Source: Rhodococcus sp. B7740
Lineage (GTDB): Bacteria; Actinomycetota; Actinomycetes; Mycobacteriales; Mycobacteriaceae
Direction of reading: 5' to 3'
DNA length: 64,000 nt
NCBI RefSeq assembly: GCF_000954115.1
Contig: NZ_CP010797.1
Span: 1,178,001 to 1,242,000 of the forward strand
In this document: positions 1 through 64,000 of the stretch, piece by piece
How positions within the stretch are numbered: position 1 is the first letter of the stretch
Layout of the letters: each line of letters starts with the position of its first letter
Notes under the pieces: model-generated
Databases searched by the model: none
Seen by the model: only the letters and a program-made list of their open reading frames with translations
What the model was told of the DNA's origin: nothing
Translations under genes and position numbers: made by a program

Positions 1-297
1 CAGCGAGAAGTGACTGAACGCGCGAATGAGTGGAACTGCCTGTGCCACTTCCACATCGGTGTAACGTCCGACCGAATCGTCACGCTCGATCTCGGATCTG
101 CGTACCGCGAAGGATTCGACGCGCGCTGCCTCGATCAGGTCGAAGACGTCTTCGCCCTCGTGCTCGCGAATGATCTCGCCCAAGATACCGCCGAGATAGC
201 GGATGTCCTCACGGAGAGGCTCTGTCAACTCTCGACCCTGAGCTGTCGGTGGGACGAAGGCTGGGGAACCGACTGACTCGTAGGAGGATTCGCTCAT
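1..297 (-). CDS. ppc: Phosphoenolpyruvate carboxylase, N-terminal part (cut by window edge)
   Basis: The reading frame opens at ATG 297 and runs off the left edge after 99 codons without a stop. The visible residues include LREDIRYLGGILGEIIREHEG and, at the edge, IRAFSHFSL, both typical of the PEP carboxylase N terminus. The enzyme adds bicarbonate to phosphoenolpyruvate to give oxaloacetate and refills the TCA cycle. It lies 51 nt downstream of secG on the same strand; the order gap-pgk-tpiA-secG-ppc is the usual one in Mycobacteriales. The catalytic core lies outside the window, so integrity cannot be judged. No strong ribosome-binding site precedes the ATG. Confidence 0.9.
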   Translation of the reverse strand, partial: MSESSYESVGSPAFVPPTAQGRELTEPLREDIRYLGGILGEIIREHEGEDVFDLIEAARVESFAVRRSEIERDDSVGRYTDVEVAQAVPLIRAFSHFSL

Positions 298-348
298 CCA
301 CCCAGTATCGTCGCTCCGTCACCAACTCGCACTCGGAGCCGAATTCGA

Positions 349-588
349 TCAGGTGTACTTGATCTCCAGACCGATACCGAGGATGGCGATGAGCCAGATG
401 ATGCCGGTGAAGACCGTGAGGCGATCGAGATTCTTCTCGACGACGGTCGAACCGGAGAGGCTGGACTGCACTCCGCCACCGAACAGGCTGGACAATCCGC
501 CGCCCTTGCCGCGATGCAGCAGGATCAGCAAGATCAGTGCCAGGCTGGTGATGACCAGCAGAATATCCAGAAACAGATCCATGTCCAC
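349..588 (-). CDS. secG: Preprotein translocase subunit SecG
   Basis: A 79-residue protein with two membrane helices (about residues 5-24 and 57-74) joined by a glycine-rich loop containing LSSLFGGG (about 32-39), which is the SecG signature. SecG is the small accessory subunit of the SecYEG channel and assists protein export through the plasma membrane. It sits between tpiA and ppc, as in other Mycobacteriales. An intergenic hairpin (632-678) separates it from tpiA, so it may be expressed partly apart from the glycolytic genes. Length is normal. Confidence 0.95.
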   Translation of the reverse strand: MDMDLFLDILLVITSLALILLILLHRGKGGGLSSLFGGGVQSSLSGSTVVEKNLDRLTVFTGIIWLIAILGIGLEIKYT

Positions 589-631
589 CTCAAACTCGAT
601 TCGATGCCTTCAGCAGCCTACCTGGCCCCGT

Positions 632-678
632 GAACGGCTTCGGACACCCCGCCGAAGCGAGGTGCCCGAAAACCGTTC
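632..678 (-). terminator. Long imperfect hairpin between tpiA and secG
   Basis: On the minus strand GGGCACCTCGC pairs with GGCGGGGTGTCC (11 pairs including G-U) around a short TTC loop. An outer GAACGG/CCGTTC stem extends it across small bulges. It starts 16 nt after the tpiA stop. No U-run follows, so it may be an attenuator or an RNA-processing/stability element rather than a classic terminator. Confidence 0.45.
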
Positions 679-694
679 GTCGTAGCGTTGCCGA

Positions 695-1480
695 TCAGGG
701 CAGGGGTCCTCCTGCAGCGATGGCCGACAACGTGGCGAACTCGTCGGCCTTGAGCGAAGCGCCACCGACCAGTGCGCCGTCGACATCGGGCTGACCGACG
801 ATCTCGCCGACGTTCTTCGCGTTGACCGATCCGCCGTAGAGCACGCGTACGCCTGCGGCGACCTCGCCCGAGGAGAGCGACTTCAACTCCTCGCGGATGG
901 CGCCGCACACTTCCTGAGCGTCCGACGCGGACGCGACCCGGCCGGTTCCGATCGCCCACACCGGCTCGTAGGCGATGACGACCTTCGAGATGTCCTCGGC
1001 CGACAGTCCGTCGAGTGACCCGCGGAGCTGCGCGACGTTGTAGGCCACGTGCTCGCCCGCCTCGCGGATGTTCAGACCCTCGCCGATGCACACGATCGGA
1101 GTCAGTCCGTTCTTCAGCGCCGCCTTCGTCTTGGCGAGCACGACGGCGTCGTCCTCGTTGTGCAACGTGCGTCGTTCGGAGTGACCGACGACGACGAAGG
1201 TGCACCCCAGCTTGGCCAGCATCGATCCGCTGATCTCGCCGGTGAACGCACCCTTGTCCTCGGACGAGACGTCCTGCGCACCGTAGGTGAGCAGGACCTT
1301 GTCGCCCTCGACCAGAGTCTGGACGCTCCGGATGTCGGTGAACGGCGGGATCACCGTGACATCGACCTTGTCGAAGTACTTCTCGGGCAACGAGAATGCG
1401 ATCTTCTGCACCAGCGAGATGGCCTCGAGGTGGTTGAGGTTCATCTTCCAGTTGCCCGCGATGAGCGGCTTACGTGCCAT
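695..1480 (-). CDS. tpiA: Triosephosphate isomerase
   Basis: Interconverts dihydroxyacetone phosphate and glyceraldehyde-3-phosphate in the cytoplasm. The 261 residues show the family motifs in order: GNWKMN (residues 9-14, substrate Lys12), VVVGHSERR with catalytic His100, and [11 protein letters not shown] with catalytic Glu172, then the phosphate-binding LYGGSVN. Length is normal. The start lies 3 nt after the pgk stop, so tpiA is co-transcribed and probably translationally coupled with pgk and gap. Confidence 0.97.
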
Positions 1481-1483
1481 GCG

Positions 1484-2695
1484 TTACGCCTCCAGGACGG
1501 ATAGGCCGGGGAGCTGCTTGCCTTCGAGGTATTCGAGGGATGCACCGCCGCCGGTGGAGATGTGCGAGAAGCCGTCGTCGGGCAGTCCGAGGGTGCGCAC
1601 CGCAGCCGCGGAGTCTCCGCCACCGACGACGCTGAACGCGCCCTTTTCGGTGGCTTTGATGATTGCTTCCGCGATGCCCTTGGTGCCGGCCGAGAACTTG
1701 TCGAACTCGAACACTCCTGCCGGTCCGTTCCAGAAGACGGTCTTCGCATTCGAGAGCACGACAGCGAAACGACTGACCGAGTCGGGTCCGATGTCCAGGC
1801 CCATCCAGCCGTCCGGAATCTCGGACGCCTTGACGGTCTTCGCCTCGGCGTCCGCCGCGAACTTGTCTCCGACGACGATGTCGACGGGCAGGTGGATCAC
1901 GTCGCCGAAGCGCTCGAGCAGGTCCTTGCAGACCCCGATCTGATCCTCCTGCAGCAACGAGTTGCCGACCGAATATCCCTGCGCGGCAAGGAAGGTGAAC
2001 GCCATGCCGCCGCCGATCACGAGGGTGTCGACCTTGGGGGCCAACGCCTCGATGACGCCGAGCTTGTCCGAGACCTTGGAGCCGCCGAGCACAACCGCGT
2101 ACGGACGCGCAGCGTCCTCGGTGAGCTTGGCCAGCACCTCGACCTCGGCAGCGACGAGGGTGCCCGCGTAATGGGGCAGCAGCTGCGCCACGTCGTAGAC
2201 CGACGCCTGCTTGCGGTGCACGACGCCGAATCCGTCGGAAACGAACGCCGCGTCGTCGCCGGCCAGAGCCACCAGCTCGCGAGCCAGGGCAGCTCGCTCG
2301 GACTCGTCCTTGCTGGTCTCGCGCGGATCGAAGCGAATGTTCTCGAGCAGCAGTACGTCGCCGTCCGTCAGACCCTCGGCGCGAGCCTCGGCGTCCTGAC
2401 CCACGACGTCGCCCGCGAGCTGAACATGGCGTCCGAGCAGCTCGCCGAGTTTCGCGGCGACCGGAGCCAGGCTGTACTTCGCGTCGGGCTTACCGTCGGG
2501 ACGACCGAGATGCGCGGTGACGATGACCTTGGCACCGGCCTCGACCAGAGCCTCGAGAGTCGGGATCGACGCCTGGATACGGCCGGGATCGGTGATCGTG
2601 CCGTCCTCGAGCGGGACATTGAAGTCCGATCGCACGAGGACGGCACGGCCTTCGACACCGGCATCGAGCAGATCCTGCAGTGTCTTGACAGCCAT
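1484..2695 (-). CDS. pgk: Phosphoglycerate kinase
   Basis: Transfers the phosphate of 1,3-bisphosphoglycerate to ADP. The start is ATG 2695 ([10 protein letters not shown]), giving 403 residues, the usual length. The longer open frame upstream is merely the gap gene read out of frame. Motifs seen: VRSDFNVP (21-28), the substrate-binding TAHLGRP (about 60-66), a KVSDKLGV segment and the C-terminal nucleotide-binding GGGDSAAAV. It starts 5 nt after the gap stop and ends 3 nt before tpiA, a compact glycolytic operon. Confidence 0.97.
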
Positions 2696-2700
2696 CGGTG

Positions 2701-3729
<1,029 letters not shown>

Positions 3730-3826
3730 CTAAAAGTTGTGAAAACAGATGTCTGATTGTGCCTGCGTGCGGGGTGCCACACGCGGTTCCCACCCTAGTG
3801 TGCGCGCAGGCAGAGCGCGCGCATCA

Positions 3827-3845
3827 CGTGATCGGACCGATCACG
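3827..3845. terminator. Short hairpin at the whiA stop
   Basis: CGTGATCG and CGATCACG form a perfect 8-bp stem around GAC. It overlaps the whiA stop codon. No U-tract is visible on either side, so termination is only possible, not shown. Confidence 0.25.
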
Positions 3846-4824
3846 CCTCGTCGAGCAGCTCGGCGGTGACCGCGGACTCGGTGTCGGGAATTCCGGTTTC
3901 CTTGGCCTTGCGATCGGCCATGGACAGCAGGCGTCGAATTCGGCCGGCCACGGCGTCCTTGGTCATCGGAGGGTCGGCCAACTGGCCCAGTTCCTCGAGT
4001 GACGCCTGCCGATGCTGGACTCGGAGCGATCCCGCTGCGGCCAGATGGTCCGGCACGTCGTCGCCGAGGATGTGCAGGGCGCGCTCGACTCTCGCTGCGG
4101 CGGCGACGGCGGCCCTGGCCGAGCGGCGCAGGTTGGCGTCGTCGAAGTTGGCGAGCCGGTTCGCAGTGGCTCTGACCTCGCGTCGCATGCGTCGTTCTTC
4201 CCAGATCAACCGGGTGTCCTGTGCTCCCATGCGGGTGAGCAGGGCTCCGATGGCCTCGCCGTCGCGGACGACCACTCGATCGGTGCCGCGGACCTCACGG
4301 GCCTTCGCGGCCACTCCGAGGCGGCGGGCGGCTCCGACGAGCGCGAGCGCCGCCTCCGGTCCGGGGCAGCTGATCTCCAGGGCCGAGGACCTGCCCGGTT
4401 CGGTGAGCGAGCCGTGCGCCAGGAATGCGCCCCGCCATGCTGCCTCGGAATCCCCCACCGTGCCGCCGACGACCTGTGCGGGGAGGCCGCGAACCGGGCG
4501 TCCCCGCAGATCCAGCAGGCCGGTCTGGCGGGCCAGCGCTTCGCCGTCCTTGGCCACTCGGACCACGTACCGCGAGGTCTTGCGTAGCCCGCCTGCACCG
4601 AGCATGTGCACGTCGGAGGAGTAGCCGTACAGCTCGAAGATCTCCCGCCGCAGCCGTCTCGCAATGGACCCGAGGTCGACCTCGGCTTCGACCACCACCC
4701 GGCCCGCCACGATGTGCAGTCCACCGGCGAATCGCAGCAGTGCGGACACCTCGGCCTTGCGGCAACTGACCTGGCTGACGGTCAGCCTGCTCAGCTCGTC
4801 CTTGACCTCCGCTGTCATGGCCAC
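3841..4824 (-). CDS. whiA: WhiA sporulation/cell-division regulator
   Basis: DNA-binding protein of Gram-positives with an N-terminal LAGLIDADG-like fold and a C-terminal helix-turn-helix (here around [14 protein letters not shown] and [13 protein letters not shown]). In Streptomyces it works with WhiB to switch on division genes; its role in Rhodococcus is less clear. It has 327 residues from GTG 4824, whose AGGGGA site lies about 8 nt upstream. The alternative ATG 4818 would give an ATGA overlap with the yvcK stop. It is the last gene of the uvrC-rapZ-yvcK-whiA run. Confidence 0.95.
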
Positions 4825-5840
4825 GAAGTGATCCCCTCTCTGCGTGCGGCAGTCGGTGCGGTGCCGCCGGTGGGCGACACGATGGAGCCGAGAGCCGCGG
4901 CAAGCTTGCCGTAATGATGTGCGTGGGTGCCGTTTTCGGCAACGTCGACGTAGACGACCTCGGCACCGAGCCGGGCCGCAGCCCGCGCCACGTGCTCGCG
5001 GTTGCTGCCTTCCGGGACCGAGGCGGAATCGACCAACACGTAGTCGATTCCCAAATCCGGTGCGTGTTGGGAGAGTACGTGGACATGGCGCTCGGCGGAG
5101 AATCCGGTGGTCTCACCGAGTTCGGGGGCCAGGTTCAGCACCAGTACCTTCGGCGCGCTCGTACGAGCCAGCGCGGTGAGCTGATCCGGCACCAGTACGT
5201 GCGGGATCACGCTGGAGAACCACGATCCCGGTCCGAGCACCACGAGGTCAGCCTTCTCGATCGCAGCGAGTGCATCCGCGGACGCCGGCGGTTCGGGGGG
5301 AAGCAGCCGAACGCGGCGAACCTTGCCGGGAGTCGTCGCCACCGCCACCTGTCCGCGAATGACGCGGCTCACGCGCGGATCGTCCTCGAGACCGGAGACG
5401 TCGGCCTCGATGTCGAGTGCGATCGGCGACATCGGAAGCACTCGTCCGTCGATTCCGAGCATCCGCACCATCTCGTCCAGTGCGGCGATCGGGTCGCCCA
5501 GTACCTCGGTGAGGCCGGCGAGGATGAGGTTGCCCACCGAGTGCCCGGCCAGCGCGCCCGTGCCACCGAAGCGGTGCTGGAGGACGTCGGTCCACAGCTG
5601 TGTTCGCTCGTCCGAGCGTGCCAGCGCGGCCAGCGCCATGCGCAGATCCCCGGGCGGAATGACGCCGAGCTCGGCCCGCAGACGTCCCGAGGATCCCCCG
5701 TCGTCGGCGACCGTGACGATGGCGGTGACGTCGTGACCGAGCAACCGGGCCGCCGACAGCGTTGCGTACAGGCCGTGACCGCCTCCGAGTGCGACGATCC
5801 TGGGGCCCGATACCGGTACTTCGGTGTCGACCTCGCTCAT
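4815..5840 (-). CDS. yvcK: YvcK/CofD-like UDP-N-acetylglucosamine-binding protein
   Basis: A 341-residue protein of the gluconeogenesis factor (YvcK/CuvA) family, related to the CofD lactyl transferase fold. It opens with [18 protein letters not shown]-like sequence and has [13 protein letters not shown] and [15 protein letters not shown], all family motifs. Family members bind UDP-GlcNAc and help channel carbon into peptidoglycan; the M. tuberculosis homologue (CuvA) is linked to cell-wall growth. The start forms an ATGA overlap with rapZ and the end overlaps whiA, so the three are translated in a coupled way. Confidence 0.93.
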
Positions 5841-6787
5841 TCGCGACCCAGATCCCGATGCAGCACCCGCACCGACACATCACCCTGATCGGCGAGAATC
5901 GCGGCCAGTGCCTCGGTCATCGCAACACTCCGATGTTTCCCTCCGGTGCAGCCCACAGCCACCGTCATGTATCTCTTGCCTTCCCGCACGTATCCCTCGA
6001 TCGTCAGATTCAGCAGATGCGTGTACGTCTGCAGGTAGTCGCGTGCCCCGTCCTGCCCCAGCACGTAATCCCGGACGTCCGCGTCCTGGCCGGTGTGTTC
6101 GCGCAGCTCCGGAACCCAATGGGGATTGGGCAGAAAGCGAACGTCGCAGACCAGGTCGGCGTCCATCGGCAGGCCGTACTTGAAGCCGAACGACTGCACG
6201 GTGACCCCGACGCCGGTGGTGTCGGACTCGCCGAACACCGTCTCGATCTTGCGCCGCAATTGATGCACCGACAGGGATGTGGTGTCCACGGTCAGATCCG
6301 CGGCCGCCTTGACCTGGGCGAGTCGCAACCGTTCGGCGGTGATGCCCTCGGTCAAGGTTCCGTCCTGACCGTCGTTCTGCAGAGGATGGCTGCGCCGGTT
6401 GGACTCGAATCGACGGATCAGCACGGCGTCGGACGCGTCGAGGAAGAGCACTCTGTTGCGCACGCCCTTGGAATCGAGTTCTTTGACCACCCAGCCCAGA
6501 TCGCCGGTGAACAGGCGACTTCGAACGTCCATCACCAGCGCCAGTCGCTCGATTCTGGGCTTGGACTCGCGGCCGAGATCGACCATCTTGGAGATGAGCT
6601 CCGGCGGTAGGTTGTCGGCGACGTACCAGCCGAGATCCTCGAGAATCTTGGCCGCCGTGCGCAATCCTGCTCCGGAAACCCCGGTGACCAACGCCACTTC
6701 GATCTCGTCGTGCCGCGACTCCCCCGCGGAGGGCTGTTCGAGATGGTCTTCGGACGGTGGGTGTCTCTGTGTCTGGTGTTCGCTCAC
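5837..6787 (-). CDS. rapZ: RapZ-type nucleotide-binding protein (RNase adapter family)
   Basis: 316 residues of the RapZ/YvcJ family. In E. coli RapZ delivers the small RNA GlmZ to RNase E and so controls glucosamine-6-phosphate synthase; in actinobacteria this role is unproven. The P-loop (about residues 36-45) reads GVSGAGLRTA, with Leu where most families have the Walker A Lys. From memory, other actinobacterial homologues also deviate here, so it may bind nucleotide unusually. The C-terminal VAVGCTGGKHRSVAM motif is intact. GTG start overlaps the uvrC stop by 1 nt (TAGTG). Confidence 0.93.
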   Translation of the reverse strand: MSEHQTQRHPPSEDHLEQPSAGESRHDEIEVALVTGVSGAGLRTAAKILEDLGWYVADNLPPELISKMVDLGRESKPRIERLALVMDVRSRLFTGDLGWVVKELDSKGVRNRVLFLDASDAVLIRRFESNRRSHPLQNDGQDGTLTEGITAERLRLAQVKAAADLTVDTTSLSVHQLRRKIETVFGESDTTGVGVTVQSFGFKYGLPMDADLVCDVRFLPNPHWVPELREHTGQDADVRDYVLGQDGARDYLQTYTHLLNLTIEGYVREGKRYMTVAVGCTGGKHRSVAMTEALAAILADQGDVSVRVLHRDLGRE

Positions 6788-8916
6788 TACGAAGCCTGTC
6801 CCGCCGATTCCACGCGCGGTGCGATCGCATGTTCCGCCGTGTTCTCGCCCGATGTCGTTGCAGTTGCGCTGCCATCATCGCCTACATCGGCGTCGTCCGT
6901 GCCGGAACCCAGTGCGGCCAGCACCGACTTGGCTGTGGTCTCTCCGATCCCGGGCACCTCGACGATCTCCGCGACCGTCGCACGCTTGAGGTTGGCGACG
7001 GAACCGAAGTGTGCCACCAGTGCCGTTCGACGCGACTCGCCGAGTCCGCGAACCGAATCCAGAGCCGAGGCCGTCATGCGTCGCGATCGCTTGCTGCGAT
7101 GGAACGTGATCGCGAACCGGTGCGCTTCGTCGCGAACCCGTTGGAGCAGGTAGAGCGACTCGCTCGTACGCGGAAGGATCACCGGATCCTCCTCCCCCGG
7201 AACCCATACCTCCTCCAGCCGCTTCGCCAGACCGACCACGGCCACGTCGGTCACGCCGAGCTCGTCCAGCACGGCCGCGGCAGCGGCCACCTGAGGGGCA
7301 CCGCCGTCGACGACGAACAGATTGGGTGGATACGCGAATTTGCGCGGTCTGCCGGTCTGTGGATCCAACGCCGCTTCGGGGGCGAGATCGCCTCCGGTCC
7401 CCTCGGCCGAACCGTCCGCGGAGTGCCGTAGGAACCGGCGACGGGTCACCTCGGCGATGCTCGCCACGTCGTCGGAGTGCCCGTCGCCTGCCGCTTCCTT
7501 GATCGCGTAGTGGCGGTAGTCGCTCTTGCGGGGCAATCCGTCCTCGAAGACGACGAGCGAGGCCACCACATCGGTTCCCTGCACGTGGGAGATATCGATG
7601 CACTCGATGCGCAGCGGTGCCGAATCCAGATCGAGTGCCTCCTGAATACCCTGCAGCGCAGCCGATCTCGATGTGAAGTCGCCCGCGCGCTTGAGCTTGT
7701 GCTGCTGCAGGGCTTCCTTGGCGTTGCGTTCGACGGTCTCGGCCAACGCCTTCTTGTCGCCGCGCTGGGGAACACGCAGAGTCACGTTCGAGCCCCGAAG
7801 TTCACTGAGCCAGGCCTGAACCTCGTCGGCGTTGTCCGGCAGGACCGGAACCAGCACTTCCCTCGGGACGGCGTTGGAACCACCGTCGTCACCGCCCGGT
7901 GCCTGTGCGGACAGGGCGGCCTGCTCGCCGTAGAACTGCGTCAGGAACTGCTCGACCAGAGCGGGCAGATCGGCCTCGTCCTGGCGTTCGATCACCTCTC
8001 CTGCCTTCTCCACCACCCAGCCGCGTTGCCCGCGCACGCGGCCGCCTCGGACGTGGAAGACCTGAACGGCAGCTTCGAGGGCGTCGGTGGCGAAGGCGAC
8101 GAGATCGGCGTCGGTGCCGTCGCCGAGCACCACCGCCTGCTTCTCCAATGCCCGACGCAGCGCACCGACGTCGTCTCGCAGACGTGCGGCGGTCTCGAAA
8201 TCCAGGTCCTCGGATGCAGCCTGCATCTTCTTCTCGAGCTGACGCACGAGCTTGTCCGTCTTTCCGGCCAAGAAGTCACAGAAGTCCTCGACGGTCGCCC
8301 GATGCTCCTCGGCGCTGACCCGTCCGACGCACGGTGCCGAGCACTTGTCGATGTAGCCCAGCAGGCAGGGCCGGCCGATCTGATTGTGGCGCTTGAAGAC
8401 TCCGGTCGAGCACGTGCGCGCGGGAAATACTCGCAGCAACAGATCCAGCGTCTCGCGAATGGCCCACGCGTGCGCGTAGGGGCCGAAATAGCGGACACCC
8501 TTGCGCCGGGGTCCGCGGTAGACGAACAACCGAGGAAACTCCTCGTTCATCGTCACCGCGAGCATCGGATAGCTCTTGTCGTCGCGGTAACGGACGTTGA
8601 ACCGTGGATCGAATTCCTTGATCCAGTTGTACTCGAGTTGGAGGGCCTCGACTTCGGTGGTCACCACGGTCCACTCCACCGATGCCGCGGTGGTGACCAT
8701 CTGGCGAGTACGCGGATGCAGCGAGGCTATGTCTGCGAAGTAGGAATTGAGTCGACTGCGGAGGCTCTTGGCCTTTCCCACGTAGACGACGCGGCCGTGC
8801 GGATCGCGAAATTTGTACACCCCCGGCTCCACCGGGATGGTTCCGGTGGCCGGGCGGTAGGTAGCGGGGTCGGACACGGCATCCACGTTAGCCGTCGGGT
8901 CCGACGTTCTCCGCAT
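6787..8916 (-). CDS. uvrC: Excinuclease ABC subunit C
   Basis: Nuclease that makes both incisions in nucleotide excision repair, acting with UvrA and UvrB. Order of domains: N-terminal GIY-YIG nuclease (EPGVYKFRD...[14 protein letters not shown]), a UVR motif ([19 protein letters not shown]) that binds UvrB, the RNase H-like C nuclease (VVDGGAPQV), and tandem helix-hairpin-helix motifs near the end ([19 protein letters not shown]). 709 residues from ATG 8916; an in-frame GTG at 8877 ([12 protein letters not shown]) agrees better with the start I recall for homologues. Neither start has a clear ribosome-binding site. Confidence 0.96.
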
Positions 8917-8948
8917 CCGCAGCTCAGCCGCGGTGCGGAGGTAGGACG

Positions 8949-11199
<2,251 letters not shown>

Positions 11200-11263
11200 A
11201 CGTCTCGGGCCTGGCTCAGCGCCCTGGAAATTCTCCGATGCACCATCGATTGCGTGCATGTCA

Positions 11264-11277
11264 ACAGTACTTACTGT
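11264..11277. promoter_or_regulatory. 14-bp palindrome next to a TTGACA between ribC and ribBA
   Basis: ACAGTA-CT-TACTGT is a perfect inverted repeat overlapping the ribC stop. On the minus strand a consensus TTGACA follows immediately, but no good -10 lies at 17 nt. It could be an internal operator/promoter for ribBA-ribH or chance. Confidence 0.25.
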
Positions 11278-11882
11278 GCGTCGATCGTCTGCAGCCGCTC
11301 CACGTACTTGGCGATGACGTCGACTTCGAGGTTGACCGGCGATCCGACCTCGGCCGTGCCGAGAGTGGTCAGGTCGAGGGTGGTGGGGATCAGGGAGATC
11401 TCGAACCAGTGCGCTCCGTCGTCGACGCCGAGTCCGGAGACGGTGAGCGAGACGCCGTCGACGGTGATCGAGCCCTTCTCCACGACGTAGCGCGCGACCG
11501 AGGTGGGCAGTGCGATGCGCACGACGGTCCAGTTCTCGGACGGCGATCGGCCGATGATCGTTCCGGTGCCGTCCACGTGACCCTGTACGAGGTGCCCGCC
11601 GAGACGGCTGCCGAGCGCGGCCGCACGTTCGAGGTTGACGCGGCTGCCCACGTCGAGGGCACCGAGGCTCGAGCGGTTCAGCGTTTCCTGCATCACGTCG
11701 GCGGTGAATCCGCCGTCGGGCAGCACCTCGACGACGGTCAGGCAGACCCCGTTCACCGCGATGGAGTCGCCGTGGCCTGCATCGGAGGTCACCACCGGGC
11801 CCCGAACGGTGAACCGCGCGGCGTCGGGCAGTTCGTCCTTGGCGACGATCTCGCCGAGCTCTTCGACAATTCCGGTGAACAT
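11271..11882 (-). CDS. ribC: Riboflavin synthase, alpha chain
   Basis: Last step of the pathway: dismutes two lumazines to riboflavin (named ribC or ribE in different organisms). 203 residues made of two similar lumazine-binding repeats, the first starting [12 protein letters not shown], each with a V-x-G-V-C/S-L-T segment ([10 protein letters not shown] and [10 protein letters not shown]) and an H-V-x-G motif ([12 protein letters not shown]). It directly abuts the ribD stop (start at 11882, ribD ends at 11883). Confidence 0.95.
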
Positions 11883-12914
11883 CTACTTCGCTCCTTCGGG
11901 CACGACGCCGATCAGAATGTCGTTGCCGATCATGGTGACTGTCTCCGTGCGGAACCGAATTGCGTCGGCAATTGTTCCGATGCCCGCATTCTCCACCGCT
12001 GTGGGCCCGCTGCCCAACACCGCCGGTGCGACGTACGCCACGACGCGGTCCACCAGGCCCGCAGCGAGGAATGCCCCGGCCAACGTCGGGCCGCCTTCGA
12101 TCTGGATGTCGGTGTGCTCGCTGAGGGCATCGATCACGGCCGCGGGGTCGTGGGTGTCGAGGAACACCGTGGGGGCGTCCGTCCCACGGATTGCTGCGGT
12201 CGACGGTATCGGCCGCGATCCGACGACGACGCGCACGGGTTGGTGCGGCGCGAGGGTCCCGTCCGGACGTCGTGCGGTCAGTCGCGGGTCGTCGGCCAGC
12301 ACGGTGCCGGTTCCGACGACGATGGCGTCGAGCTTGGCTCGCTCGGCGTGGACGTGCGCCCGGGCCTGCGGTCCGGTGATCCACTGACTCGTGCCGTCCG
12401 CCGCGGCGCTGCGTCCGTCGAGGGTGGCGGCGTATTTCCACGTCACGTGCGGCCGACCGGTGCGTTGCTTGTGCAACCAGGCGCGCAGTGGCCCCTGACG
12501 CACCGCCGTCTCACCGATCCCCTGTTCGACGCGAATGCCCGCCGCGCGCAGGGCTGCCGCGCCGCCCGATGCGAGCGGATTCGGATCGGCGACGGCGTGC
12601 ACGACCGCCGCGATGCCCGCGTCGATCAGGGCCTGCGAGCACGGTCCGGTGCGGCCGGTGTGGTTGCAGGGTTCGAGGGTCACCACCGCGGTGCCGCCGC
12701 GCGCTCGGTCACCGGCCTCGGCCAGCGCGACGATCTCTGCGTGCGGACCGCCGGGCGGACGCGTCGAGCCGATGCCGACGACGACGCCACCGGCATCGAG
12801 AATCACCGCACCGACCGCGGGATTGGGACTGCTGATGCCCCGGGCGGACTCGGATGCCTCGACGGCGAGGGCCATGGCGTCCGCGACGGACAGTGCTGCG
12901 CCCTGGCCGTTCAT
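11883..12914 (-). CDS. ribD: Bifunctional deaminase/reductase RibD
   Basis: Deaminates and then reduces the pyrimidine intermediate of riboflavin synthesis. N-terminal cytidine-deaminase-like domain with zinc ligands in PHAEIVAL and [17 protein letters not shown] (about residues 51-90), and the C-terminal dihydrofolate-reductase-like domain with [15 protein letters not shown] and [12 protein letters not shown]. 343 residues, normal. The ATG overlaps the rpe stop by one base (TAATG). Confidence 0.96.
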
Positions 12915-13588
12915 TACGACAGGTGGTGTGATGCGCGGGCGGCTCGGTCGCGTAGGTCGCGCACTGCGGCTGCGGGGTCGGCGGTGTTGTAGACGGCCGA
13001 TCCGGCGACGAAGCAGTCGATTCCGGCCTCCGCGGCCTGCTCGATAGTGTCGGAGTTGATACCACCGTCGATTTCCACGACCAGTCGCAGATCCCCGGAA
13101 TCGACAAGTGCTCGAACGGCTTTCGCCTTCGCGAGTACCTCCGGCATGAACGACTGCCCGCCGAAGCCCGGCTCGACGCTCATCACCAGCAGCGTGTCGA
13201 AGTCGCGCAGGATCTCGAGGTACGGCTCGATGGGTGTTCCCGGCTTGACGGACAGTCCGGCTTTGGCTCCCGCCGCCCGGATGTCGCGCGCAACCGCGGA
13301 CGGGTCGTCGGTCGCTTCGGCGTGGAAGGTGACGTTGTACGCACCCGCCTCGGCGTACGGCGGTGCCCAGCGGGCCGGGTCCTCGATCATCAGGTGGCAG
13401 TCGAGCGGAATGTTCGTCGCCTTCAGCAAGCTCTCCACGACCGGCAGCCCCAGGGTGAGGTTGGGTACGAAGTGCGCGTCCATGACGTCGACGTGCAACC
13501 AGTCGGCTCCGGACACCGCCTCGGCTTCGGCGGCGAGCCGGGCGAAATCGGCGGACAGAATGGAGGGGGCGATCATCGGGGAAACCAC
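12914..13588 (-). CDS. rpe: Ribulose-phosphate 3-epimerase
   Basis: Converts ribulose-5-phosphate to xylulose-5-phosphate; in this operon it sits upstream of the riboflavin genes, which use ribulose-5-phosphate. Motifs: [25 protein letters not shown] with metal-binding His/Asp, [21 protein letters not shown] and VEIDGGIN. I chose GTG 13588 (224 residues) because a TAGGCT -10 ends 8 nt upstream, predicting a near-leaderless mRNA. ATG 13576 (220 residues) is the alternative, and no ribosome-binding site precedes either. First gene of rpe-ribD-ribC-ribBA-ribH. Confidence 0.93.
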
Positions 13589-13590
13589 GA

Positions 13591-13618
13591 TTGACGAGCC
13601 TAGCCCAGCCGGTATCGT
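13591..13618 (+). promoter_or_regulatory. Promoter of the YjbR-like gene (leaderless)
   Basis: TTGACG (13591-13596), 16-nt spacer, TATCGT (13613-13618). The ATG lies at 13625, 6 nt after the -10, so the mRNA should begin at or next to the start codon. Confidence 0.6.
13597..13602 (-). promoter_or_regulatory. -10 element of the rpe-rib operon
   Basis: TAGGCT on the minus strand, 8 nt before GTG 13588, predicts a start of transcription at or just before the start codon. It abuts the -35 of the divergent promoter at 13591-13618. Confidence 0.5.
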
Positions 13619-13624
13619 TCGCCC

Positions 13625-14014
13625 ATGACCACCATGGATTCCGTGACAGCGGTGATCGCCGAGCTGCCCGAGGTCACCGAGAGTGTCCGGTACGGCCGTC
13701 CGGCGTGGTCGGTGGGCAAGAACGTGTTCGCGTGGGTCCGCCCGTTCAGCAAAGCCGATCTGAAGCGGTTCGGCAACGAGATCCCGCCCAGCGGACCGAT
13801 TCTCGCCGTCCGCACCGCCGATCTCAACGAGAAGGACGCGATTCTCGCCGCACACCCGCGGGCGTGTTTCACCATCTCGCATTTCGACGGGTTCGCTGCC
13901 GTTCTGGTCGACCTCGACAACACCGAGGACGACGAACTGCGTGAACTGATCATCGACGGGTGGCTGGTCCACGCCCCGACAGACGTGGCCGAGACGTTCC
14001 TGGCCGGCAACTGA
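13625..14014 (+). CDS. MmcQ/YjbR-like small protein
   Basis: 129 residues, plus strand, divergent from the rib operon. The sequence has the pattern of the YjbR/MmcQ (DUF419-like) fold: a N-terminal helix, then [21 protein letters not shown] and a C-terminal helix [15 protein letters not shown]. Family members are small double-wing proteins, sometimes called DNA-binding; no activity is established. ATG 13625 has no ribosome-binding site but sits 6 nt after a -10, indicating leaderless translation. It converges on rsmB with a 33-nt gap. Confidence 0.75.
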
Positions 14015-14047
14015 TCACACCGTTTCCCGGTCACGACGGCTCACCGG

Positions 14048-15517
14048 TCACATCGGCTTACGCAGCGCCGCCATGAACATTGCGTCCGTGCCGTGTCGGT
14101 GCGGCCACAATTGCACCGATGTACCGTCGCCGAGTTGCGGCACTCCTGGGACCAGCTCGCGGGTGTCGAGCTGTTCGACGCCGTAGCGGCGGACCGCGTC
14201 CGCGACGACGGCGGTGGTTTCGGACAGGTGCGGCGAACACGTCGAATACAGCACCACTCCGCCCGGGCGGACCAGCTCGATCGCCGCGGCCAACAGTTCC
14301 TTCTGCAATGTCACCAGTGCCGCCACATCGGAGGGCAGTCGTCGCCACCGGGCCTCGGGCCTGCGGCGCAGAGCACCGAGCCCGGTGCAGGGCGCGTCCA
14401 CGAGCACGCGATCGTAGCCGCCGTCGAGTCCGGACTGCCTGCCGTCGACGGTGTGCACCGTCACCGGAAGGTCTTTCGTCGTCTTGGACACCAGATCGGC
14501 TCGGTGCGGCGTCGGTTCGACGGCGTCGACCGTGGCACCGTCGATCTCGGCGATGGCACCGAGGAGGGCAGCTTTACCACCCGGTCCGGCGCACAGGTCC
14601 AGCCACCGGCCACCGTCCTCGCCGACGAGCGGCGCGAGGGTGAGTGCCCGGCCGACGAGTTGACTCCCCTCGTCCTGCACCCCGGCCAATCCGTCCCGGA
14701 CGGCGTCGAGCTTGCCGGGATCTCCGCCGTCGAGGTGCACTGCGTACGGCGAATAGGGTCCCTCTTCTCCCCCGGTGATCAGCGCCAGTTCCTCGGCGGA
14801 GATCTCACCGGGCCGAGCCACCAGGTGGACCGAGGGACGGGCGTCGTCGGCCTCGAGCACCGCGGCGAGTTCACCGGCGTCGGCACCGAGTGCATCGGCG
14901 AAGGCCTGCGCGATCCACTTGGGATGGGCGTACTCGAACGCGAGGTGGCCGACGGGATCGGTTGCCGCAGCGGGCGCGAGCTCGTCGACCCACTGGGCAG
15001 CCGTCCGCTCGGACACGCGGCGCAGTACCGCGTTGACGAAACCTGCTTTGCCGGTGCCGAATTCGGACCGAGCCAGGTCCACCGACGTGGCGACGGCCGC
15101 GTGCGGTGCCACTCGGGTCCGGAGCAGTTGGTAGGAGCCGAGTCGCAGAATGTCGAGCAGCGGCCCGTCGATCTCGGCGGCAGGCCGACCGGCTGCATGG
15201 GCGATCACCGCGTCGAGCACACCACGCGCGCGGGACGCGCCGTAGGCGAGTTCGGTGGCCAATGCCGCGTCCCGCGAGTCCAGTTTGCGCTCTCGTAGCA
15301 GGCCCGGAAGCACCAGATTGGCGTAAGCATCCCGCTCGCGTACCGCCTTGAGGACGTCCCGGGCAGCCCGGCGGGCCGGGTCGATCGCGTCGACGGCACG
15401 CGGTCCCGCGCCTTGCGGGGGCCGGTTTCCCTTCGGCCCGCGGGCTCCGGGCGACTTCTTGACGTGCTTGCGAGCTGGACTGGACTCGCGCTTTCGGGGC
15501 CTGTCGGGTTCTGTCAT
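14048..15517 (-). CDS. rsmB: 16S rRNA m5C967 methyltransferase RsmB-like
   Basis: Methylates a cytosine in 16S rRNA using S-adenosylmethionine. The N-terminal half carries a NusB-like RNA-binding domain ([20 protein letters not shown]...), preceded by about 40 basic residues. The C-terminal half is the methyltransferase: [17 protein letters not shown] binds [22 protein letters not shown] carries one cysteine and [13 protein letters not shown] the catalytic one. 489 residues. The start overlaps the fmt stop (ATGA), the common fmt-rsmB pairing. Confidence 0.94.
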
Positions 15518-16437
15518 CGTGCTACCGCCGTATCGTCCAGCCGAGCGCCGCGCGCCCAGTCGAGTGCCTTCATGAGCTTCTTGCCCTGCGGCTGAACTTC
15601 GCCGAGAACCACTGCCGTCGTGCCTGTTCCGATGTGTACGCCGGACTTTCGCACCGATATCTCGCCCGGGGCCAACGTGTCCTCCGAGGGCTTTGTCGGA
15701 GCGATCTTGACGCGGAGTTCACCGATCGTGGTCCATGCGCCCGGTGCGGGGGTGACCGATCTGATGTGCCGGTCGACGAATGCCGCAGACCGAGTCCAGT
15801 CGATGCGCGCGGCGTCGACGCTCACCTTGCTCGCGTAGGAGATCCCGTCCTCGGGCTGTGGATGCGCGGATGCCGTTCCGTCCTCGATCGCGTCGAGGGT
15901 GGCAGCCAGTAGGTCTGCTCCGCTCGACGCCAGTCGGGTGAGCAGGTCCCCCGTCGTATCGGTTGCGCGCACCCGCTCGGTGACGACGCCGAGTACCGGG
16001 CCGGTATCCATTCCTGCGTCGAGCAGGAAGGTGGAGGCGCCGGTGATCTCGTCGCCCGCGGCGATGGCGGCCTGTACCGGCGCGGCACCTCGCCACGCGG
16101 GCAGCAGCGAGAAGTGCAGATTGATCCAGCCGAAGCGAGGGATGTCGAGCACCGGCTGCGGCAGCAGTGCCCCGTATGCGACGACCGGACACACGTCGGG
16201 CGCGAGTTCGCTGAGCTGCGCGACGAAATCCGGATCCGAGGGCTTCGCGGGTGTGAACACGGAGATTCCGTGCTCGTCGGCCAGCAGGCCGACCGGTGAG
16301 CGCATCGTCTTGCGGCCCCTACCGGCTGCGGCGTCGGGCCGGGTCACCACCGCGATCACCTCGTGGCGTTCGGACTCCAACAGTCGCTGCAGCGACGGGA
16401 CTGCGGGCTCCGGTGTACCGGCAAAGACGACGCGCAC
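15514..16437 (-). CDS. fmt: Methionyl-tRNA formyltransferase
   Basis: Formylates initiator Met-tRNA with 10-formyltetrahydrofolate. 307 residues with [16 protein letters not shown] at the N terminus and the catalytic segment [21 protein letters not shown] (Asn, His; Asp further on in GMDTGPVL), then the OB-fold C domain. GTG start 16437 is preceded by AGGGAG 9 nt upstream. That ribosome-binding site is one arm of a 12-bp hairpin (16445-16490), suggesting translational control. Confidence 0.96.
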
Positions 16438-16444
16438 TCGAGCA

Positions 16445-16490
16445 ACTCCCTGGATGGACGAAAGGATCTCGGGTGTTCATCCTAGGGAGT
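16445..16490 (-). promoter_or_regulatory. Hairpin that would mask the fmt ribosome-binding site
   Basis: On the minus strand ACTCCCTAGGATG (16490-16478) pairs with CATCCAGGGAGT (16456-16445), 12 pairs with one bulged T, around a 21-nt loop. The right arm contains the AGGGAG of fmt. It could be a translational switch or serve as the terminator of the upstream PadR gene; no U-run follows. Confidence 0.4.
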
Positions 16491-16523
16491 CGCGAGCGCC
16501 GCGGACGATTCCGCAGGTGCCGA

Positions 16524-17306
16524 TCACGTCGCGTCGGGGGCGTCGACCGTGTCGTCGGGATCTCGATCGGTCGGACCGTCGTCGGCGAGGATCCGATACA
16601 GCGACCTGCGTGCTTCGGTGAGGATCTCGGCGGCCTGCTCCACCTGTGCCGGTGTGCCGACTCCGGCGACCTGACCGGCTGCGCCCATCAACTGGCCGAT
16701 CAGGGCCCGTAGATCGCGAGCGTCGACACCGACGGACTCTGCCACGTCGTCCCATGGGCTGCCCAGATCGCCGCGATGAGCGTCGACGTGCGTTCGCCCC
16801 TCGTCGGTCAGCGCAGCCGTCTTGCGGCCGGCCACCTTGTCGATCAGGACCAAGCCCTCGTCTTCGAGTTGGGACAGGGCCGGATAGATGGAACCCGGAC
16901 TCGGCTTCCAGGTTCCGTTGCTCTTCGCGGCGATCTGCTGGATCAGTTCGTATCCGTGCATCGGACGTTCCTCGAGCAGTAGCAGGATCGCAGCGCGCAC
17001 GTCCCCGCGTCGTCCGCGTCCTCCCCGACCCCGGCCTCGACCGAAGTCTCCGTTCGGCCCGAAACCGCCGGGACCGAAGCCGGGGCGCATGCCTTCCCGT
17101 CCCCGTCCGAACGGGCCGCCCTCACCGTGCCTGTTCCGTTCACCGTGACCTCTCCTTCCACGGCCACGTTCTCGCGGACCGTGATCGTCCGACGGGCCTC
17201 GATCGTCGCTCTGCGCGACCCACATCTGAAAGGGCGCGCCTCGCATCCGGCGACGTACTGCGCGGCGTCCGAATTCGTGAGCGAATCCCTCGAATGCGTG
17301 ATTCAT
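16524..17306 (-). CDS. PadR-family transcriptional regulator with RG-rich N-terminal extension
   Basis: 260 residues from ATG 17306, chosen because AAAGGAGAACGAC precedes it perfectly; ATG 17333 upstream has no such site. The first about 100 residues are rich in Arg, Gly, Asp and His (GRGRRGHGERNRHGEGG and similar). The PadR winged helix follows: VRAAILLLLEERPMHGYELIQ, SPGSIYPALSQLEDEGL. A C-terminal helical dimerisation part ends in an acidic tail. PadR proteins usually repress neighbouring genes and themselves. Nearest candidate targets are itself and the divergent diguanylate cyclase. Confidence 0.9.
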   Translation of the reverse strand: MNHAFEGFAHEFGRRAVRRRMRGAPFQMWVAQSDDRGPSDDHGPRERGRGRRGHGERNRHGEGGPFGRGREGMRPGFGPGGFGPNGDFGRGRGRGGRGRRGDVRAAILLLLEERPMHGYELIQQIAAKSNGTWKPSPGSIYPALSQLEDEGLVLIDKVAGRKTAALTDEGRTHVDAHRGDLGSPWDDVAESVGVDARDLRALIGQLMGAAGQVAGVGTPAQVEQAAEILTEARRSLYRILADDGPTDRDPDDTVDAPDAT

Positions 17307-17336
17307 GTCGTTCTCCTTTGTATCGATTGACAAGTC

Positions 17337-17350
17337 GACGATATATCGTC
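17337..17350. promoter_or_regulatory. Perfect 14-bp palindrome over the PadR -10 element
   Basis: GACGATATATCGTC is its own reverse complement and overlaps the -10 of the PadR promoter. This is the expected place for an autoregulatory operator. Confidence 0.45.
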
Positions 17351-17366
17351 AATAGAACTTTGACAA
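17338..17366 (-). promoter_or_regulatory. Promoter of the PadR gene
   Basis: On the minus strand TTGTCA (17366-17361), a 17-nt spacer and TATCGT (17343-17338). The expected transcript starts near 17331 and carries the AAAGGAG site. Confidence 0.5.
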
Positions 17367-17430
17367 TACCCAGAGGCAACCTCCACGTTTTCCGGATCCG
17401 AGGAACACGTCGGGGATCGCTTCCGCTCGT

Positions 17431-17436
17431 TAGAAT
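17431..17436 (+). promoter_or_regulatory. Possible -10 of the diguanylate cyclase gene
   Basis: TAGAAT on the plus strand 84 nt before GTG 17521. No good -35 is seen at the usual distance. Confidence 0.3.
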
Positions 17437-17520
17437 GGCGCGGTCGGTGCGAGCTCACGTCCAACGAACCGTGTACAGCGGCCGGCTCGACAGCGATCGC
17501 TCACGAACGAGGGGGGCCGT

Positions 17521-19254
17521 GTGGCCGGATCGACGAGGCGACGCGTGACCGTCGTTCTCGGCTGCGTCCTGGCCATCGTTCTGCTCGCCGGCTCCAACGT
17601 TGTCGGCCAGAGAATCTCGGTACTGATCGACGACGTCGCACAGCTCGCAGGTGGCATCACCGCAACGGTCGTCTGCTGGCGAACGGCGTCGAGACGGACG
17701 GGCTCCGAACGGCAGTGGCGCGTTCTGATGGCCGCGGGAATGGCGTGTTGGAGCGCAGGCATGGCCGTGTGGGCCTTCTATCGATCCGCTCTCGACATGC
17801 CGCTGCCGAACACATCGGTCGCCGACGTGGGGTTCTTTCTCTTCCCGATCTTCGCCGTGCCCGCGCTGCTCGCCTTCGTCGGCCCGTCGCCCCGGCGGGC
17901 GGCCGCAGGTACACGCCATGTCTGGGTGATGTCGTTGCTCGACGGGGCCGTGGTCGTCGGGTCCCTCTTCGTTCTGTCCTGGGCCACCGTCCTCGGGGCG
18001 GTCGTGCACTCGTCGGAATCGGAGTCCATCGCGTTCCTCGTGGCGATCATGTATCCCATCACCGACCTCGTTCTCGTGGCCATGATCGTGCTGCTCGCCG
18101 TGATCCCGAAGATCGCGTCGCGGTACCGAACGCAACTCACCCTGCTCGGTGCCGGAATCCTCATGATGGCGATGTCCGACAGCATCTACGCGTACCTCGT
18201 CGCCACCGGTGCGGACTTCATGCCGGTTCTGACCGACGGCGGATTCATCGCAGGCACTGCACTCATCGCTCTCGCGGCCGCCGCCCCGAGGACCGTCGAG
18301 GACGATCCGCCCGGTCCGCCGATACACAGCTCGTCACTGCACGGATCGGCGACAGCTGCGCGGGTGTACACCGAGACCGTCACCGGTGAGAGAACACAAC
18401 TGTTGTTGCCGTACGGGCTGATGGGCGCGATAGGGATCGTGCTGGCGATACTGCGCGTGCAGACCGGGGACCTGGATTCGACGGTGGTGGTACTCGGGGT
18501 GGCGGTGGTGCTGCTCTCGCTCGTGCGCCAGGTGATCACCCTGGTTCAGAACGACAATCTGCTTCGGAGCCTGTCTCTGGCCCAGGCCGAGCTGACGTAT
18601 CGCGCACACCACGACGGACTCACCGGGCTGCTCAACCGGTCGTCGTTCGACGAACACCTTCGAGCGGCGGTGAACGACGCCAGGGCGGGCCGGGGCCGCG
18701 CCGTCCTGCTGCTGATCGACCTCGACGACTTCAAGAGCGTCAACGACAGATTCGGCCACGGCGGCGGCGATCGACTACTCGTCGAACTCGCCCGCCGCCT
18801 CGACCGATGCGTGGTCGACGGAGTGGTTGCGCGCTTCGGCGGCGACGAGTTCACCGCCCTGGTGAACGCGGATCTGCGAACCGGCCGTACCACGGCGGTC
18901 CGCATCGCCGAGGCCATGCGGACCGCGCACGAGATCGACGGCCATTCGGTGTCGGTCGGCGCGTGCGTGGGTGTGGTGCAGATCGGTCGTCCCGACCGCA
19001 CCGACGACGGGACGACGACCGTGGCCGCCACCGACACCTCCGACGTCGACGAGGACGAGCTGATGCGCCTCGCCGATCGCGCGATGTACAAGGCCAAGCG
19101 CTCGGGCAAGGCCGGCGTCTACGCCTACGACACCGCAGGAACACTCAGCATGGTCCCCAGCGGTTCCGATCAGGGAAGCTTGGGAATCAATCCGAAAATG
19201 GTTGCAGGCGAACCGGATCCGGCCCGGTTGATCGGTCCGCCGACCAGAACGTAG
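17521..19254 (+). CDS. Membrane-anchored diguanylate cyclase (GGDEF)
   Basis: 577 residues from GTG 17521, with GAGGGGG just upstream. Residues 1 to about 340 hold eight or nine hydrophobic stretches, a membrane sensor module without a named domain I can assign. A short linker leads to a GGDEF domain (about 355-530): HHDGLTGLLNRSSF, LIDLDDFKSVND and the active-site GGDEF at 440-444. Such enzymes make cyclic di-GMP from two GTP. The inhibitory I-site RxxD five residues before GGDEF is absent (VVDG there), so product inhibition at that site is unlikely. Its 3' end overlaps the convergent cyclase gene by 85 nt. Confidence 0.92.
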   Translation: MAGSTRRRVTVVLGCVLAIVLLAGSNVVGQRISVLIDDVAQLAGGITATVVCWRTASRRTGSERQWRVLMAAGMACWSAGMAVWAFYRSALDMPLPNTSVADVGFFLFPIFAVPALLAFVGPSPRRAAAGTRHVWVMSLLDGAVVVGSLFVLSWATVLGAVVHSSESESIAFLVAIMYPITDLVLVAMIVLLAVIPKIASRYRTQLTLLGAGILMMAMSDSIYAYLVATGADFMPVLTDGGFIAGTALIALAAAAPRTVEDDPPGPPIHSSSLHGSATAARVYTETVTGERTQLLLPYGLMGAIGIVLAILRVQTGDLDSTVVVLGVAVVLLSLVRQVITLVQNDNLLRSLSLAQAELTYRAHHDGLTGLLNRSSFDEHLRAAVNDARAGRGRAVLLLIDLDDFKSVNDRFGHGGGDRLLVELARRLDRCVVDGVVARFGGDEFTALVNADLRTGRTTAVRIAEAMRTAHEIDGHSVSVGACVGVVQIGRPDRTDDGTTTVAATDTSDVDEDELMRLADRAMYKAKRSGKAGVYAYDTAGTLSMVPSGSDQGSLGINPKMVAGEPDPARLIGPPTRT

Positions 19255-20021
19255 GCACCCGTGGTCGGTATCGACTCCAGATTGGTCAGGTTCTCGAGAC
19301 TGATCCGACGCCGGTCGTAGAGCTTGACCGATACCGGATAGGTTTCGTCGTTGCCCAAGTCGGGTCCGAAGGTGTCGGTTCCGAGGGCACCTCTGTCGGC
19401 GAGCCTGCCCGTGTCGATCAACCACTGCGCCGCCTCCCCCGAGAAGCCGGGTTGGTGCGTCACGCCGTCCGCGTCCGCGTTCGCGTAGGCATCGGTACCC
19501 CAGCGTGACGCCCATCCGGTCCACAGAATTACGGCCGCGCCGTGCGGAATGGCTCCGTTGACTGCTTCCCAGTTCTGCAGGTCGGCCACGGTCACGGCGT
19601 AGTCGGCGTCGGCTGCCGCCCGATCACGAATGTCGATCTTCACCGCGGGCAGAAACAGATCCTCCGGATCGAGCTGGTCGGCGGTCAGCCCACCTTCCTG
19701 GAAGTGTGCGGGCGCTCCCCAGTGCGTGCCGGTGTGCTCGCCCTCCTTGACGTACTGGAGGTAGAAACCGTCGTCCGCGACGGTGAACGCCGTCTCGAGC
19801 GAGAATTCGGGATCGCCGGGAAAAATCGGGGTGAGCGCCGGATCGTTGACGTGCGACAGAGACACGATCCGTAGCAGTCGATCCAACGGAACGGCCGGTG
19901 TGGGCGGCTGCGCCGAGCCGGTACCGGGCAGGGCGTCGGCGGAGGCAGGTGCCACGAGCCGGGCTCCGATCACCACTGCCAAACCTGTTGTCGCACGGCG
20001 AAAGAGCTGCCTTCTCTTCAT
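19170..20021 (-). CDS. Secreted cyclase-family protein (kynurenine-formamidase fold)
   Basis: 283 residues from ATG 20021, after a GGGTCGGGG stretch. The N terminus MKRRQLFRRATTGLAVVIGA looks like a Tat or Sec signal peptide with cleavage near ASADA. The body resembles the cyclase family, metal hydrolases that act on cyclic or acylated amides. The metal motif HxGTHxDxPxH reads HTGTHWGAPAHF, so the usual Asp ligand is Gly. Late motifs DTFGPD and AYVLVGGPINRAGSGSPATI are also family-like. Substrate unknown; activity is uncertain because of the changed ligand. Overlaps the GGDEF gene tail to tail. Confidence 0.82.
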   Translation of the reverse strand: MKRRQLFRRATTGLAVVIGARLVAPASADALPGTGSAQPPTPAVPLDRLLRIVSLSHVNDPALTPIFPGDPEFSLETAFTVADDGFYLQYVKEGEHTGTHWGAPAHFQEGGLTADQLDPEDLFLPAVKIDIRDRAAADADYAVTVADLQNWEAVNGAIPHGAAVILWTGWASRWGTDAYANADADGVTHQPGFSGEAAQWLIDTGRLADRGALGTDTFGPDLGNDETYPVSVKLYDRRRISLENLTNLESIPTTGAYVLVGGPINRAGSGSPATIFGLIPKLP

Positions 20022-20100
20022 GTCCCCGACCCACCTCTCATCGGCGCCCCGTGCGCCGCCCCGACGCAACCTTAGGCCACGGCTGCCCCGGACGGCAGTG

Positions 20101-22125
20101 TCAGCCGATTCGAATCGGGTCTATCTGAACCCGCACTCCGCCGCCGAGCTTCTTGGCGCTACGAGATGCCTGAGCGGCGGCCAGCGCCCGCGCCAAGGCC
20201 GCCCCGGTGCTGCGCGGCACGCGTATCAACAGCCGCTGCACATCACCGGGAAGCACGTCCTCACCGCCGCCCGCGGGTGCGCGTTGGCCGTCCGGCAGAT
20301 CGACCGGTCCGAGTATCTCCACTGCCTCGGGCAGATCTGCACCCTCCACCAGCGCCGTGATCGCATCGGTGGTTCCGTCGATCGCCGCGACGTGTACGGC
20401 GGGCGGGAACCGTACCTCCACTCGTTCGTCCAACTGAATTCTGGCGTGCCACAGAGGATCCCAGCGAACCAGCGCCTGCACCGTCGGTATCTCGGACTCG
20501 GCGACGACGACGACGCGACCTCCCGCAGAGCCGGGCCGGACCAACGCGGCGGCCGTCATCCACCGACGCAGTGTCTCCTCTGCCGCGCGCAGGTCTGCCC
20601 GGCCGAGCAGGGCCCAGCCGTCCAGCAGAAGAGCTGCGCCGTACCCACCGTCGACCGTCGGCTCGGCACCGACGGTCGACACGACCAGACCGGCACCGGG
20701 TCGGACGGAGTCGAGCACGGCGGCGCCTCCCGAGTTGTGTATCGGTACACCGGGAAATGCCCGTCCGAGTTCCTCGGCGGTGCGGCCCGCTCCGATCACG
20801 ACCGCCCGCAGGTTGCGTGATCCGCATACGGTGCAACGATGCGCGGTGTCGGCGATTCCACACCACGAGCAGGTCGGACTGCCGGCTCCGTCGCTTCCAG
20901 GGGCCGACGGCAGGGCCAACGGCCCGTTGCACCGGCGACACCGAGCCGGGTGCCGACACTTCGCACACGCCAGTGACGGCACGTATCCGCCGCGCGGAAC
21001 CTGAACCAGCACAGGCGAATCGGCTTTCAGTGCGGCTCGCGCCGCCTCGAACGCGATGGCGGGAAGCCGGGCGACACGGGCTGCCGGGTCCCGCGCGAGC
21101 GCATGGTCCGAGTCCGCCAAGGCCACCACATGGGGTTGACGCTCACGGACCAGCTCACGAGGAGCCACCAGATCGTGTGCCCAACCGGAATCGACGAGAG
21201 CTTCCGCCTCCGCCGTCCGCGAATGTCCGCCGATCACCACCGCCGCCCCGGATACGTGCGCTCGGAGCAACGCGACTTCTCTGGCGTGCGGATAGGGCGA
21301 ACGGGGCTCGGCGAAGCTGTCGTCACCGTCGTCCCAGACGGCGATCATGCCCAGAGTGGACACCGGAGCGAACACGGCGCTACGCGTCCCCACCACAACG
21401 ACCGGGCCCGATCGCAGACCGCGCAACCATTGCCGATACCGCTTCGCCGGACCCAGTCCGGCCGACAACGCCACCACCCGGTCGGCTCCGAGCAGAGCCG
21501 TGCAGGCCGTTTCCAGTCGATCGAGATCGCGCTGATCGGGTACCACCACCACGGCGGATCGACCGGCGGCGACGGTCACGGCAGCGGCCTCCGCCAGCCG
21601 CACCGGCCACCGCTCACCGGGCAATGCCTGCCACACCGCGCGGGGTACGCGTCCCGATGCCAACGCGTCGAGGAAGTTCGAGCCGTGGGTGTAGGCCGAC
21701 CATGCCGACCTGTCGACGGCAGGCTCGACCGGGGGCTCGACGACGGGTGTCGGTTCCGCCTCGACTCGGGCGTGGCGAGCCGGGATCGCCAGACGCAGTA
21801 CGTCCGCTCTGGTCCCGGCGTACCGATCGGCCACCGCCTCGGCCAGTTCCGCGATCTCGGGAGTCAGAACTTGCTCTGCCGACACCACCCGATCGAGCCA
21901 GCCGAGCTTGCCGGAGTGCTCGGTCTCGGCCAGTCTGGCCAGCACGAAACCGTCGACCAGTCGGCCCGCGAACCGAATCCGAACTCGCACACCGGGCCGA
22001 GCATCGGTGCTCATCTCCTCGGGTACGAGGTAGTCGAACTCTCGGTCGAGATGCGGCAGCGGCAACATCGGGAGAATGCGCGCGATCGGGAGATCCGACG
22101 CCGCCACCCGCGCTACGCCCGCCAC
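20101..22125 (-). CDS. priA: PriA-like replication restart protein lacking helicase motifs
   Basis: 674 residues from GTG 22125, preceded by GAGGAGGAGG 4-5 nt upstream. The N-terminal 3'-DNA-binding domain is seen (RILPMLPLPHLDREFDYLVP, GVRVRIRFAGRLVDGFV). The zinc-binding Cys pairs are present (CAKCRHPARCRRC and CSWCGIADTAHRCTVCGS). The Walker A region reads GERWPVRLAEAAAV with no GK[ST], and the DEAH box is replaced by WDDGDDS. As in other Mycobacteriales, this PriA probably cannot hydrolyse ATP as a helicase and may act only as a fork-binding/primosome scaffold. Confidence 0.92.
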   Translation of the reverse strand: MAGVARVAASDLPIARILPMLPLPHLDREFDYLVPEEMSTDARPGVRVRIRFAGRLVDGFVLARLAETEHSGKLGWLDRVVSAEQVLTPEIAELAEAVADRYAGTRADVLRLAIPARHARVEAEPTPVVEPPVEPAVDRSAWSAYTHGSNFLDALASGRVPRAVWQALPGERWPVRLAEAAAVTVAAGRSAVVVVPDQRDLDRLETACTALLGADRVVALSAGLGPAKRYRQWLRGLRSGPVVVVGTRSAVFAPVSTLGMIAVWDDGDDSFAEPRSPYPHAREVALLRAHVSGAAVVIGGHSRTAEAEALVDSGWAHDLVAPRELVRERQPHVVALADSDHALARDPAARVARLPAIAFEAARAALKADSPVLVQVPRGGYVPSLACAKCRHPARCRRCNGPLALPSAPGSDGAGSPTCSWCGIADTAHRCTVCGSRNLRAVVIGAGRTAEELGRAFPGVPIHNSGGAAVLDSVRPGAGLVVSTVGAEPTVDGGYGAALLLDGWALLGRADLRAAEETLRRWMTAAALVRPGSAGGRVVVVAESEIPTVQALVRWDPLWHARIQLDERVEVRFPPAVHVAAIDGTTDAITALVEGADLPEAVEILGPVDLPDGQRAPAGGGEDVLPGDVQRLLIRVPRSTGAALARALAAAQASRSAKKLGGGVRVQIDPIRIG

Positions 22126-22215
22126 CGCACCTCCTCCTCGATTCTCACCCCACACTCGATGACGGAGCACCGAGCCGGTGCGAGCAGGGTACGTGCAGAA
22201 CGGTCGACGCCGAAC

Positions 22216-23430
22216 TCAGAGTCCGGCAGCCTCGCGGAGCTTGCCTGCGCGATCGGTGGACTCCCACGGGAGATCGATGTCGGTGCGGCCGAAGTGTCCG
22301 TACGCCGCAGTGGGCGCGTAGATCGGTCGCAGCAGATCCAGATCGCGGATGATGGCACCGGGGCGCAAGTCGAACACCTCGCTGATCGCCGCCTGAATGC
22401 GCGCGGGATCGGTCTTCTCGGTGCCGAACGTCTCCACGAACAACCCGACCGGCGCGGCTTTGCCGATGGCGTACGCCACCTGGACCTCGATGCGATCGGC
22501 GAGCCCAGCCGCGACCGCGTTCTTCGCGACCCAACGCATCGCGTATGCAGCGCTGCGGTCGACCTTGGACGGGTCCTTGCCGGAGAATGCGCCGCCGCCG
22601 TGCCGTGCCATGCCGCCGTAGGTGTCGACGATGATCTTGCGACCGGTCAGCCCGGCGTCACCCATCGGACCACCGAGCACGAACTTTCCGGTGGGATTGA
22701 CCAACAGACGCACATCGGACGTGTCCAACGTCGGCACGTCCAACTCGGCGAGTACCGACCCCAGTACCTTCTCCCTGATATCGGGGGTGAGCAGGTTGTC
22801 GAGATCGATGTCGGCCGCGTGCTGAGTCGAGATCACCACGGTGTCGAGGCGAACGGCGTTGTCACCGTCGTATTCGATCGTCACCTGTGTCTTGCCGTCC
22901 GGACGCAGGTAGGGCAGAACTCCACTCTTGCGAACCTCGGTCAGCCGCCGAGAAAGACGGTGCGCCAACGCGATCGGCAACGGCATCAATTCGGGAGTGT
23001 CGGTGTTGGCGTAGCCGAACATCAACCCCTGATCCCCCGCGCCCTGACGGTCGATCTCGTCGTCGGACAGTCCTTCGACTCGGGCCTCGTGCGAATGATC
23101 GACGCCCTGCGCGATCTCGGGAGACTGCGCGCCGATCGCGACGTTCACACCGCACGAATTCCCGTCGAATCCCTTGGCCGACGAGTCGTACCCGATCTCG
23201 AGCACCTTCTCGCGCACGATCTTGGGGATGTCGGCGTACGCGGTGGTGTTGACCTCACCCGCAACGTGGACCTGGCCAGTGGTGACGAGGGTCTCCACGG
23301 CCACCCGAGCACGCGGATCCTCCGTCAACAGAGCATCGAGAATCGAATCGCTGATGGCGTCGCAGATCTTGTCGGGATGACCCTCTGTGACGGACTCGCT
23401 GGTGAAAAGCCGACTACCGGACTTGCTCAC
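22216..23430 (-). CDS. metK: S-adenosylmethionine synthetase
   Basis: Makes SAM from methionine and ATP. 404 residues from GTG 23430, with AGAGGAAG 4 nt upstream; the longer upstream frame is not supported. Motifs: [14 protein letters not shown] (ATP and metal binding), [12 protein letters not shown], and [19 protein letters not shown] (P-loop-like). Lies downstream of coaBC with a 182-nt leader that holds a hairpin but no SAM riboswitch consensus I recognise. Confidence 0.97.
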
Positions 23431-23612
23431 GGACTTCCTCTCGACGCATGTTCCTGTCCGACCCGACGCCGCGCGCCGGTCGGGCACTCCATGAAAATTT
23501 GACGTTCCCTCGGTGTTATCGCCCCTGCCGGAGCCAGGCAAACCTCTACGGCCTCACACGTGGTGCTCAGCACGGTAGCCGGTGCGACATCGCTCGTGCA
23601 CCCTCACCGTCG
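23431..23612 (-). other. metK leader with hairpins
   Basis: The 182 nt between coaBC and metK contain three inverted repeats: CCCGAC/GTCGGG (23462-23484), GTGCT-C-AGCAC (23562-23572) and GGTGC/GCACC (23581-23602, just after the coaBC stop). No gene is seen. I could not fit any SAM riboswitch class. Confidence 0.4.
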
Positions 23613-24863
23613 TCACTGTGTCGACCTCGTTCGGGGACTACGTGCGTCGAGCATCTGCGCCACAGAATCCAGTACGCGGCTCGCGAGAAGCGCTTTGGAG
23701 CCCTCGCCGAGCGCATCCTCGGAACCGTCGGAACCGAGCAACCATCCGTCGTTGTGGTCGACCTCGAAGGCCTTACCGTCACCGACAGCGTTGACCACGA
23801 GCAGGTCGCAGCCCTTGCGTTCGAGCTTGGCCCGCGCGTACGTCAGTACGTCTCCGTCCGCGTCACCGGTCTCCGCCGCGAATCCGACGATGACAGTGGA
23901 CGATTCGAGCTCACCGTCGCGGCGAGCCGAGACGAGGCCTGCGAGTATGTCGTCGTTGCGGACCAACGGGATCGACGACGGCTCGTTCGCCCCCTTCTTG
24001 ATCTTGCTGCCCGCGATGGACTCCGGGCGGAAGTCGGCGACCGCGGCCGCCATCACCACTGCATCGACACCGACGGCGAGTTTACGAACCGCATCCTGCA
24101 TGTCCGAGGCCGTCTTGACGTGCACCACGTCGACCGCGGCCGGATCGTCGAGGTCGCTGGTGTACCCGGCGACCAACGTCACCTGGGCTCCGCGTTGCGC
24201 TGCCACGCGGGCCAGTGCATATCCCTGCTTGCCCGAGCTTCGATTGCCCAGAAAACGGACCGGATCGAGAGGCTCACGAGTGCCGCCGGCAGACACCAGA
24301 ACATGCCGTCCTTCGAGGTCACGAGGAAGGGCATCCGCTCGCTCGGTCACGAGCATCGACAGTGCGAAGATCTCGTCCGGCTCCGGCAGCCGACCCGACC
24401 CGGTGTCACGTCCGGTCAGACGACCCGACGCAGGTTCGATCACGTGTGTACCGCGCGAACGAAGCGTCGCGACGTTGGCGACCGTGGCAGGGTGCTCCCA
24501 CATCTCCGTGTGCATCGCGGGAGCCAGGACCACCGGGCACCGCGCGGTGAGCAGGGTGGCCGTCAGAAGATCGTCGGCGCGTCCCCCGGCGATGCGCGCC
24601 ATCAGATCTGCGGTGGCGGGGGCCACGACGACGAGGTCCGCCTCCTGACCCAGGCGCACGTGCGGGACCTCAGGCACGTCCACGAAGACTCCGGTGTGCA
24701 CCGGTTGGCCGGACAGCGCCTCGAACGTCGCACGCCCGACGAACTCCAGAGCGGACGCGGTCGGGATCACCCGTACCTCGTGCCCACTCTCGGTGAAGCT
24801 GCGAATGAGCGAACAACTCTTGTAGGCGGCGATACCTCCGCCGACTCCGACGACAACGCGCAA
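23613..24863 (-). CDS. coaBC: Bifunctional phosphopantothenoylcysteine decarboxylase / phosphopantothenate-cysteine ligase
   Basis: Two coenzyme A steps on one 416-residue chain. The N-terminal CoaC flavoprotein has VGVGGGIAAYKSCSLIRS and PAMHTEMWEHPATV, the actinobacterial version of the PxMNxxMW motif. The C-terminal CoaB has VLVSAGGTREPLDPVRFLGNRSSG and a KKGANEPSS-type basic loop. TTG start 24863 preceded by AGAGGACATCTGAC. Follows rpoZ by 23 nt in the gmk-rpoZ-coaBC block. Confidence 0.95.
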   Translation of the reverse strand: MRVVVGVGGGIAAYKSCSLIRSFTESGHEVRVIPTASALEFVGRATFEALSGQPVHTGVFVDVPEVPHVRLGQEADLVVVAPATADLMARIAGGRADDLLTATLLTARCPVVLAPAMHTEMWEHPATVANVATLRSRGTHVIEPASGRLTGRDTGSGRLPEPDEIFALSMLVTERADALPRDLEGRHVLVSAGGTREPLDPVRFLGNRSSGKQGYALARVAAQRGAQVTLVAGYTSDLDDPAAVDVVHVKTASDMQDAVRKLAVGVDAVVMAAAVADFRPESIAGSKIKKGANEPSSIPLVRNDDILAGLVSARRDGELESSTVIVGFAAETGDADGDVLTYARAKLERKGCDLLVVNAVGDGKAFEVDHNDGWLLGSDGSEDALGEGSKALLASRVLDSVAQMLDARSPRTRSTQ

Positions 24864-24886
24864 GTCAGATGTCCTCTGTGAGGTTC

Positions 24887-25192
24887 TTATTCGCCTTCGG
24901 TGTGCTCGAGCAGATCCGCGTGGATCTCGCGGAGAGCGATCGACAGCGGCTTCTCCTGCAGACCCGGCTCGACGAGAGGTCCGACGTATTCGAGGATGCC
25001 GTCACCGAGCTGGTTGTAGTAGTCGTTGATCTGACGTGCACGCTTGGCTGCGTAGATCACGAGGGCGTACTTGGACGAGGTGCGGGCGAGCAGCTCGTCG
25101 ATGGGTGGATTGGTGATGCCGAGCGGCGTGTCGTAGGCCGGCAGAGCGCTGCGTCCGTCGAAGTCGGAAACGGCCGCTGAAATGCTGCTCAC
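24887..25192 (-). CDS. rpoZ: RNA polymerase omega subunit
   Basis: 101 residues, the small subunit that helps fold and assemble the beta-prime subunit. The conserved [29 protein letters not shown] segment is present. GTG start with GGAGATCATCA upstream. Situated between gmk and coaBC as in M. tuberculosis. Confidence 0.96.
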
Positions 25193-25264
25193 TGATGATC
25201 TCCTGAAATTGCATCGTTGGTGCTACGAACTAGCTGGTCGGGGCCTCGTGCGCCGTGAAACTGG

Positions 25265-25876
25265 TCAGCTGTTGCCGACCGACGACCTACCGACCAACAA
25301 GGATACCAACTGTTCGCACGAATGGTCGACATCGGTATTGACAACCACGGTGTCGAACTCGTCCTGTGCGGCCAATTCCACCCGTGCGGTCTCCAACCTC
25401 CGCTCGGTGGCCGCGCTCTCCTCGGTCGCGCGCCCGACCAGACGGGCGACCAAGTCGTCCCATGTCGGTGGCGCCATGAACACCAACAAGGCCTCGGGCT
25501 TGGACACCCGCACGGCACGCGCACCGGCCAGATCGAGCTCGAGCAGCACCGGGCTGCCCGCCTCCAGCGCGGCCTCGACGGGTGCGGCCGGAGTTCCCGA
25601 CCGCTGCAGACCACCGTGAATGCTCGCCCACTCGAGCAGCTCGTCATCGGCGATCATTCGATCGAACTCGCCGGCGGAGACGAAGTGGTAATCCTGCCCG
25701 TCCACCTCGCCCGGCCGCGGCGATCGCGTCGTGACCGACACGCTGAAGACCAGCTCGGGCAGCGCCGCACGCACGAGCCGAACGACACTGGACTTGCCGA
25801 CGCCGGAGGGGCCGGACAGCACCACCAACCGGCCGCGCTCGTTCTCCGGGACCGATGTCGCCGCAGTGTCACTCAC
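25265..25876 (-). CDS. gmk: Guanylate kinase
   Basis: Phosphorylates GMP to GDP. 203 residues: P-loop [14 protein letters not shown] (about 19-32), GMP-binding [20 protein letters not shown], then the lid helix [13 protein letters not shown]-like sequence. GTG start at 25876, 5 nt after the mihF stop, so coupled to mihF. Length normal. Confidence 0.96.
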
Positions 25877-25881
25877 CGTCG

Positions 25882-26202
25882 TCAGGCCTCGAAATCGAAC
25901 TTCGTCAACAGCGCCTTGCGCTGCCGATCACCGAGACCGCGCAGTCGACGGGTTGGCGCGATCTCCAATTCCGTCATCAACTCCGCGGCCTTGACCTTGC
26001 CCACCTTCGGCAGTGCCTCGAGCAGCGCGGAGACCTTCATCTTTCCGAGGATCTCGTCCGTCTCGGCGTCTTCGAGCACCTGCTTGAGGTCGGTGCCGCC
26101 GCGCTTGAGGCGCTCCTTGAGTTCGGCGCGCGCTTTCCTGGCGATCGCAGCCTTCTCGAGGGCAGCAGCGCGCTGCTCGGGGGTCAACTGGGGAAGGGCC
26201 AC
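25882..26202 (-). CDS. mihF: Actinobacterial integration host factor MihF
   Basis: 106 residues from GTG 26202, which has GGAGGAACCGACA upstream; the longer frame is not supported. Sequence [18 protein letters not shown], then [19 protein letters not shown] (helix-two-turn-helix) and [16 protein letters not shown] is almost diagnostic. It is a nucleoid protein that bends DNA, essential in mycobacteria and needed for phage L5 integration there. First gene of the mihF-gmk-rpoZ-coaBC run. The PE/PPE pair I recall between pyrF and mihF in M. tuberculosis is absent here. Confidence 0.96.
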
Positions 26203-26412
26203 TGTCGGTTCCTCCGTCTTCTCGTTTCTGGGCGATACGACGCACACGATCGCTGTCGGCACGTCGACCATCGGTCTTCCACTGCCACCGGTCGCGGTCA
26301 TCAGCGCTGCGCACTGGCGATCCGCACTGTTCGTCGGCAGCGTTAGCGACCGTACCGACGACCCGCGTGAACCGCTAACTCGCCCCCGAGCGCCGATGCG
26401 CCGCAGCATCGA
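26203..26412. other. Intergenic region upstream of mihF
   Basis: The 210 nt between pyrF and mihF contain an inverted repeat GTTAGCG/CGCTAAC (26342-26348 and 26373-26379) and presumably the mihF promoter. No coding sequence or recognised RNA is seen. Confidence 0.35.
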
Positions 26413-27243
26413 CTATGCGAGACCGGCTTCGATCTCGTCGCGCAATCGTGTCGCCGCGTCGCGCAAGGCCGTCACCGACGGGCCAGCGGCCAGGACACCG
26501 CGAGAGGAGTTGGGCAGCAACAGCTCACGCGAATCGCGGAAGATCTCCGCGAGATCGGCAACGGTTGCTCCCTGCGCTCCCAGACCAGGCGCGAGAATCG
26601 GACCGGTGTAGTTCGACAGGTCGAGACCGTGATCACGAGTGGCACCGACGACTATCCCCACCGTGTCGGCATCGACGCGATTGCGCGCGGCTGCGGCGTC
26701 GACGATCGACTGAGCCACCGACCCACCGTTCGACGTCGCGGCCTGCTGCAGGGCCGAGCCCTCCGCATTCGAGGTGCGGGCCAGCACGAACAGCCCGCGC
26801 CGGTGTCGCACCGCTCGAGCGACGGTCTCCCCCAGCGAATCGAAGCCCAGGTACGGCGAGACCGTGACGGCATCGGAGGACAACGGCGAATCGGGTTCGA
26901 GCCAGGCCTGCGCGTACGCATCCATCGTGGTGCCGATGTCGCCGCGCTTCGCATCGGCGATCACCAGGGTGCCCGCGTCCCTGAGCACACTGACAGTGCG
27001 TTCGAGCACCGCGTACCCGGCCGATCCGTAGGCCTCGAAGAACGCCACCTGAGGCTTGACGATCGCCACCTCACCGACGAACGCTTCGACACACAGCTCG
27101 GCGAACACCTCGAGACCGTCCGCCGAGCGTGGTAGGTCCCATGCCTCGAGCAGAGCCGGATGCGGATCGATACCGACACACAGTCGACCGCGCGCCGCGA
27201 CCGCGGCGCGCAACCGATCCGACCAACTGCGATGATGGCTCAC
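26413..27243 (-). CDS. pyrF: Orotidine 5'-phosphate decarboxylase
   Basis: Final step to UMP. 276 residues from GTG 27243, which overlaps the carB stop (GTGA). Belongs to the long actinobacterial type: [15 protein letters not shown], the catalytic [22 protein letters not shown] with the Lys/Asp pair, and [16 protein letters not shown]. Last gene of the pyr operon. Confidence 0.96.
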
Positions 27244-30200
27244 TCCACTCCCAGCCCCTGCTTCAGACCCGCATGCAGATCCTGCAACGAGCGAACACCG
27301 ATTCCGCCGGCGATACCGGCTTCGATGCCCTGCACGGCTGCCGACGCGCCCTGCACCGTGGTGATGCACGGAATGTTCTGCGCCACCGCGGCGCTACGGA
27401 TCTCGTACCCGTCGACGCGGGGGCCCGAGTTGCCGTACGGGGTGTTGATCACCATGGCGATGTCACCTGCGAGTATCCGGTCGACGATGGTCCGCTCCCC
27501 CTCTGGCACGTCCTCGCCGGACTGCTTGTACACCTGCTCACACTTGATTCCGTTGCGCCGCAACACATCTGCAGTGCCTTCGGTCGCCAGAATCGTGAAG
27601 CCCAGATCCGCGAGTCGCTTCACCGGGAAGATCAGTGATCGCTTGTCCTTGTTGGCCACCGACACGAACACCGCGCCGCCCGCAGGCAACGAGCCGTAGG
27701 CGGCGGTCTGACTCTTGGCGAACGCGGTACCGAAATCGAAGTCGATTCCCATCACCTCACCGGTGGACTTCATCTCCGGGCTGAGCAGAGTGTCCACTCC
27801 GGTTCCGTCCGCACGACGGAACCGGTTGAACGGCAACACCGCTTCCTTCACCGCGATCGGGGCACCGGCCGGGACGGTGCCACCGTCTCCGGTCTCGGGC
27901 AGGATGCCTGCGGTCCGCAGCTCGGCGATGGTCTCCCCCAGCATCACTCGGGCGCAGGCCTTCGCGAGCTGTACCGCAGTCGCCTTGGAGACGAACGGAA
28001 CCGTGCGGCTCGCACGCGGGTTGGCCTCGAGAACGTACAGGATGTCGTCCTTGAGTGCGTACTGCACGTTGAGCAGGCCGCGCACGCCGATGCCCTTCGC
28101 GAGAGCCTCGGTGGACCGCCGGACGTTCTCGATGTCGGTCTTGCCGAGTGTGATCGGCGGCAACGCGCACGCCGAGTCGCCGGAGTGGATACCGGCCTCC
28201 TCGATGTGCTCCATGATGCCGCCGATGTAGACCTCGGTGCCGTCGCACAGTGCGTCGACGTCGATTTCGACCGCGTCTTCGAGGAACCGGTCGACCAGCA
28301 CCGGCCGGTCGTCCGAGATCTCCGTCGCGTTGGAGATGTACGTCGCGAGCGAGGCCTCGTCGTACACGATCTCCATGCCGCGTCCGCCGAGAACGTAGGA
28401 CGGACGCACCAGTACCGGGTAGCCGATTCCTGCGGCGATCTCACGGGCTCCGTCGAACGTCGTCGCGGTGCCGTACTTCGCTGCCGGCAGTCCGGCTGCA
28501 TCGAGCACCTTGCCGAATTCGCCACGATCCTCGGCGAGGTCGATGGCCTCGGGCGACGTGCCGACGATCGGGACGCCTGCGGTCTTCAGCCGCTTGGCGA
28601 GCCCGAGCGGGGTCTGCCCGCCGAGCTGGACGATGACGCCCCGCACCGTGCCCGACGCCGCCTCGGCCCGGTACACCTCGAGGACGTCCTCGAAGGTCAG
28701 TGGCTCGAAGTACAGGCGGTCCGCGGTGTCGTAGTCGGTGGAGACGGTTTCGGGGTTGCAGTTGACCATCACCGTCTCGTAACCGGCCTCGGACAGGGTC
28801 TGCGCCGCGTGCACACAGCTGTAGTCGAATTCGATGCCCTGGCCGATGCGGTTGGGACCCGACCCGAGGATGAGCACCTTGGGGCGGTCCGGCTGCGGGG
28901 CGACCTCGGATTCGGCTTCGGGGTCGAGCTCGTAGGTGCCGTAGTGGTACGGCGTCTTGGCCTCGAACTCGGCGGCGCAGGTGTCGACCGTCTTGTAGAC
29001 CGGATGCACACCGAGCTCGGTACGGAGCGCCCGCACACCGTCCTCACCGTTGAGTTCGGGGCGCAGAGCCGCGATCTGGCGGTCGGACAGACCGTGATAC
29101 TTCGCCTGGCGCAGCAGCGCCTCGTCGAATTCGGCCGCCTCGCGAACCTGAACGCCGAGTTCGTGGATCTGCTGGAACTGGTCGAGGAACCACGGGTCGA
29201 TCTTGGTCGCCTCGAACAGCTGCTCGAGGGTGGCACCCATCGCGAAGGCCTTCTCGATCCCGTACATCCGACCGTCCTGAGGAACGGACAGATCCTCGAG
29301 CAACGCCTCCAGGCTCTCTGCCTCGACCTCGGGGCCGGTCCAGTAGCCCGCGCGCTTGGTTTCGAGCGAGCGCATCACCTTGCCGAATGCCTCGGTGAAG
29401 TTGCGGCCGATGGACATCGCCTCACCGACGGACTTCATCGTCGTCGTCAGCGTGCCGTCGGCACCGGGGAACTTCTCGAACGCGAACCGCGGAGCCTTGA
29501 CGACCACGTAGTCCAGGGTCGGCTCGAAGCACGCCGGGGTCTCGCGGGTGATGTCGTTGACGATCTCGTCGAGGGTGTAACCGATGGCCAGCTTGGCGGC
29601 CATCTTCGCGATCGGGTAACCGGTTGCCTTGGACGCCAGCGCCGACGAGCGAGACACGCGCGGGTTCATCTCGATGACGACGAGGCGCCCGTCCGCCGGA
29701 TCCATCGCGAACTGGATGTTGCAGCCGCCGGTGTCGACGCCCACCTCACGCAGGATGTCGATGGAGAGATCGCGCATCTTCTGGTACTCGCGGTCGGTCA
29801 GCGTCATGGCCGGGGCGACCGTCACCGAATCGCCGGTGTGCACGCCGACGGGGTCCACGTTCTCGATGGAACACACGATGACCACGTTGTCGCGGCCGTC
29901 GCGCATCAGCTCGAGCTCGTATTCCTTCCAGCCGAGGATGGACTCCTCGATGAGGACGTTCGCCGTGGGCGAGGCCGCCAGCCCGCCGCCGGCGATCCGG
30001 GTCAGGTCCTCGTCGTTGTAGGCCAACCCCGAACCGAGACCGCCCATGGTGAACGACGGCCGTACGACCACCGGGAAGCCGAGCTCGGCGACGGTCTCGC
30101 GGACCTCGTCCATCGTGTAGCAGACGGCCGACTTGGCGGACTCGCCACCGACCTTGGCCACGATGTCCTTGAACTTCTGCCGATCCTCGCCGCGCTGGAT

Positions 30201-30581
30201 GGCGTCGAAGTCGGCACCGATCAGCTCGACGCCGTACTTGGTGAGAATGCCTTGATCGTGCAGCGCAACAGCGGCATTGAGTGCTGTCTGTCCACCCAGG
30301 GTGGCGAGCACGGCCTGAATGGGGTGACCCTGCTCGGCTTCGCGGGCGAAGATCTTCTCGATGAACTCCGCCGTGATCGGCTCGACGTAGGTGGCGTCGG
30401 CGAACTCGGGGTCGGTCATGATCGTCGCGGGGTTGGAGTTGACGAGGCTGACCCGCAGTCCTTCCTCGCGCAGCACTCGGCAGGCCTGGGTGCCGGAGTA
30501 GTCGAACTCGCAGGCCTGACCGATGACGATCGGGCCGGATCCGATGACCAGGACGTGGTTCAGGTCTGTGCGGCGTGGCAT
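27240..30581 (-). CDS. carB: Carbamoyl-phosphate synthase, large chain
   Basis: 1113 residues with two homologous ATP-grasp halves, each carrying [11 protein letters not shown] / [19 protein letters not shown]-type starts, an oligomerisation region between them, and a C-terminal MGS-like regulatory domain (about 930-1113). It makes carbamoyl phosphate from glutamine-derived ammonia, bicarbonate and two ATP for both pyrimidine and arginine synthesis. ATG overlaps the carA stop by one base (TAATG). Confidence 0.97.
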
Positions 30582-31711
30582 TACTTCTTCTCCTGAAGGA
30601 CGCTGGTGAAACGGTCGAAGAGGTAGGCGGCGTCGTGTGGACCGGCCGCGGCCTCGGGGTGGTACTGCACGGAGAAGGCGCTACCGCCGATCAGCTCGAC
30701 GCCCTCGACGGTGCCGTCGTTGGCGCAGGTGTGGCTGATCCGGGCTCGGCCGAAGTCGGTGTCGAACTCCTCGCCCGCTTCGCCTTCGAGTGCGAATCCG
30801 TGGTTCTGCGCGGTGATCGCGATGCGGCCGGTGGTGTGCTCGATGACCGGGATGTTCATCCCGCGGTGGCCGAACTTCATCTTGTAGGTGCCACGGCCGA
30901 GTGCGCGCCCGAAGATCTGGTTTCCGAAGCAGATACCGAACAGCGGCAGCTCACGCTCGAGCACTTGCCTGGTCAGCGCGACGCTGGTGTCGGCCGTGGC
31001 CGGGTCGCCCGGTCCGTTCGACAGGAAGACACCGTCGGGGTTCAGTTCCAGAACCTGCTCGATGGTGGTGTTCGACGGCACCACGTGCACGCGGATACCG
31101 CGCTCGGCGAACATCCGCGGGGTGTTGGTCTTGATACCGAGATCGACTGCGACGACGGTGAATCGAGCATCCCCGGTCGGCTCGATGGTGTAACCGGCTC
31201 CGGTGGTCACTTCACCGGCGAGGTCGGCACCGAGCATCGACGGCTGACCGACCACCTGCGCGAGCATCTCGTCGGAGGTGCCGAGGGCGTCGCCCGAGAA
31301 CACTCCCGCACGCATGGACCCGCGGGTGCGCAGGTGCCGGACCAGGGCTCGCGTGTCGATTCCGGCGATGCCGACGACGTTCTGCGCCTCGAGCTGGTCC
31401 TGCAGCGTTCCGGTGGAGCGCCAACTCGAGGTGCGGCGTGCCGGATCTCGGACGACGTAGCCGGCGACCCAGATCTTGTTGGGATCCTGCGCGCTTGCAG
31501 CTTCGCCGTCCTCTTGGTTCCAGCCGGTGTTACCGATCTGCGGCGCGGTCGCGACGACGATCTGTCGGTGATAGCTCGGGTCGGTGAGAGTCTCCTGGTA
31601 CCCGGTCATTCCGGTGCAGAACACGGCCTCGCCGAGGGTGCGCCCCTGTGCGCCGAATGTGGTGCCGCGGAATGTCCGGCCGTCCTCCAGAACAAGAACT
31701 GCGCTGCTCAC
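30581..31711 (-). CDS. carA: Carbamoyl-phosphate synthase, small chain
   Basis: Glutamine amidotransferase subunit that feeds ammonia to CarB. 376 residues from GTG 31711, with GGAGGAAACCGC before it and a GTGA overlap with the upstream gene. N-terminal CPSase_sm domain ([26 protein letters not shown]) and C-terminal class I amidotransferase with nucleophile in [16 protein letters not shown] and later [12 protein letters not shown]. Confidence 0.97.
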
Positions 31712-32214
31712 GCGGTTTCCTCCTTGGTTTCTCCGGTGGAACTCGCTGTCCACACCGGGTAGATCTGCTTGTCGTCGGCCCGGAAGCCGGTGTCTATCTC
31801 GGTCCCCGTCGGCAGCTCCCAGCGAATGACCAGGAGCCCGTCCTTGGTCATGACCTTGCCTGCCAACCCGCGTTCGGTGCGGATCGCGCGGATCGATTCC
31901 GCCGGGATCCAGATGGGAGATTCACCGTCTCGGTCGAGCAGGATGCCCTTCTCGTGTCGGGACAGTTCACCGGTGGCGCGGTGGCCGATGTCGCCGACGG
32001 CGATGCGGTCCTGCCAGCTCGGCGCGATGGTGCTGCCGACGTACAGGCCGGTGCTCGGCTCGACGAGGGTTGCTCCCAGATCGTCCGGCACGGCCGGGAA
32101 GTCACCGATTCGCTCTTCCTGGCGCTTCTGCCGTCCTCGCCAACCCCAGAAGATCAGCGCGATCATCAGTGCCCAGAACAGGATGAATCCGATGACGATG
32201 AGAACTCTGTCCAC
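31708..32214 (-). CDS. Single-span membrane protein of the pyr operon (Rv1382-like)
   Basis: 168 residues from GTG 32214 (GGGAGAG 7 nt upstream; the GTG begins 5 nt beyond the pyrC stop). One N-terminal membrane helix (about 3-22), a basic stretch (GWRGRQKRQEER), then a soluble beta-rich part with PH-like character (TGLYVGSTIAPSWQDRIAVGDIGHRATGEL). Its place between pyrC and carA matches, from memory, M. tuberculosis Rv1382. No known function; constant linkage to pyrimidine genes suggests a role in, or dependence on, nucleotide supply, which is inference. Confidence 0.85.
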   Translation of the reverse strand: MDRVLIVIGFILFWALMIALIFWGWRGRQKRQEERIGDFPAVPDDLGATLVEPSTGLYVGSTIAPSWQDRIAVGDIGHRATGELSRHEKGILLDRDGESPIWIPAESIRAIRTERGLAGKVMTKDGLLVIRWELPTGTEIDTGFRADDKQIYPVWTASSTGETKEETA

Positions 32215-32218
32215 GGCT

Positions 32219-33531
32219 CTACTCTCCCGCTCTGTTCGCCACGACTCCATCGCGGACGGTGATTCGCCCGCGCAGCACCGTCGTGGTCACCTTCGAGGAG
32301 AAGCTCATGTCCTCGAACGGCGTGTTGTGTGCGACGCTGGCCAGCTTCTTGCCGGAGACCGTCCAGCTCGCTTTCGGGTCCACCAGCGTGAGGTTGGCGA
32401 TCTCACCGACCTCGATGGGCCGTCCCTGATCGGCCAATCCGACGATCTGGGCGGGACGCTCGCTCATCACCCGCGCCACGCCGCGCCAATCGAGCAGTCC
32501 CGGGGTCACCATCGTGTCGACGACGATGGACAGTGCGGTTTCGAGCCCGAGCATTCCGGGACGAGCGATCGAGAACTCGCAGCACTTGTCCTGCTCGGCA
32601 TGCGGAGCGTGATCGGTTGCCACACAATCGATCACGCCGTCCGCCAAGCCCTTACGCAGGGCGTCGACGTCGGACTTCTCACGTAGTGGCGGGTTCACCT
32701 TGTTGATCGCGTCGTACGTCTCTAGCCGCGAATCGTCGAGCAGCAGGTGATGCGGGGTTACCTCGGCGGTGATCGAAATACCCTGTCCGCGTGCCCACTT
32801 CATCAACTCGACGGTGCCTGCAGTGGATGCGTGACAGATGTGCACCCGCGCACCTGCGTCACGAGCCAGCAGGGCGTCGCGAGCGACGATCGATTCCTCG
32901 GCCGCACGCGGCCAACCGGCCAGTCCGAGTCGCGCCGCCGTCGGGCCCTCGTGTGCGACGGCACCGACGGTGAGCCGGGGTTCCTCGGCGTGCTGAGCGA
33001 TGAGCACACCGAGGGAACTCGAGTACTCCAGCGCCCGACGCATGATCAGTGGATCGTCGACGCAGTGGCCGTCGTCGGAGAACATCTTCACCCGGCCGAT
33101 TCCCGCGGCCATCGTGGCCAGCTCGGCGAGCTGCTTGCCCTTCAATCCGACGGTGATCGCTCCGACGGGGTGGACGTCGACGAGACCGACTTCCTGCCCC
33201 CGACGCCATACGTGGTCGGTCACCACCACCGAGTCGGCGACCGGGTCGGTGTTCGCCATCGCGAACACCGCGGTGTAGCCGCCCAGAGCTGCTGCGGCCG
33301 AACCGGATTCGATCGTTTCGGTGTCCTCGCGGCCGGGCTCGCGCAGGTGCGTGTGCATGTCGACGAATCCCGGCAGCAGTATCTGGCCGCGGGCGTCGAC
33401 GACCTCGGCTCCGTCGGCGTCGAGGTCCGAGCCGATCCCCGCGATCTCCTCACCGGCGATCAGGACGTCGGTCTCGGGGCCCTCGCCGTACAGCAGCACG
33501 CCGCGGAGCAGAACGGAGGTCGCAGGTGCGG

Positions 33532-33535
<4 letters not shown>
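32219..33535 (-). CDS. pyrC: Dihydroorotase
   Basis: Closes carbamoyl aspartate to dihydroorotate. 438 residues of the class I amidohydrolase type: zinc-binding [15 protein letters not shown], later HICHAST, and the catalytic Asp in [17 protein letters not shown] start overlaps the pyrB stop (GTGA). Whether it needs a complex with PyrB cannot be told from sequence. Confidence 0.96.
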
Positions 33536-35110
<1,575 letters not shown>

Positions 35111-35128
35111 CTGACAACAACTGCGTAG

Positions 35129-35134
35129 AGCCTA
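35129..35134 (-). promoter_or_regulatory. Likely -10 of the pyr operon
   Basis: TAGGCT on the minus strand 66 nt before the pyrR start; the -35 region is weak. A start near 35122 would give a leader of about 59 nt, just enough to hold the PyrR hairpin. Confidence 0.45.
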
Positions 35135-35136
35135 GC

Positions 35137-35176
35137 AACGCTCTGCGAACCACGACCAGCAGGCTCGCAGAGCGTT
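35137..35176 (-). terminator. Terminator-like hairpin after nusB
   Basis: A perfect 12-bp stem, AACGCTCTGCGA/TCGCAGAGCGTT, around a 16-nt loop, 26 nt after the nusB stop. No U-run follows. It separates nusB from the pyr promoter. Confidence 0.5.
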
Positions 35177-35202
35177 CGGTCACACGGGCGTCGACCGGTC
35201 GA

Positions 35203-35757
35203 TCACTGCTCGGCGTCGACCGATGCCTCACCGGACGCGTCGGTCTGCGTACGGCTCGAGACCGCCGCGGCCGCGGCGCGTACCTGCGGCGCGACGAGGA
35301 CGATCTGACCCAGTACGCCGTTGACGAAGCCGGGCGAATCGTCGGTGGACAACTGCTTGGCCAGCTCGACGGCTTCGTCGACGGCCACGACCGGTGGAAC
35401 ATCGGTGGCGTGGAACAACTCCCACACCGCGACGCGCAGGATGGCCCTGTCCACTGCAGGCAGACGGGTGAGCGTCCAGTCCTTGAGGTGATCGGCGATC
35501 ACGCCGTCGAGGCGATCGAGATTCTCGGCGACGCCCTCGACCAGGGTCGAGGTGTAGTCGCTGACGGGAGCGATGGTGTCGTCGCCGCGTGCGAGTTCGA
35601 TTCGCTCGGTGGTGAGGTTCACCGGATCGACGTTGCGCGCCTCCGCCTCGAACAGAAAGTCCACCGCGCGCTTGCGGGCCTTGTGGCGCGCACCCAGCTT
35701 CTTCGCACCGGGGGCACCGTTCTGCGAGGCGGAGGAGGTCGACTTCTTCGATGACAC
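35203..35757 (-). CDS. nusB: Transcription antitermination factor NusB
   Basis: 184 residues, all-helical RNA-binding protein that joins NusE at boxA in rRNA operons. Signature: [23 protein letters not shown] near the N terminus, and [37 protein letters not shown]. Low-complexity basic and acidic tails at both ends. GTG start is 1 nt after the efp stop, so coupled with efp. Confidence 0.96.
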
Positions 35758-35758
35758 G

Positions 35759-36322
35759 TTAGGAGTTCACACGCCCGAGGTAGTTTCCGTCACGCGAGTC
35801 GACCTTGAGCTTGTCGCCGGTGTTGATGAACAGCGGCACCGAGATCTCGGCTCCGGTCTCGAGGGTTGCCGGCTTGGTGCCACCGGTGGAGCGATCACCC
35901 TGCAGGCCGGGGTCGGTGTGCTTGACCTCGAGCTCGACGGTGACGGGAAGCTCGACGTACAGCGGAACGCCCTCGTGCATGGCGACCTGCACGCGCAGGT
36001 TCTCGAGCAGGAAGCGTGCGCCGTCACCGACGGTTGCCTCACCGATCGAGAGCTGGTCGTAGGTGTCGGCGTCCATGAACACGTAGTCGCTACCGTCGTG
36101 GTAGAGGTACGTCATGTCGCGACGGTCGACCGTTGCGGTCTCGACCTTCACACCGGCGTTGAACGTCTTGTCGACGACCTTGCCCGAGAGCACGTTCTTG
36201 AGCTTGGTCCGCACGAATGCGGGCCCCTTACCCGGCTTGACGTGCTGGAATTCGATGATCGACCACAGCTGGTTCTCCAAGTTGAGAACCAGTCCGTTCT
36301 TGAAATCGCTGGTGGAAGCCAC
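35759..36322 (-). CDS. efp: Translation elongation factor P
   Basis: 187 residues, three beta-barrel tRNA mimic that relieves ribosome stalling at polyproline. Starts [13 protein letters not shown]; the loop reaching the peptidyl centre reads [17 protein letters not shown] with Lys32 at the tip. No modification enzyme gene is visible nearby. GTG start with GAGGAGACGCG upstream. The Pro-rich proteins at 57504 and 58234 are plausible clients. Confidence 0.97.
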
Positions 36323-36399
36323 TTGCTTCGCGTCTCCTCAATCGTTTGTGCGCGTGACGCGCCGTCGGTCACGTGCTTGGATTCGCTCCAGCCCGCGCG

Positions 36400-37503
36400 C
36401 TAGACGGACGTGAGTTCCTTGCTTGTCAGGGTGAGCAGTTCCGGACCCCCGTCGCGAACGACGAGTGTGTCCTCGATCCGAACGCCGCCGCGACCGGAGA
36501 AGTAGACACCCGGCTCGACGGTGACCGCTGCACCGCTCAGCAGTGTACCGGTGCTCGTCTTCGCGATTCCCGGCGCTTCGTGGATTTCCAGACCGACGCC
36601 GTGGCCGAGCCCGTGCAGGAAGTACTCCCCGTACCCCGCATCCTCGATCACCGAGCGCGACGCGGCGTCGACCGAGGCGGTGGTCACCCCTGGAGCCAGA
36701 GCGTCTCGACCGGCTGTCTGCGACCGCTGCACCAGCTCGTACAGATCGCGCTGCCACTGCGCGGGAGTCCCGATGACGAAGGTGCGAGTCATGTCCGAGT
36801 GGTAGCCGCCGACGAGTGCACCGAAGTCGAGCTTGACGAAGTCTCCGTCGGCCAGCACCGCATCGGTCGGCCGGTGATGCGGGACCGCCGAATTGGCTCC
36901 GGCAGCGACGATGGTCTCGAACGACACAGCATCGGCACCGTGATCGAGCATCGACGACTCCAGCTCGCGGGCGACCTCACGCTCGGTCCGGCCTGCACGG
37001 ATCCCGCCCCCACCGATCAGGTCGGCCAGCGCGTCGTCGGCGGCGCGGCAGGCGTCCCTGAGCAATCCCACCTCGAACTCGTCCTTGACCACTCGCAACG
37101 ACTCCACGACACCCGGTGCGCGCACCAACTCCACGGCACCGTCGAGCTCCGACCACGCTCGGTGTGCATCCACTGTCACCACGTGGCTCTCGAAGCCCAC
37201 GCGACCGGTGTTGCCCGCGACCGACGATCGAAGCAGATGCACCGCCGACGCCCGGTCGATCTCGGCGCGCAGATCCGGGACCTGTTCGGCCACCTGAGTG
37301 ACGTACCGACCGTCGGTGCAGATCACCGTCCGATCCTCGTCGCCGGCCGAATCGGCCGCCGAGACCAGCAACGCGGCATTCGAGCCGGTGAATCCGGTCA
37401 GGTATCGGACGTTGAGAAGATCGGTGATCAACATCGAATCGAGTCCGTCGGCGGCCAACAGTTCTCGTAGGGCACCACGACGGGCACCGAAATCGGCAGG
37501 CAT
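36400..37503 (-). CDS. pepQ: Xaa-Pro dipeptidase family metallopeptidase
   Basis: 367 residues from ATG 37503. N-terminal creatinase-like domain (GARRGALRELLAADGLDSMLIT, NVRYLTGFTGSNAALLV). C-terminal pita-bread domain with metal ligands in KLDFGALVGGYHSDMTRTF, HGLGHGVGLEIHEAP, TVEPGVYF and GVRIEDT, all present. Cleaves dipeptides or peptides with Pro in second place. A TAATGT -10 ends 7 nt before the ATG and no ribosome-binding site is seen, so the mRNA is probably leaderless. Upstream of efp-nusB. Confidence 0.92.
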   Translation of the reverse strand: MPADFGARRGALRELLAADGLDSMLITDLLNVRYLTGFTGSNAALLVSAADSAGDEDRTVICTDGRYVTQVAEQVPDLRAEIDRASAVHLLRSSVAGNTGRVGFESHVVTVDAHRAWSELDGAVELVRAPGVVESLRVVKDEFEVGLLRDACRAADDALADLIGGGGIRAGRTEREVARELESSMLDHGADAVSFETIVAAGANSAVPHHRPTDAVLADGDFVKLDFGALVGGYHSDMTRTFVIGTPAQWQRDLYELVQRSQTAGRDALAPGVTTASVDAASRSVIEDAGYGEYFLHGLGHGVGLEIHEAPGIAKTSTGTLLSGAAVTVEPGVYFSGRGGVRIEDTLVVRDGGPELLTLTSKELTSV

Positions 37504-37510
37504 GGATTCG

Positions 37511-37516
37511 ACATTA
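37511..37516 (-). promoter_or_regulatory. -10 element of pepQ (leaderless)
   Basis: TAATGT on the minus strand, 7 nt before ATG 37503. Confidence 0.5.
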
Positions 37517-37596
37517 CCGGGCGTGGCACACGCTCCCTTCGACTCGACCGGGTCATCGAACTTGTGGGCCCCGACACACAAAGTTCGACGTGCGGA

Positions 37597-37602
37597 TATG
37601 CT
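37597..37602 (+). promoter_or_regulatory. -10 element of the B-4DMT gene (leaderless)
   Basis: TATGCT, preceded by GGA, ends 7 nt before ATG 37610. No -35 match is seen at the usual distance. Confidence 0.5.
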
Positions 37603-37609
37603 GTGCCGC

Positions 37610-38269
37610 ATGACTGGGTGGGCAGTGCGTGGCATAAGTATGGGATTGGTCAACGTCGTCGTTCGACTGCTGCTGGGGGCAGCAGTGTCGATGTGGCCGC
37701 TGAGCGGATCGGCACTGCGCTGGGTGGCCTACGCCCTCGTGCTGCTCGTCATCATCGTGTGGGCCGGCATCGACGGAATCCGTGACCGACGCAAGCATCC
37801 CGACCCCGACGACGGCGAGGACCTCACCATGGTCTGGCTCAAGGCCGCCGTGGTCGGTGGGCTCCTCGGAGGTCTCCTGAGCTGGATCGTCGACTTCTTC
37901 GTCGACTTCAGCCTGGGTCAGAACGGTCTGGTCTTCGAGTTGACGTCCGGAGCCGCGTTCACCATTCTCACCATCTTCATCGCCGCGAGCGTCGCGGTGT
38001 TCGCGGGACGACAGATCGTCAACCGTGAGGCGAAAAAGAAGTTGGCCACCTCGGACGCCGAACGCGCGCACGACCGCCAGCTGGTCAACGCCGGCCAGGA
38101 GAATCGGTCGACGCAGTCCGAACCCGCTCGGTCCGAACCTGCTCGGTCCGAACGTCAGTGGGCTTCCGAGCACGGCGAAGCCGACACCGAGGTGTTCTCG
38201 GCGGTGGACGCGGACGGAAAGCCGCGGCTGGACAAGCGCGGTCGTCACGGCAGCGCCGACGGTTCCTGA
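37610..38269 (+). CDS. B-4DMT-type four-helix membrane protein
   Basis: 219 residues from ATG 37610. Four membrane helices (about 5-24, 34-52, 76-98 and 113-133) followed by a hydrophilic tail with a 5-residue repeat (SEPAR twice, then SE). The pattern fits the actinobacterial B-4DMT (half-size drug/metabolite transporter) family; transport is not shown. It is divergent from pepQ, like M. tuberculosis Rv2536, from memory. Start chosen from the leaderless promoter; ATG 37598 would overlap the -10 itself. Confidence 0.82.
   Translation: MTGWAVRGISMGLVNVVVRLLLGAAVSMWPLSGSALRWVAYALVLLVIIVWAGIDGIRDRRKHPDPDDGEDLTMVWLKAAVVGGLLGGLLSWIVDFFVDFSLGQNGLVFELTSGAAFTILTIFIAASVAVFAGRQIVNREAKKKLATSDAERAHDRQLVNAGQENRSTQSEPARSEPARSERQWASEHGEADTEVFSAVDADGKPRLDKRGRHGSADGS
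38117..38153 (+). repeat. 15-bp tandem repeat in the B-4DMT C-terminal tail
   Basis: TCCGAACC[C/T]GCTCGG occurs twice in tandem and a third copy begins (TCCGAACG). It encodes SEPAR-SEPAR-SE, so copy number can change without a frameshift. Confidence 0.75.
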
Positions 38270-38286
38270 CTCCCCCACATCGACCG

Positions 38287-38326
38287 ACGGGCGGTGATCG
38301 GCGCTTTCGCGTCGATCACCGCCCGT
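38287..38326. terminator. Bidirectional terminator-like hairpin
   Basis: A perfect 14-bp stem ACGGGCGGTGATCG/CGATCACCGCCCGT around a 12-nt loop lies between the convergent B-4DMT and aroB genes. TCTT follows on the plus strand. Confidence 0.65.
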
Positions 38327-38359
38327 TCTTCGTCCGTACCCGAGTCGCCTCTCACGAGG

Positions 38360-40034
<1,675 letters not shown>

Positions 40035-40038
<4 letters not shown>

Positions 40039-41222
40039 CGTGGAGGTCGGGCGGCGGTGCCCTTCACGTAGTGGTCGACGTTGCTCGTCGTCTCCGCCAG
40101 CGAGTCCCCACCGAACTTCTCCAACGCTGCCTGCGCGACCACCAGGGCGACCATGGTCTCCGCGACGACGCCTGCAGCCGGAACAGCGCAGACGTCCGAG
40201 CGCTGATGAATGGCCACTGCCTCGTCACCGGTCGTCATGTCGACCGTTGCCAGCGCACGCGGAACCGTCGAGATGGGCTTCATCGCCGCCCGCACTCGTA
40301 GTGCCTCACCGTTGGTCATACCGCCCTCGATGCCGCCTGCGCGGTTGGTCGAGCGCAAGACACCGTCGGGCCCGGGCTTGATTTCGTCGTGGGCGACGCT
40401 TCCGCGTCGACGTGCGGTCTCGAAGCCGTCCCCGATCTCGACCCCTTTGATGGCCTGGATGCCCATCAGCGCTGCGGCCAGTCGGGCGTCGAGTTTGCGT
40501 TCTCCGGAGACAAACGATCCGAGGCCGACGGGCAGGCCGTGCACGACGACCTCGACGACACCGCCGAGAGTGTCGCCGTCCTTCTTCGCGGCTTCGATCT
40601 CGGCGATCATCGACTCCTCGGCGGCCTTGTCGAAGGCGCGAACCGGGGAGGCGTCGATCGCGTCGAGGTCGGCACCTGCGGGCGGCGGTCCGACGTAGGG
40701 GTCGGACGCACCGATCGAGATCACATGGGACACGACGTCGACGCCGAACGCCTGCTTCAGGAACAGACGGGCGACGGTGCCGATGGCGACCCGGGCGGCG
40801 GTCTCACGAGCGCTGGCGCGTTCGAGCACCGGACGAGCGTCGTCGAATCCGTACTTGAGCATTCCGGAGAAGTCGGCATGGCCGGGCCGCGGCCGGGTCA
40901 ACGGAGAGTTGCGCGCGAGATCCGCGAGCACTGCGTCGTCGACGGGGTCGGCCGACATCACCTGCTCCCATTTGGGCCACTCGGTGTTGCCGACCTCTAT
41001 CGCAACCGGCCCGCCCATGGTGCGTCCGTGTCGAACACCGCCGGTGAGGGTCACTTTGTCGGCCTCGAACTTCATGCGGGCACCGCGGCCGTAGCCGAGG
41101 CGACGGCGCGCGAGTTGAGAGGCAATGTCGTCCGAGGTCACCTCTACTCCCGCGACCATTCCTTCGAGGATGGCGACGAGAGCGGGTCCGTGGGATTCTC
41201 CGGCAGTTATCCAGCGCAGCAC
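40035..41222 (-). CDS. aroC: Chorismate synthase
   Basis: Makes chorismate from EPSP with reduced FMN as cofactor. 395 residues with [44 protein letters not shown] and [24 protein letters not shown], which cover the FMN and substrate sites. Flavin need links it loosely to the riboflavin genes elsewhere in the window. 12 nt after the prepilin peptidase gene. Confidence 0.97.
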
Positions 41223-41234
41223 TCGAACATCTTT

Positions 41235-41807
41235 TCACGCCAGGGACGCCGCGGATGCCAGCAGGGTGGCCGCGCACATGGACGGGCCGTGCGCGATGCG
41301 CGCGCGCCCGTGCCCGAACGCCGCGACGACCGACCCCACCACGGCAGTTACCACCGGTGCCGCCACTGCGGCGATCGCCCATCCTTCTCCGCCGCCCACG
41401 CCTGCGATCGAGCCGACCGACCAGGCGAGTTTGACGTCCCCCGCGCCGAACGCGGCGGGCGCGAGAAGGTGAACGACCAGATAAATCGCGAACAGCAGAG
41501 CGCCGCCGAGCACTGCGCTCGCCGAGCCGGTGACGACGAGCGCGATCGTCACCACGATCGCTCCGGGGACGGTCAGGATGTTCGGCAACCGGCGCTGCTG
41601 CAGGTCGACGGCGCTGAGGGCGGCGAACCACCACATCGTTATGCACAACGAGAACGCGTACTCGGAGCCGCCGAACCGCCACCAGACCCATCCGGTCCCG
41701 ATCGCAGACAGCAGCGGCAGGAGCCGAGGATTCCATCGGACCAGGCAGCGGCGCATCGTCATCCCCGCGGCGGCGCCGACCACGACCGCGACACACAGAC
41801 CCGTCAT
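41235..41807 (-). CDS. A24-type prepilin peptidase, short form
   Basis: 190 residues, about six membrane helices. Both aspartates of the aspartic-protease type are visible: VDLQQRRLPN (first) and FGAGDVKLAW (second, GxGDxK). The N-terminal methylation domain of full-length PilD is missing, as in short TadV-like enzymes. It would cleave type IV prepilin-like signal peptides at the membrane. No pilin or secretion gene is in the window, so the substrate must be elsewhere (perhaps a Tad/Flp locus). It sits between aroE and aroC, as I recall for Rv2551c. Confidence 0.88.
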   Translation of the reverse strand: MTGLCVAVVVGAAAGMTMRRCLVRWNPRLLPLLSAIGTGWVWWRFGGSEYAFSLCITMWWFAALSAVDLQQRRLPNILTVPGAIVVTIALVVTGSASAVLGGALLFAIYLVVHLLAPAAFGAGDVKLAWSVGSIAGVGGGEGWAIAAVAAPVVTAVVGSVVAAFGHGRARIAHGPSMCAATLLASAASLA

Positions 41808-41869
41808 GATCGAAGGGTTGCATCGCGGTGGCGGCCGGCTGTGACGAAAGCCCAGGTGGCAGATTGCCC

Positions 41870-41896
41870 TGTGGACAACTCACGGCCTGTGGACAA
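41870..41896 (-). promoter_or_regulatory. Two perfect DnaA boxes in direct repeat
   Basis: TTGTCCACA on the minus strand occurs at 41878-41870 and 41896-41888, the consensus DnaA box of high-GC Gram-positives. The two are part of an 18-bp direct repeat (CTGTGGACAACTC[A/G]CGGC) in the 121-nt gap between aroE and the prepilin peptidase. They could titrate DnaA or let DnaA regulate the downstream prepilin peptidase-aroC genes. Confidence 0.6.
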
Positions 41897-41928
41897 CTCG
41901 CGGCCCGTCGACTATCGGCGGACGAAGC

Positions 41929-42768
41929 TCACCGCACGGTGGCCAGCGCGTCCCGCATGATCGCTCGTGGTGCCGGCTTGCCGGTGAATTGCTCCACCTG
42001 CCCGTAGGCCTGATTGAGCAGCATCGACAATCCGCTGATGACGGTTCCACCGGCCGCCTCCACGGCAGCTGCCAGGGGCGTCGGCCACGGATCGTAGATA
42101 GCGTCGAGTACCAGCGGCGCATGGGCGAGATCCGACGCGATGTCGGCCGCTCCGGCCGCCGGGACGGTGCTCACCAGTACCGCCGAGGCCGCTGCGACAG
42201 TGGCGAGACGAGGGTCTGTCATGTTCACGAACTCCGCGCGCATTCCCGCGGCGACGGCGCAGTCCAGTGTGTCCCGGGCGCGCTCGGCCGACCGCGCGAC
42301 CACGGTGACCGCAGCCGCTCCGAGCCCGGCCAGCGCCACGATCGCCGGCCTCGACGTTCCCCCGGCACCGACCACCGTCACGGTGCTACCGGACAGGTCC
42401 TCGACTCCGGCGTCGCGCAGTGCACCCACGATTCCGTCGACGTCCGTGCAGTCGGCGCGCCAGCCCGACGCGGTCCGCACCAGGGTGTTCGCCGAGCCGG
42501 CCAGAACTGCCCGCGCGGTGCGTTCGGTCGCGTACTCCAGAGCGGCAACCTTGCCCGGCATGGTGACCGACACGCCGACCCATTCGGGGCCGAAACCGTC
42601 GAGCAGGCCGGGCAACTGCTCACCGGTGCAGTCGATGCGCTCGTAGCTCCAGTCGGTGAGGCCGAGCGCGCGGTACGCAGCGCAGTGCAGCACCGGCGAC
42701 TTCGAGTGTTCGACAGGGCTTCCCAGCACAGCGGCGCGCACGTCAGCGGCCGCTGTCGAGGAAGCCAC
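41929..42768 (-). CDS. aroE: Shikimate dehydrogenase
   Basis: Reduces 3-dehydroshikimate with NADPH. 279 residues from GTG 42768, supported by AAGGTCGAGG upstream; it overlaps mltG by 26 nt. GTG 42741, just after the mltG stop, is the alternative (270 residues). Substrate motif LGSPVEHSKSPVLH, catalytic VTMPGKVAAL (Lys), NADP-binding VVGAGGTSRPA. Length normal. Confidence 0.94.
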   Translation of the reverse strand: MASSTAAADVRAAVLGSPVEHSKSPVLHCAAYRALGLTDWSYERIDCTGEQLPGLLDGFGPEWVGVSVTMPGKVAALEYATERTARAVLAGSANTLVRTASGWRADCTDVDGIVGALRDAGVEDLSGSTVTVVGAGGTSRPAIVALAGLGAAAVTVVARSAERARDTLDCAVAAGMRAEFVNMTDPRLATVAAASAVLVSTVPAAGAADIASDLAHAPLVLDAIYDPWPTPLAAAVEAAGGTVISGLSMLLNQAYGQVEQFTGKPAPRAIMRDALATVR

Positions 42769-44155
42769 CCTCGACCTTGGTGATGTTGGCCAGGTGTTCC
42801 TCGTAGCTGCGGGTGAACAGGGTTTCGCCCGCCTGGTTGATGGTCACGAAGTACAACCAGTCACCGTCGGCAGGCATCTCGACCGCCTGCACCGCACCGA
42901 TACTCGGCGAGGAGATCGGGGTTGCCGGCAGCCCCTCGCTGGCATAGGTGTTCCACGGGGTGACGCGGGCGCGGTCGGCGTCCGTGGTGGCCACCTCGGT
43001 CGTGTCGAGCGAGTAATTGACCGTCGAGTCGAACTCGAGCTTCTGCGGTACGGCGAGGCGATTGAGAATCACCCGGGCCACTTTGCTGAAGTCCTGGGGC
43101 AGGGACTCACGTTCGACGAGCGACGCGGCGACGAGGGTGTCGTACGGAGTCAGCCCGGAGTTGGCGCCCGCGGTGAGAATTCCGGTGTCCTCGTAGCGGG
43201 TGGCACTCTCGGACACCAACTGCTCGAGGATGTCGGTCGGTGCCGCGCTGGGATCGAAGTCCCAGGTACCCGCGGCGATCAGGCCCTCGAGCTGGCGATC
43301 GCGGTCCGGGACTCCTTCGACGCGATCGGTGGCCCAGTCGGGCACGCCCAGGGCGGCCGGGTCGTCCACAGCTCCGGCCGCGTTGAGGTCGTCGTAGCTC
43401 ACGCAGGTGGGGGTTCCACTGCCGGTTCGGTCCACGCAGCTGGCCTCGGAGATCAGGGTGTAGATGCCCTTCTTGACCGCACCGGTGTTCACGTCGCGAG
43501 CGTCGTGCAACTGGCGGCCCTCGGAGATCACCATGTTGCCCACTCGGGACGCGGGGTCGACCAGTTCGGAGACGGCCTGCGAGGCAGGCACGTTGCTGGC
43601 GAGCAGATAGAAGCCGGGTTGAACCGAGGTGATGGCGTTGTTCGACAGCGCTGCTTCGAGGAACGCACCCGAGCTGGCCACGACACCTTTGTCCGCTGCC
43701 TGGGTACCGATCTGTTGCGCGGTGTCGTTCGGATGAACCTGAATCACCACGCCGTCCCCCGGTGAGCCCGCGGCGAAGTCAGCGTTCGGTGTCGTGCGAT
43801 TGCCGAACTTGTTCACCGCGAAATACCCTCCGCCTGCCACTGCCACGATCAACACGAGCCCGAGCACCGCAGCCACCAAGCGGCCGCGACGCTTGCGGCT
43901 GGACGCGGCTCGGTCCTTGCGGCTCGCAGCACGGCTGCGTCCGACCTCCTGGGGCACCGCTGGGCGCTCGGCCTCGCGATCGGGCTCGCGATCGCCGTGA
44001 CGAGAGGCCCGTGGGTGCGGCTCCTTCCGCTGCGGATGGCCGTGCAGGCTGCGGTGGAACTCGCTGCCCTCGTCCACCGAATAGCCGATCGGGTCGGTGT
44101 GCGCCTCGTCCGCGCGCGCGTCTCGGCGGTCCCGATCGGGCCCTTGGTAGTTCAC
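42743..44155 (-). CDS. mltG: MltG endolytic transglycosylase
   Basis: 470 residues from GTG 44155 (GGAGGTCGACGA upstream, GTGA overlap with ruvX). A long charged cytoplasmic N terminus (about 1-95, rich in Arg, Asp, His) precedes one membrane helix ([26 protein letters not shown], about 95-120), then the YceG fold outside. Catalytic Glu lies in [25 protein letters not shown]. It cuts nascent glycan strands and sets their length. The upstream extension of the frame is not supported. Confidence 0.94.
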
Positions 44156-44682
44156 TCGTCGACCTCCGTCGATCCTGAATTCGTCGCTGCACGATCCGAT
44201 ACGGCGCGGCGCTCGTCGAGCCACCCCTGCAGTATCGCCACCGCCGCAGCCTGATCGATCACCGATCGTTGGTTCTTGGCTCGCACTCCACTGTCCCGTA
44301 AGGCACGCGATGCGCTCACGGTAGTCAGTCGCTCGTCGGCCATCCGAATCGGAACATCACCCAACCGCCGGTACAGGGAACGGCCGAATCTCTCGGCTGC
44401 CTCGACGGCGCTGCCGCGTTCTCCGCGCAGCGTCCGCGGAAGCCCGATCACGATCTCGACTGCCTCGTACTCGGCGACGATCTCCGCCACTCGCACCACA
44501 TCCGGCGCGTCGGGACCCTTGATCTTCGAGCGCGGCACGGTCTCGACCGGCGTGGCCAGCACACCGTCCGGATCGCTCGCGGCGATGCCGATGCGGACGC
44601 TGCCGACGTCGATGCCGATACGACGGCCACGTCCGGGATCGTCGGCACCGGGCCGATCGGGGCCACGCCCCTGAGTCACCAC
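44152..44682 (-). CDS. ruvX: RuvX/YqgF RNase H-like nuclease
   Basis: 176 residues: [18 protein letters not shown] and [14 protein letters not shown], with acidic residues of the RNase H fold. Acts in maturation of 16S rRNA 5' end and perhaps Holliday junction resolution. GTG start 44682 lies 5 nt after the alaS stop. From memory the alaS-ruvX-mltG-aroE order is conserved in Mycobacteriales. Confidence 0.93.
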
Positions 44683-44687
44683 GATCG

Positions 44688-47357
44688 TCAGTGGGTCGTG
44701 AGTTCGGTCAGTCGAGCCCGCGCGGCGTCGATACCGGCGTCGATTCCGGCGACGTCCGATCCCGACCCCTGGGCCAACTCGGGCTTGCCTCCGCCTCGGC
44801 CACCGATGCTCGGACCGAAGGCCGCCACCAGATCGCCTGCCGCGACGCCTGCATCCTGAGCTGCCTTGTTGGCGGAGACCACGAACGGGACCTTGCCGCT
44901 GACGGTGCCGAACAGCACCACCACGGCCGGATCGGTGCCCAGCCGTCCTCGAATGTCGGTCACCAGGGTGCGCAGATCGTTACCGCCGACACCCTCCGGT
45001 GCTCGGGCAACCACCGCTCGCACGTCACCGAATCGCTCGGCCTTGCCGACGAACTCACCTGCCGAGGCCAGCACAGCGGCGGCCTTGACGGCGTCGAGTT
45101 CCTTCTCCGCGACCCGCAGGCGCTCGACCAAGGTCTCGATGCGCGCCGGGACCTCCTCGGACGGAACCTTCAGCGAGGACGCGATGCCGGCCAGCAGCGC
45201 GCGTTCCTTGGCGAGGTAGCGGTAGGAGTCGAGGCCGACGAATGCTTCGACGCGGCGCACTCCGGAGCCGACGGACGATTCACCGAGAATGGTGACCGGT
45301 CCGATCTGCGACGAGTGCTGCACGTGCGTACCACCGCACAGTTCCATCGAGAACGGTCCGCCGATCTCGACCACCCGCACCTCGTCGCCGTAGTTCTCGC
45401 CGAACAGGGCCATCGCGCCCATCTTCTTGGCGCTTTCGAGGTCGGTGACCAGGGTGTTGACCGCGAAGTCCGAGCCAACCGCGTCGTTGGCGACGTTCTC
45501 GATGTCGTCGCGCTGCGCCTCCGAGAGCGCGCCCTGCCACGAGAAATCGAATCGAAGGTAGCCGGGCTTGTTGAGCGATCCGGCCTGCGTCGCGTTCGGA
45601 CCGAGGACCTGTCGCAGGGCCGCGTGCACCATGTGGGTACCGGAGTGGCCCTGGGTCGCACCCTTGCGCCAGGCGTGATCGACGTCGACGTGGACGGTGT
45701 CGCCCTCGGTGATCTGCCCCGACTCGACCACGGACTTGTGAGTCCAGAGCTTCTTGGCGATCTTCTGCACGTCGTCGACCTTGACCGAGAGCCCGGGCGC
45801 GGTGATGGTGCCGATGTCGGCGATCTGGCCACCGGACTCGGCGTAGAGAGGGCTGCGGTCGAGAATGATCTCGATCCGCTCTCCCGCAACCGCGGTCGGA
45901 ACCCGGACGCCGTTGGAGATCAAGGCCAACACCGTTGCGTCGGAACCGAGTTCGTCGAATCCGGTGAACTCGGTCGGCGAACCGTCGACGAAGTCCTTGT
46001 AGACCGTCAGGTCGGCGTGTGCGTGCTTACGGGCGCGAGCGTCGTCCTTGGCCCGGTTGCGCTGCTCGGACATCAGCGACCGGAATCCGTCCTCGTCGAC
46101 CGACAGCCCCGCCTCGGCGGCCATTTCGAGCGTCAGATCGATCGGGAACCCGTAGGTGTCGTGCAGTGCGAACGCTTCTGCGCCGCCGATCTTCTTCGCA
46201 CCCGACGCCTTGACTGCCTCGGCGGCACCCTCGAACAGCCGTGAACCCGAGGTGAGGGTCTTGAGAAACGCGGTCTCCTCCCCCACAGCGACGGTGAGAA
46301 TTCGATCGAAGTCGGTGACGAGGTTCGGGTAGGACTCGGCCATCGTGTCGCGCACGACGGTGATGAACTGCGCCATCGTCTCGTCGGGTGCTCCGAGCAG
46401 CCGTGCCGATCGCACGATGCGGCGCAGCAACCGGCGCAGCACGTAACCGCGGCCGTCGTTGCCGGGGTTGACGCCGTCCGAGATGAGCAGCGCGGCGGTG
46501 CGCGCGTGATCGGCGATGACGCGGAAGCGGACGTCGTCCTCGTGATTCGCGCCGTAGGCGCGTCCCGAGAGCTCCTCGGCCTTGGCGATGACCGGTCGGA
46601 CGAGGTCGGTCTCGTAGACGTTGTCCACGCCCTGCAGCAGGAATGCGACGCGCTCGACGCCCATGCCGGTGTCGATGTTCTGCTTCGGCAGCGGACCGAG
46701 AATCTCGAAATCGTCCTTGCTGATCCCCTTGCCGCGTTCGTTCTGCATGAACACGAGGTTCCAGATCTCGATGTACCGGTCCTCATCGGCCTCGGGACCA
46801 CCCTCGGCACCGAACTCGGGTCCGCGGTCGTAGTAGATCTCCGAGCACGGGCCACAGGGCCCGGGAATGCCCATGGACCAGTAGTTGTCGGCCATTCCGC
46901 GACGTTGAATTCGTTCGTCGGGCAGGCCTGCGATCTCCTTCCAGAGCTCGATGGCCTCGTCGTCGTCGAGATACGCAGTGGCCCAGATCCGCTCGGGGTC
47001 GAACCCGTACCCGCCGTCCTCGACACTGTCGGTCAACAGCGACCAGGCATGCCGAATGGCGTCGCGCTTGAAGTAGTCGCCGAACGAGAAGTTGCCTGCC
47101 ATCTGGAAGAACGTGTTGTGGCGGGTGGTGATACCGACGTTCTCGATGTCGAGGGTGCGCACGCACTTCTGGACGCTCGTCGCCGTCTTGTACGGCGGTG
47201 TCTGCTGACCGAGGAAGAACGGGACGAAGGGGACCATGCCCGCATTGACGAACAGCAGATTCGGGTCGTCGAGGATCAACGACGCACTGGGTACTTCGGT
47301 GTGTCCCGCCTTCACGAAATGGTCGAGGAAACGCCTGCGGATCTCATGGGTCTGCAC
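44688..47357 (-). CDS. alaS: Alanyl-tRNA synthetase
   Basis: 889 residues: N-terminal class II catalytic core ([20 protein letters not shown]), tRNA-binding middle, editing domain with zinc-binding [14 protein letters not shown] and [16 protein letters not shown], and a C-terminal DHHA1 domain ending [18 protein letters not shown] start 47357 has no ribosome-binding site, but a TAACCT -10 ends 6 nt upstream, predicting leaderless mRNA. First gene of the alaS-ruvX-mltG-aroE run. Confidence 0.97.
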
Positions 47358-47363
47358 TGATAC

Positions 47364-47369
47364 AGGTTA
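47364..47369 (-). promoter_or_regulatory. -10 element of alaS (leaderless)
   Basis: TAACCT on the minus strand, 6 nt before GTG 47357. Confidence 0.5.
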
Positions 47370-47399
47370 GCGTCCGAGGCCGTGTACCGACTCGAGGGC

Positions 47400-48809
47400 C
47401 TATCGGCCTCGGATGATGCGTCGCAGTTTCCCCACTCTGGTCGCGATTTCTCGCTCGGCGCCGTGTTCGGTGGGCTCGTAGTAGTTCACGCCCACCAGCT
47501 CGTCCGGTGGGTACTGCTGCCCCAGCACGCCGCCGGGACTGCTGTGCGGGTACCGGTACCCGACGGCGTTTCCCAATCCTTGCGCTCCCTTGTAGTGGCC
47601 GTCGCGTAGATGCGGCGGCACCGATCCCGACTTGCCCGCCGCCACGTCGGCCATCGCCGCACCGAGCGCACCGATCACCGCCCCGGACTTGGGGGCGGTC
47701 GCCAGGTGGATCGTGGCCTGCGCCAGAGCCAACCGCGCCTCGGGCATCCCGATCATCTGCACCGCGCTGGCAGCGGCAGTCGCGGTCTGCAAGGCGGTGG
47801 GATCGGCCATCCCGATGTCCTCGCTTGCGTGCACCACCAGACGCCGCGCGATGAACCGCGCGTCCTCGCCTGCCGTGATCATCCGAGCCAGATAGTGCAG
47901 GGCGGCGTCGACGTCGGACCCTCTGATCGACTTGATGAACGCACTGATGACGTCGTAATGCTGGTCTCCGTCGCGGTCGTATCGCACGGCGGCCTTGTCG
48001 ACACTGGCTTCGACCGTCGCGAGGTCCAGCGTTCCGTCGGTCGCGGCACCCGCTGCCGCCTCCAGAGCCGTCAGCGCTCGGCGGGCGTCGCCGGCCGCGA
48101 GACGCACCAGGTGATCCATGGCGTCCTCGGCGATGGTCACCGCACCGTCCAATCCGCGCGGATCGTTGGCGGCACGAGTGAGCAACAACTCGATGTCCTC
48201 GGATCCCAGCGGTTGCAACTGCAGCACCAACGACCGGGACAGCAGCGGAGACACCACCGAGAACGACGGGTTCTCGGTGGTCGCAGCCACCAACAGCACG
48301 ATCCGATTCTCGACGGCGGCGAGCAATGCATCCTGCTGCGTCTTGGAGAACCGGTGCACCTCGTCGATGAACAGCACGGTCTGCTCACCCGAGAGGAGTC
48401 GGCGTCGCGCCAGTTCGATGACGTTGCGCACTTCCTTGACTCCGGCCGACAGGGCCGACAGCGCCTCGAACTTGCGTCCGGTCGCCCCCGAGATCAGCGA
48501 CGCCAGCGTCGTCTTGCCGGTTCCCGGTGGACCGTAGAGCATCACCGAGGACGCACCGGAGCCCTCGACGAGCCGCCGCAGCGGTGCGCCGGGAGCCAAC
48601 AGATGAGACTGCCCCACCACCTCGTCGAGGGTCGTCGGCCGCATTCGCACCGCCAGCGGGGCGTCGGGCCTGACATAGGCGGACGTCGGACGGGATTCGG
48701 CGATCGTCGCCTCCGGTGCCGCAGGAGTGTCGAAGAGTCCGTCCTCGCCGAACTCGTCGCTCCCCGAGATGTCCCCGCCCGAGATGTCACTTCCGAAACC
48801 GCTGCTCAC
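47400..48809 (-). CDS. rarA: RarA/MgsA-type replication-associated AAA+ ATPase
   Basis: 469 residues from GTG 48809. After a 40-residue acidic lead comes [23 protein letters not shown], Walker [14 protein letters not shown], Walker [19 protein letters not shown], sensor [12 protein letters not shown], and the C-terminal tetramerisation part with the conserved [15 protein letters not shown]. The protein acts at stalled forks and is related to clamp loaders. A TAGCGT -10 ends 7 nt before the GTG, so leaderless; no ribosome-binding site. Positioned upstream of alaS like Rv2559c, from memory. Confidence 0.93.
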
Positions 48810-48816
48810 CGGTCGA

Positions 48817-48822
48817 ACGCTA
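48817..48822 (-). promoter_or_regulatory. -10 element of rarA (leaderless)
   Basis: TAGCGT on the minus strand, 7 nt before GTG 48809. Confidence 0.5.
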
Positions 48823-48858
48823 CCGATCCGACCGCTGCGAGCGCGAACGACGTCTCTC

Positions 48859-50028
48859 TCAGCGCTCCCACTTCGTCCGCAGAGCGGTTCCGACCGACGT
48901 CGCGTACTCCGCGATGCCTGTTTCGCCGACGCGCGCCGCACTGTCCGCCAGCACCGCCCACCGCGAGATCAGTGCCTGCGACCGCGGAACCGACAGATGG
49001 TGCGCCCGCGCGGCTGCGATGCGAGTGTGGTCGTCGGGCAGGAACCAGTAGGTGCTCAGCCACACCCAGATCAGACGCGCGTCGAGGATCTTGCTCGCCA
49101 GGGCGGTGTCGTCGGCCAACGCCGGCCAGATGCCCACCACTTCCGCGCGCCAGGCGTCGATCATCGCCTGCTCGCGATCGTGCGAGAGCTCGAAGCTGCA
49201 CAGGCAACCGGGGAACGACGCCAACGCGTAGGTGATGTCGAGGGTGGCGTCACGGAATCCGCCCCACTCGTAATCGAGGAATCGCACGCCTTCGTCGTTG
49301 ACGATGATGTTGTCGGGGCACAGGTCGGACGGGCTGAAGGCACGGAAGGCTCCGTGCGCGAACAGCCGTCCGCTGCGAGAGACGCGATCGAGAATCGCAT
49401 CGGGGGTGGCTCCGACGCCCAAGAGATTGGTCAGCATCCCTGGAACCTCGGCGAGCGCGCCCGGTATCTGGGCGGAGATCCCGTCGGTCGAGTCCGGTTG
49501 CCCCACCCGACGCAACAGAGCGGCGAAGTCGTCCTCGCGGCCGACGGTGGCGGCGTGCATGCGGCCGAGTGCCTGGGCCATGGCCATCAGAGAATTGGTC
49601 ACCGCGGCTTCGTCGGAATTGCGCAGCAGAGTGGTGATGGGACTGGCGTCGCCGAGATCGCTGAGCACCAGCAGCCGCGCATCGAGATCGTAGGCGTGCA
49701 GCTCGGGTCCTGGCCTGCTGTCCGTGGCCAGGGCGTTGGCGAACTGGTACGAGGCCGCCTCGCGCAGGAACGCACTCGAGCTGGAGATGTCGGCGAGCTC
49801 GGCGGGCTGTTCGGATTCGGCAGGCAGGTCGCGGACCTGCTTGATCACCAGGGTGCGGGGAAGTTGAAACGGGTTCTCGGAGACTCGGACTCGCAACACG
49901 ATCGCTTGGCCGCTACCCCCCAGGTTCACCGGGTCGATCAACGTCACCGGAGCTCCGGTGCGTTTGGTGAGGAGTCGCTGAGCTGCTGCTACTACCTCTG
50001 ATACAGGGTCTGCCAGTGTTGCGGTCAT
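48859..50028 (-). CDS. Aminoglycoside-phosphotransferase-like kinase fold protein
   Basis: 389 residues from ATG 50028. N lobe with [30 protein letters not shown] (Gly loop and Lys). Catalytic loop reads [26 protein letters not shown]: the Asp, Asn and DxD-like DYE are kept, while the usual His of HGD is Ser. Substrate unknown; the APH fold includes choline, homoserine and small-molecule kinases, and nothing here points to antibiotic resistance. TAGCTT -10 ends 8 nt upstream of the ATG. It lies after the transglutaminase cluster on the same strand, 155 nt apart. Confidence 0.8.
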
Positions 50029-50036
50029 CGATGTCC

Positions 50037-50042
50037 AAGCTA
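50037..50042 (-). promoter_or_regulatory. -10 element of the APH-like gene (near leaderless)
   Basis: TAGCTT on the minus strand, 8 nt before ATG 50028. Further upstream lies a palindrome CGACCAGATGGTCG (50136-50149) of unknown role. Confidence 0.4.
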
Positions 50043-50183
50043 CCCGTTCGGTGCGTTCTGCTGTGCTGTGTCGACGACTACGAATGAGACACGATTGTCC
50101 GTTTTGCGGCATTTTTCGTTCTACATCCCCAGATTCGACCAGATGGTCGGTTACCCCCGAGCCATCAGATTATGCCGGGTTCG

Positions 50184-51083
50184 CTACAGCGGTGCAACGT
50201 CCACCGACACGGCGATGGTGCTCTCCTCCGCCTCGGTGTAGATCACCCCGCGCAGTGGAGGTACATCGGCGTAGTCGCGTCCCCACGCCACGGTCGCGTA
50301 CCGCTCGTCCACCAACTGATCGTTGGTGGGATCGAAGGCCAGCCAGCGATCGTTCGGCATCCACACCGCAGCCCACGCATGGGTCGCGTCGACACCGATC
50401 ATCCGCTCCTTGCCGGGCGGAGGTTCGGTGGCGAGATAACCCGACACGTACCTCGCCGCGAGACCCTGGGACCGCAAGCACGCGATCGCGAGACGAGCGA
50501 AGTCCTGACACACTCCCGATCGCGCGGCGAGCACGTCGACCACGGTGGTCGAGACCGTCGTCGAGCCCGAGAGATAGCGAAAATCGGTGAAGATCCGATG
50601 CGTCAGATCGACCACGACGTCCGCCAGAGGACGACCCGGCCAGAAGCTGGGTGCGGCGTAGGCGCGTACCTCGTCGGTGATCTCCGGGGTCGGCAGATCC
50701 AGAGCGAACTCGACAGCCGACGCGCGAGCCGGATCGGCAGGCACGTTCGCACCGAACAGCGCCATCCGAGCTGACTCCCACGACGCCGTCGCCGGCCACG
50801 ACGTGGTTTCGTCCGCCGGGCGCGGATACACCTCCACGAGAGAATCCGCCGTCACCACCAGTTTCTCGTGGTCCTGGGTGACGTGGAAGTACACATCCTC
50901 GTTGCCGTAGACGTCGACACCGAAGGATTGATCGGTCGGTGCCGGCTCCACCGTGACCGACTTCTCCACGCAGTGCTGCCCGTCCATGTCGCGCGGAGCC
51001 AGGAATCCACGGCCGTAGGACGAGGTCACGCGGTCGGAGTACGTGTAGGTGGTGATGTGCTTGATTCGATACCGACGACTCAT
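50184..51083 (-). CDS. Bacterial transglutaminase-like cysteine protease
   Basis: 299 residues from ATG 51083. N-terminal Bact_transglu_N beta domain (RYRIKHITTYTYSDRV), then the transglutaminase core with triad Cys192 (ARSGVCQDFARL), His235 (DATHAWAAVW) and Asp251 (AFDPTNDQ). No signal peptide, so cytoplasmic. Such proteins are usually peptidases or amide-bond enzymes rather than crosslinkers. Start overlaps the stop of the ATP-grasp/alpha-E gene (TGATG), so translation is coupled. Homologous, from memory, to Rv2569c. Confidence 0.9.
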   Translation of the reverse strand: MSRRYRIKHITTYTYSDRVTSSYGRGFLAPRDMDGQHCVEKSVTVEPAPTDQSFGVDVYGNEDVYFHVTQDHEKLVVTADSLVEVYPRPADETTSWPATASWESARMALFGANVPADPARASAVEFALDLPTPEITDEVRAYAAPSFWPGRPLADVVVDLTHRIFTDFRYLSGSTTVSTTVVDVLAARSGVCQDFARLAIACLRSQGLAARYVSGYLATEPPPGKERMIGVDATHAWAAVWMPNDRWLAFDPTNDQLVDERYATVAWGRDYADVPPLRGVIYTEAEESTIAVSVDVAPL

Positions 51084-53779
51084 CACCGCACCCCGTTCGC
51101 AGATCGGATGTTCGAGCTGCCCCACAGCGGCTGCGTGCCGCCGGGCAACGACATGTGCGTGGCGAGGACGACGCGAGACAACTCCTCGAGTGAGTCGTGG
51201 ATTCCGTCCACCAGTTCGAGCAACTCCACCCGGCGACCGTTCGCGTCGACCGACTCCAGATCGCCCGGGTCGACCCGTCGCAATCGCACCCGCATCTGCT
51301 CGACGAGCTGCTCGGGCCGTGACGTGCCCGAGGCATCGGGCAACGAACCCAGATCGTCCCGAAGCCGGTCGAGCTGGTAGACCAGCGCTCGCGGGTTGCC
51401 TTCGTCGAACAGCAACAGCTGCGCGACGGCCGCCGGACGCGCGCGCCCACTGTTGCGTCTGCGGTAGATCACCGAGGACTCGGCGGCGGACAACACCGAA
51501 TCGATGACCGCCTGTTCCGTGGACGGAGTGAGAGCGTGACTCAGGGTGGCCGAGAGCAGCGCAGTCAGCTGCAGACCACGCTCGATCCGCTTACCGGCGT
51601 CCATCAGGTACCAGCCCGCGTCTCGCACCATCGATTCCGACGCCAGGCCGGACAGTGCGAGCAGACCACGCAGCACACTCGACTGCGACGACGCCAGTTG
51701 CGCGCCGTTGTGAACCGGCGACTCGGCCAGCTCCTCCAGCGCGGTGTCGATGCGGTTCAGAACCGCCCAGGTGTCGTTCGAGAGCTGGTCGCGTACCGCG
51801 CGCGCCGCTTGCTGCATCCGGTCCACCGATTGCGCCAGCGAACCCATACGGCCCGTCGAAAGCATCAGCGAACGCATTTCCACGGTCGCGTCGCCGTGGT
51901 TCTTCTCGTCGAGGAACCCCGGCCAGGTACGCGAGACCTTCGTGACCGCTTCGAGCAGGATCGGCAGACTGTCGCTGCCCTCGAGCCACGGCATCGAGCG
52001 GTAGTCCTGATTGCGTTCGCGCGCAGCGATCAGCAAGCGAGTCATGTCCTCGGCACGTTCGCTGTAGCGCCCGAACCAGAACAGGTCACCGAGCACACGC
52101 GGAGAGCTGACGACATTGACGTTGGACGCGGCGTACTGCGGCAACTCCTCCACCGTGGCGGGAGGGGTGTGCGGGGCGGAGTCCGCCGGGGTGACCCGTT
52201 CCACCGACTTGACCCACACGTCCTTCGACGCCACCGTGATGAGCGGATCGGTGACCGGCGCGGTGAGCACCACCTGCCCCAGGCCGCCGCGCATCGGTGT
52301 GTACCCACCCCGTTGCGCAACCGTGAACAGCCGCATCCCCACCTGCGCAGGGGCTACCGCCAACTGCGACCCCGACTCGCCGTCGATCGACGAACCGACC
52401 GGAGCCAGCGAGAACTCGGGGACTTCCTGCCCGGTCCACTTCCACGGCTCGGCCACGATTCGATCCCACAGCTCCCTGGCTGCGACGTCGGTGAGATCGT
52501 GCCCCACCACCGTGCGACGCGAGGTGGTCGACCGCAGTACCAGCGAACGCAGCCGGCTGCCGATGTGCGAGAGCTGATTCGGGTCACCGCCCCAGTAGGT
52601 CCGTACCGAACCGAGAATCAGATCCTCGTCCAGCAGCGCACGGCTCAACGCCGGAAGCAGCGGAAGCAGAGCCGGGTTCTCGAGCACACCGCTACCGAGG
52701 GTGTTCACCACGCTAACGGCCCCGCGGCGTAACACCTCGACCAGACCGACGACACCCAGGTGCGAATCCGGACGTAGATCGAGTGGGTCCGCGAACTCGG
52801 CGTCGACTCGGCGCAGCACCACATCCACCCGGCGCAACTTGCCGAGCGATCGCATCCACAGACAACCGTCACGGACCACGAGATCGGCATTCTCCACCAG
52901 CGGAAAACCGAGAACCGTTGCGAGATAAGCCTGATCGAATGCCGTCTCGGAGTGCGAACCAGGACTGAGCACCACCACGACCGGATTTTCGGCCGACGCG
53001 GGCGCAGCATCGCGAAGCGCCAGGCGCACCGCGCGTGCGAACGTCGAGAGCGGCCTCGGATTGCTCGCCTGGAACAACTCGGGCATCGCGCGCGACATCA
53101 CCCGTCGATCGGCGAGCGCGTACCCCACTCCCGACGGTGCCTGCGTGCGGTCGGCGACGACTCGGAACTCACCGTCCGAACCTCGGGCGACATCGGCGGC
53201 ATGCATGAACAGCTGATGCGGCCCCGGATTGGTGATCGCGTGCGCAGTGCGCAGATAACCCGGATTACCGAAGACCAACTCCGGCGGAATCAACCCCCGA
53301 CGAACGGTTTCCTGGGCCCCGTAGATATCGGTGAGCACCGCGTCGAGCAGCATCGACCGCTGAACCAAACCGGCTTCCAGACGATCCCACTCATCGGCCG
53401 CGACCACCAACGGAACACTGTCCAACCCCCACCGAACAGCACTGGGCAATGCCTCGCTGCCACCCGACGGCGGAATGGGGTTGTACGTGATGCCGTGGTC
53501 GTCGACCAGACGGCTCACCCGCGACTGCAACGTCTGCATGGCACCGGAGCCGGCCTCACGCATACCGTCGACCAACTCCGCCCAATGCGGACGAACGGCG
53601 TCGTCGGCGTCGAGCAACTCGTCGAACCGATCGACGCGACCGCTCACGGCCTCGCGCCGACCGCGGTACGCGAGCCACGGCGACCCGGCACCACTCGAAA
53701 CACCGTCGTTCCTGCCGGCTCCACTCGAGACATCGTCGTTTCTGCCGCCTCCACTCAGGGTGGTATCCACGGGCACCAT
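51083..53779 (-). CDS. Circularly permuted ATP-grasp fused to alpha-E domain
   Basis: 898 residues. After a repetitive, Gly/Ser/Asn-rich N terminus (1-33) comes the permuted ATP-grasp ligase region (about 85-510; GNPGYLRTAH, VVADRTQAPSGVGYALADRR, VVNTLGSGVLENPALLPLLP, GGYTPMRGGLGQV). The helical alpha-E domain follows (about 557-890; SPRVLGDLFWFGRYSERAEDMTRLL). In many bacteria these are two separate neighbouring genes; here they are one protein. Predicted to form an amide or peptide bond using ATP. ATG 53779 with GGAAGGAAC upstream. Rv2567-like, from memory. Substrate unknown. Confidence 0.9.
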   Translation of the reverse strand: MVPVDTTLSGGGRNDDVSSGAGRNDGVSSGAGSPWLAYRGRREAVSGRVDRFDELLDADDAVRPHWAELVDGMREAGSGAMQTLQSRVSRLVDDHGITYNPIPPSGGSEALPSAVRWGLDSVPLVVAADEWDRLEAGLVQRSMLLDAVLTDIYGAQETVRRGLIPPELVFGNPGYLRTAHAITNPGPHQLFMHAADVARGSDGEFRVVADRTQAPSGVGYALADRRVMSRAMPELFQASNPRPLSTFARAVRLALRDAAPASAENPVVVVLSPGSHSETAFDQAYLATVLGFPLVENADLVVRDGCLWMRSLGKLRRVDVVLRRVDAEFADPLDLRPDSHLGVVGLVEVLRRGAVSVVNTLGSGVLENPALLPLLPALSRALLDEDLILGSVRTYWGGDPNQLSHIGSRLRSLVLRSTTSRRTVVGHDLTDVAARELWDRIVAEPWKWTGQEVPEFSLAPVGSSIDGESGSQLAVAPAQVGMRLFTVAQRGGYTPMRGGLGQVVLTAPVTDPLITVASKDVWVKSVERVTPADSAPHTPPATVEELPQYAASNVNVVSSPRVLGDLFWFGRYSERAEDMTRLLIAARERNQDYRSMPWLEGSDSLPILLEAVTKVSRTWPGFLDEKNHGDATVEMRSLMLSTGRMGSLAQSVDRMQQAARAVRDQLSNDTWAVLNRIDTALEELAESPVHNGAQLASSQSSVLRGLLALSGLASESMVRDAGWYLMDAGKRIERGLQLTALLSATLSHALTPSTEQAVIDSVLSAAESSVIYRRRNSGRARPAAVAQLLLFDEGNPRALVYQLDRLRDDLGSLPDASGTSRPEQLVEQMRVRLRRVDPGDLESVDANGRRVELLELVDGIHDSLEELSRVVLATHMSLPGGTQPLWGSSNIRSANGVR
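53685..53760 (-). repeat. 30-bp tandem repeat encoding RNDxVSSGAG
   Basis: Two 30-bp copies (53685-53714 and 53715-53744) and a partial third (53745-53760) with a few substitutions code for the linker at residues about 9-32 of the ATP-grasp protein. In-frame copy-number change is possible. Confidence 0.75.
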
Positions 53780-53907
53780 CGAGCCGTTGTTCCTTCCGTC
53801 GGTCGATCACACTCCGCCGCCGGGCGGCTCCGCTTGCTGCGGACCCACCCGATACGCGTCGGACCGAGATCGCTACCGGTCGACTCGTTCTCCTGTGCAG
53901 TCGCGTC

Positions 53908-56900
53908 TCAGGACGTGATGACTCCGGTCCGGCGCAGGTCGAGCATGCCGGGCGCGGACACATCGATCGCTTGGCGAGCGTGCATCTCGAGCAATCTTGC
54001 TACGTCCACCTTCCCCGAGGTGAACCCGCCCTCCTCGAAGCGGCCGTTGCGGCGAGCCTCGGCTTCGACCGAGTTGACGGGAGGCCCCTCGTACGAGCGC
54101 CCGCCCGGATGCACGACGTGGTACGAGCATCCACCGACTGCGCGTCCGGTCTGCATTTCCACCAGGTCGAAACGCAGTGGACTCTGCACCTCGATCGTCG
54201 GGTGCAGAGCGCTCGGCGGCTGCCAGGCGCGGTAGCGCACACCGGCGACCTGAACGTCCTGACGCTCGGTGCGCACCATCGGTACCGGCACCCCGTTGCA
54301 CGTCACCATGTATCGGCCCGCGTCGGCTCCGGCGACCCGAACCTGGATCCGCTCCACCGAGGAGTCGACGTACCGCGCGGTGCCGGAGGACGTCGACTCC
54401 TCGCCGAGGGTGTTCCAGGGCTCGATCGCGCCACGTAGTTCGATCTCGGCATCGCCGACCACGGTGGTGCCGATCCGCGGGAATCGGAATTCGGTGAACG
54501 GATCGAGCCAGCTGGTGTCGAAGTCGATACCGTGCTCACGGAGGTCCTCGGCCACGCGGCCGATGTCGCTGATCACGAAGTGCGGAAGCATGTATCGGCC
54601 GTGCAGATTGGCACCGTGCCGGATCAGCGGAGCTTCGAGCGGGGTGTCCCAGAATCGCGAGACCATCGATCGCACGAGAAGTGACTGCACCATCGCCATC
54701 TGATGGTGCGGCGGCATCTCGAACCCGCGCAGTTCGAGCAATCCGAGTCGGCCGCGGGTGGAGTCGGGGCTGTAGAGCTTGTCGATGCAGAACTCGGCGC
54801 GGTGCGTGTTGCCGGTGATGTCGGTGAGCAGGTGCCGCAGTGCTCGGTCGACCACCCAGGGTGAGGCCGATCGATCGGCCCCGGTCAGTCGCTTGATCTC
54901 GCTGAATGCGACCTCGAGCTCGTAGAGCGATTCCTCTCGACCCTCGTCGGCGCGAGGTGCCTGCGAGGTGGTGCCGATGAAGCGGCCCGAGAACAGGTAC
55001 GACAGCGACGGGTGCCGCTGCCAGTGAGTGAGCAGCGACACCAACAGATCCGGTCGACGCAGAACGGGTGAATCGACCGGCGTCACGCCGCCGAGAGTGA
55101 TGTGGTTGCCGCCGCCGGTTCCGCGGGTGGTGCCGTCGTTGTCGAATCCTTCGGTGCTCAACCGGGACTGGCGAGCCTCGAGGTAGAGACGCTCCATCAG
55201 TTCGTTCTGTTCGGCCCACGAGGAGGTCGGTTGCACGTTGACCTCGATCACACCGGGATCCGGTGTGACAGTGAGGGTTTGGATACGCGGATCCGACGGC
55301 GGGCCGTAGCCCTCGATCACGACGGGGGTGTCGATGGTCGACGCCGCCTGCTCGACGCGTGAGACGAGGTCGACGAAATCGTCCAGTCGATCCATCGGCG
55401 GCATGAACACGTGCAGGATGCCGTCACGGACCTCGGCGACCAGAGCGGTGACGGCGGTGCCGCCGACCCTGGACGTCTCGTCGACCAACTGCGCGTACCG
55501 CGACTCGGCCGGGTTCACCGCGCGCGGCGGCTGCTGCGTGAGCTGCGGTGTCGGCAGATCCGGCTTGGGGGCGGTGGGGTCGGCCGGGTTCTCGACCGGT
55601 CCCCCGTCCCAGGAGATCGCTCGCAGGGGCAGCCGCAGGCCCGCAGGAGAATCGCCTTCCAACAACACGATTCGGCCACGGCGCAACTTCCAGTCCGAGC
55701 TCTCCCAGCCGGACCCGTCCTCGGTACGCGAGATGGGCAGCACGAATGCCGCCGGCTCGTCGGTGCTGGCATCGAGCCGTTCGAGCAGTCGCTTCCTGGC
55801 GTCCGCGGAATCGGCTCCAGGTTCGAGGTCGTCGTCGTCGGCGGGCGGGTCACCGTAGGGCTGACGAACCAGGTCCAACAGTTTCACCAACGGGTCCTCG
55901 TAGGCGGGACGCGCTTGTGAGGCAGGCAGTCCGAGAGCCTTGACCAACTCGTCGATCAATTCCTGCGACGCCGAGTTGTCCACCGGTTCCGGGCGCAGAT
56001 CCTCTGCCAACCAGGGATCGGCGATCAGGTCGGAGTCGTGCCACAGGGCTTGACCGTCGGTGCGCCAGAACAATCCCACTTGCCACCGTGGCAGCGGCTC
56101 ACCCGGGTACCACTTGCCCTGACTGCGTTGCACCAGGCCGTCCGGTGCATAGATGGTGCGAAGCCGTTCGGCGAGCACACTTGCCAGCTTGCGCTTGTGT
56201 GGGCCATCGGCCGTGGTGTTCCACTCGGGCGCTTCCTGATTCTCGATCGCGACGAATGTGGGCTCGCCGCCGACGGTCAGTCGAATGTCCTGATCGAGCA
56301 TCCGATTGTCGATCTTCTCGGCTGTCGCCTTGATCGACTCCCACTGTTCGGCGGTGTAGGGCAACGTCGTTCGCGGATCCTCGTGGACGCGTACGACGGT
56401 GTTGGAGAAGTCGAGTTCGGCCTTGCACTTGCTCGTGGCACCGGAGATCGCGGCGGCAGTCGACGGGTGTGGCGTCGCCGACAGTGGAATGTGACCTTCG
56501 CCGGCGAACAGGCCGGAGGTCGGATCCATCCCGACCCAGCCCGCACCGGGGAGATAGACCTCGGTCCACGCGTGCAGATCGGTGAAGTCCTCCACCGGCC
56601 CGGACGGGCCGTCCAATGACTTGACGTCGGAGGACAACTGAACCAGGTAACCCGAGACGAAGCGCGCGGCCAGACCCATCTGACGCAGGACCGACACCAG
56701 CAACCACGCCGAGTCGCGGCACGACCCGACGGCGGACGTCAGGGTCAGATCCGGGGTCTGCACTCCCGGTTCCATCCGCACCGAGTACCCGACGTCCCCC
56801 ATCACGGCTTGGTTTGCCATCACGAGAAAATCGATGGTGCGCAACGACTCTCCGCGTTCGACGACGGCTGCCTGTAGCTTCTCCACCCAGGCCGAGACCA

Positions 56901-57297
56901 CCGGGCCCGGTCCTGATCCCGCCTTGCCCTCGTCCACCGGGCGCAGGTACGGCTCGAGGTCGGGAAGGTCGTGCTCCTCGTACGCGAACCCGAAGTGCTC
57001 GGCCCATTCCTCGACGAAGAAGTCGAGGGGGTTGATCGACGCCATGTCTGCGACGAGTCCGACGGTGATCGACAGGTGGTCGGTTCGCTCGGGGAAGACC
57101 ACCCGAGCGAGGAAGTTTCCGAACACGTCCTGCTGCCAGTTGACGAAATGCTCCGCCGGTTCGATCTTCAGCGAGTACGCCTCGATGGGAGTACGCGAAT
57201 GCGGTGCCGGTCGCAGCCGAATCTCGTGCGGAAAGATCTTGACGGTGCGGTCGAATTTGTAGCTGGTGCGGTGTTCGAGTGCAACCTTGATGCCCAC
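53908..57297 (-). CDS. Transglutaminase fused to DUF2126 amidoligase domain
   Basis: 1129 residues from GTG 57297 (GAGGGG 7 nt upstream). N-terminal Bact_transglu_N (GIKVALEHRTSYKFDRTV), then transglutaminase core with Cys193 (VGSCRDSAWLL), His242 (DLHAWTEVYLP) and Asp258 (GMDPTSGLF). From about 320 to the end is the DUF2126 region, proposed in the literature I recall to be a glutamine-synthetase-like amidoligase (ITLGGVTPVDSPVLRRPDLL, FRFPRIGTTVVGDAEIELRG). A cytoplasmic protein without signal peptide. First gene of the three-gene cluster; 128 nt separate it from the ATP-grasp gene. Rv2566-like. Confidence 0.9.
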   Translation of the reverse strand: MGIKVALEHRTSYKFDRTVKIFPHEIRLRPAPHSRTPIEAYSLKIEPAEHFVNWQQDVFGNFLARVVFPERTDHLSITVGLVADMASINPLDFFVEEWAEHFGFAYEEHDLPDLEPYLRPVDEGKAGSGPGPVVSAWVEKLQAAVVERGESLRTIDFLVMANQAVMGDVGYSVRMEPGVQTPDLTLTSAVGSCRDSAWLLVSVLRQMGLAARFVSGYLVQLSSDVKSLDGPSGPVEDFTDLHAWTEVYLPGAGWVGMDPTSGLFAGEGHIPLSATPHPSTAAAISGATSKCKAELDFSNTVVRVHEDPRTTLPYTAEQWESIKATAEKIDNRMLDQDIRLTVGGEPTFVAIENQEAPEWNTTADGPHKRKLASVLAERLRTIYAPDGLVQRSQGKWYPGEPLPRWQVGLFWRTDGQALWHDSDLIADPWLAEDLRPEPVDNSASQELIDELVKALGLPASQARPAYEDPLVKLLDLVRQPYGDPPADDDDLEPGADSADARKRLLERLDASTDEPAAFVLPISRTEDGSGWESSDWKLRRGRIVLLEGDSPAGLRLPLRAISWDGGPVENPADPTAPKPDLPTPQLTQQPPRAVNPAESRYAQLVDETSRVGGTAVTALVAEVRDGILHVFMPPMDRLDDFVDLVSRVEQAASTIDTPVVIEGYGPPSDPRIQTLTVTPDPGVIEVNVQPTSSWAEQNELMERLYLEARQSRLSTEGFDNDGTTRGTGGGNHITLGGVTPVDSPVLRRPDLLVSLLTHWQRHPSLSYLFSGRFIGTTSQAPRADEGREESLYELEVAFSEIKRLTGADRSASPWVVDRALRHLLTDITGNTHRAEFCIDKLYSPDSTRGRLGLLELRGFEMPPHHQMAMVQSLLVRSMVSRFWDTPLEAPLIRHGANLHGRYMLPHFVISDIGRVAEDLREHGIDFDTSWLDPFTEFRFPRIGTTVVGDAEIELRGAIEPWNTLGEESTSSGTARYVDSSVERIQVRVAGADAGRYMVTCNGVPVPMVRTERQDVQVAGVRYRAWQPPSALHPTIEVQSPLRFDLVEMQTGRAVGGCSYHVVHPGGRSYEGPPVNSVEAEARRNGRFEEGGFTSGKVDVARLLEMHARQAIDVSAPGMLDLRRTGVITS

Positions 57298-57503
57298 GGC
57301 GAGCCCCTCGTGATAGTCCCGGTATGGGTAGAACACCCAACCCTAGTAGGACCGGGCCCGGTGCGCTCGGCGAGAAATCGTGTCCGAAATGTGCCGACCG
57401 GGCAGGCGCGTAGTCCTTGACACCCCCATCGTGGTGCGGTTCGCTCAGCGAGAATCGAGTACTCGTTCGACGCACGTCACACTTTGCAATCAAAGGGAAT
57501 CTC
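57298..57503. other. Divergent promoter region of the amidoligase cluster and RDD gene
   Basis: 206 nt with no gene. On the plus strand TTGACA (57417-57422) is followed 17 nt later by a weak TTCGCT. A palindrome CGAGTACTCG lies further on. Promoters for both directions must be here. Confidence 0.35.
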
Positions 57504-58106
57504 GTGAGCGACAATCCATCCGACGGACCGCACTACGGCTCCGATCCGAACCGACCCCAGTACCCCACGAATCCAGCGTCCGGCTACCCGCCACCCGGCA
57601 ACTACCCGCCCCCGGGCAACTATCCACCGCCGCCGGTCGGCGGCAACGCGGCATTCGGCACGGGTTCCCCCCTGCCCGGCGGCGCGCAGCCCGGCAGCCG
57701 CGGATCACGGTTCGCCGCCCGCTTCCTGGACGGGCTCGTTCTCGCGGTCGTCCAGTTCATCCTGTACGTGATTCTCCCGAGCGGGTTCTTCGGAACCGTG
57801 CTGCTGAGCCTCGCGTCCGCACTCCTCGGCTTCGCGTACTTCACGCTGCTCGAGTCCTCGCGTGGCCAGACCCTGGGCAAGCAGCTCCTCGGTCTGCGAA
57901 CCCTCGGCGCATCGGGCGGACTGCCCACCCAGGCCGAAGCGGCCAAGCGCAACGCCTTCCTGCTGCTGAACGTGATACCGCTGCTCGGCACCTTCCTGGT
58001 GATCGTGGCGTACATCGTCATTGCGGTGACCATCAACTCGAGCCCGACCAAGCAGGGCAAGCACGACGAGTTCGCCGGCGGAACCCAGGTCGTCGCCATC
58101 TCGTAA
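57504..58106 (+). CDS. RDD-family membrane protein with Pro/Gly/Tyr-rich N-terminal tail
   Basis: 200 residues from GTG 57504 (AAAGGG 6 nt upstream). Residues 1-70 are disordered with YPPPGNYPPPGNYPP repeats. An RDD domain follows (GSRFAARFLDGLVLAVVQF...) with about three membrane helices and LLESSRGQTLGKQLLGLRTL. RDD proteins may transport small solutes or ions, but no substrate is known. It shares the opening SDNP and the Pro-rich tail with the next gene, probably the same operon (127 nt apart). Confidence 0.85.
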   Translation: MSDNPSDGPHYGSDPNRPQYPTNPASGYPPPGNYPPPGNYPPPPVGGNAAFGTGSPLPGGAQPGSRGSRFAARFLDGLVLAVVQFILYVILPSGFFGTVLLSLASALLGFAYFTLLESSRGQTLGKQLLGLRTLGASGGLPTQAEAAKRNAFLLLNVIPLLGTFLVIVAYIVIAVTINSSPTKQGKHDEFAGGTQVVAIS

Positions 58107-58120
58107 AACCCCATCCACGC

Positions 58121-58158
58121 ACGAGCGGACCTTCGACACACGGCGGAGGCCCGCTCGT
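58121..58158 (+). terminator. Hairpin between the two Pro-rich membrane genes
   Basis: ACGAGCGG/CCGCTCGT, an 8-bp stem around a 22-nt loop. No U-run; weak attenuator at best. Confidence 0.3.
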
Positions 58159-58233
58159 CTGCGTCCGGGTGTTCCACGGCCTCGACGCCCCGAATCACCC
58201 CATTCCTCCCGACCACAGACCAGGAGAACGACG

Positions 58234-59319
58234 TTGAGCGACAATCCGACCGGCGAACCCCGGCCCGGCGAGGGATCCGATCCCGACCGCACCGACACGC
58301 CCAACACTCCCCCGCCGAGCACGGAAAACACCCCGCCGACTCCCGGCGGTCAGTACCCACCCCCGGCCGAAAGCTACCCACCGCAGGGTGGCTACCCGCC
58401 GCAGGGGAACTACCCACCGCAGGGCAGCTACCCACCGCAGGGCGGCTACCCGCCTCCCGGCAACTACCCACCGCAGGGGAACTACCCACCGCAGGGCGGC
58501 TACCCGCCTCCCGGCAACTACCCACCGCAGGGTGGTGCACCCGGCGGCTATCCACCGCCCCCCGGTGCGTACCCGCCGCCGCCCGGCACCTACGGAAACC
58601 AGGGCTACGGGCAGACGCCACTGGGTCCGAATCCCGGACGGCTCGACGTCGGGGCAGCGCTGAGTTACGGGTTCGACAAATTCAAGGCCAACGTCGGCCC
58701 ATGGCTCGGAATCACCGCCATCGTGTGGGCCGTGACGGCTATCGGTCTCGCTGTGGTCTTCGCGTCGACGTTCACCGCAGCGATGGTGGCAGCCGACAGC
58801 GGCGACACGACATTCACGGCCACGACATCCGGGGTGGCCGTCGTCCTGACGGCGATCCTCACGTTCGTGTCGTATTTCGTCAACGCCGCTTACGTTCGAG
58901 GTGCGCTGGACGAGACCGGTGCCCCGCAGAAGCCGTCGTTCGGTAGGTTCTTCCAGCTCACCAACGTCGGCCAGATCGCCGTTCTCGCGCTGATCTGGAC
59001 GATCGTGAGTGTGGTGGTCAGTTTCATCCCGTTCCTCGGAACGGTCGTTCTGATCGTGATCGGCTTCCTCGCCAATTTCGCACTGACGTTCCTGATCGAT
59101 CGCAACCAGACGGCGATCGAATCCATCAGATCGAGTGTCGACCTGACCGTGAAGAACTTCGGTCCCGTGGTGTTGCTCCTGCTGCTGCTGGCCGCGATCA
59201 ACATCGTCGGTGCGCTGCTGTGCGGTCTCGGTCTGCTGTTCACCATCCCGATCTCGGTGATCGCAACCAACTACGCCTACCGCGTACTGACCGGTGGGCC
59301 GCTGTCCCCCGCACGCTGA
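58234..59319 (+). CDS. Proline/glycine-rich multi-pass membrane protein
   Basis: 361 residues from TTG 58234 with CAGGAG upstream. The first about 135 residues are low-complexity, dominated by GGYPPQGNYPPQG-type repeats (about 48-100). A glycerophosphodiester-type or DUF4013-like membrane domain follows with roughly five or six helices (LDVGAALSYGFDKFKANVGPWLGITAIVWAV, then others). Similar to what I recall as Rv2560. Function unknown; the tail resembles scaffolds that organise envelope or division proteins, which is inference only. Confidence 0.85.
   Translation: MSDNPTGEPRPGEGSDPDRTDTPNTPPPSTENTPPTPGGQYPPPAESYPPQGGYPPQGNYPPQGSYPPQGGYPPPGNYPPQGNYPPQGGYPPPGNYPPQGGAPGGYPPPPGAYPPPPGTYGNQGYGQTPLGPNPGRLDVGAALSYGFDKFKANVGPWLGITAIVWAVTAIGLAVVFASTFTAAMVAADSGDTTFTATTSGVAVVLTAILTFVSYFVNAAYVRGALDETGAPQKPSFGRFFQLTNVGQIAVLALIWTIVSVVVSFIPFLGTVVLIVIGFLANFALTFLIDRNQTAIESIRSSVDLTVKNFGPVVLLLLLLAAINIVGALLCGLGLLFTIPISVIATNYAYRVLTGGPLSPAR
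58379..58533 (+). repeat. Tandem coding repeat of the Pro-rich tail
   Basis: About eight 18-bp units (coding for [N/S/G]YPP[Q/P]G) in tandem. A 36-bp block starting GGCGGCTACCCGCCT at 58441 is repeated exactly at 58495, showing recent duplication at a 54-bp period. Confidence 0.85.
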
Positions 59320-59334
59320 CCTGCTCGACAACAG

Positions 59335-59378
59335 ACGACTGTCCCCGTAGCGCACAGCGCTACGGGGACAGTCGTTTT
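59335..59378 (+). terminator. Strong intrinsic terminator
   Basis: A perfect 19-bp stem (59335-59353 with 59357-59375), ACA loop, then TTTT. It lies between the plus-strand Pro-rich gene and the converging aspS gene and could stop both. Confidence 0.88.
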
Positions 59379-59387
59379 CGAAACCTC

Positions 59388-61172
59388 TCAGGCCTCGGCG
59401 GGTTCTTCCTTCTTCTCCGGCTTGAAGTCGACGCCCGATTCCTTGCGCTGCTGCGGGGTGATCGGGGCGGGCGCGTCGGTCAACGGGTCGATGCCGCCAC
59501 CGGACTTGGGGAACGCGATGACCTCGCGGATGGAGTCGACGCCGGCGAGCAGCGCAGTGATGCGGTCCCAGCCGAACGCGATGCCGCCGTGCGGCGGTGC
59601 GCCGTAGGAGAAGGCGTCGAGGAGAAAGCCGAACTTCTCCTGGGCTTCTTCCTTGCCGATACCCATGATCGCGAACACCCGTTCCTGAATGTCCTTGCGG
59701 TGGATACGAATACTGCCGCCGCCGATCTCGTTGCCGTTGCAGACGATGTCGTAGGCGTAGGCCAGGGCGGATCCGGGATCGGTGTCGAACGTATCCATCG
59801 ACTCCGGCTTCGGCGACGTGAAGGCGTGGTGCACGGCAGTCCACGCACCGGATCCGACGGCCACGTCACCACTGGCGGTGGCGTCGGACGTGGGCTCGAA
59901 CAGCGGAGCGTCGACGATCCACACGAATGCCCATGCCTTCGGGTCGATCAGGTCGAGCTTGCGAGCGATCTCGCCGCGCACGGCACCGAGCAATCCACGT
60001 GATGCCTTGATCGGGCCCGCGGAGAAGAAGATCGCATCGCCGTTGTTCGCGCCGACGTGCGCGGCGAGGCCGTCACGCTCGGCGTCGGTGAGATTCTTGG
60101 CAACCGGGCCACCCAAGGTGCCGTCCTCGCCGACGAGCACGTAGGCGAGGCCTTTGTGGCCACGCTGCTTGGCGAATTCCTGCCACCGGTCCAACTGCTT
60201 GCGGGGCTGCGATGCACCACCGGGCATGACGACGGCACCGACGTACGGGGCCTGGAACACTCGGAACGTGGTGTCGGAGAAGAAGTCCGTGCATTCGACC
60301 AGTTCGATGTCGAAGCGGAGATCGGGCTTGTCCGAACCGTATCGACGCATCGCCTCGGCGTAGGTGATTCGTGGAATCGGAGCCGTGAAGTGGTGGCCGA
60401 CGAGCTTCCACAGCGACGCCAGGATCTCCTCCGCCAGGAGGATGACGTCGTCCTGGGTGACGAAGCTCATCTCGACGTCGAGCTGAGTGAACTCCGGTTG
60501 ACGGTCGGCGCGGAAATCCTCGTCTCGGTAGCACCGGGCGATCTGGTAGTAGCGCTCGATACCGCCGACCATCAGCAACTGCTTGAACAGCTGCGGGCTC
60601 TGCGGCAGAGCGTAGAAGCTGCCCGGCTGCAACCTCGCCGGCACCAGGAAGTCGCGGGCGCCCTCGGGAGTGGATCGCGTGAGCGTCGGCGTCTCGACCT
60701 CGACGAACTCGTGGTGCGCGAGTACCGAGCGGGCTGCTGCGTTGACGTGCGAGCGCAGGCGAATGGCGTGGCCCGGTCCCTCGCGACGCAGATCGAGGTA
60801 GCGGTACTTGAGCCGCGCTTCCTCGCCCGGCTGGTCGTCGAGCTGGAACGGCAGCGGCGCGGCCTCGGACAGGACCTCGATCTCGGATGCCTCGACCTCG
60901 ATCGCACCGGTGGGGATCTCGTAGTTCGCGTTGCCCTCCGGACGACCCTCGACCTTGCCGGTCACCTTCACCACGTATTCGGCGCGCAGGCGGTGGGCCT
61001 GCTCGAGTGCGGTGCCCTCACGGAAGACGACCTGGGACACACCGGACGCGTCGCGCAGATCGATGAAGATGACGCCGCCGTGATCGCGTCGGCGGGCCAC
61101 CCATCCCGTCAGCGTCACGGTTCGGTCGACGTGCTCGGGGCGTAATGAGCCGGCGAGGTGGGTGCGCAGCAC
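59388..61172 (-). CDS. aspS: Aspartyl-tRNA synthetase
   Basis: 594 residues from GTG 61172 (GAAAGGACACCC upstream); the longer frame is unsupported. Bacterial type: OB-fold anticodon domain ([23 protein letters not shown]), class II motif 2 ([18 protein letters not shown]), the GAD insertion, and motif 3 [10 protein letters not shown]. It may also charge tRNA-Asn in organisms lacking AsnRS, which cannot be judged here. TAGGAT -10 at 61220-61225. Confidence 0.97.
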
Positions 61173-61219
61173 GGGTGTCCTTTCGAGAAAAATCCGCTGA
61201 TCGTGTTGTTCGATCCTCG

Positions 61220-61225
61220 ATCCTA
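61220..61225 (-). promoter_or_regulatory. -10 element of aspS
   Basis: TAGGAT on the minus strand, 47 nt before GTG 61172, with TTCCTT 18 nt further upstream. No T-box consensus is visible in the leader. Confidence 0.45.
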
Positions 61226-61341
61226 CGGAGCACATCGCCGTAGAAGGAAACGAGATCGCAACGCGGCATGCGAAGCTAAGGCCGACAGTGGCGGTATCGG
61301 TTCGCATCACAGATGCGCGCTCGGCGGAGGGGAACTCCAGC

Positions 61342-62259
61342 ATGACGTTCAGAGAAGGCTCGCAAACGACACCAGGCCGAGTCTCCGTCGGTGGCAGCGG
61401 AGGGGGTGGCGGACGCGGCAAGTTGGCGATCGGCGGCGGCGCGGGTGGACTGGTCGTCATCGTCCTTGCCCTGCTGTTCGGCGGCGATCCCGGCGCGATC
61501 CTGAACCAGATCAGCGGCGGCGACAGTTCCGCCGGCCAGAACGACTCCGGGTCGTCCGGAACGCTCGACTGTGACGTCACAGAGGCGAACAGCAACGTCG
61601 ACTGCCGGGTGGATTTCACGGTGGCGAGCCTCGATACCGTATGGGAATCGCAGCTGCAATCGCAGACCGGCGTCGCCTACGTCCAGCCGGCCGTGAGATT
61701 GTTCTCCGGTTCGACCGGCACCGGCTGCGGCAACGCCACCAGCGCCGTCGGGCCGTTCTACTGCCCGGCCGATTCCACCGCCTACTTCGACACGAGCTTC
61801 TTCCAAGTACTCGTCGACCAGTTCGGCTCCAGCGGCGGACCACTCGCACAGGAATACGTGGTGGCGCACGAGATCGGCCACCACATCCAGAATCAGCTGG
61901 GCGATATCGGACGCGCGCAGGCCGATCCCCAAGGACCCGAGTCCGGTGGCGTCAAGGTGGAGTTGCAGGCCGACTGCTACGCGGGAATCTGGGCGCACTA
62001 CGCAGCCGAGACGGTCGACCCGAAAACTGGAGTCCCCTTCCTCGAGCCGCTGACCGCTACCGACATCGACGACGCACTCTCGGCGGCGTCGTCGGTGGGC
62101 GACGACCGCATCCAGCAGGCATCCACCGGCCGCGTCAACCCCGAGGGTTGGACGCACGGTTCTTCTGCGCAGCGTCAGGCATGGTTCACCGCGGGCTACG
62201 AAACCGGACAGGTGGCGGCCTGCGACACGTTCTCGGCACGCGACCTGGACAACCCCTGA
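61342..62259 (+). CDS. YpfJ-type neutral zinc metallopeptidase
   Basis: 305 residues from ATG 61342, preceded by GGAGGGGAACTCC. A Gly-rich basic N terminus, one membrane helix (about 30-48) and an extracellular domain with zinc motif HEIGHHIQ (about 172-179) and a downstream ELQADCYAG segment supplying the third ligand. Several cysteines (CDV, DCR, GCG, YCPAD) suggest disulphides outside the membrane. Substrate unknown; Rv2575-like, from memory. It converges on the radical SAM gene with a 9-nt gap. Confidence 0.92.
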
Positions 62260-62268
62260 TCATCCAGC

Positions 62269-63297
62269 TCAGAACAGGGTGAGAGCCGGCCCCGAGGTCA
62301 CCGGTGCTCGGGGTTCGGCAGGCTCGTTGGCGGGCAGCGAGCGGGTCTGCTCGGCGGCGAACCCGTAGGTGTCGAGCAGCGGATCGATTCTCGCTTTGAG
62401 CCACTGCTTGTACTCAGGAGTCACATAGGCCCCGTGTCCGTAGAGCTGACGGTACCGACGCACCAACGCGGGGTGTTCCCTCACCAGCCAGCTCATGTAC
62501 CAGTCCTTGGTGCTCGAACGCAGATGCATCGGCAGCGCCGTCACGGTTGTCGCACCTGCCTCTGCCAGGGCGCCGATGAGGCCGTCCAACTGCTTGGCCC
62601 CGTCGGTGAGAAAGGGAATCACCGGTGCCACCAGAACGCCGCAGTCCAGGCCCGCGTCGCGGACCGCACGAACGAGATCCAATCGCGCTCGTGGACTGGG
62701 GGTTCCGGGCTCGAGCTGCTTCTGCAGGTCGGCATCGTGAATGGCCAGGCTGATGCTCACCTGCACCTCCACCTGCTGCGCAGCCAGCGTCAACAGGGGC
62801 AGATCACGCCGCAGCAGTGTGCCCTTGGTGAGAATGGAGAACGGCGTCCCGGATTCGGCCAATGCTCGAATGATCCCCGGCATCAACCGATATCGCCCTT
62901 CCGCGCGCTGATAGGGGTCGGTGTTGGTACCGAGCGCCACCGGCTCCCGTTTCCACGACCGGCGCGCGAGTTCCTTGCGCAGTACCGCAGCAACGTTCGT
63001 CTTCACGACGATCTGCGAGTCGAAGTCGTTGCCGGAGTCCAGATCCAGATATTCGTGCGTCGGGCGGGCGAAGCAGTATCGACATGCGTGCGAGCACCCG
63101 CGCATCGGATTGACGGTCCACGAGAAGGGCACCTGAGATTCGCTCGGCACTTCGTTCAGAGCGCTCTTGCACAACACTTCGTGGAAGGTGATGCCCTCGA
63201 ACTCGGGCGTCTGGACGCTGCGGACCAGTCCCGATCGCTCGAGCCCCGGTAGCGCCCCGTCGTCCGCGGCATCGAGAGTCTGGCCGGCCCATCGCAT
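62269..63297 (-). CDS. Radical SAM protein, Rv2578c/SplB-like
   Basis: 342 residues from ATG 63297 (GTG 63303 also possible). Iron-sulphur motif CSHACRYC (CX3CX2C) in GCSHACRYCFARPTHEYL, then VALGTNTDPYQRAEGRYRLMPGII and SILTKGTLLRRD, as in the Rv2578c branch near spore-photoproduct lyases. Some mycobacterial members carry an intein in this gene; here the motif is uninterrupted. An SOS box lies 8 nt upstream, so it should be induced by DNA damage. Reaction not known. Confidence 0.9.
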   Translation of the reverse strand: MRWAGQTLDAADDGALPGLERSGLVRSVQTPEFEGITFHEVLCKSALNEVPSESQVPFSWTVNPMRGCSHACRYCFARPTHEYLDLDSGNDFDSQIVVKTNVAAVLRKELARRSWKREPVALGTNTDPYQRAEGRYRLMPGIIRALAESGTPFSILTKGTLLRRDLPLLTLAAQQVEVQVSISLAIHDADLQKQLEPGTPSPRARLDLVRAVRDAGLDCGVLVAPVIPFLTDGAKQLDGLIGALAEAGATTVTALPMHLRSSTKDWYMSWLVREHPALVRRYRQLYGHGAYVTPEYKQWLKARIDPLLDTYGFAAEQTRSLPANEPAEPRAPVTSGPALTLF

Positions 63298-63305
63298 GCA
63301 CACAG

Positions 63306-63321
63306 TCGAACATTTGTTCTA
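63306..63321 (-). promoter_or_regulatory. LexA/SOS box
   Basis: TAGAACAAATGTTCGA on the minus strand (TCGAACATTTGTTCTA on the plus) matches the actinobacterial consensus TCGAAC-N4-GTTCGA at all but one position, with a perfect GAAC-N4-GTTC core. Confidence 0.8.
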
Positions 63322-63422
63322 TGTCGTGTCAAGGGCGGCTCTCCCCCGCGGATCCCCGCTCGGGCGTGGTCACCGGAAGGCGATACCGTAGGCCCCCAAC
63401 CGATCCTAGGAGTGCACCACAA

Positions 63423-63893
63423 GTGACCGCCCCGAACACACCGACCCTCGAGCCGATTCTGCGTCTCGGCCTCACCCTCGGACCGGGAATCGACATCGGC
63501 TCGGTGCCGGCCGGTGAGCGGGTGGTCACCACCGTGCTCGGCGGCGCAGCTCCAGGCCCCGACATCGAGGGCACCCTCGCCGCCGGATCGACCGTCGTCA
63601 GCGTGACGCGGCCCGACGGATGCACCGAGTTCAGCACCGACCTCGTCCTGGAGTTGGCAACCGGCGGTTATCTCTCGCTCGACTACCGCGGAGTTCAGTT
63701 CGGGCCGGCCGAGGTCATCGACGCTCTGAACGATCCCGAGCGTGAGGTGGACCCCGCCACGTACTACTTCCGCGGCACCCTGCGCGTGTCGACCGCGGTC
63801 CCGAAGTTCACCTATCTCAACCGTGCGCTCGTCGTCACGTCCGGATCTCGGTCGGCCGAAGCCGTCGTGCTCGACGCATTCCTGGTCACCTGA
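63423..63893 (+). CDS. DUF3237-domain protein
   Basis: 156 residues from GTG 63423, with CTAGGAGTGCACCACAA upstream. A beta-barrel-like sequence typical of DUF3237 (ELATGGYLSLDYRGVQFGPAEVI, YYFRGTLRVSTAVPKFTYLNRALVV). No known function. It points away from the radical SAM gene and shares its intergenic region (126 nt), but the SOS box is closer to the other gene. Converges on the fragment at 63901. Confidence 0.82.
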   Translation: MTAPNTPTLEPILRLGLTLGPGIDIGSVPAGERVVTTVLGGAAPGPDIEGTLAAGSTVVSVTRPDGCTEFSTDLVLELATGGYLSLDYRGVQFGPAEVIDALNDPEREVDPATYYFRGTLRVSTAVPKFTYLNRALVVTSGSRSAEAVVLDAFLVT

Positions 63894-63900
63894 TCCCGGC

Positions 63901-64000
63901 TCAGTCGAGCAGTTGGGCGACCTCCCGGTCGGTCAGAGTCGCCTGCGGAGTTCGTCCCTTGCTACGGACGAGTTCGACGGCGCGGTAGAGCGGCCGTTGG
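63901..64000 (-). CDS. C-terminal fragment of an unidentified protein
   Basis: The frame runs in from the right edge for 32 codons and stops with TGA at 63903-63901 (ending LTDREVAQLLD). Arg/Lys-rich (RPLYRAVELVRSKGR). Too short for a family assignment. It is convergent with the DUF3237 gene, 7 nt apart, and its codon use agrees with neighbours. Confidence 0.55.
   Translation of the reverse strand, partial: QRPLYRAVELVRSKGRTPQATLTDREVAQLLD

Follow-up and report, generated by a model that had tools for sequence, protein, structure and literature searches.

A palindromic 16-mer lies between two divergent genes, a radical SAM gene (-) and a DUF3237 gene (+), in the 64,000-nucleotide stretch of Rhodococcus sp. 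B7740 DNA analysed here (the window). The locus raises the question of whether this 16-mer is an operator of LexA, which of the two genes it would serve, and on what the encoded enzyme acts. The sequence at 63306-63321 is TCGAACATTTGTTCTA on the plus strand and TAGAACAAATGTTCGA when read on the gene strand. It differs from the consensus TCGAACNNNNGTTCGA (TCGAAC-N4-GTTCGA) by one mismatch at an outer position, and a gap of 8 bases (63298-63305) separates it from the ATG at 63297-63295. The original prediction of a near-consensus SOS box 8 nt before the start codon is thus confirmed on both points. The features of the locus are as follows.

61288-62259, plus strand: YpfJ-like zinc metallopeptidase gene, convergent (NF050010; context)
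62269-63297, minus strand: Rv2578c-family radical SAM protein of 342 aa (NF038135, PF04055, alignment)
63295-63297, minus strand: ATG start codon, 6 nt past the -10, with the predicted transcription start at or adjoining it
63304-63309, minus strand: TCGACT, an inferred -10 element that shares bases with the right arm of the box (from conservation and spacing)
63306-63321, minus strand: predicted LexA operator (SOS box; from the sequence match and conservation in place)
63327-63332, minus strand: putative -35 element TTGACA, which precedes the box by 5 nt (from the anchored composition of 74 homologues)
63423-63893, plus strand: DUF3237 gene, divergent (PF11578; context, probably not a target)

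The start codon is supported by homologues that align from its methionine (MRW...), and for the same reason the GTG at 63303, to which the list of open reading frames extends the gene, is an unlikely start.

A lone match to the 16-mer, considered without its conservation, is unremarkable and proves little, because such sequences also fall within genes. The window contains 17 TCGAAC-N4-GTTCGA sites with up to two mismatches (5.2 expected in shuffled sequences) and three with up to one. The host genome has approximately 250 strand-wise matches to the looser pattern TCGAACNNNNGTTCNA at one mismatch or fewer, and many of the genomic near-matches inspected are intragenic.

Actinobacterial homologues provide the decisive evidence. 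Within a 230-nt upstream window, the best site has two or fewer mismatches in 76 of 80 homologues (0, 1, and 2 mismatches in 29, 34, and 13, respectively), compared to 62 of 2160 control windows from the same loci (2.9%). The exact core GAACN4GTTC occurs in the last 100 nt of 48 of the 80 upstream regions versus 8 of 5129 control windows. A further family-search set of 116 Actinomycetia genomes from 15 families has two or fewer mismatches in 93 and three or fewer in 115; the two sets overlap partly and together comprise about 190 upstream regions. In both sets, Mycobacterium relatives have mostly perfect boxes. The three-mismatch cases belong mostly to one Streptomyces-like family. There the box, GGGAACATGTGTTCTA, has its core intact, is located near -46, and precedes a leader that contains a GAGGAGG ribosome site. 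Some genomes have weaker second copies of the gene, and in 13 of 14 of these a box is again present upstream, at a distance of about 25 nt from an in-frame start. Judged by sequence, nearly all of the actinobacteria checked that have the gene share this arrangement, and the conservation of the box in both position and sequence indicates that it is more than a chance occurrence. The conserved link to DNA damage that had been proposed for this locus is borne out by these counts.

Four Tsukamurella-type loci (L071, L078, L226, and L237) have perfect arms around a 5-nt spacer, such as TCGAACGACGTGTTCGA, and this spacer counts against LexA control. The distance between the -35 and -10 elements is still 17 nt in these loci, and in the Tsukamurella-type genome G292 the 5-nt-spacer box is the only TCGAACN{2,7}GTTCGA sequence. 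The data do not support a change in LexA spacing across the whole genus Tsukamurella, whose recA and lexA retain N4 boxes.

Alignment of the promoters of 74 homologues, anchored on the box, reveals a common layout. With the box occupying positions 0 to 15, TTGAC(A) spans -11 to -6, a T stands at 17 (96%), and the start codon is in most cases at 24. From -11 to -8 the bases are T (96%), T (73%), G (80%), and A or C, and no conserved position was seen upstream of about -13 in these 74 sequences. The shared design is TTGACA-N5-box-(A/C)T-N6-ATG with a -10 hexamer TCGA(A/C)T, and the last T of the Rhodococcus hexamer TCGACT is 96% conserved even though it lies outside the palindrome. The distance from TTGACA to TCGA(A/C)T is 17 nt, a standard spacing of sigma-70-type promoters, and the right arm of the box would therefore double as the -10 element. 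Of 67 pattern-fitting homologues, 48 have 8 nt between box and start codon, 15 have 9 nt, and 4 have 7 nt. The full composite promoter occurs once in the host genome with zero mismatches, at the 63306-63321 site, and control patterns of the composite have no matches in that genome. Since the start codon is located where transcription should begin, a leaderless mRNA is predicted from the radical SAM promoter. The suggestion that LexA would block this promoter agrees with the layout, in which the box overlaps both the spacer and the -10 element, so that predicted LexA binding would obstruct it. A PafBC-type promoter, which has the motif TTGTCRGTG-N8-TANNNT, was ruled out by eye; the promoter has TTGACA.

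The host genome encodes LexA with two boxes upstream and RecA with one box. The box of host DnaE2, TAGAACAAGTGTTCGA, is one spacer base apart from that of the radical SAM gene, and host DUF222/HNH genes have perfect SOS boxes. Features of an actinobacterial LexA regulon that are present here include an operator-type site at the promoter, encoded LexA and RecA, and boxes at other SOS genes. Four copies of a host gene family have perfect SOS boxes (L007, L010, L012, and L013), of which L007 is DUF222/HNH and the other three were assigned by their similar N-termini. Two other loci, L002 (near 1745) and L003 (near 1650), have perfect or near-perfect SOS boxes that adjoin TTGTCGGTG, a sequence that resembles the PafBC promoter motif.

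Outside Actinobacteria, seven of eight plasmid-borne PA0069-family relatives from Alphaproteobacteria have GTTCN7GTTC upstream, and one Aeromonas relative has CTGTATATATAAACAG just before its start. These are the known LexA boxes of the Alphaproteobacteria and Aeromonas groups, respectively. GTTCN7GTTC was absent from 10.9 kb of control sequence, a rough yardstick made up of downstream, mostly coding parts of the same loci. The PA0069 family (NF033668) shares the core enzyme and a LexA-type box in the local motif with the Rhodococcus gene, whereas the motif itself and the box position differ. Control that is conserved under LexA proteins with differing motifs argues that the job of the enzyme is tied to DNA damage. 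One locus, L238, lies on a record (NZ_AP026896.1) labelled as a 4.9 Mb Aeromonas caviae plasmid, whose size suggests a mislabelled chromosome.

Two other readings of the box itself can be weighed against these data. High-GC sequence rich in TCGA could mimic an SOS box, and the abundance of matches to the looser pattern, many of them inside genes, lends this some force; yet a chance palindrome would hardly keep its place and sequence across some 190 upstream regions while its flanks are unconserved, or be replaced by other LexA motifs at relatives in other groups, and such an origin is scarcely credible. A real box could instead control the DUF3237 gene, as it stands between the two genes, some 100 nt from the DUF3237 start. 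This is very improbable and was rejected: the DUF3237 gene adjoins the radical SAM gene in only 2 of the 80 homologous loci, whereas the box keeps 7-9 nt from the radical SAM start, and the conserved -35 and -10 elements are oriented towards the radical SAM gene. The convergent YpfJ-like metallopeptidase is present in 9 of the 80 loci.

The 16-mer is therefore best read as a functional LexA operator within the promoter of the Rv2578c-family radical SAM gene, which is very probable from the sequence comparisons, and it is almost certain that the enzyme is part of the known DNA-damage response. As long as the DNA is undamaged, a LexA dimer bound to the box would cover the spacer between the -35 and -10 elements as well as the -10 hexamer itself and exclude RNA polymerase. 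After DNA damage, RecA filaments would induce LexA self-cleavage, and the loss of LexA would allow a transcript to begin at the ATG or an adjoining base and to be translated without a leader. The membership of the gene in the DNA-damage regulon, as originally predicted, is supported by the box, its spacing, and its conservation in the homologues.

SOS control of SplB/COG1533-type radical SAM genes is already published for several phyla; the Rhodococcus gene adds a new instance whose promoter is unusually well conserved, and the regulation itself is not new. A radical SAM protein is within the core Gram-positive SOS regulon (PMC7739468), and splB is under SOS control in alpha- and beta-Proteobacteria (PMC3323433) and in Bacteroidetes (PMC8565304). 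In Streptomyces venezuelae, the radical SAM gene vnz_31145 has a LexA ChIP-seq peak and a 20-fold induction by mitomycin C in RNA-seq, and is said to resemble enzymes for the repair of thymine cross-links (PMC9380542). The Rv2578c-family orthologue in S. venezuelae is SVEN_6313, which maps to about 6.89 Mb (PMC12924846), and its chromosome rank and description make it likely that vnz_31145 is the same gene. vnz_31145 is an SplB-like radical SAM gene in the LexA regulon like the Rhodococcus gene, but its reported box TCGACCGTTCGCTC is weaker and located at -61 (PMC9380542), and membership of the same family is indirect. The Streptomyces-like genomes examined conserve a different site, a mismatch that counts against LexA control, as does the lack of an evident fitness cost when prophage Samy inactivates the Streptomyces orthologue (PMC12924846). 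Phage Samy integrates inside this orthologue (PMC12924846), so that the attachment site of a phage lies in an SOS-regulated gene. No paper linking PA0069 to LexA was found in the literature searched, and the papers found on Rv2578c, in a search that covered sources other than M. tuberculosis LexA regulon lists, do not concern LexA. In nearly all actinobacterial members examined, the Rv2578c family (NF038135) has the promoter-embedded SOS box seen here, with no notable difference.

The Rhodococcus protein matches the NF038135 model over its full length at 531 bits (cut-off 430). Its scores for the PA0069 family NF033668 (217 bits) and the intein form NF038136 (536 bits) are under the respective cut-offs of 360 and 700, and the protein has no intein. 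The cluster motif CX3CX2C (Cys68, Cys72, and Cys75) is invariant in 40 sequences. An AlphaFold2 model with a mean pLDDT of 78, in which residues 69-91 near the cluster are poorly modelled, has spore photoproduct lyase (SPL) as its best PDB match (E 3e-6, TM 0.52), followed by lipoyl synthase and MiaB. SPL crystal structures are also the best PDB matches by sequence (E about 0.01). SplB (TIGR04070; PDB 4fhc and related entries) is thus the closest solved structure and shares CX3CX2C and the general fold.

In SPL, Cys140/141 is the hydrogen donor and a tyrosine pair is catalytic, roles that agree with the mutant entries listed among the structural matches. The 40 sequences have no invariant cysteine beyond CX3CX2C, and Cys219 is present in only 32 of them; Cys140/141 has no invariant counterpart by this measure, and the sequence alignments to SPL chains extend over fragments only. 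The first tyrosine of YCY is invariant (Y74), while the residue after the third motif cysteine, the second tyrosine in SplB, is phenylalanine in 37 of 40. A score of 15.1 bits for the SPL model TIGR04070 (cut-off 400), the lack of a further invariant cysteine, and phenylalanine in place of tyrosine together suggest, with moderate confidence, an enzyme that is related to SPL and has different chemistry.

If LexA control is real, the enzyme could still be a true SPL that repairs 5-thyminyl-5,6-dihydrothymine, as its closest matches by sequence and fold are SPL structures and COG1533 members are often annotated as SplB. The profile score, the restriction of invariant cysteines to the radical SAM motif, the phenylalanine, and an RMSD above 4 A in a published comparison of models (PMC12924846) make this improbable. 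A LexA-controlled enzyme whose substrate is not DNA but a protein, tRNA, or metabolite required after damage would fit lipoyl synthase and MiaB as the next structural matches. This is less improbable than a true SPL and is still unlikely, given that SPL is the nearest solved relative and that SplB-like genes elsewhere share their SOS operons with mutagenic polymerases and repair genes (PMC3765255). The preferred reading remains a [4Fe-4S] radical SAM enzyme that probably acts on damaged DNA or nucleotides by non-SPL chemistry.

These results firmly assign a little-understood family of radical SAM enzymes to the DNA-damage response of Actinomycetia, many Mycobacterium species among them, in contrast to a 2026 study whose authors called a DNA repair role of the Streptomyces orthologue speculative (PMC12924846). 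The absence of the SPL residues turns the reaction of the enzyme into a concrete, testable question. A broader reading, held tentatively and somewhat short of an even chance, is that the Rv2578c/PA0069 group is a widespread SOS-induced enzyme with non-SPL lesion repair or nucleotide chemistry, and that in Actinobacteria its promoter forms a conserved leaderless unit, with a single sequence acting both as LexA operator and as -10 element. Matches in six genomes (G176, G228, G267, G007, G091, and G071) have in-frame insertions of about 1 kb, consistent with the intein-containing NF038136, and other radical SAM family members, such as that of G107, have insertions of about 0.45 kb.
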